Below, in pieces: positions 1 to 64,000 of a DNA stretch of 64,000 bases. The position numbers and the translations under genes were made by a program. Position 1 is the stretch's first letter, and each line of letters begins with the position of its first letter. The notes under the pieces were generated by a model. That model saw only the letters and a list, made by a program, of their open reading frames with translations, did no database searches and had not been told where the DNA came from. Source of the stretch: Zygnema cylindricum. Taxonomy: Eukaryota > Streptophyta > Zygnematophyceae > Zygnematales > Zygnemataceae. The DNA is taken from assembly GCA_037447655.1 (NCBI GenBank), contig JBBHKE010001948.1, forward strand, positions 335,639 through 399,638. Reading direction: 5' to 3'.

Positions 1-73
<73 letters not shown>

Positions 74-260
74 AGGGGGGGGGGGGGGGGGGGGGGAGAG
101 GGAGAGAGAGGAGCGGAGGGTTGGGATGGAGGGGAGAAAGGGGAGTGGAGATGGGTTAGAAGAGGGGAGGAGAGAAGGAAAGGGCGGACTAGGGAGGGGA
201 AGGAGAGGGAGAGAGGAGGAGCGCGGGTGGGTGATGGAGGGAGGGTGAAATGGAGGCAAA
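1..260. repeat. Poly-G / GA-rich low-complexity sequence
   Basis: The first 100 bases are almost all G with scattered A, then the tract becomes a GGGA/GAGA polypurine stretch. Nothing coding is visible. The poly-G start could be a genuine G tract or an assembly-edge artefact. Similar GA arrays recur at 3245-3495, 3900-4420 and 38508-39001. Confidence 0.85.
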
Positions 261-390
261 ATTGGGGGAGAGGAACATGATGGTTCAGAAAATTTGACAA
301 AAAATTGACATTAAAAAAAAAAAAGAGTTTACATATTTTCCAAATCTCTCGAATCAAAATTCTCAAACTCAATACATTACAACAGTCGTT

Positions 391-421
<31 letters not shown>

Positions 422-1320
422 AAACTAAAAGTTTCCCAGACTTGACCTACATTTCACTCAAAAGGTTGCATACTGATACCCAAAATTTACCAAAATCTAC
501 CCAAACTGGCCCAAAATTACCAGAAAGATATTGTTGTATATCGATTGATAGAAATTGAAAACGATAAATATCGCAATTTCAATACATTGCAATATCCAGC
601 AGATAAAATGTAAATATTTCTTAACAACAAATTTCGTTAAATATCGATATTGCGATAAGTGACGATAACTGACCAGTAAAAAGTACGGTAATAAGTACGT
701 AAATCTTAAACAAACGGAAAAAACCTTATAAAGTATAGGTATATATATATGCAATTATACTTACACATACATATACATACATATATACATATATACACAT
801 ATATATATGACCAACGCTTGACCAAACACTTGATTGGAAGAAAATATTTCACACAAAATCCGAAAAAAATATAGTGAAGGCACAAATTCAAACATTTGAT
901 AAACGTAAAAGTTATTCGTGCGATAATTCAGTGATACCGTAATTCTTCCGGATTCTCTATTTACAAAGAAAAAAAAAAAAAAAAGATCGAACTATCGAAT
1001 ATGAAGTTAAAGATGTTTTAGTGCTCGAGAAAACTTTTAATGCTAATATCCTCAGGCTGGGAGATTTTTGTTGTTTTTTTTTTTTTTTCAGTTTTCATCT
1101 CTTCCTTTTCCCCCCTTTTTTTCTTCTCGCTTCTTTCCTTTTAAAAAAAAATTATCTGAAGTTTCCCTATTTAATATATAAACTCAATATTCTTACCATA
1201 ATTTACCCAACTTTAACCTAAATCCCCAAAAATTAACCGCCAAATCTACCAAAAAGTAATACTAAGATTCACAAAACTTTTAGTGTTTACAATTCTGCGA
1301 TAATTTAACAACTTTTTAAC
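261..1320. other. AT-rich non-coding stretch
   Basis: This is AT-rich DNA with A runs, a short CA repeat near 403-417 and a TA/CA-rich tract at 740-810. The 530-680 part is rich in ATCGATAT-like words that also occur in the palindromic repeats near 30700, 32650 and 39400. No convincing exon was found. It may include the 3' part of the minus-strand kinase gene, but no downstream exon could be defended. Confidence 0.5.
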
Positions 1321-1326
1321 TTCTTC

Positions 1327-1700
1327 TTTTTCAAAATTCGAGGATTGTGGCATTCCTAAACAGAAAATCCCCCAAACTTCACCAAACTTAACCAAATTTA
1401 ACCAAAATTTTACCGAAAAAAACCAAAAAGTATACAATAATTTAAAATTTTAAAATTTACCCAAACTCAAAGCTTTTCTCATTTCTTCTTTTTCGAAATT
1501 TGAGGATCGGGTGAAATTTTACCCCCACCAACCCAGCTTTCTTAGACCTAAAATACCTAAAACTAAACCAAATTTTACTCAAATTTACCAAAACAAAACC
1601 CAAAAAAGTACCACAAAATTGTCATTTTTTCATATTTACTCAAATGTAAACTTCACTCAAATCTACTTTTCCAAAGCCGAGGGTCGGGACATTGACATTT
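1327..1700 (-). pseudogene. Decayed copies of the kinase exon 3' edge
   Basis: At least two, probably three, degenerate copies of the last part of the kinase exon plus its donor region lie downstream of the real one. They are at about 1327-1360 (reads MPQSSNFEKEE against the exon's CHRPSNFEHEE), about 1488-1512, and a weaker one at about 1675-1700. The first has donor GTTAAA and the second ATGAGA in place of GTGAGT. None carries the glycine loop. Confidence 0.6.
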
Positions 1701-1867
1701 TACGCCAAAACCTTAAAACCTCAGAATTTAACCAAATATTACTCAAATTTTAGTCAAATTATCCTCGAATCTACTCAAAATGTACTCAAATTTTGCCAGA
1801 AAAAAACCAAAAAGTACACAAAATTGTGGCTATGGTTAAATTGACCCAAATTTACACTTATACTCAC

Positions 1868-1984
1868 TTCTTCGTGTTCGAAATTCGAGGGTCGGTGGCA
1901 TTTCACCGCCACACCGAGGCCGTGCCACGTGGCGGCAAAAATATCGGCCGTCGCTCCCGACCCGATTTTTTTCCCCATAATTAA
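1868..1984 (-). CDS. Protein-kinase exon (ATP-binding glycine loop, Raf/ILK-like)
   Basis: The exon encodes 39 residues containing the glycine-rich loop and the beta-3 lysine of a protein kinase: IGSGATADIFAATWHG followed by VAVK. On the minus strand it is bounded by the acceptor ttttatttcag at 1985 and the donor GTGAGT at 1867, and both ends are phase 0. The ADI after the loop and the W-x-G-x-x-VAVK pattern recall Raf-like MAPKKK and ILK-type kinases (family knowledge). Only subdomains I and II are present; no catalytic-loop exon was found, so the gene is partial here or has very long introns. The exon is probably downstream of the coiled-coil exons at 2893-4812, since its phase is compatible and the segment ending FEDL reads naturally into LIMGKKIG, but the donor joining them is not resolved. 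Decayed copies of both exon edges flank it. Confidence 0.72.
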
Positions 1985-2083
1985 CTGAAATAAAAGAAAA
2001 AAGAAAAAAAAATAGCACTAAGGTAAAAAAAAAGGGGAAAGAAGGGTGCAAGAAGGGGAAAAAAAGGACAAGAAGAGAGAAAG

Positions 2084-2262
2084 GTATCGGCCGTCGCTCC
2101 CGTATTAACTGTAATTTAAGAAAAAAAAAAAAAATGAATAAATGGCAATCAGGTGTAAAAAAAAAAGGGGAGAAAAAAAGGGGAAGAAAAGGAAAAAATA
2201 GGAGAAAAAGGGGATGAGAAGAAAGAAGCACTCCCAAACCGATTTCTTTTCTCATAATCAAT
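2084..2262 (-). pseudogene. Decayed copies of the kinase exon 5' edge
   Basis: Two degenerate copies of the acceptor and first part of the kinase exon lie upstream of the real exon. The copy at 2084-2108 keeps an acceptor (ttacag) but lacks 21 bases that encode the start of the loop. The copy at 2229-2262 reads LIMRKEIGLG, and its acceptor AG has become AA. Both follow A/T-rich tracts like the one in front of the functional acceptor. Confidence 0.68.
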
Positions 2263-2892
2263 TGTAGTTTAAGAACAAACAAAATTAATAAATAAAGTAA
2301 TGAATTTTCTGTGGGCTTCTGTGATACTGCAAAAGACGGGATCATAAATGCTAACATCTCCCTCTCCATCTCTGTCTCTCTCCTCTCCCTCTCACTCTCC
2401 CTCTCTCCCCCTCCCCCTTTCCTCCTCTCTCCCTCTTCCTCTGTCTCTCCCTCTCACTCTCTCCCTCTCACTGTCCCCCTCTCCATGTTTACCTCTTTCC
2501 CTCTCACTCAATGTCTCTCCCTCTCCCTTCCCCTTCCTCCACCTCCCACATAGTCGACAATTTTTATTTCTTGATTTATCACAAAACTCGAAAAATTCAA
2601 ATCATCTTCCTTAAAAAAAGCGTAAAATAAAAAAATAAGAAAATAAATAAATATATAAGAATTTTCCAGCATAAGTAAGAATAAATGAATAAAGTTAAAA
2701 ATACTTCCTTCTTCGAAAATACATTACTAAAAACACATTCCTTAATGAAAACCCAAAATAAAAACAAAAACAAGTAGGGAGAGAAAGAGACAGAGGGAGC
2801 GAGGCAGTAAAAAAGAAAAAGAGAGAGAGAGAGAGAGAGAGGAGAGCTGAGAGAATCAGCGGGAGCCGGAGAAAGTCCAGAGAAGTTCAAAG

Positions 2893-3173
2893 ATAAAGAT
2901 CGAAAGACCGAGATCCTCGAACAAAATCTTGGATCCATCGACTCTCTGCGGTCGAGGATCTTTTTTTGTCTTTTCTTTGGCCTCCAAAACTTTTTCGCTC
3001 GAAATTTTTTTCGCTTCTTTTTCGCTCAACGAGAAGGAGCGGTCGAATTTGACGCCCAAGTCTTTTTCGGAAATATGTTTTTCTCCGACCGATTGTCGAA
3101 TTTTTTTTAAAGTTTCCCCCAAAAGTTTTCCGTGGGCCTTGAAGGCGTCCCTCTCTCCGGTCAGCAGCAAAAC
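2893..3173 (-). CDS. Coiled-coil exon of the kinase-containing gene
   Basis: A charged, helix-prone exon starts after a pyrimidine-rich acceptor ending cgggcag at 3174, in phase 0, with VLLLTGERDAFKAHG. It continues through Lys/Glu-rich sequence to about DGSKILFEDLG. It follows on from the exon at 3809-3895, since RRLSEQ joined to VLLLTGERD keeps the heptad-like spacing. The 3' end is unresolved: the frame stays open to a TGA at 2856-2858, but no strong GT donor is seen, so the lower coordinate is approximate. No family was recognised. ORFs in the other frames across 3250-3690 are GA-repeat shadows. Confidence 0.6.
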
Positions 3174-3424
3174 CTGCCCGAAAAAAAAAAAGGGGAAAAA
3201 GAAAAAAAAAAGGGAAAAAAGAAAAAGGGACGAGGAGAAAAAATAAAAAATGAGGGAAGAGGGAAGGAGAGAGGACGGGGGGGGGGGGGGGGAGGGAGGG
3301 AGAGAGGGAGGGAAAGGAGAGAGAGAGGGAAGGAGAGAGAGTGAGGGAGAGAGAGGGAGGGAGAGAGAGGGAGAGAGGGAGGGAGAGGGAGAGGGAGAGG
3401 GAGAGGGAGAAGGAAAGAGAGAGA

Positions 3425-3496
<72 letters not shown>

Positions 3497-3685
3497 AAAA
3501 AAATATAAAAATATGAAAGGAAAAAAAAAAACAAAAAAATGAAAAAAAAAAAGAGCTTATTTATTACATCCATAGTTTTTTTTAAAACAAGTGATTTAAA
3601 AAATAGACAAAAAAGAAGTGAGCAAACTCCTCCTCCCTCCTCCCCTCCCCCTCCTTCTCCCTCTCCCTCTCCCACCACCTCCCAC

Positions 3686-3716
3686 CTGCTCACTGAGCCT
3701 ATTTATCGCCTCCCTC
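3686..3716 (-). pseudogene. Copy of the coiled-coil exon 3' edge
   Basis: The minus strand repeats the last nine codons of the 3809-3895 exon with changes (EAINRLSEQ against EEIRRLSEQ) and keeps a usable donor, GTGGGA. There is no matching acceptor half, so it looks like a duplicated exon edge. Confidence 0.62.
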
Positions 3717-3808
3717 CTCCTCTCCCCTCTTCTCCTCCCTCCCCCTTCCTCTCTCTCCCGCCACTCCCCCTCTCCTCCCTCTCCCTCCCTCTCCCTCCAC
3801 CCCCCTAC

Positions 3809-3895
3809 CTGCTCACTGAGCCTCCTTATCTCCTCCTCCATCCTCTCCCTCTCCCCCTTCAAACTGTCCACCTCCTCCGCATACACCTGGCCAGC
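3809..3895 (-). CDS. Coiled-coil exon (29 codons)
   Basis: This 87-bp phase-0 exon lies between acceptor cccccccag at 3896 and donor GTAGGG at 3808. It encodes AGQVYAEEVDSLKGERERME and then EEIRRLSEQ, a clear amphipathic helix. It sits in GA/CT-rich intron DNA, with broken copies of its 5' edge upstream (4036-4069) and its 3' edge downstream (3686-3716). Confidence 0.7.
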
Positions 3896-4035
3896 CTGGG
3901 GGGGGGAGAAGGGGGGGAGAGAGAGAGAAAGAGGGTGAGAGGGAGAGGGAGGGATAGAGGGAGAGGGAGAGGGAGAGGGAGGGATAGAGGGAGAGGAAGA
4001 GGGAGGGATAGAGGGAGAGGGAGGGGGTGAGCCTC

Positions 4036-4069
4036 AGACTGTCCACCTCCTACGCATACAACTGTCCAG
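4036..4069 (-). pseudogene. Copy of the coiled-coil exon 5' edge with a stop codon
   Basis: The minus strand repeats the acceptor and first eleven codons of the 3809-3895 exon, reading AGQLYA, a stop, then EVDSL. The stop replaces a GAG codon. The copy then runs into GA repeats with no donor. Confidence 0.65.
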
Positions 4070-4695
4070 CCTGGGGGGGGGAGAGAGAGAGGGAGTGAGG
4101 GTGAGAGAGTGAGGAAGAGGGAAAGTGGGAGAGAAGGAGAGGAGAGAGCGGGGGAGGGGGAGGAGAGAAGGGAGAGGGGGAGGAGAGAAGGGAGAGGGGG
4201 AGGAGAGAAGGGAGAGGGGGAGGAGAGAAGGGAGAGGGGGAGGAGAGAAGGGAGAGGGGGAGGAGAGAAGGGAGAGGGGGAGGAGAGAAGGGAGAGGGGG
4301 AGGAGAGAAGGGAGAGGGGGAGGAGAGGAGGGAGAAGAAGGGGGCAGGAAGGGAAGGGAGAGGGAGAGGGAGAGGGAGAGGGAAGGGGAAGGGGAAAGGG
4401 GAAGAAGGGGGGAGAGGGAATCATTCAAAAGAGGAAAAAAAAAAAAAAAAAAAAAAAAAACTGTACAGAAAATAGGAATAATAATTTCTTAAATGCATTA
4501 AATAATTAAAAAAAACTCCCTTTTGGAGCCAGAAAACTAAATATATCAACAAATGTTTAAAATCTATAAATATATATTAAAAAAACATACAAATACGTAA
4601 ATATATAAAAATTATAAACATATATAATACATAAATATGTAAAAAAAAAAAAAAAAAAAAAAAGATAAAAATAGTATTTAAAAAAAAAAAATTAC

Positions 4696-4812
4696 CTTTT
4701 TGTCTATCTTGGCGTGAATTTCTTCTTTCGATAATTTTTTTAAATTTTTTAAATTTTCTCTTTCGGACGATTTTTTTTCGGCGATTGCGATTATTTTATC
4801 GGAAGTACTCAT
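4696..4812 (-). CDS. First coding exon of the coiled-coil/kinase gene
   Basis: The exon starts at an ATG at 4812 and ends at donor GTAATT at 4695 in phase 0. It encodes 39 residues starting MSTSDKIIAIAEKKSSEREN, a basic and acidic helix-prone segment. The ATG is the first in frame. Phase 0 matches the next exon at 3895. Assignment to the same gene rests on strand, phase and similar character, not on transcript evidence. Confidence 0.6.
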
Positions 4813-5038
4813 TTTTCCAGTCTCTTATTTTTCAATTTTTTTTTTTTTATTTATTTATTTATTTATTATTTTTTTTTTATTTATTTATTTATTTATTTAA
4901 GGTTATTTATTTTTAGGTTGCTCTTCTTAAAATTATATCCCAAAAACAGGAAAAAAAAAAAAAGGGAGAAAAAAAACTGCGTTACAAATTTGGTTTCGTC
5001 AAATTTAATATTCCCAAATTTTCGAAAAACTAACAGAG

Positions 5039-5080
<42 letters not shown>

Positions 5081-5389
5081 AAAATTGAAAGGATAAAGTT
5101 GAAAGAAAAAATTTACGAGTAAATCAGAAGAAAAGGAAAAAAACGCCAAACGAAGGGAGAACTAAACGACAAAAGCGTCGCTAAAAAACAAAAAAAATGG
5201 CTCGCGTTTCCGTAAAAATGCGCCGGAATTCACGTGGAGGACCCGAAATACTTTGTCCGTACATACTGCAAAAAAAAAACAGTTTGCCGTAAAGAATCCG
5301 TACAATGAAAGAATCTTGCTCCCAAATATTCGGAATCTTGTCTGCAATACTTTGTGGTTTGCGAGTCTCGTCGTCCGTACAAGTTTTAT
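4813..5389. other. A/T-rich upstream region
   Basis: Long homopolymer runs (T-rich TTTA repeats at 4848-4900, a run of about 38 A at 5040-5077) lie upstream of the presumed minus-strand start. A 61-codon ORF on the minus strand has no supporting feature. No promoter motif could be defended. Confidence 0.5.
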
Positions 5390-5397
5390 ATTCTATT

Positions 5398-6586
5398 CAT
5401 AGTTCAAAAGTAGGTGACCGCACGCCCATACAATATGCCTATTGTATGAAAAACATACAATATGGCCTTAAGACCCATATTGTATTGGCCGCAAAACATA
5501 GTTGTTCACGGCGATTAGTGCGAACGTACCGTACGTGACGAATTATACGTAACAAACGCATTGAACCTTTTGATCAAATCGCAAAAAATCGTTAATGAAT
5601 TTCCTTCCGTACTGTTCCGTACATAAAAAAAACAAAAAACTATTACATATAACGCAGTTTGCAAGTTTTTCGCGTTAAATGAGCGGTAAGAAAATAAACT
5701 GTTTATATTTGTATCACAAAAATTATTGGGAAAGGAATGACTTTACCAAATGGTAGCCTTGTCGTCCACCTCAACGCATGCTACAGAATGAACGCTACCG
5801 GGTTCGAATCTTACCAAGATCAGTATTTTAGCAATTTCGTCTCTGTTCCATGGCGTCTTCTTTCAAAAAAAATTGAAGAAGACGCCCGTACAAATTTCAA
5901 ACTGAATGCGCGAAATTATTGTGACGTCCAACGTCTCTTTTCGAAAATGTCCGTACATTTTCGATTATATAACGTACAACTTCCGTGGTATTTCTGTTCA
6001 GTTCACTGAACAGAAAGTACCAATAAGTGCGACGCATATTTCCCGTTATATTCCGTACATATCCGTGAAAAAATGTACAGTTACAGTAATTAGTTTACAG
6101 ATTCCCGTAAAATTTCAGTTTCAGTTTACAGTACACGTTTTTTTACGATTTTTTCAAAAGTCACGAATTATACGTTTCAATCGCAAAAAAGGAAAAAATC
6201 GGGCGATTTGAACAACTATGCCGCAAAATGAAATAAAATAGTAACAGGGTTGAGTTGCACATGGATCGATAGAGAATTAAACGTCATGTCTAAATTTGAA
6301 AAAAAAATCGGACAAAAAAAAAAATTTATGTGAGTTTTGAGCGACTTTTTATTTAAACCGTCAGATTCGGACGATCTGACGGTCTTTGATGAGAGTAACG
6401 ATCTAAGAAGATTACATGAAAAGCCCATAACACAACTTACGATAGGAATATCGTCAGATTCGGACGATCGGACGGTCGCTGATGAAAGTAGCGATCTAAG
6501 AAGATCACATGGAAAGCCCGTAACACAACTTACGCTAAAGGCGGCCTACAAAAGGCCTACCAAAAAACGCCTACTTTTGAACTATG
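5398..6586. mobile_element. hAT-type MITE (outer), interrupted by a second MITE
   Basis: The ends are inverted copies of CATAGTTCAAAAGTAGG, and the flanking 8-bp direct repeats are ATTCTATT at 5390-5397 and 6587-6594, the 8-bp target duplication typical of hAT elements. A second copy without the insertion is at 46845-47302 in the opposite orientation. No transposase is encoded, so it is non-autonomous. Confidence 0.9.
5497..6220. mobile_element. hAT-type MITE nested in the outer MITE
   Basis: The terminal inverted repeats are CATAGTTGTTCA and TGAACAACTATG, flanked by perfect 8-bp duplications CCGCAAAA at 5489-5496 and 6221-6228. The related element at 46845-47302 has one uninterrupted CCGCAAAA at the corresponding point and so serves as an empty site. 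Inside is a tRNA-like segment with a B-box GGTTCGAATC at 5801-5810. Confidence 0.92.
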
Positions 6587-6594
6587 ATTCTATT

Positions 6595-8390
6595 ATACTT
6601 CGTCACAACCGAGGTGAACTTGGTGACACGTTTCGACTATTTTGTCTTATTTGGCGCTAGCCTTTAGGGAATACGTACGGCATTTTTTGTACTATTCCGT
6701 GTCCTACAGACTTTCCTAGGTTATTACTGGAGCTGAAATTTTAAATTTTGAATTTTTGAGATACCGTACCGTCGGTGACAACAATTTAGGGCAATTCCGT
6801 ACATGTATTTTTTCAAAAATGTTGGGAGATTCTCTTCAGTGAGCCAATGATATTAAAGATTGAAGTTATCGTTTGTCCACGTAGGACACTTTTTGATATT
6901 TTAACATTAATATATTCACATTATATATTTATATGTAAAATAATCATAACGTAGAGATAAAAATTTTGCGTGTCTCGTGAGAACTGTACACCTTGTATCG
7001 CTTTAGGGTTAAAGTTTTTTTCGTCTCTTAAAACATATTTTCTCCGTACACACTTGTCGGATTGTAGATCTGATGGTTGAGATTGAAAGGTAAGATTCTC
7101 AGCTTCCGATTGGTGGTCTCATGAAAATCGGACAATTATGTACGGAGGCAATTATGTACGGAGGAGATGTTTTAAGTGGCTTTTTCCAAATATATCAGCA
7201 CTACAGTAATAGCGATACACGGTGTAGCTGTATTGTATTCTGAACAGTGTACGTACGGCTTGAAGGAGAACCGTACAGTAGGAGAAAACGGGAGAAAATC
7301 CCGAGGTTTTCTGATTTTCTCTCACCAGGGGTACGGACACCTGTCGTTATTTTCCGCCGACAAGGACTTCAGAAGAAACGAGCCAATAGTAGAACGTTCC
7401 GCAGGCTTGAACTCGAGTTATTTGTCCGTACTCTGGAGTTAGAGCTATGGTCGATTGGGCCCTCTATTGGGGTCAAACAGTTATGGAAAGGCAAATAAGA
7501 ACGTCCGATTTTCTTTCTGTGAAAATCGGACGGCCAAGAAATCCGCATAGGTGACCGATTGAACCCGAAGAGGCGAAAATGCGCCAATGGCAATAGGGCC
7601 GAACAAAGGACAATAGCTGTAATGCAAACGCATATTTTGACCGTCGGATTAAATCGATTAAAATCTCGTTTATAAATATGAACGCTTCAGATTTCGTTTC
7701 AAATTGAATCCGTCGTTAACTACTGACAACCACAGTATGGTACTAAGGGTAACCTTCCATCAGGCGAAAAGTGGGGTTGTTTACTGGAGAAAGTACATTT
7801 TCATACTAAGCCGTACTGCTTTTTTTTCTTTTTTTACAAAAGATGTTTACTAGAAATTCGTTAAGATTCTCCAGACTTTTTGGTGAAAACTTCCACCGTC
7901 TGATTTCGAATTTTCGACGCAAACGCCCCTTCTATCCAGTGTCTGGCTAGTCTCCTCCAGCTCTCCTTAGGGGGACACTTTGCGCTTACTGGACGCGTGT
8001 ATTGGTCCACTTGTAAAAGTCAGAGTCGATCCACGACGGACATGAAGTTATAAACTTACATGTGGCAAAGGGCATGTACCTTCTGACATCAAAGCCACCC
8101 TATTCGACAACAAAATCTTAGTTGTAAGACTTGTCACGCCTCCCGCTGGTACAGCCATAATACATGAACGTACAAATGGTACATTCATGGACATTTGTAC
8201 AAACTTTCATTTTGCAACGATTTTCGTGGCCGTTGGTACGAAGACAAATACAAGAACGTTCAGATTGTACATTAGCGTGACGCTACTACATATTTTAATC
8301 GGCGTCCTCCCGTACAAATACACAGTCGCGATTTATACTTTCCGGCCGGCTCAACAAGATCCTACCAATCGCAATCTAACATGTAAGCAA
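6595..8390. other. Non-coding DNA with dispersed repeats
   Basis: No gene was supported. The stretch is rich in GTAC-containing words (CCGTACAT, GTACGG). A segment at 7745-7776 (aaccttccatcaggcgaaaa) recurs near 60590-60620. The CCGTACACxCTTGxCGGAT segment near 7045-7070 recurs near 40315-40335, so this region contains decayed MITE-like repeats. Confidence 0.45.
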
Positions 8391-9476
8391 TTTTTCTTCC
8401 AACTCCTCATCCTATAGGAGCTCATCGTCCTCGTCCTCAGATTCCGCCTCATGTCCTTGTGTCACAAGGGCCTTTTTCTTTCCTCTCGTAGTTCCACCGG
8501 TCTGCCCCTCTTTTAATCAAAGCTCGGTTAGCTTTGTGCACTCCGCCATATAGTGCCCTGGTATCTTACAAAAATGACATAAACCCTTGGGAGCCCTTGG
8601 TCCAAACTCGTCGGTCTGATTTTTCTGCTCCTCCCCTCCGTAATATCCGACCGGTCTCCGGGAATCCTTGTTCCTCCAATCGGTCCCAGCTACTAAGGCT
8701 TGCCCACTCTTTCCTCCCCTTCAGATCTCAATCGTATTCTCCCGAATGAGAATCATTCCTACCACTGAGTTCCATATCCACCTTGAGTCCGGCAAGTCCT
8801 GCACACGGTTGACTATGTTCTTGAACTCATCCGGTGACTTGATCCCTAAACAGTTAACCTTTTCTTTTTCACTTAAGTCTTTTATAGCACTCTCTAGCTC
8901 CATGAAAAGTGTAGCAAGCTCATTGCAAAAATCCAACATCATCCCCCCTTTGTATACATACTCCTTAATTTTCTGATCAGCCAACTGTTATTGCTAAATG
9001 GTACCACTTCGGTACATCTCATTGAGAGCCATCCAAAGATCGGATGCCCTTTCTACCTGCAAATGAGGACATGCAAGACCTTGAGTTAGATGGCGGAGGA
9101 TGAAGTGCTTTGTCGCCATATTCTTGAAGTCCCAGGTATCAGTATCATTCTCCTCGTTCCTCGAAATAGGTGACATGAATGGCGAACCGGCTGCTATTGG
9201 TGTGGTCGTCTCCTTCTCCGTTCCTTTGTCTAACTCCTCTCCTTCCTTTGTCTCCTCCGTTGAAGATGGACTTGCTTTCCTTCTGAATCTGCTTCCTCCA
9301 AACTCGGGAGGGATTCCAAGACTTGATGGACGCCCCACTTGTCCATTCACTATCCCCCAAAACCTTATCTCGCATAGCACTCCTGTCATCATACTTTCCC
9401 AGTATAGGAAGCTAGTTCCATTAAAGATGGGTACCTTAGAGGATGGGCCCATAACTTGCCACTTTGAGACCTCCAT
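8390..9476 (-). pseudogene. gag: Ty1/copia element B, gag region (truncated)
   Basis: The minus strand encodes a copia Gag-like protein in broken frames: 9476-8994 begins MEVSKWQVMGPSSKVPIFNG and continues to LWMALNEMYRS; 8984-8721 carries YVYKGGMMLDFCNELATLF and NRVQDLPDSRWIWNSVVGM. A decayed zinc-knuckle region follows down to about 8390. The same features occur in element A (22151-21235), so the two are one family. The element stops within the post-knuckle region, with no protease or polymerase, so it is truncated. Gag packages the element's RNA and assembles particles (family knowledge). Confidence 0.82.
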
Positions 9477-9761
9477 TAGTCCTCATAATGGACAGCTTCC
9501 AAGAAGCCTATAGGATAACCCTGACCCATCCGTGTTTCAGCAAGAATAACTTCCACCTTGGAAGACAAAAACTCAGACCACCTTCAGCCCTGTAAAGGCA
9601 AGACTCCCCTCAGTCGATAGCAAACGAATCTATGAATTTGCTCCTCTGAGCAGTGAGTAATGGGGGGTCAAAGTTGACCTTTTATACAGAAGCTCTATGG
9701 GAGAGAGGGTCCTATCAATCAATTTTTTTTAAGTCTTATCTCTCTCTAAAACTCTATCTAC
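9477..9761 (-). other. Untranslated leader of copia B
   Basis: This leader, between the LTR and gag, is shared with 30955-31205 (close copy) and more distantly with 16627-17004 and 22152-22438. Its ORFs are not conserved in frame. Confidence 0.7.
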
Positions 9762-10519
9762 TGATGTACGACATTAATAATATTACATGTCGTACACAAA
9801 AGTACAACTGCCGGTGTACTTTATGTATGGATATTGTACGACATGACCTAAATGTCGACACATGTCATATCTGGATTCGGTCTATTTATCCCCGGAGATG
9901 CCGCGATCCAACGTAATCGTGCCGCGTGTCATCCGATGTGGTGATTACCACAAACCGTCGAGATTCTCTTCCGCGATCTCGGCATTCTTCCTGGCCGTCC
10001 GATTGAATGCAGATTTCAATCGTAGCCGTCATAAATACTTGCGCGGTATTTGTTTCGTAAAAGAAACAAAATGTGCGGTACTCGTTTTTTATCTATATCG
10101 TAATCCGTACTTTTAAATAACTAGATCTATGTATCCGTAAACATCTGTCGTTAAATGAATTTTCCTACGTGACAACATTTAAATTAATATAAAACCTGAT
10201 AGTATGTATCACCTGTCCTAGAATTAACGGATAAGTCTATCGCCTACACGCGTCTTAACGGTCGGCAGGTACCAAGATCAAATCTTGGATTCGACATCTT
10301 GTCTTTTAGCAAATAAACCTACCTATCTGTAAATCAACTAATCTATTTCCCGTAAACCTCCAAATAGCCTAGGTAGCCATGGCTCTAGCTTCCTCTCCAA
10401 CTCAGTGACTGCAACAAGTGTGGGAGTTGGAAAGATAAGTTTGAGGCAGACTGCCTCAGCTTCTTTCTGTATTCCAATTTTAGACCTAGAAAATACTAAA
10501 AGAACCATCGATTTCTACA
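9762..10519 (-). repeat. LTR of copia element B
   Basis: On the minus strand the LTR runs from TGTAGAAATCGATGG to a CA end at 9762. It interrupts the reverse-transcriptase region of gypsy element D, whose coding sequence resumes just above 10520. A 17-base hairpin, CCAAG-ATCAAAT-CTTGG, at 10272-10288 looks like a tRNA T-arm on the plus strand. Part of this LTR recurs at about 26165-26307. Confidence 0.75.
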
Positions 10520-13160
10520 TAATCTTGTTCAGGCTACGATAGACGTCACACATTCTCAACGTTCTATCCTTCTTTTTGACGAAGAGAACTAGTGCTCCAT
10601 ACGGTAATTTGCTGGGCTAAATATGTCCTTTTTCCAAAAGCTCATTGATGTGTTTTTTTAACTCCTCCTACTCAAAGAATCAGTGCTTATATATTCCTGT
10701 GACAAGAGGATAACATCCACGTTCAAGGTGAATAACATGTTCCACATCTCGGGAAGGTGGCTTTCCTACCAGTAAATCACTTGGGAACACATCTTGAAAT
10801 TCAAAAATCAAATCTTTTATAGGAGCATCAGATTAATTTATGTCAGGTACAAAATCAGATTTTTGTTTTTCAATATTTTTAGTCGTGTCTGATTTAGGAA
10901 CAACATCAATGTTAGTGTTTCTCCCCCCTCTTCATCAATAACCGCCTCAGTTACTAATAACAAAATAACATAATTTGTTTTATATTTAAAATGCTTTTAA
11001 AATTGTTTAGCAGAAATTAAACCTTCCACTCCCAATTTGGTTTTGTAATTTATATGATTCCTATGCAACTTCTTCGAAGGTAATGCTTCAAAAACCTTCT
11101 AGCCCTTGTGAGACTTCACTCTCAAGGTGTTAGTTTCCCAATTAATTTGAGGGTTATGTTCTGTTTACCTAGGCTTTCCCAATATTAGCTCCTCACTACC
11201 CAAATTCATTATTTTACACACAACTTTGATTTTATGACCCTGGATATCAACTTCTATTCTGTTCGTTTCTAAATCTAATACGAATTTATTACCATTTGCC
11301 ACCTGAACATGCAAAGGTTTTTACCTTATGATTGTAGGAATTTTATTTTCCTCGACAAACTTATGTGAAATAAAATTATGCGTAGCACCTGAATCTACCA
11401 TAACTCTCAATGGTTTCCCTTCCACTAAAGACTCGAATCTGATCAAACTGTTTCTGGTTTCATCGTTACTTAACTGTCTTAACATAGGTATGTAGTTAAG
11501 AGTTTTTTTTGAAGGATTGTTCAATCTATAGATTGTAGTTACCATCATAATAAATTCAGCTATCGTAGCTTTTCTATACATTATATTGCCCTCCAGAGTT
11601 AGCTCCTTAACCTCTGGATTTGATGGACTCAACTGAGGACTTTCAGCTAGTCCTTTTCGTTTCCCACCCCTGGGCTTCTTGCTTAGCTAGGTATAATGCA
11701 ATATCTTCGTGAAAACCTTCATTGGATCAACTGTTTTAAATGATCCTTTATTTGTACAGTCCTTAACGTAATGACCTGGGCCTCCGCATTTAAAACAAGT
11801 GATTTTTTTGTTGGTTTTGTGCATTCTCTGTTGAAATGTCCCTCCTCTTTACAATTATAAAAATTAATTTTCTTTAGTTGCGCACACTCAAATGCCTTAT
11901 GACCTGTTGAAATGTCCCTCCTCTCTACAATTATAAAAATTAATTTTCTTTAGTTGCGCACACTCAAATGCCTTATGACCTCTTTTCTGACAGATAATGC
12001 ATGTGGGAATGCTAAGATTGGGTTTCTGAGCATTAATACTTTGTTTAAGACTATTAATGTATCCCCCTCTATTGTGAAATTTGTTTTCTGCATTAACACT
12101 CTGTCCACCTCTATGATTTCCCTTGAAGATATTATGTCTGTTCACCAAACCCGCATTCAGTCCCTCTTCCCCAAATTCCTCCTCACCCTAATTTGATACT
12201 TCATTGAGATTACCCCTTAGTGATCGAGTTTCCTGATTATACCCCAATTGATCCTCTATTTCCAATGGCTTATCTTGTAATTCTTTCAAATTAATAAAAT
12301 TTTGATGTTTCAGTAGTGATTTCAGTATAGGATTCAGATAGTTCAAAAAATGCAACTTAGCCATTTCATCAGGCAAACTTATGAAATGAATGTTAGATGA
12401 GTCAAATTCCACAATATAATCTTTCACAAATCGAGTCTGCTTTCAGTTGAGCCACTTTTCTTCCATTCACGATTTATAAATGACATACAAAAAACGCGAT
12501 TTGATCGCGGTCTTAAGAGCTTCCCAATAAGCATTATCAGGAATCAAATTAGACCTCGTCATAGTATAATACCAAATTTGTGCATCACCTTTCAGACAGC
12601 TAACATCAAATGAAGTGTAATCATCACGATCACAATTTCTAGATTCCAAATAAAACTCTTTATGAAAAATCCAAGCATCTACCTCATCAATTTTCTTACC
12701 ATCAAAGGATGGTGCTTCACTGATAAGCAATTCCATATCTCTTATCTTCTTAGGTCTATCGTGATCATCTTCCCCAAAACTGGCATTCCTCTTACTACTC
12801 TCACCCTTTTGGTTATTAACATCATTTTTAGAGTGAATTAGATTAATTAGTTCCTCTAATTTCTGATTTGAAAGATTCCCATTTTTCTTAACATCATTCA
12901 ATTCACTTTTCAATTAAGAAATTGTTTCATCTACTGTTGCAGCATGACTATTAAATATTTTGACCAATTTCAAACTACGATTCTTCAACACATTGAAGGC
13001 ATTCTCCATTTGACATTTACATGCAAAATTCGCCATTATCACACAATGAAATAAAGCAAAAGGAAAGATATAATATAATTTCCAAATGAAATTTGCTGGA
13101 AATTTGAAGTCCTCAGGTTGCTCCAATCCAATACTTCCCCTATTTAACAAACCTCTCAAA
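10520..13160 (-). pseudogene. gag-pol: Ty3/gypsy element D, gag-protease-RT (decayed)
   Basis: The minus strand encodes a broken gypsy polyprotein. Gag lies at about 13036-12188, including EAPSFDGKKIDEVDAWIF and GDAQIWYY typical of retrotransposon gag. Zinc knuckles follow at about 12040-11770 (CIICQKRGHKAFEC and CFKCGGPGHYVKDC). A retropepsin-like protease has VMVDSGATHNFISHKF in the 11632-11321 frame. The start of reverse transcriptase reads INELLEKGHI and PSKLPYGALVLFVKKKDRTL near 10645-10560. Several stop codons and shifts break the frame. RT is cut off at 10519 by the LTR of copia B, and the remainder of pol is not visible below it. Domain order protease-RT and the RT motif support Ty3/gypsy. 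Confidence 0.85.
11831..11979 (-). repeat. 75-bp tandem duplication of a zinc-knuckle segment
   Basis: About 74 bases at 11831-11904 are repeated almost exactly at 11906-11979 within the gypsy gag zinc-finger region, duplicating the stretch that reads HKAFECAQLKKINFYNCREE. The copies differ by very few bases, so the event is recent. Confidence 0.88.
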
Positions 13161-13868
13161 AAAAAAAGATCAAAATCTGAAAATCAATAAGACATTGAAA
13201 GTAAGTTAGTACAAATTGAATTCTTCAATTTCCCAAACATTGATGCAGAAAAGTAAGAGATTCCCCACAAATTTTGCAACAGCAAAATTGAAAGCTCTCA
13301 AAGGTAAGATTCAACTATAAATTTTGCAACAGCAAAATTGAAAAGCTCTCAAAGGTAACAATTTAGGGTTTGAAAAGGTTTGAGTCATTTCTAATCTCCT
13401 TTGCTCTTGAAGAAGGAAATCACTCCACTTTCCTTCTCCTCCATTAGTAAATTTCCCATTTCCCACTACATGAGGATCTTTAACTCTCTAATCCTCACAT
13501 CCCCACCCTTCATGGCTTCAAGCCTTCTCTTTACACATGATTAATTGCTAGGAGAAGGCAAGTTTGTTTGGCCTCTAGGTAATTGGAGTGAGCTTCAACA
13601 ATGGCTACACTCCCCACCCCGCCTGAGTCCTTAGGACCTAACCACGCCCCACATCTAACCAGGTGTGTCCTTACGACCTAACCACGCCCCACATCTAACC
13701 AGGTGCCTCTCACAGTTTGGTCACTTAGTTTCCCTCCACACCCTACCACTCACATTGTGGTTCCACCAACACACACATTGTGGTTCCACAGACACAGGTC
13801 AGAGCACCCTCACCAGTGACAGCAATCGATTTTCGGGTGAGAAAGCTTCTCCATGGTTTCTAACCAAA

Positions 13869-13880
13869 GCTCTGATACCA
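13869..13880 (-). promoter_or_regulatory. Primer-binding site (initiator-Met tRNA type), gypsy D
   Basis: The minus strand reads TGGTATCAGAGC, the standard plant retrotransposon primer-binding site complementary to the 3' end of initiator methionine tRNA. It lies two bases inside the LTR end at 13883, upstream of the gag of element D. Confidence 0.88.
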
Positions 13881-13882
13881 TA

Positions 13883-14000
13883 TGTAAAAGGATCTCCTAC
13901 CTCTTAGAAAATCCCATTAATACAACCTGTTTCAACCACAAATACCACACATTGGAAAAATTCACACCCACATGACAAATGACAAATGACATACACAGTG
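13883..14000 (-). repeat. 5' LTR remnant of gypsy D
   Basis: On the plus strand the LTR boundary is TGTAAAAGG at 13883, next to the primer-binding site. The outer end is not certain; a TACACA at about 13994-13999 could be the terminus, or the LTR could be truncated by the plus-strand element that follows. Confidence 0.5.
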
Positions 14001-14058
14001 TGTTGACAAATTTATTTACCTACCGACCTTCTATGTAGTTCGGAATCAAAAGAAGGAG

Positions 14059-14682
14059 GTGACAGAAAAGGAATTGGTGTCTGTCCATTTTCCCGAAAAC
14101 AGATTGGTGAGTACCAAAGAGTTACAGGAGGAAGAGTTTATTGAAGTAAGGAAAAAGGACGAAAGAGAGAAGGACACGATTTTTGTGACCTTATCAGATG
14201 ACAAATCGGTGAGTGAAAACTGCCTACAAGAAAGATTGTTAACTGAAGCAAGAGGAGTTGAAGGAAGAGATGGACACTAAGAAGCAGAAACTAGAAATAA
14301 GGTGGCCGTAAAAATTGGTGAACTAAGAGAAGAACAAAGAAAAATTGTTCAGAAAATCGAAGTGAGAAAAGAAGTTTGTGGGAGTGAAAAATGTAATAAA
14401 AATGCAAAAGTTAGAAATATAGGAAAGGAAAATAGCAAGAAAAAAGTGCAACTAAAAAGAAGAAGAATCAAAACTAAAATTTATCAGATGAATGAAGTTG
14501 ATGGAAGTAGCAAATCTATGCAGAAAAACATAAAGGTGAAACAGAAAACTAGTATTTGTGACATTAAACGAGTAGAAAATTGTGACAGAAATGTAAACTT
14601 TCAAATAAGACAAAAGATCATGAAAAAAACAAAAAGAAGATGTAATATTCAAAGGATGAAGGGTAAAAGAAAACATTCTTAG
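14059..14682 (+). pseudogene. Charged ORF inside plus-strand LTR element E
   Basis: A plus-strand frame is open from about 13990 to 14682 except for one TAA at 14278-14280. It encodes a very Lys/Glu/Arg-rich protein (for example VRKKDEREKDTIFV and KENSKKKVQLKRRRIKTK). No domain was recognised. It precedes a polypurine tract and LTR at 15379-15390, so it is most simply an extra or degenerate ORF of an LTR element. No Gag or Pol motif is seen. Confidence 0.4.
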
Positions 14683-15389
14683 AAAATGATCAAGAAAAGA
14701 GAGCGGGAGAAATGATTTTCTGGAGGACATTTTTGAAAAATGTGAATTTAGAGAAATCTTAGTTTTGGAAAAACTTATATTATAGGTATGTCTTATAAAG
14801 ACAACTTCGTTTGCCATTCGATTTGTTTTTGATAGGACTTTAGACTTGTATTCTTCCTTGTTGAGTTAGTTGAAAAGAAACAAAAAGATTTATTTATGTA
14901 TTTTTGAAGACGAAGGAGGTGGTGGAAGCAATGACTTGTTCAAGAAGGAAAATTTCGGGAGACATGGCAGAGCGCAGCGAAAGCAGTGGAGAATCATCAG
15001 AAGAAATTCGCGTTGCGAACAGCGACGTAGCATAGCGGCGCAGCGAAAGGAGTGGTGACGTATGACACTTACACGGTGATTATTCTATTCAAGGTGCACG
15101 CAGCTAAATATTCAGGGGTTATGCATTTATGGCGTAAGGGGAGCTATTACAGGACACTTTTTGCAAGAAGGCAGCAAGCAACTGGGAATTGGCAGAGGGC
15201 AGCAAGAGCAATGGCGACTTTGGCAAAGCACTGGTGATGTGTTGTTTTTGCTAAATTTATTGTATGATGAAGAGTGGAGGTTGATATAGAATTTTTAATA
15301 TTTAAGTATTTTTTTATTTTTTTGTTTATCGATTAGAGTGGAAACATTTGTGTACAGCATGGACTAATGAGTCTAAAGCTTTAAGGGAG
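14683..15389 (+). other. 3' internal region of element E with polypurine tract
   Basis: This is non-coding sequence ending in a purine-rich tract (aaagctttaagggag) immediately before TGTAGAATTTG at 15390, the pattern of a polypurine tract next to a 3' LTR. It contains GCAGCG/GTAGCATAGCG words like those in the LTR of element F. Confidence 0.5.
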
Positions 15390-16546
15390 TGTAGAATTTG
15401 AAAGATTTATTCTCAGTAGATGAGGCTATGAGGAGGAAGTTAAGGGTGAAAATGTGAAGCAGCTCGGACTACGATGTCGAATTAGCGCAGCGTAGCAGCA
15501 TAGCAGTACACGCTGCACTTTGTATTCATATTGCGTTGCGATGTCAAACTAGCGCAGCGTAGCAACATGGCATTACACGCTGCAAATTTTTTTTGGGTGC
15601 ACGAAACTAAATTTTCAGGGGTGTGTTGTTTTGAAAAGTGAGTTTCGTGCATACGAGACAGTTCGCGCGTAGCTGCTAATAGGATTTAATATGGAAGTTT
15701 GAATATATTCACAGATTGGGGGAGCGAACAAATTGATATAATTAAAGTGACGTAAAAGACTCATTGAGTGGTGTGAACAAGCTGTGACAAATGGACGCCG
15801 GATCGCGAAGCGATCCGATGTAAAATAAACGGAATGTTGAAATAGGCACCGCCGGTAAGGCGGAGCTGCGACGCAGTTAAGTCAACGCAGCTGCGGCTAT
15901 TTGTATGATCCGTACGGACAAGCGCAGCCAACGTAGCTAGCGCAGCTGCGGATAATATGACTAGGATAAATTTGGAGTAATCATGATTGTACGGTAGTGT
16001 TAGCTTATTAGTTACTTAGTGGTAGTTTGGTTTCTAACATACGAAGAGTGCGGTGTAAATATTCTGTAAAACAGAGGTTTGTCCTTTTGACTAATTAGTT
16101 TATTAGAGTAGATACAGTACGGCTGGTATGCCTCCGTTCATTCAGTAGTCTGAGTATAACTTGCAGGACTTAGATGATTTTATGTATCGGAGTCAAGTTA
16201 ATCAAAGTAATGGCAGACAGTTTTGTGCATCTTTGACCTGTTGGTGTGATCACTCTGATTAGTGCTTTCATGTGACACTTTGTGGAGTTATTTTGTGATA
16301 TAGAATCTATATGTGTGTGAAGTTTCATTGTATTCCAGTATCTCTGTAAGATTCTTTGAACAGTCTAAGTGGTTAGTTTGTGAAGCTGTCAACTATTTTG
16401 GGAAACTCTGGAGCTTATATCTTCTAGATGCCTTGGTGGATTTGGCTGTAACTTTGGGAGTTTACATTTTATATGGTATACTGTATGTTGGTGCAGTCTT
16501 AGAATATTTTGTTTATTGTGGAGTAATCTGTGTCGTCTAAAATACA
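15390..16546 (+). repeat. Probable 3' LTR of element E
   Basis: It starts TGTAGAATTTG and may end at TACA at 16546. The segment 15740-15960 matches, in inverse orientation, the LTR of element F (25780-25880), including the GGATCGCTTCGCGATCC hairpin. The 3' boundary is inferred only from the TG...CA rule. Confidence 0.45.
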
Positions 16547-16626
16547 GTTGTTTTGAGGTAGTCTGTGGGTGTTTCCGTGAGTAATCCATGGCTGAAATAA
16601 GCTATGGACAACACGTTTAACAAGTT

Positions 16627-17004
16627 TTACTTTGGCCAATCATTGATCAGTAAGGACTCAAATTTACCAATGCAAAATCGTGTGAAATCTCTTACTTGTA
16701 ACTTGTGACCTCCATTGGTACACAATATGTCTAACTTATGTGAAGCCTCTAGGATAATATTTGCACTTTTGACTTCGGCAATGAATAAGTGCCACCCTAG
16801 CACGCAAAATCTCTGATTGATTACACCCTTGTGAAGGTTGGACTCCCGTGAGTCCGCAGCAAAAAGAATCATTGACTTCTCTCACTTGAGCATTAAGTTA
16901 TGGTTGTTCAAAGACATGAAATTTAAACATATGGCCCCTGGGAGAGAGGGCTTTCCAAAAATTCTCTAAGTCCTAAAAACCTACTCACAGCTCCCCTAGA
17001 CCAT
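16627..17004 (-). other. Copia A-family leader fragment downstream of a shared LTR
   Basis: The sequence is the leader of the copia A family (compare 22152-22438) and joins directly to the LTR at 17005. Because the same LTR is also the 3' LTR of element A, this is the start of a second, truncated unit. The 81-codon ORF in it is not conserved between copies and is not called. Confidence 0.65.
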
Positions 17005-17750
17005 TCAAAAACCATCATATACTAAATAATGTATATATAAAGTACGGTAGCCGCGGTACATTATGTACGGAGTTATTCGACACCACTCTCGGTCTGCCAC
17101 GTGGCATATAAGTTGTCGTCATTTTGTCCAATTCTTCTCGGGCATCCTATACGCGTGTCGTCTGTTCCTAATTTGGCGATTAATTTTAGCCGTTCGATCT
17201 GACGGCGCGTCGAAGAATGATGACCGTTGAAATTCACTAGTCGTCGTTTCGTGTTGACCGTTGAATTTCAACGGTCATCATTCCGTGTTGACCGTTAAAA
17301 TTCCGTTTTTCTTCGCGAACTGTCGATCGCAAAACGATATTTAATTTCGTTCGTTGAAATCAAATGTTGTTTTGTTCATTCCGTGCAGTACTTTATTTCA
17401 TGCGGTACCACACGTTTCCATACTTCGTTTCGTTCCGTAAGCCGCTAAATGGAATAGGTCGCCGCTTTATTTTTTAAATACTTAAAAAATAAAATATTGA
17501 TGTTATTTCATTAAGATCTACTGGAGAAGGCGGAGTGCTACTCCGTACGACTGTCGTCTAGAGGTCACAGGATCAAATCTTGTCCCTGGCAGCCTACCTT
17601 TTGCAAGAGCCTTGACTTCTGCTTGTCTTCTCATCTGGCTGAGGCAGCCATGGCTGCCTGTCAGTTCTCAATGACTATCACAAGTATGAGAACTGTAGGA
17701 TGCTCATAGGGTGACTAAAAAAATAGAATATAAAATACAATTTTTCAACA
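17005..17750 (-). repeat. LTR of copia A (3' LTR, shared)
   Basis: On the minus strand it begins TGTTGAAAAATTG next to a purine tract at 17751-17765 and ends near 17005. A related copy is at 26103-26956. A T-arm-like hairpin (ACAGG-ATCAAAT-CTTGT) lies at 17567-17583 on the plus strand. Confidence 0.78.
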
Positions 17751-17765
17751 CTCCCCTTATTTTTC
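17751..17765 (-). other. Polypurine tract of copia A
   Basis: The minus strand reads aaaaataaggggag directly before the LTR. This is the usual plus-strand priming site for reverse transcription. Confidence 0.75.
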
Positions 17766-20700
17766 TAGTCTATCTTTTCTTTTAGTCCACACTTCTCCCT
17801 ACAAAATGTCAATTTAGGAGAAGGAATTGGCTTAGTCATCAAATCTGGTACCAACTCTCCATCCGGTCTATATTCCAAACTAATTATTTTCTTCTCAACC
17901 TTCTCCCTAACAAAGCTCGAACGAATATCCATATGCATCGCTTTAAAATGATTTTTAGGGTTTGCCGCAATTGGAATCGCAGCTTGATTGTCACAAAATA
18001 TCTTTTGCACTCCATTCTTCATATATCCTTGGTCTTGAAAAAAGGATTTCACCCACATTAATTCTTTCACTGCCGAACAAGCGGCCATATACTCAGCCTC
18101 CATGGTGGACTGAGCAATCACCTTTTTTTGCTTGTTGCTCCAACAACAAGCCCCATTCCCAACATTTAACACATACCCAGAAGTACACCTCCTCATCGCA
18201 GCATCCCTATAATTGGCATCACTCCAAGTGGTGATGTCAGTATAATCCCCTCCCAAATGCAACCACAGATCTCTTGTTCCTATCAATTATCGCATGACCC
18301 TTTTGGTCGCTTCCCAATCTTTTTTCCTATGATCATTTAAACTCCTACTTAATACCCCCACAGTTGTTGCTATATCAAGACGAGTACAGTTCATAAAATA
18401 GATCAAACTACCGACAACGTGTCTGTACGGAATAGTTTGCATGAACTTGCTTTCCTCGAGTCCTAACGCTTTATCTAAGATCAAGACACCCTCTTCTGAG
18501 CTCCCTTGATTTCCCTTCTTTAAGTCCATGGGAGTCTTACAACTATTTGCTTTATCCATTTGAAATTTTTCAAGCATATTCCTTATTGCTTCCTTTTAAG
18601 TTAGTCTAATTTTTTTCTTCTCTCTATCCCTTTCTATCTAAATTCCCAAAATGTACTTTGCCTCTCCCAAGTCCTTCATTTCAAATTTACTCTTTAAATC
18701 TTTTTTCAACGTATTAATGTTCTCCACCGATTTACTAAAAATAAGCAAATCATCCACATAGATAGCAATGAAAATTATGCCTTCGTCATCCTCAAATACA
18801 TAGATGGAATGATCCGAACTGATTCGAATATATCCCAAACTTGTTAAAAACTTGTCGAGCTTCTTGTTCCATTGGCGTGGAGCTTGCTTTAGTCCGTAAA
18901 GGGATTTTATCAGTATGCACACCTTACTTTCTTCTCCTTTCTCCACAAATCCTTTCTGTTGCCGTATGAAGATCTCTTTTTCTAATTCTTTGTGTAAGAA
19001 AGCGGTTTTTATGTCCATCTGGTGCGCTTCTATGTCTTGTGGTGCCTCTAGAAAAAGTAGGATTCGGACGAAGGGAAATCTAACATCCGGAGTGAGGGTA
19101 TTCTCATAATTGATTCCCTCCTTCTGTGTGAACCCCTTTGCTACTAATCTAGCCTTATATCTCTCGATAGTGTTATCCAAATTGAGTTTCAACTTAAATA
19201 CCCACTTCCATCCTATCGGCTTTCTGTCTTGAGGACAATCCACCAACTCCCATGTATTTGCTTCCATAATGGAAGCCATCTCATCATTAACGGCTATCAC
19301 CCATCTACTACTTTGCGGACTATTAATTGCCTCTGAGTATGTCTGGGGTTCGCTCAAATGTGACGGCTTAGTTACCTTGTTGTTCACTTTTCTCTCTTGA
19401 AGTCTCATGTTGCTTCTCCTTCCTCCTTCAAACTCCGACGTTGGAATGGAGGGTAATCTTGGATTTCTCCGGACAACTTCAACTTCTCCCCTATTCGTGA
19501 AGTCCATCTCCGGACGTTCATCGTCCATTTACGGTCTTTCCTCGTTTTGAGCTGGAAGTTGTGACTCCAAGAGACAATCAATCTTGGTCACATTTTTCTC
19601 TTCCTCTGCAAGGCCATGCTGAACTGGAGTTCATTTGGAAAAATCTGAATCTAACTCATTTTCGGATTCAATTCTAATTCTAACCGGTTTAGTGTATTTG
19701 AAGGGATCCATGGACTTCCGTTCATCCATGACTACCAAGTGTTTTACTAGAATTATGTCTTCACTTCCGAGATCATAAACTCTATACCCTTTTACATTTT
19801 CATCATATCCAAGTAAGTATCCCGCCTTTCCTGTTGCATCTAACTTCCAATCAGATTTTTATGTGTTTAAACTAAACACTTGACTTCTGAACACCTTTAA
19901 GTGTGAAATATTAGATTTTCTCCCGGTCCATCTTTCATAAGGTGTTTTTCCTTTTACTGCCGAGGTAAGGACTCTATTTTTGAGATAGTTAGCACAAATC
20001 ATAGCTTCTGCCCAAAAACATTTTCTTATCTTTTTATCTGACAACATAGTATGAGCACTATCACTCAATGTTCGATTTAGTCTCTCTGCTACACCATTTC
20101 ATTTTAAGTTCTTAGGAACAATCTTTTGGTGTTGAACCCCTTCCTTTTTCAAGAAATCCTCAAACTCATTAGAAGTGTATCCCCCCCCAATATCACTCCT
20201 CACTCTCTTTATAGGTGTCTCATTAAGCTTTTCACTCCATGCTTTATACTCCTTAAAATAAACCGAAGCCTCAAGATTTGTTTTTCAACAAGTATACTCT
20301 ACAATATTTAGAACAATCATCAGTGATAGTAAGCATAAATCTTTTCCCTCCAAATTATGGTACTTTGGCCGGTCCCCATATATCAGTGTGAACTAGATCT
20401 AAGACCTTTTCACCCTTATATGTTGCGGCTTTTGGAAAAGGCAACTTGTGGGCCTTTCCTTGAGCACATCCACTAAAATCATTGAAAGTCTCATTGTCTC
20501 CAAAATGTATTCTCTAAAATACACCCATTTTTTTCATTTTCTTCAATCTATCTAGATGCACATATCACAATCTTTTATGCCACGTCATCAAATCACTTAC
20601 ACCAGCATAGTAAACTCCCGTCTTTCAATTACTAAAAATTCAGCCTAAACATTCCTAGGCTACCTTTTTCAGCTATGAAGTACACTTCATTCTCATAGCT

Positions 20701-22151
20701 AGCAACAAAGACTCCTTTCTTCGCATTAGTCTCAAAACCCTTATCATCTTAGACCGACGTAGAGATAAGATTTTTGTTCAACTCTGGAATAAAAAGAACA
20801 TCAAAGAAAGTGACTATAGATGTCTTACCATCAACTAAGACTCTCAAATCCACAGATCCCACTGAATTAGTGGTCACTATTCTCCCATCCCCATACTCTA
20901 TCTCTACAGTATGGATATTTCTCATTTTGGCAAATAATGGTTTTTCTCTACACATATGCATAGAGGCTCCTGAATTAATAATCCATCCATCTTCTGGAGC
21001 TTCTCCTACTCCACTAAAAGCACACTTCTGCCTCCTTGGAATATTCGGCTCACCTTTCACCTCCAGCTCTTCATTGAGGAGGAGTTCTTTATCATCCTCA
21101 TTGAAATCCTCTCCCATAACTTGTGTTGCCACAAATGCCTTTTTTTCCTTGCGGCAAGTTTTCCGACCTGTTCTTCCTTCAATCTCATCGCTGTTAGTTT
21201 AATACACTACGCCATGTAATGTCCCGGCTTCTTACAAAAGTGACAAAGCCCCTTTCGGAGGCCTTGATCCTGATCTGTCATGGTTTCCTCTTCCTCCTCC
21301 ACCAAAGTTTCCATAAGGTTTCTTAGAATCTTTATCCCCCCAATTAGATCCAGCAACTAGTGCTTGAACACTCTTTCCTTCTCTCTGAATCACAATTGTG
21401 CTTTCCCGAACCGAAATCATCCCTACAACGGAGTTCCAGATCCATCGTTGATTTGGCAAGTCCTGAACCCTATTGACAATATTTTCATTATCATTTAGGA
21501 GTTTCATTAACAAAGTATTCACCTTCTCTTTCTTTGTCTCCTTTTTTCGTGCACTCTTGAACTCCATAAAAAACTCGGCCAAGTCATTACAAAAGTCTAA
21601 CATCTTCCCCCCTTTGTACACATATGCGTATACCTTCTGATGGGCCAACTTCTGCTATGGAATCGTACTGCACTTTTAAATGTTGACAAGAGCCTCCCAC
21701 AACTCTATGCCCTCTCCACATATAGATGTGGTGTAGCCACATATTCAGTGAGACGCCCAAGAATAAAATGAGTCACTACAATGTTGTTGAAATCATATAT
21801 TTTACTATCATTTGCCTCGATTTTCTATTCATCTGCTACTGGAACGGATCCAGTAGCCATAGGTGTGAGTTTCTCCTTCCCCTTCTCCTTCCTTGTGTCC
21901 GACACAATGCCTTCTTCAACATCCTCTTCTTCCTCTGCTTTCGCAGATCCTCTTGTGAATCGAGATACTCCAATCCTTGGTGGAACTCCCAATTTTGCGA
22001 ATGGCCGACGCACACGACCACTCACAATGCCTTATAGCCTTTTTTTAAACAATGCACCCCTCATCATGGTTTCCCAATAAGTGAACCCTGTTCCATTGAA
22101 AATGGGCACCCTAAAGGGTGGGCCCATAATTTGTAATTCCGTGACCTCCAT
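17765..22151 (-). pseudogene. gag-pol: Ty1/copia element A gag-pol polyprotein (decayed)
   Basis: The minus strand carries Gag, protease, integrase, reverse transcriptase and RNase H in copia order. Gag starts at an ATG at 22151 (frames to 21235) and has a CHFCKKPGHYMA zinc knuckle after a one-base shift. The protease region at 21010-20760 reads WIINSGASMHMC, so the catalytic Asp of DSG is Asn. Integrase (about 20750-19600) is full of stops; a recognisable piece is SAHTMLSDKKIRKCFWAEA in the frame 20068-19859. Reverse transcriptase at 19528-18638 is open for 296 codons with WKWVFKLKLN, QMDIKTAFLH and IAIYVDDLLIF. RNase H (18577-17765) has CCWSNKQKKVIAQSTMEAEY. A stop or frame break separates RT and RNase H at 18578-18637. 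The long open RT frame beside the ruined integrase suggests uneven decay. Confidence 0.9.
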
Positions 22152-22438
22152 TGGGAGAGAGTATGTCTAGCTTATATGAAGCCTCTAGGATAATATTTGC
22201 ACTTTTACTTTGGGAATGAATAAGTGCCACCTTGGCACGAAAAAACTTTGATCGACTACACCCATATATAGTGTGGAATCCCTTGAGTCCGCAGCAAAAA
22301 GAATCACTAAATCTGCTCACGTGAGCATTAAGTTATAGTTATTCAAAGACAACAAATTTGTACAGATGGCCTTTAGGAGAGAGGGATTTCAAAATATTGT
22401 CTAAGTCCTAAGAACCTACTCACATCTCCTCTAGACCA
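22152..22438 (-). other. Untranslated leader of copia A
   Basis: This is homologous to 16627-17004 and ends at the same CTAGACCA point. In the 17-kb copy the LTR follows at once, but here element F has been inserted at the junction. Confidence 0.7.
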
Positions 22439-22444
22439 AGCTAA

Positions 22445-23740
22445 TGTTCTGTGGTCTACAAGAGAGCGCAGAAGCGACCTAAACTATCAACCTTAAAGCT
22501 AAGCAAATCTAGTCCAATTAACAATCCTTTGAAATGAATGCCCTCTACATACCAGAATGCATTCCCAAATGCATTACCAGAAATTCTCCATTAGACACAC
22601 CATAGGTCTCCCTAATCTGTGACCATTTCACACAGACCAAACACACAATAGGTTTGCAAATCTGCGGAAAGCCTTGGACCACCCTCGGACAAATGCATAC
22701 ACAAATGCGTTAAACAACAAAACAAATACATGCACAATGCATGACGAACAACCATAAAGATTAACATACATATAAATAATAATGAAGGCCATCCCACATA
22801 ACCAAATGTATTTTAACATAATCAATGTATTATTTAAATGCATGACCTAATGGACAAGCCCTAAATTACTGCATCTTTGGTCCCTACTTTTCTAACCAAC
22901 ATTGATAATTTCGCTAACAAAGCTCATAGCTATATATACAATTGTAAGCTGTCAGCTAATCACGTAACTGTAACTATCACTAAGTCATATGTAATCGTAA
23001 GCGTACACCTGAGAGTCAAACAATTATAAGCGTACACTTGTCTACAGGTATGACACTACACACACACTAATTAACATGTCGAAACCCTAACTCAATTAAT
23101 AATACATCACAAAATATAGAAACCTTGTAAAATAGCGGCGGACGCCGTCCGCCGTCAAACGGAACACAATCCACTTGCCGAAATGATATTGTACTATCAA
23201 AAATCCTTTCCGTATGGAAACGGCTTCCACTTCATTAAATGATGCTTGTCATGTATAAAGTACACGTCATTTTGCCAAACTTGCCGCCTGTCGCAAATAA
23301 AGTACACCTGTCCAAAATAGATACGCCGTACCGGCGGCGTCCCTTTTTTATTAATGCGCCTGTCACATTATTTCTCGTACGGCCGACGTACATTTTCAAA
23401 CACTTCGAATATTTCAAGTCGGATCGCTTCGCGATCCGCCGTCCATTTATGTTACGCATTCCGCGCCACTCAATCAATCCTTTACGTCCCTTTAAATTTA
23501 TCCGTACATTTACTCCCCCAATCAATGAAACCATGCGAGCCTACACGCTACACTTGGTGAACATGTACGCACTAAAAACCGCGTACACACGAAACATCGC
23601 CCTTACACAAACTGCTATGGCTGCTTTGATCGGTCAGCGCAACTTCAATATTAGAGCAGCGCAGCTGCGATGTCAGACTAGCGCAACATGGCAGCATAGC
23701 AACGTGATATAGAGAGGACTAAAGGTTTCCAAAAACAACA
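22445..23740 (-). repeat. 3' LTR of element F
   Basis: This 1296-bp LTR contains GGATCGCTTCGCGATCC at about 23420-23436, a near-perfect hairpin, and a GCAGCGCAGCTGCGA tract near its end. ORFs within it (such as 23239-23712 on the plus strand) are broken in the other LTR copy and are not called genes. Confidence 0.85.
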
Positions 23741-24803
23741 CTCCCCCAAACCTTTAGACTCTCTCGGCCACTGAGTCCACATTCTTCCCTTCCATCTAAA
23801 TTCGCCAACTGCTTCCTCCGAATTTTCCTCCCTTTGTTCCACCACTGCTTCCGCTGCCTCCATAAATCTTTCCAAATTTTATAATAAATAAATTTTTCAT
23901 TTTCTGATTACAAAATTTTTCTTTTACCGAAATCTAAACCCCACTCTAAATTTCAACATTCTATCATAAATTAACCCCCCAAAAAAAACTAATTACAATA
24001 ATAAATCCCCACTCATTTATTTCTACCTCCACTAAACAAATCCTTTTTTTTTTCTTTTTTTTTTAAAGCAAATCCCGAAATTCCAATTAAAACAAAAACA
24101 TCAAAATCCTATTTCCTCAACAATTCTACCGAAATTAAAGCATTCAACAAAATCCATATTCCTATAATACCACACAATTTTCAAACATAAATTTTTTCAA
24201 ATTTTCTAAATTTCTAAAGCCCATTGAATGATCCCGAATTTTCCTACAACAAAGGATTAAAAGAAAACAATATAAACTACACTCCAAAACCTTTATCCCA
24301 ATTTTTCTTTTCTTCCCATATTTTTTAAAACTCCAAATATTTTCCAATTCCAAAAATTCCAACAAATTCAAAATAATATCACAAAATCCCTCTTCTAACA
24401 ATCATTGATCCAACAAATTTGGATCTTCTCCTCCAAATGCCCAAACTCCACCTTTCGGATCCCTCCCCCCCAAATGCTAAATATCCACCTTCAGGAACTC
24501 TCCTCGAAATATAAAATCTCCACACGAATTGCTCCACTAAAACCAAACAAGTCTTTTCAATTATATTTTTCTAAGGGAAGACAAATCTCAAAAGTTAACC
24601 GTCACTAAGTTAATCCCTTGGGGCGATGCAAGATTAAACTCGGCACATACTAACCGTATGATAAGGCCGATCTCAGGGGTACACCGACACCATTACTGCA
24701 ACACAACCAGCAAGGCCAAATAAACTCGCTACAATGCCTGTAACACCAAACTATATCGACTAAACCTAACGTATGATAGATGGGTTGTGGGCCCATAACC
24801 TGT

Positions 24804-26099
24804 TGTTCTTTGGTCTACAAGAGACCGCAGAAGCGACCCAAACTATCAACCGTAAAGCTAAGCAAATCTAGTCCAATTAAAAATCCTTTGAAATGAATGC
24901 CCTCTACATACCAGAATGCATTCCCAAATGCATTACCAGAAATTCTCCATTAGACACACCATAGGTCTCCCAAATCTGTGACCATTTCACACAGACCAAA
25001 CACACAATAGGTTTGCAAATCCGCGGAAAGCCTTGGACCACCCTCGGACAAATGCATACACAAATGCGTTAAACAACAAAACAAATACATGCACAATGCA
25101 TGACGAACAACCATAAAGATTAACATACATATAAATAATAATGAATGCCATCCCACATAACCAAATGTATTTTTACATAATCAATGTATTATTTAAATGC
25201 ATGACCTAATGGACAAGCCCTAAATTACTGCATCTTTGGTCCCTACTTTTCTAACCAACATTGATAATTTCGCTAACAAAGCTCATAGCTATATATACAC
25301 TTGTAAGCTGTGAGCTAATCACGTAACTGTCACTGTCACTAAGTCATATATAATCGTAAGCGTACACCTGAGAGTCAAACAATTATAAGCGTACACTTGT
25401 CTACAGGTATGACACTACACACACACTAATTAACATGTCGAAACCCTAACTCAATTAATAATACATCACAAAATATAGAAACCTTGTAAAATAGCGGCGG
25501 ACGCCGTCCGCCGTCAAACGTAACACAATCCACTTGCCGAAATGATACTGTACTATCAAAAATCCTTTCCGTATGGAAACCGCTTCCATTTTATTAAATG
25601 CGGCTTGTCATGTATAAAGTACACGTCATTTTGCCAAACCTGCCGCCTGTCACAAATAAAGTACACCTGTCCAAAATAGATACGCCATACCGGCGGCGTC
25701 CCTTTTTTATTAATGCGCCTGTCACATTATTTCTCGTACGGCCGACGTACATTTTCAAACACTTCGAATATTCCAAGTCGGATTGCTTCGCGATCCGCCG
25801 TCCATTTATGTTACGCATTCCGCGCCACTCAATCAATCCTTTACGTCCCATTAAATTTAGTCGTACATTTACTCCCCCAATCAATGAAACCATGCGAGCC
25901 TCCACGCTACACTAGGTGAACATGTAGGCACTAAAAACCGCGTACACACGAAACATCGCCCTTACACAAACTGCTATGGCTGCTTTGATCGGTCAGCGCA
26001 GCTGCAATATTAGAGCAGCGCAGATGCTATGTCAGTCTAGCGCAACATGGCAATATAACTATGTGATATAGAGAGGACTAAAGGTTTCCAATAACAACA
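24804..26099 (-). repeat. 5' LTR of element F
   Basis: It is the same length as the other LTR and matches it throughout. The minus strand just inside it reads ACAGGTTATGGGCCCAC, a possible primer-binding region that does not match the initiator-Met type. Confidence 0.85.
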
Positions 26100-26102
26100 C
26101 AA

Positions 26103-26956
26103 TGAAAAACCATCATACCCTAAATAATGTTTATGCAAAGTACGGTAGCCGCGGTACTTTATCTACTGAGTTATTCAGCTCTCCAATTTCTCAGTGACTG
26201 CGACAAGTTTGAGAGTTGGAGAGAGAAGTTAGAGATAGACTGCCTCGACTTCTATATTTCTTTTCAGACCTAGAAAATACTAATAAAACCATTAGTTTCT
26301 ACACCCTCCACTTTGGCGAAGTACTGCCAGAAAAACATTCTGGCATACCGGCACTCACGTGTGCCTTCCATTTGTATTCCGACGATTAATTTATGCCGTT
26401 CGATCTGATTGCGCGCGGAAGTATGTTCACCGTTGAAATTCACCGGTCATCGTTCCGTGTTGACCGTTGAATTTCGATGGTCATCATTCCGTGTTGACCG
26501 TTGAAATTCCTTTTTTCTCCGCGAACCGTCGATCGCGAAACGACTTTTAATTTCGTCCGTTGTAATCAAATGTTGTTTCGTTCATTTCGTGGAGTACTAT
26601 GTTTCGTGCGGTACCACACGTTTCGATGTTTCGTTTTGTTCCGTAAGCGGCTAAATGGAATATGTCGCCACCTTATTATTTGAAATACTTAACAAATAGA
26701 ATATATATGTCGTTTCATCAAGATCAACCGGATAAGGCGGAGTGCTACTTCGTACGGGTGTTGTCCGGAGGTCACATATCAAATCTTGTCTTTGGTAGCC
26801 TACCTTTTGCAAGAGCCTTCACTTCTGTTTGTCTTCTCATCATGGGTAGGCAGGCATGCTTGCCTGTCAGTTCTCACTGCCTATGACAAGTCTGAGAACT
26901 GTAGTATGCTCATAGGCTGACTAGGAAGATAAAATATAAAATACCATTTTTCAACA
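26103..26956 (-). repeat. LTR of copia A family (5' LTR or solo), chimeric
   Basis: The outer parts match the LTR at 17005-17750: the starts share AAACCATCATA and the ends share TTTTTCAACA. Bases 26165-26307 instead match the end of the copia B LTR (10375-10519), including its TTTCTACA terminus. It therefore looks like an LTR that gained a piece of another LTR. Confidence 0.7.
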
Positions 26957-28190
26957 TTACTAACTACGTAGGATTTACTAACCAATCAAACGCTACGTTT
27001 CCCTACGTAACATGTACGTGCAAAAGTGCGCGCCAAAGGAAACGCGACTTCGCACAAACGTGCGTCACAAATTTCATACGCGAAACTACCTACGAAATTC
27101 CATAAAGTGAAAGTGACGTTTCGTACTATAAATTGTACAAAACGAACCATCGTGCGTACCAAACGAAATATTGATTCATTTTGTACATTTTTAACGTGCG
27201 CCTGAAATTCCGCGGCTAGTTTGACCCTTAACCCGTTAATGAACACCCATGCGTTATTTTGACCTCGCTTTGTCGCCTAAATACGCCAATCGCAATATCT
27301 TTTAAAATACAACCCCAAATCGTGCAATTTTTTCGCGGACGTCTACCAAATTCAAAACTCTATATTCGTAACACTTAAGTACCTATTTACGAAAAAGTTT
27401 GATCCACTATTACTCTTACAGTAAGTGGGAACGCATAAAGTTTGAACGACTCTAGGGTACGCGTTTTTATTTTGTCTTCCTGACCGAGTTGTAGAGGAGA
27501 CCCCGAAAAATTATTTTCCCCCTTCGCGCGATATTATTTTCACTATTTTTTCCGTACCATGCTCTGGGAGGGATTTAATTGGCACGGTAAAATCTCCTCA
27601 AATTTTTTATCTACCCCCAAGATAACATCCCCCAAGGAAACCAATATACAAGTCTACCGCTCTTCTCACTTTTTTCCATAGTTGTTCAAATCGCAAAGTA
27701 CGCAAGAAACGAACGCGCGAATAAAATGTGCGTTTCGCATTTAACGATTTGAAAATTTTCGTTAAAATGCGCACCCAATTATGTATCCGTATTATTTTGT
27801 ACATGTTTCAAAATCTGATTTTTTCATGTGCCTTAGTTTTTACATTATCCGTTAAATGAGCGCTCACCAATAGTTAGTATTTAAATAACTATCGCACTTT
27901 AGTGTGTAATGGCTCTTCTACATCAACTGCTAACGATGACTGCTACTCACGCTAGTAAAGCAACTTGTATTGGCGAAGATCACATCCTAGCCAATGCCAT
28001 TTTTTTGTCGGAGCCATATTTTTGTATGTGTGAGACAATCTGACATCCAACCATGGCCTTCTCTCTCTATCTCTGTAAGAGTCTACGACTGCTTAATAAC
28101 AAAAGAGGGACAATGTACAAATTACATTTTCAACATTCGACATGGCTGAACATAACACGCCAACAATCTAAAAAGAAACATTCACATTGA
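26957..28190. other. Dispersed-repeat region
   Basis: Bases 26966-27416 are repeated in inverse orientation at 44358-44945. A sequence starting CATAGTTGTTCAAATCGC at 27677 resembles the hAT-MITE terminus of 5497-6220, and CCGTTAAATGAGCG at 27848 also occurs in the MITEs at 5670 and 43370. No coding exon is supported. Confidence 0.5.
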
Positions 28191-28208
28191 AGCAAAAAAA
28201 AAGATCAC

Positions 28209-28527
28209 ATACCTCTTTCGTCTATCTTTACTCGAAATCTCCTTCCTCTATATGTAGGTCAAACATGTCTTCCTCAAAATTCTTTTCCCCTACTTCCCCT
28301 TCCTCTTCTTCCCATACTATTATGTTCTCTTCGTTGTTCACATCCCTTGTTTTTTGTAACAATCTACGATACCTCCTTCGTTTATCTTTACTCGAAATCT
28401 CTTTCCTCTAGATGTAGGTCAAACATGTATTCCTCAAAAAAAAAATCCCCTACTTCCCCTTCCTCTTTTTCCCATTCTATCATGTTCTCTTCGTTGTTCA
28501 CATCCCTAGTCTTTTGTAACAATCTAA
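28209..28527. repeat. 160-bp tandem duplication at the hAT 3' end
   Basis: Bases 28209-28367 and 28368-28527 are two head-to-tail copies with small differences, including a longer A run in the second. They correspond to the last coding part of the hAT transposase. Confidence 0.8.
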
Positions 28528-30385
28528 GATTGTTGAAGACCTATACCAGATCATTGGCCCCTTTAGCCATCAACCTATTTATTTACTTATAGTGAATGTG
28601 GTCATACGTTAACCAATTTTGCACTCAGGAGTTGGCAACTGAGCATTGTGTAAATATTTTTATTGCTAGCTTTTGCAAGATAGGGATGACAACCCAAAAC
28701 CGTTGCCACCATTTCCACCGCGGCATTCTCCTTGCACCAGCTTTTGTTACCTCCCTACCAAAAACCCCCTCGAAACCTCTATATTTAGACAACTCAACGT
28801 GGGCCTCAGCTTGTTCCTCCACATTTGGCAACATCCTTTGAAGCATTATCTAGAAACCTTCCATTACGAGTACAAAGTCGGCCGCATATATGGGGCTATG
28901 TGCCATCTTCCTCCTCGCCATCCAAGATGCCTTCAGCTCCTCCAAAATTTCCATGCCTTTAACTTTTTTTTCTCCTCCATCGCAGGATAACTTCTGCAAA
29001 ACTATCCCAAAATATAAAAACCATAATTAGCCTTCCCCACATTCAAGGCACCTTTGTCGCACTCCCTCCTCAACTGCACCACAGGCTTTGAAATTGTCAC
29101 AACTTCTATCACTCTCCTCTAAAACCCGGGGCCCAAAATGTGGCATCTAATCTTAGCCCCCTCGATCTTGTACATATCCTTGCCCATCCATTCGTTGTAT
29201 TTATTATCAAACATTAAGTGCTCTTGACTTTCCTTCAAAAACCTCTGGAGCATGACAAAATTCGTAGCAAACCTAGTCTCTACAGCTTTCAGAAGTCGAA
29301 GTGTTGAGATATTATTGAACATGGTTGCACTCATACCATGATTCGTGATGAATTTGAACACATTTTTTGCCTCTCGGAAAGGTATCGAGATAAATGTTAA
29401 CATGCCTCAATCCTCCAACATCAAGTCCAATGCATAGGTGTAGCATGGCGTCCACGTGATCGAAGGTTGCTCGCCCACGAGCAACGAGGCTACAGTCTTG
29501 TTCACAACGGCGGAATCTGTAACAATTTGCACCACATTCTCGACCCTTACCGCAAGAACTCATTTTTCCAACACCTTACAAATGTATTCGACATCTTTGA
29601 TTTGTCCACTAGTGTCTTCTTCCGTCAAAATATGTCACCTTTGGGGGTGACACCTAGAATATTGAAGAGAGGCGTGTCACCAAGTGTTGTCCACTCGTGT
29701 GATGTGATCGTGGCATCGCTGACATTAATAGTTTCCACGGAACTTGCCAAATCTTTATTTACATTCCCCTTGGTGTTTGACTGGAGACGATTTCTCATGG
29801 CACTCTAGTAAGGTAACTTGTAAGACCCCCCTATATATATTCGGTCTTCTTCCCTGCTGCGTTCAAACATGGGTCATCGAATACACGGAACGACAATCCA
29901 TTGGCAAAGAAAGCCGTGGCCTGGCCTACATCTACCTCTTTCTTGTTATGCTTGTTAAAATCATTTTTTATTTTCTTTTGCACACCTTGTACTTTGTTAC
30001 TTTCGATCGATGGAAAATTGTCGGTGAGTTCATCCTGGTCGCATATTATGTGTTTGTGAGAGGAATGAACCGATTTTACATTTTCAGAAACACTATACCA
30101 CTCCTTCACCTCGTTTGGACACAAAGTGCAAGCACTAACCTTCGCACTCTTCACATTTCCAAGAAGGTGGTTTCTGATCCTAGTGGCTTGAGGGTTGTAT
30201 TCGAAGTTGCAGTAGATACAAATACATAATTTGATGTTTCCAAGAATCCCATTGTTTGGAGCCTTAATGTGCTCCCACTGTACTTCTCGAGTTCTAAGCA
30301 TGGCTGTTTTTGTCGAGGTTCGTAAATGCTTTAATAGCGGCTTCAATGGCAATTTCATTGGCCCCTTCTGTGGCGTCTGCAATGG
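28209..30385 (-). pseudogene. hAT transposase (BED finger, DUF659, C-terminal dimerisation), decayed
   Basis: The minus strand encodes a plant-type hAT transposase. A BED-like zinc finger is in the 30382-29831 frame (W...CIYCNFEYN...RIRNHLLG). ATAFFANGLSFRVFDDP follows near 29900-29850. A DUF659-like stretch reads VVQIVTDSAVVNKTVASL, then WTPCYTYALDLMLED with a TGA in frame at about 29408, then ETRFATNFVMLQRFL. The C-terminal hAT region at 28846-28550 reads KWWQRFWVVIPILQKLAIKI and then DHIHYK with a further stop. Several stops and shifts make it inactive. Terminal inverted repeats were not located, so the limits are those of the coding homology. Confidence 0.88.
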
Positions 30386-30589
30386 TGGCTTCCTTGTAGA
30401 GGAGTTTTAATGGAGGTTTCTCTGTAGAAAAGGACAATCGTACAAAATTTGAAACTTACCGTGCGCAAATGGTGCAACGTCTATTTTTTTATAAATTCCT
30501 TATTTTATGTACAGTTTTCCGCACATAAAGTTTTAAGAGAATTTTAACGAAAACGTCAAAACTCACGAATATTACGTAGGAATCGTCTA

Positions 30590-30800
30590 AATTGAAAAAA
30601 ATTGCACGAATTAAACAATGCGTTTTCGTACGTAATTTTATGTAGCCGACCAACGATTATCATTTGTCGATATTCGATATGTATCAAATTTCAAGTACCT
30701 GATAATCGATATATTGCTTTGATATATCGAAAAGGTATATATCGCGATGCATTGTCGTTATATCACCGATATATCGTATCGCCAATATATCAAGGCTTTT
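30590..30800. repeat. ATCG/TATCGATA-rich palindromic tract
   Basis: The sequence is dominated by overlapping short palindromes such as ATCGAT, TATCGATA and TATATCGCGAT. It resembles 32607-32736 and 39337-39459 in composition, but is not a clear copy of them. Confidence 0.55.
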
Positions 30801-30954
30801 TTTTTTAAATAAAATAAAAATTTTCACATGTCTCCAAAGTCAAGTGCCTTCGGACAAGGTGACCATAAAATCTTTGCCGAAATGAAATACGATTTTTTTT
30901 CTGAAAGTCAGCATAGCGAAGGAGATCTCTGAGGTACATTGACGCGGTACACTT

Positions 30955-31205
30955 TGAAACTCTGAGACCTCCATAAGTCCTCAGAGTGGACAGCTTCCAA
31001 GAAGCCTCTAGGATAATCCTGACCCCTTTGTGTTTAAGCAAAAATAACTGCCACCCTGGCAGACAAAAACTCTGAACAACTTCACCCCTGTGAAGACAAG
31101 ACTCCCCTGAGTCGATAGCAAAAAGAATCTCTGAATTTGCTCCCCTGAGCAGTAAGTTATGGAGGGTCAAAGTTGACCTTTTGTACAGAAGCTCTCTGGG
31201 AGAAC
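30955..31205 (-). other. Copia leader fragment
   Basis: About 250 bases match the leader of copia B (9477-9720) closely, including the paired phrases about gacctccat, aagcctctaggataat and gagtcgatagcaaa. No LTR or gag is attached. Confidence 0.75.
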
Positions 31206-31285
31206 CATACCCCAAATAAGTAATTACATGAATTACAGAATTAGTATTTTTTTGTCGGTTACATTTTGCGGCGTCTACCTTTTAA

Positions 31286-32491
<1,206 letters not shown>

Positions 32492-32606
32492 TAAGTCTTG
32501 GAACGAAAATCACGTCGTACGTGGCGTATCAGACATTTTGTCTTTTTTTCGCTAAAATAACATATTACATAAAAATATAAAATATTTACTTTAAAATATA
32601 CTTTAT

Positions 32607-32736
32607 AACGCGATATATATATCGCGATGTGATATGTTGGTCCCGGTACGATATATCGAGGATTCTGATTGATCGATATTCAATATATTGAATATCGAAA
32701 TTATCGCGATATGAATTTACCCGATACTCAACACTA
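32607..32736 (-). repeat. Palindrome-rich repeat, copy 1
   Basis: Its reverse complement matches 39337-39459 over about 125 bases, beginning TTAGTGTTGAGTATCGGG and including the palindrome TTCAATATATTGAA and TATCGCGATA. The two copies point away from each other around the 33-39-kb region. Confidence 0.82.
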
Positions 32737-33069
32737 ATATATGTATATTATATAGCCGTACGAAATTTGATGTGACTGTACGGAACACCATCCTTCAAGT
32801 TCAGCCGCTTTTCCGTACATTGATTGAACCCTCCAATTTGTGACGTGGCAGTCATTTACAATGTTTTTATGAAATTTTAAGAAGAGACTACGTGGCAATT
32901 TCTCCTGTTTTTCCCGCGATTCTGTTCAGTTTTTCTAGATTTTTCGTACGTGGTTTCCACGTGGCAATCGAGCTGTCCATGGTCATTTTGTTCAAAATTG
33001 TGCGAAATTCGACGAGATTCCTGTAAAGATATGGCCAAATTTGATGAAAATTGTGCCTACAAGTACGGT

Positions 33070-33275
33070 GAAATTGAAGTTTTTTAGGTCGAATTGGATA
33101 TTTTTAGGTTAATTCGAGGTTGCGGAGGTTGAATCGATGTTTTTCAGGTGAAATTTCATTTTCTTAGGTCAAAATTACTTTTTAGGTTAAAAATTCGTGT
33201 TTTTTAGGTTGAAAATTGAAGTTTTTTAGGTTAAATTGATGTTTTTCAGGTCAAAATTATCGTTTTAGGCAACTT
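33070..33275 (+). repeat. Array of TTTTTAGGT motifs upstream of an ORF
   Basis: A degenerate tandem unit of about 20-30 bases, each centred on TTTTTAGGT or TTTTCAGGT followed by an AAATT-type spacer, repeats about eight or nine times. Each unit looks like a splice acceptor (pyrimidine run, AG, then GT). The array ends 13 bases before the ATG at 33288. Confidence 0.7.
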
Positions 33276-33287
33276 ATAGTTATTAAC

Positions 33288-34111
33288 ATGGAGAATTTCA
33301 CACGTGTCATTTCAAATAAATATTTTTTAGGACCTTTAAAGCTGAATTTTTTAAATCCTAATTCATGTTTGAATTTAAACCCTGAATTAGGTTTAAGTCA
33401 TTTTGCAGAAAACGAAAAATGTTTTAGAAAGGAGAGGAATTTTCGTCAGATAAACTTTAGGGTTTTTAATAAGGGGTTTATGAATCATAGTTTTTTTATA
33501 AACCCTTTTGGTATGACCGAAACAGAGAAAATTAAATTAAGTGGAATTAGGGTTTGGAGAAAAGGAAATATTTGGGTTTCAAATTTTGAAAGAAGAAATT
33601 TTGAAAGAAGAAATTTTGGAAGAAGGATTTTGAACATAGAATCAGTACATTTCCAAAAAATGGATTCGGAAACAACAAGGGAATCGATGGAATCAAATTT
33701 TAAATCAAATTCGAATTCAAATTTTAAGTCGGATTTTAAATCAAATCTTAAACCAAATTCTTACTCAAAATTTGAATCCAATTTTCAACCGGAATCAAAA
33801 TTAAAATCAAAATCAGGAATTAAACTAAAGCCAAAATCAAGATTGCAATTGAATTCGGTGGATTTCGATCGAGAAACGAAAAAATCCGATTGCTTTTTGC
33901 AAAATCGATCGGAAAGAAATTTTGAAAAAAGATCGTCGAATGCGGAAAAAATCATAAAAGACGAAAGTTTTTTGGGCGAAAGTGAGGAAGAAAAAGGATG
34001 GGCAGGAAAACTTTTACGAGAAATGGACGCTTTTGATTGGGTCTCGGGAAAAGTTATCGATACGGAAAAGAATGAAATTGTTAAACAACGATTGGAGAAA
34101 CTTCTGAAAAA
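33288..34111 (+). CDS. Hypothetical protein, first coding exon
   Basis: An open frame of about 275 codons starts at ATG 33288. It either ends at TAA 34113-34115 or, more likely, is spliced at a perfect donor GTAAGT beginning at 34112 (phase 2), since the stop codon is created by the donor itself. The N-terminal third is rich in Asn, Phe, Arg and Gly with short repeats (NFERRNFERRNFGRR). The middle is a low-complexity Ser/Lys/Asn/Phe tract (residues about 130-190). The C-terminal part is acidic and helical (GWAGKLLREMDAFDWVSGKV, then EIVKQRLEKLL). The Ser/Arg/Asn-rich start could be an organelle-targeting segment, but this is a guess. No family was recognised. Confidence 0.6.
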
Positions 34112-35415
34112 GTAAGTTTTTAAATTATTTAAATTATTTTTTACTGCTAAATTTTGTTGATAATTTGTATATTGCCGTTTCATTGTTTTCTTTATTCAGT
34201 TGTTTTATTTATTTATTTCTTTGTTTGTAGTTTTTGGATATTAGTTTTTTAATTTCCTTGAGAACTTGTTTTTTTTATTTTTTATTTAATTCTTTGGCTT
34301 GGTTGCTTTTAAAAAAAAAAAAATGGGCCTTGAAATATATATATTTTTTTGTTTGTGTTTTTAAGCTGAATTCTGAAATAAAACTTGAAAATAATAATAA
34401 TAATCAGAGGAAAAAACCGCACAACTTTTTTTTTGAACAAATCCCATTCACTTCACCAAAAAATAAAGGAAAAAGAAAACACTCTCATTAATTCTGACAG
34501 AAAATTCCTCTCTCTCCCACCCCCCCTTTGTTATTTTTTGGTGTTCATCATATATTTCATTCTTGCACTTTTAAAAGTAAACCTTGTATTTTCATATATG
34601 TTTTTTTTTTTAATATACAACATACAATAATATTATGTATAATTAATATTTTAACGTAAATTAAAAACTCTTAAGTTCAATTAAAAACGAAGAATACCCT
34701 AACAGTGATAACTATTTCCTAAAAATAATAATCATTCTCTCTCTTTTTCTCCGCTCCCTCTCTCCCTCTCTCTCCCTCCCTCTTCCTCTCTCTCCCTCCC
34801 TCCTAAACAAGTTTTTTTTTCAACACGCCAAAAAAGGAGACTAATAATNNNNNNNNNNGAGAGAGGGAGAGAGAGAGGGAGAGAGAGAGGGAGGGAGGGA
34901 GGGAGAGGGAGAGGGAGAGGGAGAGGGAGAGAGAGAGAGAGAGGGAGAGAGGGAGAGAGAGGGAGAGAGAAAGAGAGAAAGAGAGAGAGAGGGAGAGAGA
35001 GAGAGAGTGGGAGGAAAAGAAGTTCAAGAGATTGGAAAAATGAAAGAAACAAATAACAAAAAAAAATGAGAACAACGAATGAAGTAGAATTAAAAAAAAA
35101 AACATATCAAAACGCGACAAAAATCGATTCAAAATTTCCAAACAATCTCAGTTTCACAACAATAAAAATGGGCAAAAAAAAAAAAACAGGTCAAATAAGA
35201 CAAAAACAATAGATATCATCACAAATTGGGACAAGAAAGCGTTGAAGTTTTAATAAAAAACCAGGGAAAAAAAAAATTATAGTAAACGTGAGATATAAAT
35301 GAAAAAAGAAAAACAGACCCAAATAGGACAAAAAAAAAGTACCACAAAAAAAGAAAAACCGTTGTTGGCTTCCTTTTCCTTGAAACCCTTCTTTTTATTA
35401 TTATTAGGGACTTAC
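34112..35415. other. Intron/intergenic DNA with GA array and N gap
   Basis: This is AT-rich DNA with A and T runs and a CT/GA array at 34735-35010 that contains ten N at 34849-34858. Array length across the gap is unknown. It separates the plus-strand exon at 33288 from the minus-strand exon at 35416. No exon is supported here. Confidence 0.6.
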
Positions 35416-35800
35416 TTGTTACATTTTCCGAAAAATGGACATTTTAATCCTTCGCAATTTTCTCCGGGTAAAATGGTTTTATTTTTAACCGTAAAAAAAT
35501 ATTTTTCTTGAACCGCAACATCTTGCAATATTGAATGCGAAATATTTTTTTCTAAAAAAAAAATTCTTTTCGGGCAGCGAGAAATTAATCCCTTTCCTCT
35601 TTCTACATTCGGGTCCAAAATTAAATATTCGTTTTCCAGATTTTCCTTTTCTCTGTTTTTTTCTGTATCCATTTTTTTTTCCAGAAACTCAGTTTTATTT
35701 CTCATCGAATAAAATTTCATTTCAGGTTTCAACACTAATTCTTGTTCCTTTTTTGTCTTTTCTGGCACAAAATCGGTTTCAAAGGATATTTTTTCGTCTC
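35416..35800 (-). CDS. Internal exon of an unrecognised gene with a Cys cluster
   Basis: This 385-bp exon is bounded on the minus strand by acceptor ctcgggcag at 35801 and a perfect donor GTAAGT at 35415, entering in phase 1 and leaving in phase 2. It encodes a charged Glu/Lys-rich first half followed by a more structured second half: ISRCPKRIFFLEKNISHSIL, then QEKYFFTVKNKTILPGENCE and CPFFGKCN. The CEGLKCPFFGKC cluster (C-x4-C-x5-C) plus the earlier Cys could bind zinc or an Fe-S cluster, by analogy with Cys-rich ends of some nucleases and helicases, but no family was identified. It ends at a TAA only if not spliced. Confidence 0.6.
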
Positions 35801-37146
35801 CTGCCCGAGAAAAAAAAAAGTAAAGAAAACATCGTAAAGAATTAAAAAAAAATAAAAAAATGACATAAGTAAAAAGATATAAAAACCCACGACATACAAA
35901 AAGGAGTAAAAAATGAAAGATCGAAGGATGATGTCTTAAAATGGAAAAACAAAGTTTATTCCATTTTTTTTCTTTATTTTTTGTGCAAATAATCAATTAA
36001 CACACTTTTCTAGCAAGAAATTTTGATAAATACCAATTTTATATCCACACAAATTACTAATATTTTAACAGAAACCAATTTAGATTCACGGTAATTAGTG
36101 AAAACATTTTGTAAAAAAAAAAAAAAACACATTCCTAACCAATCATGAAACAATTCAAAAACAAAGAAGTAAGGAATACTGAAAAAGATAATTAAGGAGA
36201 GACAAAAAAGATACAATTATTTTTAGCTTGAAGAATTAAAATAGACAGAAAGGAGGAAAAATGGAGGAAAAAAAAAAAGAAACTCGTAAAAAAAGAAAAA
36301 AGCTCATTCGAGTCCTTCAATGGGATATTGGACATAAGAAAAAAGAAATGCTTGAATATTAAAGCTAGATAAACCAAGTAAAACTCAAAAATGAAAATTA
36401 CATCCAAATTATGAATTTCAATAACAACAGATAAATAAATTTCACTTCGTAATAATATGACATTATAATCTTCGGGACAATGTATATAAACTTTGAAATT
36501 ACTAAAGATTTGAAGGCTGTATGTCAACTTCTTAAATTGGTTAGTTCATTATTATTTTATTTTTATTATGTTATTAGTGGTCTATTATTCCGATATTGTG
36601 AATGTTTATCATTTGCAAAATTTTGTCATGCTTTCGTTTTTCCTTGTGATTTTTTCGAGTTGTTTAGAGCATTATATTATATTTAGTATTAAGTAAGTAT
36701 TATATTTTTAGGGGCTGTTTATAGTATCCAGGTCAATCTTGTCATTAAGGTAAGAAGTCAATGCTAGAATTGATGGTTTTTGTCTTTTTGTTAATTTCAC
36801 AACTACAATTTTCATGTCGATATCAATTTCAATGTCAACCTTTTTCCTTCATTTCTTGTTTCAAAGTGATTGTCAGTCACTTTCATCCATTCAAGACAAA
36901 TTCGGGATTATTCGGGTTTATAGAACCCAAAAAAAAATTAAATTAAAGAGCGTTCATCCACATAATCGTCCCAGCGTCAATATATAAATACCAACCTCGA
37001 TTGGGATGTAAAGAGGAAATATTCAATTTGATCTAATTTCCGGTACCGATGTCAATTCCACAAAGCTTGATGTCGATTTAACATCTTCATAGTTATGCCA
37101 GTCTTAAAGATGACTGCCAACTTTTTCTAGATTACATCTTAGCAAC
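35801..37146. other. AT-rich region without a supported gene
   Basis: Long A runs and T-rich stretches dominate. Several short ORFs on both strands lack splice or domain support. It may contain upstream exons of the minus-strand gene at 35416-35800. Confidence 0.4.
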
Positions 37147-37925
37147 AATCTTCATGTCGATATATCATGTTCATGTCTCAATGTCTCTCAATGTCACTCA
37201 ATGTCTTTCAATGTTTTCCAATTTCCCAATTTCCCAATGTCTCATATACCGAGTGTCAATTGTCAATATGTAGATGTCCCAATGCCATAATGTCGATTTT
37301 TCTTAATGTTCCAATGACACAATATTTTCACAATGTGTCGCAATATGTCATAATGTCACAATGTGTCACAATGTCACAATGTCTCAATGTGTTATAATGT
37401 GTCACAATGTATTACAATGTGTCACAATGTGTAACAATATCACAATGTCACAATGTGTCTCAATATGTTACAATGTCACAATGTCACAATGTCACAATGT
37501 GTCTCAATGCGTTACAATGTGTCACAATGTCACAATGTGTCTCAATATGTCACAATGTCACAATGTGTCTCAATATGTCACAATGTCACAATGTGTCACA
37601 ATGTCACAATGTCTCAGTGTGTTATAATGTGTCACAATGTATTACAATATGTTACAATGTGTAACAATATCACAATGTCACAATGTGTCTCAATGTGTCA
37701 CAATGTCACAATGTCATAATGTGTCTCAATGTGTTACACTGTGTCTCAATTTGTTACAATGTGTCTCAATGCGTTACAATGTGTCACAATGTCATAATGT
37801 GTCTCAATGTGTTATAATGTGTCACAGTGTGCCACAATATCACAATGTCACAATGTGTCTAATGTGTTACAATGTCACAATGTCACAATGTGTCTCAATG
37901 TGTCACAATGTGTCTCAATGTCTCG
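37147..37925 (+). repeat. Minisatellite of CAATGTCACAATGTG units
   Basis: Roughly 780 bases are built from 8-10-base words of the type AATGTCAC and AATGTGTCTC in varying order. The array becomes more regular from 37330 on. Its Met-Ser-Gln-Cys-His-Asn ORFs occur in all three plus frames, as expected of a repeat. Confidence 0.95.
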
Positions 37926-38240
37926 AGCTTCCAATGCACCAAAGTCCCAATGTCGTAATATTTGAATGCAAATGTTCCTCATGTCGACGTCACTGCCTCA
38001 ACGTGAACGCGAAGTCCATGCAAGGCCAAACAAGATCAAACTCAGTATTTCAATGTCAACGAAAAGGACAAAAATTGAAACCACACTCTCACTCCTCCAA
38101 TATTTCCCCCACACTATAACCTCCCTACCCACAAACCTCTCTTACCTCTCTCTCTCCATCCAGCGAGTGTCCTCCCTACAGCTACCTCCTCTCTCTCTCT
38201 CCCGTCACGTGACACCTCCCTACTTTCTCGCCCTAACCCT

Positions 38241-38441
38241 ATGACCGGTATCCCTACGATCCATGGCAGCATCCCCTCCACTACAAAAAAAACCATGGCG
38301 GCCACCACTCCCACTTGCGCCATCTTCCAGACGAAGCTTCCTAGGAAGCTTCTGTATCTACCCCTCAACCCTGATTCTCTCCCCCTCGTCCCCCCGCCGC
38401 CGCCTCCGCCCCCTCTTGTTCCGAACATGACGTCAGCGTGA
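38241..38441 (+). CDS. Possible short ORF before the polypurine array
   Basis: A GC-richer stretch encodes 66 codons with a second ATG in good context and a run of eight prolines (LPLVPPPPPPPPLV). The opposite strand is also open with a hydrophobic segment. Nothing confirms either strand. It could be a first exon or promoter-proximal CT-rich DNA. Confidence 0.2.
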   Translation: MTGIPTIHGSIPSTTKKTMAATTPTCAIFQTKLPRKLLYLPLNPDSLPLVPPPPPPPPLVPNMTSA

Positions 38442-38507
38442 CGTCAGTTTCCAGGGACGAGCTTCACGGGGTTAAAATTGTCGAAGCGTGATGTGGACAG
38501 AGGGGGA

Positions 38508-39002
<495 letters not shown>

Positions 39003-39336
39003 TTTCCGACGAGATTCACCCAGATTCCTTCCGTCTTCAACTGACGCGTGGGAGAAAAGCGAAGAGTCGGGAGAGGAAGAAACGAAGAGTGCAACGTGAC
39101 GTGACGGGAGAAGGGGAGAGGAGCGGAGACAGTTGGGGTCCGTACATGCAAAGTACAGCCTAGGTTAGTACCGTACTGTACTGTGGCTCTCATATCATGT
39201 GAACACTCCGATGCTACGTGACACCTCAGGACAAACTTGTACGGATAATAAGGTTCAGACCAAACTGTTTTGGTATCCACATAGCAATTTAGTTTTCAAC
39301 ACCGACTGAAAGTACAAAGGTGTAAAGCCTTTTTGG

Positions 39337-39459
39337 TAGTGTTGGGTATCGGGTAAATTCATATCGCGATAATTGCGATATTCAATATATTGAATATCGA
39401 TCGAGCAGATTCCTTAATATATCTTACCGGGACCGACATAATTCATCGCGATATATATC
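39337..39459 (+). repeat. Palindrome-rich repeat, copy 2
   Basis: This is the inverse partner of 32607-32736. It starts TAGTGTTGGGTATCGGG and ends in TCGCGATATATAT. Confidence 0.82.
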
Positions 39460-39699
39460 TAAAAAAAAAAGAGTTTTCGTACAGTCATAGTACGAAAAAA
39501 CGTACGAAAAATATTACGAAAAAATCGTACGGAATCCGTGTGAAATCTTATTTTTTTATGACGGTCGACGTTTGCAAGCGCGACACTTTTTTAACTGCCG
39601 GTACAAGTCAATGTTGTTCGACGGATTGACCGTCATATCTGAAATTAAAGGTACGTAGCCTGTACAAAATTGTACTTCAAATGTACAATTTCTTACAAC

Positions 39700-40241
39700 T
39701 ACACCGCGCATCGTTATTAGTGTCAAAGTTTAAATAGTGTGGAAGTAAATATACCGTCATTACGCTAATTAAGTTTTTTGTTTTTTTTTTATAAAGGTGT
39801 ATTCTTATTTCGGCGTTTATGCTAATTTTGGAACAGCAAAAATGGAATATTCGTTGTACAATTATATACAGTAATATATGTATCCGTACAAAATAATCAA
39901 TAATCGTACGCCGTCGTGAAATTTAAATATCCGTACATGTAAGACTAATTTACGTGTCAGAACAATCCCGTTTTTTTAGCGCACGATCCTACGCGTGCGC
40001 GTCTGATTTAACTCATTTGTTGTAAATTTTTCACTTGAAAAGGTACATTTGTGTACGGTCTGACATCGACCGTACACCGCACTATTTAGATATTATTGTA
40101 ATTCGTCCTTTACGCTATTTTGTACGGTACCTTAATTAACGTCAAGGAAAAATTAAAATCATGTATCCTATTTGAGGAAAAAAATCAAAATTTTAAGAAC
40201 CCAAATTAGTGTCGTTGACACTAATATTGATGTGCGGTGTA
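39700..40241. mobile_element. MITE of the TACACCG family
   Basis: The ends are near-inverse copies (TACACCGCGCATCGTTATTA and ATTGATGTGCGGTGTA). The body matches 61693-62237 along its whole length. The TA at each end may be a TA target duplication as in mariner-like elements; this is not certain. No coding capacity. Confidence 0.75.
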
Positions 40242-40970
40242 CCTGCGCGCAGCAAAAATCGTCTCTGCGATTAGCAATTCCCTAATTTTTTTGCCACTTC
40301 AAACATCTTTTCTCCGTACACGCTTGACGGATGATGAATTTGACGGTTGCGATTGAAAGCCAAGATTCTCACCTTCCCATTGGCGGTCTTTATGTGAAAG
40401 TCGGGCAATTGTGTACGGATAAAAATGTTTTGAGTGCCTAAAAAATTATTAACGCTAATAGCGATAGACGGGATACCCATACTGTTCGTGTGCCCATTGA
40501 GTCCAGGTGCTCCCAACAGAGTATAAGTTTAGCGTGGGAAATGGCTTTAATACGCGCTTAGAGTATGCATACTATATGTGAACTTTTAATTTAATACATG
40601 TACAGAAATAAGTGCAGGGTCAGTACATAACACTGCCCTTCTTATTAGCGTAAATGAAAGTTAACGCTATGTTGTGTACCATTATTGAAATAAACAAAAA
40701 CATTAATGGTGTATTTTTAAGTGTCATCTTCTCACATCATCTGCCCATTGACTTACTTGTGGGTTTGAAAGTAGTACTAAACATACAAATGACAACAAAT
40801 ATAATTACTAGTTTAAGATATTGGCTATATGTGGTGATTAAGGGCAAACCTCCATCAACAAAAGGGTTGGTTACTAGACATCGTACCATTAATTACTATT
40901 ATTTTATACATTAAAACATGCTTACTTTAAATCGATCAAAATTCTCCAAGCAAAAGAAAATAAATTCGTT
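40242..40970. other. Dispersed-repeat region
   Basis: It contains the shared segment TCTGCGATTAGCAATTCCC (also at 47880) and repeats related to 7040-7150. No gene is supported. Confidence 0.45.
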
Positions 40971-40975
40971 CAGTT

Positions 40976-41463
40976 TTATTTTGAATTGAATAAAAACAGA
41001 ATAGGCATATTGACCCTTATTTTGGAGTCATTTTCCGAATTGCCCCTCAAGGGCTTTCCAACATTCGTGAGCGGTACTCGGGTAAGAAAATGATCATGCA
41101 CCAAAGTCGTGAACGATTCCATGAGGCCGGTCATAACAACTAAGTTTTTTTTTCCCATAGCCGCAGAGCCTTTCGATCCATGATAGGCATCTTTTCTTCC
41201 TTATTGACAATTTTCAAAAGATGGCGGAGAACCAATTGTGCCTTAATGAACTTCTTCCAAATGTGGTAGTTGGATCCGTTGAAGAGGACGATTTTCCCCG
41301 GCATCGAAGGGATCGAAACCTCATCATCATATTCATCATCGAGATCCAAATCAATCTTAACAACTTGTTTCCACTTGCGAAGGATCTCCCTTATCTCCTC
41401 ATCATTCTCCACTCCTCCATCCGAAGGCCCCTCAAAAGGATCAAAGATCATATCTTTGACCAC
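40976..41463 (-). pseudogene. gag: Ty1/copia element C, gag start (truncated)
   Basis: The minus strand encodes an acidic N-terminal region (DLDLDDEYDDEVSIPSMPG) followed by the typical copia Gag opening LFNGSNYHIWKKFIKAQLVL. It continues in a shifted frame to VTGLMESFTTLVHDH-like sequence. It stops near 40976, so most of the element is missing. It is a different family from A and B. Confidence 0.78.
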
Positions 41464-41798
41464 CTTAAACTCCCCCTTTCAATTTCCATCACAGGCCCAT
41501 TGATCTATGTGATTAAAAAAGCCATCAAACAACTCTTGATAAGGATCTTCGGTTAGAATCACTCCTTTCTTCTCTCCTCTCTTTGTTGAAATGGATGAGA
41601 AGGAGAAGCCGCATCAAATGCCCCCCCTCCAAAACCGAAGTGTTTGACACTCAAAACTTATGACGAATCCGATAGATCTAGCAAATCCGGTGGATATGGT
41701 TGGTGAGCCACGATTGGGGAAGTAGTGGAGGACTTTTGCCTTTTTTCTCTCATGGCGGCAATACTTGCCACCTTCACATAATCTTAGGGAGCACACAA

Positions 41799-41810
41799 GC
41801 TCCGATACCA
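41799..41810 (-). promoter_or_regulatory. Primer-binding site of copia C
   Basis: The minus strand reads TGGTATCGGAGC, one base different from the initiator-Met primer site, two bases inside the LTR end at 41813. Confidence 0.82.
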
Positions 41811-41812
41811 AA

Positions 41813-41952
41813 TGTAAGATCGGTAGAATAATGGTTTGCAGAAAAGACGGAAATATTTCGGAAGCAAAAGACAAAGACAAGAGAAAACTCCACAAAAGAC
41901 AAATATATTTCACCAGACGTTACAAAGATTGATGTTCTACCAACACGACTAA
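41813..41952 (-). repeat. LTR of copia C, interrupted by a MITE
   Basis: On the plus strand it starts TGTAAGATCGGTAG. It is broken at 41953 by a Harbinger-like MITE and presumably resumes at 42732. Its outer end could not be fixed. Confidence 0.6.
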
Positions 41953-42731
41953 GGGTATGTCCCCATTTCCATAAGTAAGGGTTTTTTTCTGTCGTTTTCC
42001 TATAAAATTTAGTGCCATACTGCCTAAGTTGCAACCGTACGAAGGAATCGCAAATTTGTAGAGTACAATTTGCGTCATCCTCGAATTTAGGATGTGTGAA
42101 AATTTGTCGTCTTGTGTTTTTTGACCCACTTTGACGACAAAAAACGTCATCGTCAACCTTACGTTTAAAACACATGCGCGATGAGTTTTAAAACTAGGTA
42201 TTTTCGATAAACAAATAGGAACATATATTCGCACGTGCCTTAATAATCGAAAATTTTCATACGAATTCCAAGGACAAAAATAAGTACAGAATTCGTTGTG
42301 TTTTGTCCATTTGCGTTCGAATACGACGAAAAAAAGTACACAGTTTGTTTGGTTTTGTCCGTTTTCGTCCTGTCCGGATTTCTTTTTTGCAAGGGACTTC
42401 AAATTCAGATGCCATTTCACGTTGACCGGATAGGAGACGCAAAGGCAAAGCGCCTCGTCTTCAACCGTGAAAAGGCACAGGCTGAAAGGTGGTACGTCTA
42501 GAATGTCACGGTAAGACATGCGACATCACAAGTAGTTCCAAAAAATAACGTGCGACCACAGATTGTAGAAGTTGACAACCGTCACAGGTATTGTCGACGT
42601 ATACAATCGTCGCAAGCATAAGTTACGATTTCGTCCTTATAGACATAGGGACACTTGAAAACCGGGTCCGGCGGATCCGCGCTAAAATACAAAGTAAGTT
42701 TGCTAAGTTTCAAGTACATGGGGACATACCC
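41953..42731. mobile_element. Harbinger-like MITE, 779 bp
   Basis: The termini are GGGTATGTCCCCAT and ATGGGGACATACCC, flanked by TAA at 41950-41952 and 42732-42734. The copy at 57091-57869 has exactly the same length. Overlapping ORFs have different frames in the two copies and are not genes. Confidence 0.9.
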
Positions 42732-42734
42732 TAA

Positions 42735-44050
42735 GTCTCTAAATACTCTCTCACACAAACTAACAAGTACATCTAAGCGAACGTAGTACAATAATACCAC
42801 GAACGAACCAGTAAAAACAAAGTATACACGAAAAAACATAAAGTACGTGGTACCATACGAAACTAAACAGCCGCGTAAATCCAAACCAAACCAAACTAAA
42901 ACTAGATCAAAACTAGAACTAAAACATAAAACCACTCAAACTAACTAAAAATGTTAGGGAATAACTAATAGCGATGACAATTTTTGTTGCGTGTAGATAG
43001 TTCCGCTAGCTTGTCAAAAATTGTACATTTAAAGTACATATTAGTAAAAGTTACGCACCGTTGAGTTTAGATTTGACGGTTAATGCGTCAAACAACTTTG
43101 ACTTGCAAAATATTTTAACGAATGATTAAATAAGTGTCGCGCTTGCGTTTGTAGACCGTCATAAAAAAACAGCAATACCCAAGATTGGTCAAGGTTTACA
43201 ACAAAGTTGTTCAAAACGCATTTTGCGCACGATTCAAACGCGCGTACAATACGTAGAAACTTGAAAGGTCGATTTGAAAAAATCGTAAAAATCGTTAATG
43301 AATTTTTGTCCTTAGAAATCCGTACATGTTAAAAAATGAATTCAACATGTACCGCAGTTTGTGCGCTTTCCGTTAAATGAGCGGTAGAAAATTTAAATTA
43401 TTTAAATAATTATCACACCTCATGAATGTATGAGAACATCTACATCAACAGGTTACAGACTACGCTCTTTGAGGGTTCCTTGAGAAATTTTATGATAAGG
43501 TTCAAATCCTGGGCAACGCTTCCTTTCTGTCAAAATAATATTGTCTGTCACTATTTGATATGCAACCATGGCTTTCTGTCTCTACCTCTCCGAGGGCATG
43601 CGACTTCAGAAAAATAAAGTACAGGCCATATGCAGATGACATTTTTCATCATTCAACATTTCACGACGTAACATGTAAATTTAAAAAAAAAAGACAATTA
43701 CATTAAACCAGAAAAAAAAAAATATATATGTCTTTCATCTATTTTTTCTTTCATGGCGGCTTCTTTCTGTAAATCGTACACAAATCTTACGTTCACACAG
43801 TCAAAACGTGGTTGTTGGGCGAATATGTGCGAACGTGATATTTGAAAACCTGATTTCATCCCCTTTTTAGAGCGCATAATCTCATGCGTCCGCGGTTACT
43901 AAAACTCATTAATTATACTTTTTCACTTAAAAAGATACAATACTGTACGGTCTGACACTTACCATACACCACACTATATAAATGACAACATACTTTCGTT
44001 TTTACGCTAATTGGACAAAAAACCCTAAATGGCGTAAAGGAAAATACATA
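42735..44050. other. LTR remainder and MITE-arm repeats
   Basis: It holds a probable continuation of the copia C LTR (to about 42950), then an arm-type repeat (42955-43190) that resembles 44054-44357. A tRNA-like B-box GGTTCAAATCC lies at 43499-43509, about 130 bases after a CCGTTAAATGAGCGG motif. No gene is supported. Confidence 0.45.
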
Positions 44051-44053
44051 ATA

Positions 44054-46024
44054 AGTTAGGGAATTGATCATGACAGTGACTGTTTTGGTTGCGCACAGTC
44101 TCTTACGTCACTTTGTCAAAAATTGTACGTTTGAAATACATATTGGTACAAATAAAGTACCGTTGAGTAAAATTTTTACGGTCAATCGGTTGGACAACTT
44201 TGACTTTCAAAATATTGTTTCAACCGCTTCAAATTTTTCCGCGCTTGAGGACGTCGACCGTCATAATAAAATTAGCAATTCACACGGCCGGCGAACGTTT
44301 ACGGTAACAAAATTGCGGAAACCACATGTAAATAAAATGGTTGCAGACAGTCTGTAATAGTAATAGTGGATCGAACTTGTTCGTAAATGGGTATTTAAGT
44401 ATTACGAAAATAGAGTTTTGAATTTGATAGACGTCCGCGAAAGAATCGCACGATTTGGAGTTGTATTTTAAAAGATATAGAGTTCATAAATGGGTATTTA
44501 ATTATTACGAAAATAAAGTTCTGAATTTGATAGACGTCCGCGAAAGAATCGCACGATTTGGAGTTGTATTTTAAAAGATATAGTGATTGGTGTATTTAGG
44601 CGACAGCGTGAGGTCAAAATAACGATAGGGTGTTCATTGTTACGGGTTAAGGGTCAAACTATCCGCGGAATTTAAGGCGTACGTTTATAAAGTACTAAAC
44701 GAAATCAATATATCTTTTGGTACGCACGATGGTTCGTTTCATACAATTTTTAGTACGAAGCACTACTTTCAGTTTATGGAATTTCGTGGGAAGTTTCGCG
44801 TGCGAAATTTGCGACGCACGTTCGTGCGAAGTCGCGTTTCGTTTGGCGCTCACTTTTGCACGTAAATTTTACGTATTGAAACGTAGCGTTTGATTGGTTA
44901 GAAATGCTACGTAGTTAGTGAGAGATTTCGCACGTTTGTGCATTAGTCAGTTTGAGTCCTTGCTGATTAATGATTGGCCCAGGTAAAACCTGTTCAACGG
45001 AGCGTTGACTCTAGCCTGGCGAGTCCAGTGCGATGATGGATAAATAGTGAAGTCTAAGAGGAGAGTAAACATCTTTTCTTTTGGAAAAGTTTGTGGAAAT
45101 TCTGATGATCTTGGTCCTGAGCGATTAAAACCAAATTGGAGCATTGGTATTTTGGCTTTGAAATCTCTTACTAACTAAGTAGTGTTTTAGTAGTTAAGAG
45201 ATAGAATTATTAAGAGTGAAGAGTAGTGGAAAACACTTTAAAAGAAGGGTTGGGCCATGAGGGCAAGAGACCAAGCTAATGTTATGTGGACAAAAGCTTC
45301 TTCTAATTTAAAGTTTATCCTTATGTGAGTGCTTTCCAATGTGAATGTGTAACGAAACCTCTTTAAACTAAAGTACTATAAGTCTTGTACGGAAATATTT
45401 AACCGCATGAAACAAAATAAAATTTATACACTATAATAAAACGAACCGGCATAAAAATATCAATTGAAATTAAATGAAAAAAATGCGCGTCGTCACGCGC
45501 GACGAAATCGAGCCACACTATCTACGATTCAACATTCTTACATTGACAGCAAAATTTCGTTTCGTGCGTTTTAATATTTTCGTACAAAATTTACAGTTGT
45601 TCAGTTTAGTTTAAAGAGGTTTCGTTTCATTTTGCGTCTAAGTTCAATGTAACGCTTAGACGACTAAATTTCAATTTAGCAGCTAAGTCCTCTCACCGTC
45701 GAGCTCACGTAAAGATAAAAAGTGACTGTCTGCAACCATTTTATTTACATGTGGTTGCCGCAATTCTGTTACCGTAAACGTTCGCCGGCTGTGTGAATTG
45801 CTAATTTTATTATGACGGTCGACGTCATCAAGCGCGGCAAAATTTTAAGCGGTTGAAACAATATTTTGAAAGTCAAAGTTGTCCAACCGATTGTCTGTCA
45901 AAATTTTACTCAACGGTACTTTATTTGTACTAATATGTACTTCAAACGTACAATTTTTGACAAAGTGACGTAAGTGACTGTGCGCAACCAAAACACTCAC
46001 TGTCATGATCATCTCCCATAATTT
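44054..46024. mobile_element. Large inverted-repeat element with about 300-bp arms
   Basis: Arms at about 44054-44354 and 45724-46024 are inverse copies (start GGGAATTGATCATGACAGTG; right arm ends CACTGTCATGATCATCTCCC). The 1.37-kb interior holds an inverse copy of 26966-27416 and a 98-bp tandem duplication. It is either a MITE with long arms or two copies of the arm repeat flanking unrelated DNA. Confidence 0.75.
44369..44582. repeat. 98-bp tandem duplication
   Basis: Two head-to-tail copies contain the phrase gatagacgtccgcgaaagaa followed by tcgcacgatttggagttg. The single counterpart near 27300-27400 shows the duplication is specific to this copy. Confidence 0.85.
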
Positions 46025-46379
46025 ATGCTATTTAAGAATTTGGAAAAAAAAGCGGGACCGAATTATTGTTCAATACGCTAATAGCGATTGGCGGTGTAGT
46101 TTACAGTAAGAAAACTGCGGCATGTCGCGTAAATACTTTCTGGGCTTGATTTGGTCGCGTGTGACAACCCGCGTACTTATTATTTAATTTCATCGATATT
46201 AATACCCGGGTCCGTTACTCCGTTTTGTTATCGTGTACGAAGTTTATTTCGTTTCTTGCGAGTTAATTTATGTCGTCCTTAATTTGCGTCTAACGCTTCG
46301 TGACTAGATTACAATTTGCGGCAAAGTTAAATGCCAACATGTGCTCCCACAGTGGAGCTCAGATGAAGTGAGAAAGCAC

Positions 46380-46630
46380 TGTACCTGCGAGCAACAATTT
46401 TATTTACATGTGGTCGCGCAACAATTTTATTTACAGTGGTTGTCGCAGTTTTGTTACTGTAAACCTTGAGCGGCCGTGTGAATTGTTGTTTTTTTATGAC
46501 GGTCGACGTTCGCAAGCGCGACACTTTTTAACCGGTTGTTACAATATTTCACAAGTCAAAGTTGTACGACGGATTGACCATCAAATCTAAACTCAACGGT
46601 ACGTAACTTGTACTATTCTGTACTTCAAAT
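46380..46630. repeat. Arm-type dispersed repeat
   Basis: This copy of the GACGGTCGACGT...GCGCGACAC module is also seen at 39555-39690, 43030-43150, 44150-44290 and 45800-45950. It contains TTTTATTTACA repeated twice at 46398-46436. Confidence 0.65.
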
Positions 46631-47822
46631 CATAGTTGTCCCGTGCGCATAATACGCACGAAACGAACGCGCGAATACTACGCACGATACGCATTTAACA
46701 ATGAAAAAAATGTTATAAAATGCGTACCTGACTATGTACCGTACTTTTTGGTACATTTGCGTAGTGTCTTCGTAAATTTCAGTACTTTTAGGGTTATTGA
46801 GGGGGGTTTGAGGAATTTTTGGGTACATTCTTGTGCATTCTCATCATAGTTCAAAAGTAGGCGTTTTTTGGTAGGCCTTTTGTAGGCCGCCTTTAGCGTA
46901 AGTTGTGTTACGGGCTTTCCATGTGATCTTCTTAGATCACTACTTTCATCAGCGACCGTCCGATCGTCCGAATCTGACGATAGTCCTATCGTAAGTTGTG
47001 TTATGGGCTTTTCATGTGATCTTCTTAGATCGTTACTTTCATCAACGACCGTCAGATCGTCCGAATCTGACGGTTTGAATAAAAAGTCGCTCAAAACTCA
47101 CAGAAAAAAATTTTTTTGTCCGATTTTTTTTTTCAAATTTAGACATGACGTTTAATTCTCTATCGATCCATGTGCAACTCAATCCTGTTACTATTTTATT
47201 TCATTTTGCGGCCAATACAATATGGGTCTTAAGGCCATATTGTATGTTTTGCATACAATAGGCATATTGTATGGGCGTACGGTCACCTACTTTTGAACTA
47301 TGATTCTCATATATTTTTGTTAAACAACCAACTTTTATTCGTACGTATACGTACAGTGTCCGTATATTTTCGTACTTTTGACGGTTATTATTTTGAGATT
47401 TTTAAGGTACATTTCTGTACGTTTCTGTATATTTCAATTATACGGACTTACATCTTTCGTACGTCTACGTACAGTGTCTGTATATTTCCGTACTTTTAGG
47501 GTTATTAAAGGGGGAATTTCAAGGTGTTTAGGGTACTTCCGGTGCATTTCGTACATTCCGGTAAATTACGGTTCAACTGCCTTACATTATCCGTACTCTT
47601 CAGTTTTTTATGGTATACCTTTTGTACAATTCCGTAATTTTCCGTACGTTTATCGTACCTTTTTGGGTTTTTAAGGATTTTTTAGGGTTAAAGGGACGGT
47701 TTCCGTATGTTTTCGTACACCGTACAGGGAAAACTAAACGAATTTTACGAAAAATATAAAAGTCGCGAATACTACGTAGTTTTCGGAAAAAAGTCCAAAT
47801 CCGTACGAATAGGACAACTAGG
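46631..47822. mobile_element. hAT-type MITE containing another hAT-type MITE
   Basis: It starts CATAGTTGTCC and probably ends GGACAACTAGG, with near-matching 8-bp flanks CTTCAAAT and CTTAAAAT. It is split by the complete MITE at 46845-47302. Confidence 0.62.
46845..47302. mobile_element. hAT-type MITE, 458 bp, uninterrupted
   Basis: The ends CATAGTTCAAAAGTAGG and its inverse are flanked by perfect 8-bp duplications ATTCTCAT at 46837-46844 and 47303-47310. It is the inverse-orientation counterpart of 5398-6586 without the inner insertion. Confidence 0.93.
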
Positions 47823-49575
47823 CTTAAAATGTACAATTTTTGACAAGCTGACGCAACTATCTGACGCAACAAAAATTGTCACTGCGATTAGCAATTCCCT
47901 AATATTATGGCGTTCAACAAGAGTGAGACGCCGTTTCACAATGTACCTAACATATGCGTAGTGTGGAATGTAAAAGAGATGGAGTATTTGTGGTAAAAAA
48001 AAATAAAGTTATGATATTCATGAATATCGTGTTGGAAGGCTTTTGCTTTATAAAGCTTTCACTCTTACTCTGACTACCTAAGTTTACAAAATAAAAACTA
48101 TAGAGTACACGACAACGAAACGTCCTCACTAACACTCTACAACACAATTATACACAAAGACGTGCCTCACTATCACCCTTCTACAGAACAACACCTATAC
48201 AAAAGATACCTCAATGAAAAAAAAATGTGTGGTGGAGTGGAAGCATGGGTCCACCCAACACTGCGAACCAAACAAAATTAAACGAAACAAACGAGACCGA
48301 CACTGATTGATACAAAACTAACGCACGAATGAACAACCAATCTGCCGCATCACCAATTCCACAATGTGTCCTAACAAGAATAAGTAGTGGGAGACTTTGC
48401 AAAAAAGGATCTTTTCACAACTAAAAGAGCATCCCAGTTTACATTTTCACTTATCGAATGCTTTGAAAAGCAAATTCTTGTGTGTGTTTTTCATGGCTTC
48501 AAACACTCCAATAATTTAAATTTGCTTCACGTGGGATGACCTCGAAAACATCGATAAGAAATTTACCTTTTAATTTTTATATAATATATCTTGTGAAGCA
48601 ATTCAACAATGTCATTGGGACATTTGAAGAAATGATGGGTAGGTGAATCAATTTACAAAATAGAGAAAATAACAATCGTAATACTTCATATGCTGAAAAC
48701 ATAGGAAGGAAAAATGACGGGATAGCCTCGAGAAAAAATAACAACGAACTTTTTTAATCTAAGATATATTTTTTTGTAAAAAAACAAAGTTTACCAAAAT
48801 TACAGTGCATTAACTTCCTCGAAGAAAATGAGGCAAGAATTTCAATTGTATCATAAGTTATGCACAGGATGTGTATTCATAAAACAAAACACAAGACCAT
48901 GGGATCATAAAATTAACGTTTCCCTAAAAGTGTCGTGATCAGAACAAGTTTTTCCAAAGTTATTATTAAATGTGAAAAAAAATAAAATAGAAACTTCAGC
49001 ACAAACAACACCTAGAATATAAAATATATCAAATTACGAAATATAATTAAATCAGGGGTTCAAACAATAAAAATTATAAACAAGAAACTCGAGTCTATTT
49101 GGTTTCATAAATTTGATATTTACAAAGTAAAAGTGCTCTAATCCTTGCTTTTGAATGGATCGATATCAAATTCAATGTCCACTATCGAGCAACTATAACA
49201 GCGGAAGCAATGACATTAATGAACATTACAAAAAATTGAATCAACATTGAGAGGACATTTTGGAAAAATAAATTCTCACATTAGAAAACCGAAATTACAA
49301 TTTCTTTTCTTCTATCTCCTTATCCCTTCTACTCCTCCATGTACTCCTTCAATTGATTGACTGATTTATTATCCTACACATTGCCATAGTTTCTCTTAAG
49401 CATGACACCAGCCATGCCGCGGCAAGTGTAAGCGTGCGCCGCCAAAAAACCTCTAGAAATCTGCCACCTGTCTATTCAAAACACTAGAGCACTCTAAATT
49501 TCACCAAGGACTGAAAACATTACAAAACGACAAGCCAAATGAAAGTAGCAGACAATTTAAAAGTAAAATCATACT
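47823..49575. other. AT-rich DNA without a supported gene
   Basis: Apart from a short arm-type repeat at 47825-47905, nothing recognisable was found. ORFs are short and lack splice or domain support. Confidence 0.45.
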
Positions 49576-49579
49576 AACA

Positions 49580-49860
49580 TGTTCACAACTGGAGCATATG
49601 TCCTTGTGTAGTTTACTCCCTCTGTTTCTCAAAATCCTTTACACACTAGTCTAGCCTTGTACTTTACTACTTCACCTGATGCACCAGTTTTTATTTTGAA
49701 GATCCATTTCGCATCAATAGACTTTTTCCCTTCTGGTAATGTTACCTCCTCAAATGTCCGATTTTCTACAATTGACTTATACTCCTTCTCCTATGTCGGC
49801 TTCAACTTCAATTCTCAATCACACGATTTTCTCTTTTCAATGAATCGTAACTGCTTTTAA
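49580..49860 (-). pseudogene. Copia reverse-transcriptase fragment
   Basis: The minus strand reads SIVENRTFEEVTLPEGKKSI, DAKWIFKIKTG and VVKYKARLVCKGF, a stop, then GVNYTRTYAPVV, the start of a copia RT. No other part of the element is present. It lies just downstream of the GH16 gene. Confidence 0.85.
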
Positions 49861-50271
49861 GGAGTATTTTAAACTAAACCAAAAGCGAAAACCGAAATAG
49901 AACCAAACTAAAAATGTATGTAAACTTTGCTGAAACTTAACTGGAACTAAAACTAAACCCGAAATGTACTTTAACCTCGAAGCCCTTACCGGCTGACATT
50001 GAATTATGTACACGGCTGACATTTATTTATATACACGGCTGACATTGAACTATATAAGAACATGAATTAAAAAAAAGGGTAAACTAACAAATATGAGCAA
50101 TGAGAATTTGCGTTACGAGAACTAACGATTAATATCAAAGTAACAGAACGAGAAATTTCCCCAAGGGTATGTGAAAAAAAATGCATGGGGACTCTCAACA
50201 GTGGGATGTTCAGCCAATTGGTTCCTAAAATAAACTTTAGAAAAAATATAGAATATGGACTAGAAATCCCA

Positions 50272-51215
50272 TTATTTAACCGGAGAAGTAATTTGAATAT
50301 TCCGATACTGATAGACAAAAGGAGCATCTTTTCCGTCCCAAACTCCCGACCATGATCCATTATTAACCTCACTTGCATTCCAAATGGAAGCGTATACAAA
50401 TTGAGGTCTAACTGGATAGTACTCAACCCTACTCTTAAAAACTTCTCGGCCCAAAACACCGTCTACAAGCCACCTGCAAATACAAGGAAACAAAGCAAAT
50501 AGGAAAAAAAAAATGATGTTTAGCTCTTTTATTTTGTAAAATAAATGGTCAATTTCTTGAATGCTAGCTTAGAGCAATAGGTGTTTGCAAAGTTTAAAAC
50601 ATTCAAACCTTTTGGGATGGATGAAACAAAAGGGAGAGAGAGAGAGAACCCACCAAATGCTTACAGGTGACCATCGAATAGTATATGTATGAAAATCCGT
50701 GGAACAATCAAATCCGAGGTCCAGCCAAAGTTCATTTCCCCCTTTTCCGTTGATATAAAAGTTGGTTTGTACCACTGTTTTGTTGTATCCTATCCACTTA
50801 AAATCAATTTCGTCCTGATCACTCGTCCCTTCCCGAGATGATAGCTGGCGAATAAAGAAATTCCCAAAAACACACGTAATAAGACAACAGAAAATTATTA
50901 CATCACATTTTGCTATTTTCCAGATGCGTGCACAGAAGGAAAGCTTTTACTTTTGGGATTACTGGGGGTTTTTTGAGAAATTTTATCTTTTTGGGATTTG
51001 TGAGAAAACTGAAAGGAATAAAAGGAAGTGAGGTATCTCAGAGGCAGAAAGAGATAAAAAAAAGGTGTTGTTTTGTAATCTTTGTTTCGCTTCTAATTTC
51101 TTTTTTTTTCTTACATAAAATGAATGCAAAAGTCCACTCGTATTTCCATCGGCACATTTGAACTTTGTCGTGAATTCACCGGAGAAGTAGGATAAACCCG
51201 AATGGAACCGACCTC
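50272..51215 (-). CDS. GH16 module 2 exons (nucleophile kept, acid/base lost)
   Basis: Exon 51115-51215 gives GGRFHSGLSYFSGEFTTKFK and NTSGLLHSFY. Exon 50654-50844 gives the motif DEIDFKWIG, in which the Glu expected at the end of DEIDFE is Lys (AAG at 50797-50799), while the nucleophile Glu is intact (GAA at 50809-50811). Exon 50272-50473 gives WLVDGVLGREVF, VYASIWNASE and APFVYQYRNIQI and the stop. The junction TG|G makes a continuous SIWWLVDG across a GTGGGT donor at 50653; an upstream GTAAGC would break the frame. All phases agree (1-0, 0-2, 2-end). Confidence 0.85.
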
Positions 51216-54200
51216 CTGCATATGAAACAGAGAACTTTTCAGGTTTTTCGTTAATTATTTTCAGGTGGTTTCTTTCATGAGGCTAAATGGTAACTCCAAG
51301 AAAATCAGGCTTGAAAATTTATTTTGGAATGATGACGTCTCTCTATCTATTTCTGTTTTTGTCATTTTTACTTGCACCATGTCTTTCTTTCTAGGGGATA
51401 GAGGAAGAAGGATGAAGACTGTCTTCATGCCCACAATGTGACTCGCGTATAAAATGTAGTACTTTATACCTGAAAGCCATTGTACAAATGTAATAATCTC
51501 TTGCTTCCTCCCCCCTCACCCCCTCAGAAAAACTAAGCATCCACATCTTTGCTCCCCACCCACACTCACCGCAATTAGAGTTATCAAATGTAATATTTGC
51601 CGAACTGCTTGACCTTTCGAAGCTCATGTGGTCCTCGCAATAATCGGTCACAATAGTCAACATTGGTGCATTCACGGCTTTTTGGTTAACATTTGGCATA
51701 ATAAGGAGAGGACTTCTAATGGTTACATTTTTGAAAGAAGCGGTAACGGAATCCATTTCCGTACCCAGATCCACAGCTGTTTTACCACGTGGGCATTGTG
51801 TTTGTCTCTAAAGCTTCGATTCCAAAATTTTAACGCATTTCATTTCCCGAGGGAACCGGGGCGTACCACGAGGGTTTGTCGTACATGTGTAGGATATTGT
51901 TGTCGCTCATCCATCTAGTGTCAATCAAGTTAACACATCATGAGGTGGTGTTTTTATAGAAATTGGTGTTGTTTTATCAAATTAACAAGTTTGGGAATGT
52001 TGTTTTGGTAGCTACTGTAATTTTATTCAGATTGACACATTTGAAGATATTTTTTTAATTTTATTCTTCTTTAGAAGACCTTTCAGCACCTAGGGACACA
52101 AAAAATAATAGTTCTTGTTTTAGATTACTTTTTCAGGACAGACTTTAGTTTCCCTCCTTTTCTTTTTCCGTTACTCACGTGCTCGTGAACTTTTGTCCTG
52201 CTACTTTAGTGTATAGGAACTCGAGAATTTGTGACGTTTCTGTGCCATACTTTTGACTCAATAAAACGAATTAGACAAACAAGCTCAAAGTTTTTTCCCC
52301 AGCAATTCTAGCACAGCTAAAAATAACACCGTTGAAGACTAATACTGTCGTTTCTGTTCAGAATTTCTCCTTTGTTGTCATAGCTGATGACACACTAACT
52401 TTGGTACAATTCTTCGCGATGAAGTTCAACCCATCCAAACACAAATTTGTTTACTTAAACATATTTAGTTACTAATTCTAAAAAGCAATTAAAGCCTATA
52501 AACAGGGCGAATCAAAACGGGAACTTTTCAAAAGATAAATTGAGGATGTCCATGTTGCATGTTTTATTCAGATCCAAGAAGATCGGAATAAAAGAGCTTA
52601 TAAAACCACAAACACTCCATAAAGGAAAACTCAAAAATTACCCGTTGTTTATTATTAACTTTATGGTGTTTAGAATCTTGAAAGTAATTAAAACCATGCA
52701 GAAACCCGCCATCCTCTTTCCCTTAAAAAACTACGAAAAAAAAGGTTAGAGTTAACGACTCACAAAATACTTTTGGGAGTCCAGTAAATGGAATATTTAT
52801 GGTAATCTTCTGCACAATCATATCCAAGATCTACCGCAGTTCTTGCACTCGTAATACCGTTATCAATAGTTTGAATCATCCCGAGGTTGCGATGTTCCCC
52901 TCTAATTTCAAATACAATGGAGGAGCGATTTGAGTCGGCATAATTGGTGGCCAACTGGATTGGAAGAACAGAATAAGGACAGAATAGAAAAGAAGACAAC
53001 ATCAGATAAGGCAAATTGGTCAGAGTTGAAAAGTGGAATGGCAACACATTTAGACGGAGAGAGGAGTAATGACAAAAAATGAGAGTTTGTTGATGCCAAG
53101 AATATTTTTTACATTCTATTTTAGCTGTGGAAATCAGCCATAAAATGGCTTGAGTTGGAAAGCATGAAAGATTATCGACTCCCAAAATGCTTTTTATAGG
53201 AGCGCAGATTTTTTTTTTTCCCGTAAACCATAAAAACGGAGTATTGTCCAAAACCGGCTGATAAAAATACTCACAAAGAACGAGGTCAGAACTCCCGTGG
53301 TGTTCCCGGAAGGACAACGAATATTTGCGGAAAAAATGCCCGACGAAAAACCGGGATTGGAATAAACTCGAGTACCTATAAAGGTGACATTTCCACCGTT
53401 ACTAAAAAAGAAAAGAAATATGTCATGTGCTTATTGTAGATCTTAACCCCTAAAAGAGAAAAGCCAATGATGGGTACCAAGGCAAACTCAATATTCTGTC
53501 GCTAGAATTATCACAAGGACTCACCTTTTTTGAATAATTTTGCATTTCGAAAGATCTTTTCTAGATTTTCTATTAGTTATTTGTATTTTTCAGGAGGAAG
53601 TACTACTATCTCACTATTTTTAGTGATTTGACTCTCACATACCTGTGCCATTTTTGAAATGAGTGAGATCGTAGTTCCCGAGAGCGGCATTTCCGATGGG
53701 TTCAGATCGGCTGTCAATAATCACACTTTTGAGACGAGTCGGTTTGCTGAATTCCCCGACTAGCTGGGATTTCAACTTTGCTGCCAAACAGGCAATTGCG
53801 GCTGTGATTATCGTTCCAGCCAATTGGAGATCTCCTCCTTCCACGGTATTTCCCCTTGCTATGCATTCGTTAACCAAAACCATGACTCTGGAAAGATATT
53901 TGTGAGTTACACTGTAATCGAGAACTGCGAGACTGGCCTGGAAATACATAAACGAAAACAGTAATTTTTTGACATTTTCATGGAAAGTCGAGGTCTGTGA
54001 AATTATTTTCATTATTCTGTTGCTGTTTTAGTTCTCAGATCGAGGATTTATGGTCCAAGCGGAAAATTTAACTAGGAATTCATCACAATGTCACAGAGAA
54101 TTTGTTTCATTCCTTGCTATTAGAATTAGGGTGGAAAATTAGCAAAAATAAGCTGCCATTGTTTTCGAGTTTTTCACATTTTTTCCAATTTCGTTTTCCT

Positions 54201-54640
54201 TCGCCTTTCTTTAAAACACTAAACTGCGTTTGGAAACAAATTCAGTCCTTTTCCGGTTAAAGTTTATGACTTTATAATGTGGATATATTTGTCTGAAAAG
54301 CATAATACACCCTAACTTTACATTTTTCTACAGACTGTAGATTACTCTTTTCTTATTGTGTAACACGGGTACCAAAATGCCCAAGAAGAAAAAAAGGCTT
54401 ACCGTGGCAAGATCAAGTGCCCCATATGCTTTTCTCATATTTCTTTTACAAATTCGGGCTGCGATAGACCTCTGTGTGTACTTTTTGGCGTTTTGAATGG
54501 ACGAAGGGAGATCGTCCGTACAGCTTCCATCTATGAACCGGAAGCTTCCCGCACATCTTCCTAGGCAACTTCCTTGAGACCGTCTCCGGCGTACTTCTGG
54601 TGTCCTTCGTGGGAATCTTCCTGCACGCTTTGCTCAGCTC
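50272..54640 (-). CDS. Tandem GH16 (XTH-like) protein gene, at least 8 exons
   Basis: Minus-strand exons at 50272-50473, 50654-50844, 51115-51215, 51570-51914, 52764-52954, 53275-53401, 53639-53937 and one ending at 54403 join with compatible phases. The product has an Ala-rich helical N-terminal part, GH16 module 1, a linker and GH16 module 2, ending at TAA 50272-50274. GH16 of the XTH type cuts and may re-join cell-wall glucans such as xyloglucan at the cell surface (family knowledge). Each module has the GH16 core order: SGxF strand, TSGLL/TTGVL, catalytic-motif strand, D-x-G-x-D-C-x-x-D-[FY]-H-x-Y-[ST]-I, W-x-x-D, WN[AR]S. Both modules lack one catalytic Glu. Module 1 needs one single-base correction near 51845-51850. 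The 5' end and any signal peptide were not found. The two modules share one exon (51570-51914), so this is one gene, not two neighbours. Confidence 0.8.
51570..51914 (-). CDS. Bridging exon: end of GH16 module 1, linker, start of module 2
   Basis: The exon (acceptor gacactag at 51915, donor GTGAGT at 51569) opens with WMSDNNILHMYDKPSWYAPV in one frame. It continues from about 51850 in another frame as ALKFWNRSFRDKHNAHVVK, then SVTASFKNVTI and a linker to NITFDNSNC. Removing one base in a GGG/AAA stretch near 51845-51850 unites the two and also makes the exon length fit the flanking phases. It may be an assembly error or a disabling mutation. The linker's DYC and SNC cysteines may form a disulfide (inference). 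Confidence 0.75.
52764..53401 (-). CDS. GH16 module 1 exons (acid/base kept, nucleophile lost)
   Basis: Exon 53275-53401 gives GTRVYSNPGFSSGIFSANIR and GNTTGVLTSFF. Exon 52764-52954 has the catalytic-motif strand as SSIVFEIRG, where GH16 XTH-type enzymes have DEIDFEFLG: the nucleophile position is Ser (52919-52921), the helper Asp is Val, and the acid/base Glu is kept (52907-52909). This exon is 191 bp, exactly like its counterpart in module 2. It ends SIYWTPKSIL at a GTGAGT donor in phase 2. Confidence 0.85.
52955..53274 (-). other. Intron between two GH16 module 1 exons
   Basis: It runs from donor GTGAGT at 53274 to acceptor aatccag at 52955. An ORF reading through it is a chance extension of the exon frame. 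Confidence 0.75.
53639..53937 (-). CDS. N-terminal exon of the tandem GH16 gene
   Basis: This 299-bp exon starts after acceptor ggccag at 53938 in phase 0 and leaves through donor GTGAGA at 53638 in phase 2. It encodes ASLAVLDYSVTHKYLSRVMV and then an Ala-rich helical stretch (GGDLQLAGTIITAAIACLAA), then GNYDLTHFKNGTG, which leads into GH16 module 1. The helical part was not recognised; a pectinesterase-inhibitor-like four-helix fold is conceivable but unproven. Confidence 0.68.
54403..54640 (-). CDS. Upstream exon of the tandem GH16 gene (5' limit open)
   Basis: The frame ends at donor GTAAGC at 54402 in phase 0 and reads back through SIAARICKRNMRKAYGALDL and AKKYTQR to GSCTDDLPSSIQ and a Cys/Arg-rich stretch, open to a TGA near 54640. 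No pyrimidine-rich acceptor or ATG was found, so the upper coordinate is only a limit. The downstream half clearly continues the helical N-terminal region. Confidence 0.5.
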
Positions 54641-54699
54641 GAGGTTTACTCCCAAGGTAATGCCACGTGTCAGCAAACCATTTGGTGAGAGTTGTGCCA

Positions 54700-55440
54700 C
54701 GTGGTGAATGTTAGGATTTTGTACTGAGAACTCATTTAGCGACGAGACATTCTCGTAGCTAAAGTAGCGACGACCAGCGACGAAGTATTTTCGTCGCTGA
54801 ATATTTGAAGTGCCAGCGACGAAGTAGTTTCGTAGAGTAGAGACAAGATGTGAGAAGGAGGAGAGATAGGAAAAGTGAAGGAGAGAGGAACATCCTGGAG
54901 TGGGGATGGAGGGAGGAAGGGAAAGAGAGGAGGGGAGCGGGAAATCAAGAGAGGGAACAAAAACGAGTGGGTGGTAGAGTCAGAGAGAGAGGAAAAACTC
55001 GAGGGAAGAATGGAAGGAGTGATACAGGAGGAAGTGCAGGAGAGGGAGGAATTGAAGGAGGTAGAGGGGAGGAACGAGAGTGCGAAGGATAGGACGACGG
55101 GCTACTAGAGACGGGAAGGAGAACTGTTGTTTTGGACGCTTATGGTAGAAGGCGGATATCTAGGTCTGATGTTTCTACTAGGTTATAGGGTCTGTGTGAT
55201 GTACGGAAGGTCAACGACGAGCAATGTACTATGACTTTGTCGTTTCTGGTTTGCGCGAGTGGGCCACGGTCAAAGCGGGCAGCAATGATCTCTTCGCGCG
55301 TTTCGGTTTGTTGTCGGCAGAAACGTATCGATGTTTTGGCAAATCTTTGCGGACTGCCGGAGGAAATTTCATTGGACAGAGTAAAATAAAACGAAGAACG
55401 ACAAAGTTGAAGATCCTGCTGTACCATTCTACTATAATAA
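54700..55440. other. AGCGACGAAGTA repeats and GA-rich DNA
   Basis: Between 54735 and 54835 the words TAGCGACGA and CAGCGACGAAGTA recur four to five times in both orientations, reminiscent of subterminal repeats of CACTA elements. It is followed by a purine-rich tract (54840-55110). ORFs there are Arg/Glu/Gly-rich and compositional. Confidence 0.5.
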
Positions 55441-55495
55441 GGGTACGTCCCCAATTCCCCATGTAGGCGATACTTTGAAAAAGAATTTTGGACTG

Positions 55496-55697
55496 TACAC
55501 CTTGAATCGTTATTAGCGTATAGAAATTATTAGTGTAAAGAAAAAAATAGCGTCATTCATTCTAATTTAGTGCCAGAAGACGTGGCAGATTATGGTCCAC
55601 GTCCTTAAATAGTATAATTTATTATATTTAAGGTATCAATGTCAAAATTTTGGGGTGCCGATATAGCGTACATAAGGCTAATAACGATTCACGGTGT
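55496..55697. mobile_element. TACACC-family MITE, 202 bp
   Basis: The ends TACACCTTGAATCGTTATTA and TAATAACGATTCACGGTGTA are inverse copies. Element sequence resumes on either side of it with matches to 31286-32491. Confidence 0.78.
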
Positions 55698-56008
55698 AGT
55701 GAAGTGTTTCGTACTACTTTGAAAAGCGTCCCTATGTGCGAAAATGAAATCGGAACTTTGGAATGTGACGGGTGTAGATGTGGTACAACTTGCCGGTTGG
55801 AAACGACTACGAAACTTACTATGAATGATGACGTACGCTATAACTACGACGGTTGTAAACGTCTACAATACACGCGGCAATTGGTGACGTCTCAAAAACT
55901 GACGACGGATGTACACGTCTACAATGACAAATGGTATCACAACTCCCGCGACATCACGTGACATCGTAATGTTGACCGTGACATTGTAGACATCAGACCA
56001 CATCAGAC

Positions 56009-56105
56009 CATGAGTGTTACCGCTGTCACACTCCTACCCTACTACCACTGTCACACTCCTACCCTGCTACCGCTGTCACACTCCTACCCTGCTACCACTG
56101 TCCAG
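56009..56105 (+). repeat. Short minisatellite, about four 27-bp units
   Basis: The unit is CTACCACTGTCACACTCC followed by TACCCTG, with A/G variation at one position. Confidence 0.9.
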
Positions 56106-57090
56106 CTGACTCCTCTCCGCCTGCTTATTTTTACAAAACAAAGAAATTCTATACTTCGCAAATTCTTCCTTTTCCACACCTGCTTCAAAAATTTAATCTG
56201 TTGCGGAGAAAAGGTAATCTGTTGCAGAAAAACTGCCAGGAAACCTTTTTGCTGAGACGTATTTACGAGTGCTTCATCGCAATTTTTTACAAAAAAAAAA
56301 AAACAACAACAATTTCAAGAGCTTTGCATTGTGTGAGACATGGAGTGTGAGGGAGCGTGATGGTGGAAGTGGGAGAGAGTGTTCGGTAGGTGGAGAGCGT
56401 ACGGTAGAAGGAGAGAAGCTACTCTCTCGCGGATTTCACCTTGATGAAATGACGTTGAAAGCGAAAGACCCCTGAAAAAAAAAATCGTACAGGTCGCAAA
56501 GCGACATTTTTTTTTTTTTTTATCGACCTAAAATTTTCGCCACTCGTGTAGCGCGTGCGTGGACCGTTTTTCATTCGCCATTTCCGAGGTACTTTCCCTG
56601 AAATCAAGTCGCGAGGTGATTTTTGATGAAGTTTTTTGACGGGCTGAATTCTCTTGCCCGGGGGTCAAAAAAAGGAAAACGCCAAAATTCGCTAACATGA
56701 CGACAAACAGGAAGTACACTCAAAGTATCGACTTGACGTTTGCAGTACTTTTAAAGAATTGCTTTTATTGTACGATTAAAGTTTTTCTCGTACGGAACTG
56801 GGTTTTGGGTGAAAACGACAGATTAAAGTCGATACTTTAATACATGGGGACGCACCCTAAGAACTTCATTGAGACGGAGAGTAAACCGTGTCGACTGTCC
56901 TATGCATACATGTCAAATTCGTACGGATTTGGACATTTTCCGATTTTTACGTAGTATTCGTTACTTTCATACCGTTTGTTACACCGTGAATCGCTATTAG
57001 TGTCAATAACGGTAATTTGGTGCCCCCAAATTTTTGCCCAAATTCTCAAATAGAATTATTAATTCTATTTTAACTTTTAAACTAGAGTAA

Positions 57091-57869
57091 GGGTGAGTCT
57101 CCATGTGCTTAAGTAAGGATTTTTTTCTGTTGTTTTCCTGTAAAACTTAGAGCCCTACCGCGTAAGTTTCAACCACACAAAAAAATAGAGAAAATGAGAA
57201 GTACGTTTTGCGTCATCATCGAATTTAAGATGTATTACATGTTGTCGTTTTGTGTTCTTCGACCCGCGACCACGCCAAAAAACGTCATCTTCAAACTTTT
57301 CTTTAAAACACATGGAAAATGTGTTTTAAAACAAAGAATTTTCGAAAAACAAATAGAAACACGTATTGGCACGTGTAAATTTTTTTCAAGAAATTTCAAA
57401 AGAATTCAAGCGACGACGAAAATGCACGATCCGCTATGTTTTGTCCGTTTGCGTTCTGGTACGACAAAGAAATGTACACAATTTGTTTGGTCTTGTTCGT
57501 TTGCGTCTGGTACGAATTTAATTTCGCCAAGGGTCTGAAGATCCGATGTCATTTCACGTCAAGCGAAAAGGCGACGCAAAGGCAAAGTGCATCTTCTTCA
57601 ACCGTGAAACGACACATGCTGGATGGCGGTACGTCTACAATGTCACGAAAAGTCATGCGACGTCACAAGCAGTTACAAAAAATAACTTGCGTCATCACAG
57701 ATTGTACATGTCGGCAGCCGTCACGGGCATTGTCGACATATACAATCGTCACGCCCTTAAATGACAACTTCTTTTGGTACAAATAGGGACACCCGAAATC
57801 CGGGTCCGTCGGATCTGCGCTAAAATACAAAGTGAATTCTCTAAGTTTCAAGTACATGGAGACGCACCC
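57091..57869. mobile_element. Harbinger-like MITE, 779 bp, second copy
   Basis: The ends GGGTGAGTCTCCATG and CATGGAGACGCACCC are flanked by TAA at 57088-57090 and 57870-57872. It has the same length as 41953-42731 and similar sequence throughout. Confidence 0.9.
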
Positions 57870-58799
57870 TAAATGAGGTTTAAGTTCCAGAAGACGAAAG
57901 TAAGGTTGTTTACAGAAATTCGGACCTCTCCGTACTACGCCGTACCTCTTATTTTGTTTTTATTAGGAAAGCAACATTACAAAGAATCTTTCCAATATTC
58001 TCCAAAATTATGGGAGTTAACACTTGATATGAGAGATAAACAAAAACACGAGCGGATACACCACAGCAGAAGCAAGACAAAGATGATAAAGAAATCGGGC
58101 AAAAGTCATATATTTCACCAAAGGCTTTTTCCCCTCCAAAATACAAATTCAGATTGATCCATTAATCACTTCTGATTAATTCACCCACTCCCACTCACCC
58201 ACTAAATACCCTCTACATAAACAAAGAACAAATAAACAAAGAAACAATACAAAGCATAATCACTCAACTAAAGATGACCAGGTACACGCAAAGGTGTGCC
58301 GGCCATAGCCTACAGCTCTGAGCTACCTTGAGCTAACCTTCTCTTCTAGAAATCACTATCTGTAAACCGAAACAGAATGTGGCAGGATCGTTGCAGGATC
58401 GGCCGTACAAAAGTCCTGCTGCTTCGCCGTATACATTGAATATTTTCGATGACGCGAATCGCGTCGCTCTTTGCCAATATTGAACCAAATCGATAGACGT
58501 CTAATTCAGATGAAATAATCAATACCCAAAGTATTGTACCAAAACGTACAAAAAATGGAGTACTAACGATAATATTGAACCGAACTAAAACATTTATCGG
58601 CGCGATTTCGGTAGACGTCCATTCGCCCAATATCATAACAACAATGATCATTGGATATTTTTTTAAGGACATGACACGTTGGATAATAAGCATAAGTGTG
58701 AAGGTGGCAACCAACGGAAATGAAAAAAATTTCGCATAAGATATACGCATCCAAAAATCCAACAAAAAAATACAAACGAGTTATAGTAATGCACTTTCG

Positions 58800-59110
58800 T
58801 CACGTTATTTCTGTTAGGGCCCATTCGTCACACTATTTTAGGCAACGCTCATTCGTCAAGCGAAAAAATCCGAACCCTAAAAAAATGAGGTAGTATTTGA
58901 CAAGGCGTCTGCAAAGAGTACAAAAGTTGTGTTGTAAAATGACCTGGTACGCACGTACATGGTACGGAATTGGAGATTTTTGGTCGGTGTGAAAATAATT
59001 GACGATTTTCAGTATCCAATGTTAACTTCCGTGGTACTGCTAAATTTTGAACACGTGGATTACAGACTCTGCGCAATGGAACTTCGTTCAAAATAAGCAT
59101 TCTGTAATGT
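58800..59110. repeat. Dispersed repeat, copy 1
   Basis: About 300 bases match 60955-61270 in the same orientation (for example aaccctaaaaaaatgag, tctgcaaagagtacaaaag, and gtacatggtacg). Confidence 0.75.
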
Positions 59111-59253
59111 TGCCGTACAATTATAGTTTGTCCTAATCGAACTTCACCCTGGTTTCTTTGAAAATTCCCAAAATCCGAATTAACGTTAGTAACTCTAGTT
59201 ATGCTTTTACACTATTTATTTCTTTACGCTAATAGCGATTTACGGTGTAATTT

Positions 59254-60590
59254 TTGCAATGCGATGTACGAAAACGTAGGGAAACTGTCCCCTTAACCCT
59301 AAAAAATCCTTAAAAAATCCGAAAACGTATGAAAAACATACGGAAATGTACGACATTGTATGAAAAGTGTACCCTGAAAACCTTAGGAGTACGGAAAATG
59401 TAAGGCATTTGAAGTGCAATATAACGGAATGCACGGAAATACAACCCAAAAACCGTAAAGGGCATTTGGGGTTTAAAGGCATAACGCCAACAAAACATTA
59501 ACGTTAATTTATACATCTAATGTTAATTTCGATACACATTCCCACAGTGTAGCCGCTATTGGCCGCGTTCACATATTCGAACTTTACAAGTGTGAGAACA
59601 GGCTCTCGTGATTCTTTCCCGCCTTTATTGTTAGGAATCACATATGAGGGGGCTTTCCCATGGCCACGCCACCCACTTTCTCGTCTCGACGTCGTTATAT
59701 AACACTTTTTTGGTGCGCTTGTATGTAAAAACATGTTGTTTAACGACATATGACAAGTTCTTTACACTACACTAATTAAAAATAGCCCAAATTAGAGTCA
59801 TTCACGCTAGTTAAACAATAATTTATAGTAGTGTGAAGGAAAAAAAAAATTAATTTGATTTTAGGTTCGAGGGTCAAAATTTGGGTACGAAGAATTAGTG
59901 TGATTAACACTTCTAACGTACACTGTGTATTATTCAAAGTTCAAAGTAGTCAAAAAAGTGCGTATTCGCAAAAATAAATGTCAAGTGTGAATTAACTTTA
60001 CCGTGAATTGCTATTAGCGTCAATAACTCTAATTTGGCGCCCTCGAATTTTGGCCCTTGAACCTAAAATAGAAGTAATTACTCTATTTTTGTTTTTAGGT
60101 TACGTATTTACTATTTAATTTGCCTTAATTACTTTGATTTTGACTTTTTTTAAAGGGTATTATGTACAAAAAATGTTATTTAGTAGTAAAACTGCTCGTT
60201 ATTTCGTAAAGACGCACACAATAAGTGTCAGATAAAGGCGTGGGCATGTGAAATTAAGTGCGCTGCCACGGAAAACCACACTTTAATATGATTCTTAGTA
60301 ATAAAGACGAGAGAAAATAGCAAGAACTTGTTTTCACATGTTTAAGCGTCAATTATGTGAACACGTACTTTTGCTCCTACAATATAATAATGTGTATCTA
60401 AATTAGTGTTAGGTGTATAGGTTAGCGTTAATTTTTGTTGGCGTTAATCCCTTGAACCCAAAATAGAGTTAATAACATTAATTGTTTCTTTACACTAATT
60501 ATTTTATCACTCTAAAAGCGATCCATTCAGGCTTCGGATGTATTGCACATCAATTAGTGCCACATCTTTAAATATTCTTTCTAAGGGTGA
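59254..60590. other. MITE-derived non-coding DNA
   Basis: Bases 59265-59480 are related in inverse orientation to 47480-47710. A TACACC-family-like terminus (TTACCGTGAATTGCTATTAG) lies at 59998. No gene is supported. Confidence 0.45.
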
Positions 60591-60954
60591 CATTCCATCA
60601 GGCGAAAAGTGGCGTAGCTTACAAAAATCCGTGACCCTCCGTGCCAAATCGTAACGCCTATTTTGTATTTATACAAAAAACAACATTACAGAGAATCTTG
60701 TCGATACTCTCTGAAGGTTTTGGAGGTAATAATGGCCGTCGGATGTTCATCTGCGAGGAGTTGGTTTCATTTTTTTCTGTAACTATAAACCCACCTCGAG
60801 GAGGTGGGTTGGTAGATACAAATTAAAAAAACGTGACACGCTAGACGATTAAGCTACGTGTCATGATGGAAAACCAATGAAAAATCTTAAGATTTGCACA
60901 TGACACGCGCTTTCCAAAATATAACCGAAAATAAAAACGAAATTTCGTAACATT

Positions 60955-61270
60955 CCCTCATCAGGCTATTTTCGGTAAACTTTGTTCGTCACACTATTTC
61001 TCTCATATGACTTTCGTTATGTTCGAAAACAGAAACCCTAAAAAATGAGCTAGCGTACAGACTGCCGTCTGCAAAAAGTATAAAAGTTTTGTAGTATGAT
61101 TACTTCGTACACAGGTACATGGTACGCTAGTCAAGATTTGAAGTTAAGTTTGTCACTGCTAAAAATCTTAAAGATATTCAATATCGGATCGTAGCTTGCG
61201 TGGCGCCAGTCAATTTAGAACACGTGGCTTACAGACTCTACGTGATGGAACATCGACTCAATCGACCCGG
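60955..61270. repeat. Dispersed repeat, copy 2
   Basis: This is the direct partner of 58800-59110. Confidence 0.75.
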
Positions 61271-61692
61271 TCTGTAGAGTTTGCCGTACATTTACAAAAA
61301 CGTATGATGGAACTTCACCGTGACGATAACTCCATCTTTGTCCGCACACTTTTTTGGCTGACGCCATAACAAAAGGCTATAGAGGAAATTTGTGACTACC
61401 TTTTCCCCAACTAGTAAATCATTGCCCGTTACATGAGCATGTACCCTGGCCAGTTTATCATGCCTGTACTGCAGAGGCACGGCAACGTCACGTTGTGCCA
61501 ACGGTACGGCGGTCTTTATCGCTGACACACGGATACGTGACGTTGTGCCAGCGGTAAAGCGACCTGTACCGCTGACGCACGTAAACGTCACGTTGTGCTA
61601 GCCGTACGGCGGTCTGTACCATTGACGCATGGCAACGTTACGTTGTGCCAGCGGTACGGCGGTCCGTACTGCGGAGGTTCGCACGGCAACGT

Positions 61693-62237
61693 TACACCGC
61701 GAATCGTTATTATTGTCAAAGTTTAAATAATGTTAAAGGTAATCTACCATAATTGATGCTAATTAATAATTTGATTTTTTTTTTTTAGAGGTGCATGCTA
61801 ATTTTGTCTTAATGCTAATTTGGGAACAACAAAATTGGAATATTCTCCGTACGATTATATACATTAATATATGTATCTGTACAAAAAGTTAGAAATCGTA
61901 CGCCGTCTTTAAATTTTAATATCCGTACATGTTAGGAACTAATTTACGTGTCAAACTAATCCCGTTTTTTGAGCACACGTGCCTATGCATGCGCATCTGA
62001 TTTAATTCAATTTTTGTAAAATTTTCACTTGAAAAGGGTAGATTTATGTAAGTTATGACATCGACCATACACCACACTATTTAGATCTTATTGTATTTTC
62101 GTTTTTTACGCTATTTGGTACGGTACCATAATTAACGTGAAGGAAAAACTAAAATCATGCATCCTATTTGAGGAAAAAAAGCAAAATTTTAAGAACCCAA
62201 ATTAGAGTTAGTGACACTAATAATGATTCGCGGTCTA
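61693..62237. mobile_element. TACACC-family MITE, 545 bp
   Basis: The ends are TACACCGCGAATCGTTATTA and TAATGATTCGCGGTCTA, and the body matches 39700-40241. It interrupts the minisatellite. Confidence 0.85.
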
Positions 62238-62464
62238 CATTGTGCCAGCAGTACGGAGGTCTGGACGGTTGGCAACGTTATACTATGCCAACCGTAGGGC
62301 GGTCTGTACACTGACGACTGGCAACTGTATATTACGCCAGCCGTACGGCGGTCTGTACAGCGACGGCTGGCAGGCGTACAATTATGTCAGCGGGCGGCAG
62401 CGTAGAATTATCCTAGCCGGCAGCAACGTAAATCATGGCAGCGTAGAATATTGCCACCCGGCGG

Positions 62465-62957
62465 TACACCGTGAATCGCTATTAGCGTAATAAAAAATAT
62501 AGCGTAATGAAACAATTAGCGTACTTTACGGTAAATTGTGTTTTTTCGGGTACACCATGATACTAATTTATCATGTACTCTAATTTGTAAACTGCTTTGT
62601 AAAAATTTTCGGCACATAATATGTCCACACTAGAACATGTAGATGTACGAAAGAGTTCAAATCGTACGCCGTCGCGTTTTTTTGACATCTGCGTATGCCC
62701 GAAAATATTTACGCAATTATATATTATTATATTTTCTGTACTTTTATATTTAAAAAGGTACGGAATAGTACAGATATGGCATTCCGTACACCACACTATT
62801 TAAAAGGACACTAAATTACAGTTATGAGCCGTATTGAGCGGAGTACCTCAAATAACGTGCAAAAACATTTAGCGTACTTTATTCTATTTGAGAATTTGCC
62901 CCAAAAAAAGGGGTACCCCAATTAGCGTCATGTACGCTAATAGCGATTCACGGTGTA
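62465..62957. mobile_element. TACACC-family MITE, 493 bp
   Basis: The ends TACACCGTGAATCGCTATTA and TAATAGCGATTCACGGTGTA are perfect inverse copies. It is the best-preserved member and interrupts the same minisatellite. Confidence 0.9.
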
Positions 62958-63075
62958 GTGTAGAATTACGCCAGCAGGCGGCAGCGTATAATTATGCCTG
63001 CGGTACAACGGTATGTAACACGAAGGGCGGCAATGCTACATCGTGCTAGCTTTACGACCGTCCATATTGCGGACA

Positions 63076-64000
63076 GACAGAAAAAATCCTTGACAGACAC
63101 AACGCCTATATAAGGATTTCCTTGAAGGCGAACAACGTTCTCTTATTTATATACTGATTAAAACTATACGAGATTGTACGATTTGGATTGTAAAATCTCT
63201 AAGCGCTTAAACTTTGGCGCCCGCCTGCTGGATTTGAGGTACATTTAGAAAGTTCGTAGATCCGCCAAGTAAATATAGCTTGTTTACCAATCTCGCTTCT
63301 TAGTTAGTTGACCAATCTCGCTTTTGTGATTTTTTTAGATCCGGCATGACTTATGAACAAAGATCCAACCAGACCATACCACCGGCTCCTACTTAAATAT
63401 AGTTGTCCAGTTAGCGACAAAATGCAATTTGGAAGCGTTAATGACGACAATTTGTCCTTAGGGTAGCATCAGTACAAACATGGTGCGACTTGCCGTAATC
63501 ATGATCCATTCTTTATCTTACTTTTGTTTATCATAGAGGGAATGGATTAACACATTCAGGTAGGAGAAAGTCAATGTTGCTTCGTAGTAGTGTACTGTGG
63601 TTGAAATTCGTCGCGCGTCATGACGCGCATTTTTCTCATTTTAGTTTCATGATACTTTTAAGCGTGTACGTTTTGGTTTCGTGTACAAGGTTTATTTTGT
63701 TTCATGCTAGTTAATTCATAAGTATAAGACTTTTAGTACTCTACTTTGGTTTGGATTAGTTTCATTTCACGTTGCACGATTCACACAAGAAATGGATGAT
63801 GAATGAGATGAAGAAATGAATGTCCTTTTTTTCTTTGCCCTTTTATATTCTAAAGGGAAAAGAATTCTAGTGGCATTCATCTCTGGTGACAACGATAATT
63901 GATCGTTGATTGTTTTTTTGTAAGATCTTGAGCCGTTCATTGTTTTGAGTTTTGATTGGCGTCTCTGGTGACAACGATAATTAATCGTCGATTGTTTTTG
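63076..64000. other. Terminal non-coding region with partial repeats
   Basis: The part at 63590-63730 resembles the inverse of 45390-45560 (CGTCGCGCGTCATGACGCGC palindrome and neighbouring text). Near the window end a CTCTGGTGACAACGATAATT segment at 63881-63900 recurs at 63963-63982, a direct repeat with a period of about 82 bases that may continue beyond the window. Confidence 0.55.

Follow-up and report, generated by a model that had tools for sequence, protein, structure and literature searches.

EG16 plant endo-glucanases, as known from VvEG16, consist of a single GH16 domain. The GH16 fold is also found in beta-GRP/GNBP, which are non-catalytic binding proteins of the GH16_4 group. PMC6827312 describes EG16 as the evolutionary link that joins the glucanases of bacteria to the XTHs of plants, uses 717 EG16 orthologues, and reports that one or both catalytic residues are lost in ~9% of GH16_4 and 0.7% of GH16_3, and in 1% of the remaining GH16 members. 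PMC11096116 places an expansion of GH16_20 in Zygnematophyceae, and PMC12820192 states that XTHs of GH16_20 were recovered in Embryophyta and Zygnematophyceae only.

We analyzed a 64,000-nucleotide stretch of the Zygnema cylindricum genome (the window), which contains a locus with two GH16 modules, together with related loci from the same assembly. EG16 structures (VvEG16; PDB 5dze, 5dzf, 5dzg, 5sv8) were the best solved relatives of both modules (7e-51 for module 2 and 4e-14 for module 1 of the window, and 4e-19 for module 1 of the relative L025). Like EG16, the family has the motif QDEIDFE and lacks an XET_C extension, for which no match was found at E up to 0.1 in any of the four full-length relatives tested, nor at E up to 1 in module 2 of the window. 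Unlike EG16, it has two GH16 modules and an N-terminal region, and its module 1 is without the nucleophile and the helper Asp. Because two GH16 stretches were present in all four full-length relatives tested, the whole protein was not filed as a plain EG16. The XTHs (GH16_20) belong to the same GH16 clan of plant wall enzymes, and XTH-type exons occur in this genome, but the family differs from them by the missing XET_C and matches VvEG16 more closely than it does the XTH chain 1umz. Module 1 resembles the non-catalytic GH16_4 proteins in having a GH16 fold without catalytic residues; however, these are described as a different subfamily from animals and fungi, whereas module 1 here is plant-like and of EG16 type, and shares its protein with a module whose motif is intact. 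Among solved structures, the best matches of module 1 were VvEG16 chains. No earlier description of a plant protein with two GH16 modules was recognized among titles and abstract openings of the open-licence literature. Judged by its sequence, the combination of a pseudo-EG16 and an EG16 module would be a variant of the known EG16 kind for which we found no earlier report in open-licence papers.

Exons and motifs of the window locus

The gene lies on the minus strand and its 5′ end extends to ~54893, beyond the range given in the initial annotation. Exon A (54403..54893), which corresponds to an apparent signal peptide and the start of the N-terminal region, is disrupted and was located by DNA alignment with exon A of L009 (359/461 aligned bases identical). 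Three copies of a 21-nt repeat, spaced 38–39 bp apart, lie at 54736..54833, inside the stretch of this exon that aligns poorly with L009. Exon B (53643..53937; AG/GT borders, 87% identity to L009) holds the remainder of the N-terminal region and the first strand of module 1. Module 1 continues in exon C1 (53275..53375, 101 bp) and exon D1 (52764..52954, 191 bp), whose motif RSSIVFE has its Ser codon at 52919-52921, Val at 52913-52915 and Glu at 52907-52909. The last exon of module 1 is fused to the first exon of module 2 in exon E1X (51570..51914), which agrees with the open E1X of L011 at 310 of 344 aligned bases. A shorter alternative, exon X (51570..51805), is predicted from a possible cryptic acceptor (AG at 51806-51807) and would by-pass both lesions of E1X in frame. 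Module 2 is completed by exon C2 (51115..51215, 101 bp), exon D2 (50654..50844, 191 bp; motif QDEIDFK, Glu codon at 50809-50811 and Lys codon AAG at 50797-50799) and exon E2 (50272..50473), which ends in a TAA stop at 50272-50274. When joined via X, exons B, C1, D1, X, C2, D2 and E2 form one open frame.

The two catalytic exons thus read as originally described, both 191 bp long, in the same phase and with SSIVFE in module 1 and DEIDFK in module 2. D1 and D2 have AG/GT borders and match each other in tblastn (E ~1e-8), as do C1 and C2 (E 9e-6). Pfam Glyco_hydro_16 was matched by both modules (E=1e-38 for module 2, E=4.2e-12 for module 1). In alignment with VvEG16 (QDEIDFE), the nucleophile, helper Asp and acid/base positions are occupied by Ser, Val and Glu in module 1 and by Glu, Asp and Lys in module 2. 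Plain tblastn had indicated that module 1 has no last exon of its own. This was rejected, as relatives revealed the exon, which in intact relatives runs into the first exon of module 2 without a stop. Frameshift-aware alignment of this exon using the window alone gave no score clearly above shuffles.

Elsewhere in the window, long minus-strand frames at 17765-21654 resemble what we take to be pieces of a Copia-type retrotransposon (integrase, reverse transcriptase and RNase H motifs), and a short minus-strand frame at 49629-49790, just downstream of the GH16 gene, presumably resembles the beginning of a Copia reverse transcriptase. Low-complexity frames in the list of open reading frames mark long simple repeats, AT-type and GA-rich, at ~31600-32000 and 38500-39000. 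Frames with X residues at ~34800-34900 suggest that the assembly has a short stretch of N there. Neither Rfam nor tRNA scans gave a match in the window. Pfam matches to RdRP_5 (0.0039, below the cut-off), DUF478 and KCTD11_21_C in the window were taken as chance, as were the remaining sub-threshold matches in the search with the family's N-terminal region.

A two-module family in the same genome

Relatives were sought in the window's own assembly (352.8 Mb, 2689 contigs). A six-frame PF00722 search gave at least 56 exon-level matches. A search with a module-2 exon gave at least 67, of which the best 19 were the window and 18 other modelled loci; weaker matches (C2131:447710, C1755:50826, C1387) fell outside this set. 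Five stretches in viral contigs matched a pattern used to look for relatives, and none was confirmed.

Seven relatives were modelled from end to end, all of them open and with GT-AG at every modelled intron (L009, 630 aa; L011, 632 aa; L012, 648 aa; L015, 643 aa, with the start of exon D1 moved by hand to the nearest AG; L017, 648 aa; L020, 848 aa; and L025, 749 aa). The order in intact members is an apparent signal peptide, a helical N-terminal region, a pseudo-EG16 module and an EG16 module with an intact motif. Signal peptides were judged by eye, and the family proteins are apparently secreted proteins of the cell wall. In relatives, the last exon of module 1, which in most begins with W-x-x-D, continues into the first exon of module 2 with no intervening stop, L016 being an exception with E1X out of frame. 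The alternative of two separate tandem genes was ruled out, as the two modules meet within one stop-free exon in intact relatives. The proposal that one gene carries both modules was therefore borne out by the intact relatives. The N-terminal region weakly resembles pectin methylesterase/invertase inhibitors (PMEI, PF04043), being helical and having conserved Cys residues (six sequences). We treat this as a lead and not as membership, since only L015, one of six members, matched PF04043 (E 3.5e-4), at 21.2 bits against a cut-off of 29. A PDB profile search with the six-member N-terminal alignment at E up to 10 had a PMEI chain, 1xg2_B, as its sole match (E 0.35).

Several copies stood apart in other ways. 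L020 and L021, on opposite strands of one contig (C351), have a long acidic stretch ahead of the helical N-terminal region. Contig G000:C1930 has four near-identical two-module copies within ~45 kb, two per strand (L031-L034). L036 (C374) and L037 (C1602) are EG16-like, with an intact QDEIDFE and a catalytic exon split by a further intron; no second module was found in the stretch examined for either.

Module 2, which contains the PF00722 GH16 domain and has VvEG16 as its closest solved relative, kept an intact E-x-D-x-E (DEIDFE or DEIDWE) in 18 of the 19 modelled copies, the window alone having Lys. These copies are not independent, as L020/L021, L014/L024 and L031-L034 are near-identical and the tree gives ~5 distinct groups. 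Two remnants outside the 19 (L038, L039) also read QDEIDFE. For module 1, at least 27 matches of its type were found, and 19 copies were counted, namely L029 and 18 loci with two modules, the window among them. L010 and L030 (D1 cut short) were excluded, and C38, C1573 and C2131:456656 lie outside the counted copies. At the nucleophile position all 19 carry Ser, Ala or Gly, and the helper position is taken by Val, Ile, Thr, Phe, Leu or Gly. None has a complete E-x-D-x-E, and the acid/base Glu is kept in 18, L026 having Asp. As the losses are common to all 19 copies, they are old, and the description of module 1 as a pseudo-enzyme holds across the family. The segment SxW(N/D)AS was present in 14/14 module 2s vs 0/17 module 1s. 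L026 (C2212) is the most divergent two-module copy; its module 1 reads GIGLD and its D1 is without the expected donor at its end.

In a 28-row tree, all 13 module-1 rows fell on one side of a branch (support 96/88), with long branches, above all that of L026 module 1. Without this row, and with two XTH-type rows added, the 12 remaining module 1s were on one side of a branch with support 100/100. On the other side were the module 2s with the VvEG16 and XTH rows; module 2 alone was not a clade in the best tree, and a single module-2 clade was not rejected (p-AU 0.329). Rows left out of the trees were near-copies (L021, L024, L032-L034), partial or broken loci (L029, L030) and module 1 of L010.

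Damage is common among the relatives. L010 is missing its 5′ part. In L029, C1 contains a stop and no later exon was found in the stretch examined; in L030, B contains a stop, and C2 to E2 are absent from the stretch examined. Stops interrupt module 1 of L014 and L024, whose module 2 is open. The D1 acceptor of L016 is lost and its E1X shifted, and L039 is a remnant.

Status of the window copy and of module 1

The window copy carries lesions in two exons besides its changed motif. Compared with L009, exon A has a rearranged middle, a TAG at 54561-54563 in the L009-matching frame and a loss of 4 nt near 54537. Exon E1X, at 90% identity to that of L011, is interrupted by TAA at 51830-51832 and has gained one base near 51784. 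The Lys of module 2 is a private one-base change, AAG where relatives have GAG or GAA. We consider it likely that the locus belongs to a two-module EG16-type multigene family, in which an old pseudo-GH16 module 1 precedes a module 2 with a full motif, and that it was inactivated recently. Its exons A and E1X are broken, so that the gene's product is presumably lost, and the Glu-to-Lys change at the acid/base position is one further private change beside these breaks. The two catalytic losses of the window are thus separate and non-complementary, because relatives show an old module 1 loss and a private Lys. The initial annotation had taken them as complementary and non-random; the loss in module 1 is instead common to 19/19 copies, and Lys in module 2 is confined to the window, with 18/19 intact. 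It had also held that neither window module should be a normal hydrolase. The motifs agree with this, but the state of the copy looks like damage and not design. The Glu that corrected reads might have restored is present in module 2 of the relatives, and the window assembly reads Lys.

An unlikely alternative is continued expression of the window copy, starting elsewhere and spliced at the cryptic acceptor (51806-51807), with a two-module glucan-binding protein devoid of any catalysis as the product. The single open frame obtained through X is consistent with this, and so is the substitution pattern on the window branch, where 28 non-synonymous and 23 synonymous changes over ~766:217 sites give a ratio of ~0.34 (C1, D1, X, C2, D2, E2); the corresponding ratios are ~0.29 for L009 and ~0.09 for L011. 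As this ratio is not 1 and the counted exons are still open, long neutral decay is not shown, and either the decay is recent or something is still constrained. Against expression, the exon with the apparent signal peptide is disrupted, and the by-pass removes ~36 codons of the module 1 last exon that intact relatives keep. By its structure, the window copy is best read as a recent pseudogene whose branch still shows constraint.

At the level of the family, module 1 could be functionless and merely decaying behind an active module 2, which we regard as quite unlikely. Module 1 is indeed less conserved than module 2: identity of the catalytic exon between subfamilies is 32–41% in module 1 (six pairs) vs 59–65% in module 2 (three pairs), so that module 1 diverges faster between subfamilies, and the stops in module 1 of L014 and L024, beside an open module 2, also fit decay. 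However, pairwise dN/dS of module 1 (C1+D1) was 0.07–0.35 in 8/8 pairs (the pairs overlap, two have dS > 2, and stop codons of L014 were skipped), by which module 1 looks maintained. Values were 0.17–0.44 for E1X in the five pairs giving a value and 0.04–0.32 for module 2 in the seven pairs giving a value. In addition, the seven full-length frames are open, and 7/63 columns are invariant across 12 module 1s (L026 left out), with Glu, Cys, His, Tyr and Trp among the invariant residues and the lone Glu of the motif among the columns. Random decay of both motifs in relatives, with elevated dN/dS, was thus not found, dN/dS not being elevated in the family; it is the window copy itself that carries disabling lesions.

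It is highly improbable that errors of assembly or sequencing produced the Lys codon and the lesions and that the true copy is as intact as its relatives. The draft state of the assembly (2689 contigs) and the position of the extra base near 51784, which adjoins a short run of A, would allow for errors, but the Lys codon differs by a simple G-to-A substitution, the stop consists of two substitutions within otherwise 90% identical DNA, the whole repeat-bearing stretch of exon A is replaced, and the lesions are several, independent and of differing kinds. Finally, the suggestion that the two modules act in trans, each supplying the residue missing in the other, matches the pattern of this one window copy only and has next to no probability, as module 2 needs no complement in 18/19 modelled copies, module 1 is without further active-site features (SxW(N/D)AS, 0/17), and the window copy is broken.

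Possible roles of the two modules

Returning to the reading of the locus as an inactivated member of a two-module family, module 2 of intact members would act as a retaining EG16-type glucanase, with the mechanism usual in GH16, and would cleave or transfer a substrate that, by family kinship, may be beta-glucan or xyloglucan. Module 1 lost its nucleophile and helper Asp long ago while keeping the acid/base Glu. It is predicted to be unable to work by the retaining mechanism and is most simply seen as a pseudo-enzyme, possibly a non-catalytic glucan-binding or positioning module kept beside module 2.

Engineered glycosynthases keep the acid/base Glu and have Ser, Ala or Gly as the nucleophile. 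By analogy, the pseudo-module may have kept a glycosynthase-like half of the machinery in an expanded, secreted PMEI-like/pseudo-EG16/EG16 family, and may hold the acceptor for glucan transfer by its active neighbor or join in that transfer; we regard this as very doubtful.

The window copy was a trap that comparison with relatives corrected: one damaged copy mimicked a pair of complementary half-enzymes, and its relatives reveal an old pseudo-module and a recent private mutation. For the family as a whole, an EG16 domain duplicated within one protein, with the first copy an apparently maintained pseudo-enzyme, provides a natural test of how an enzyme domain may turn into a helper module.
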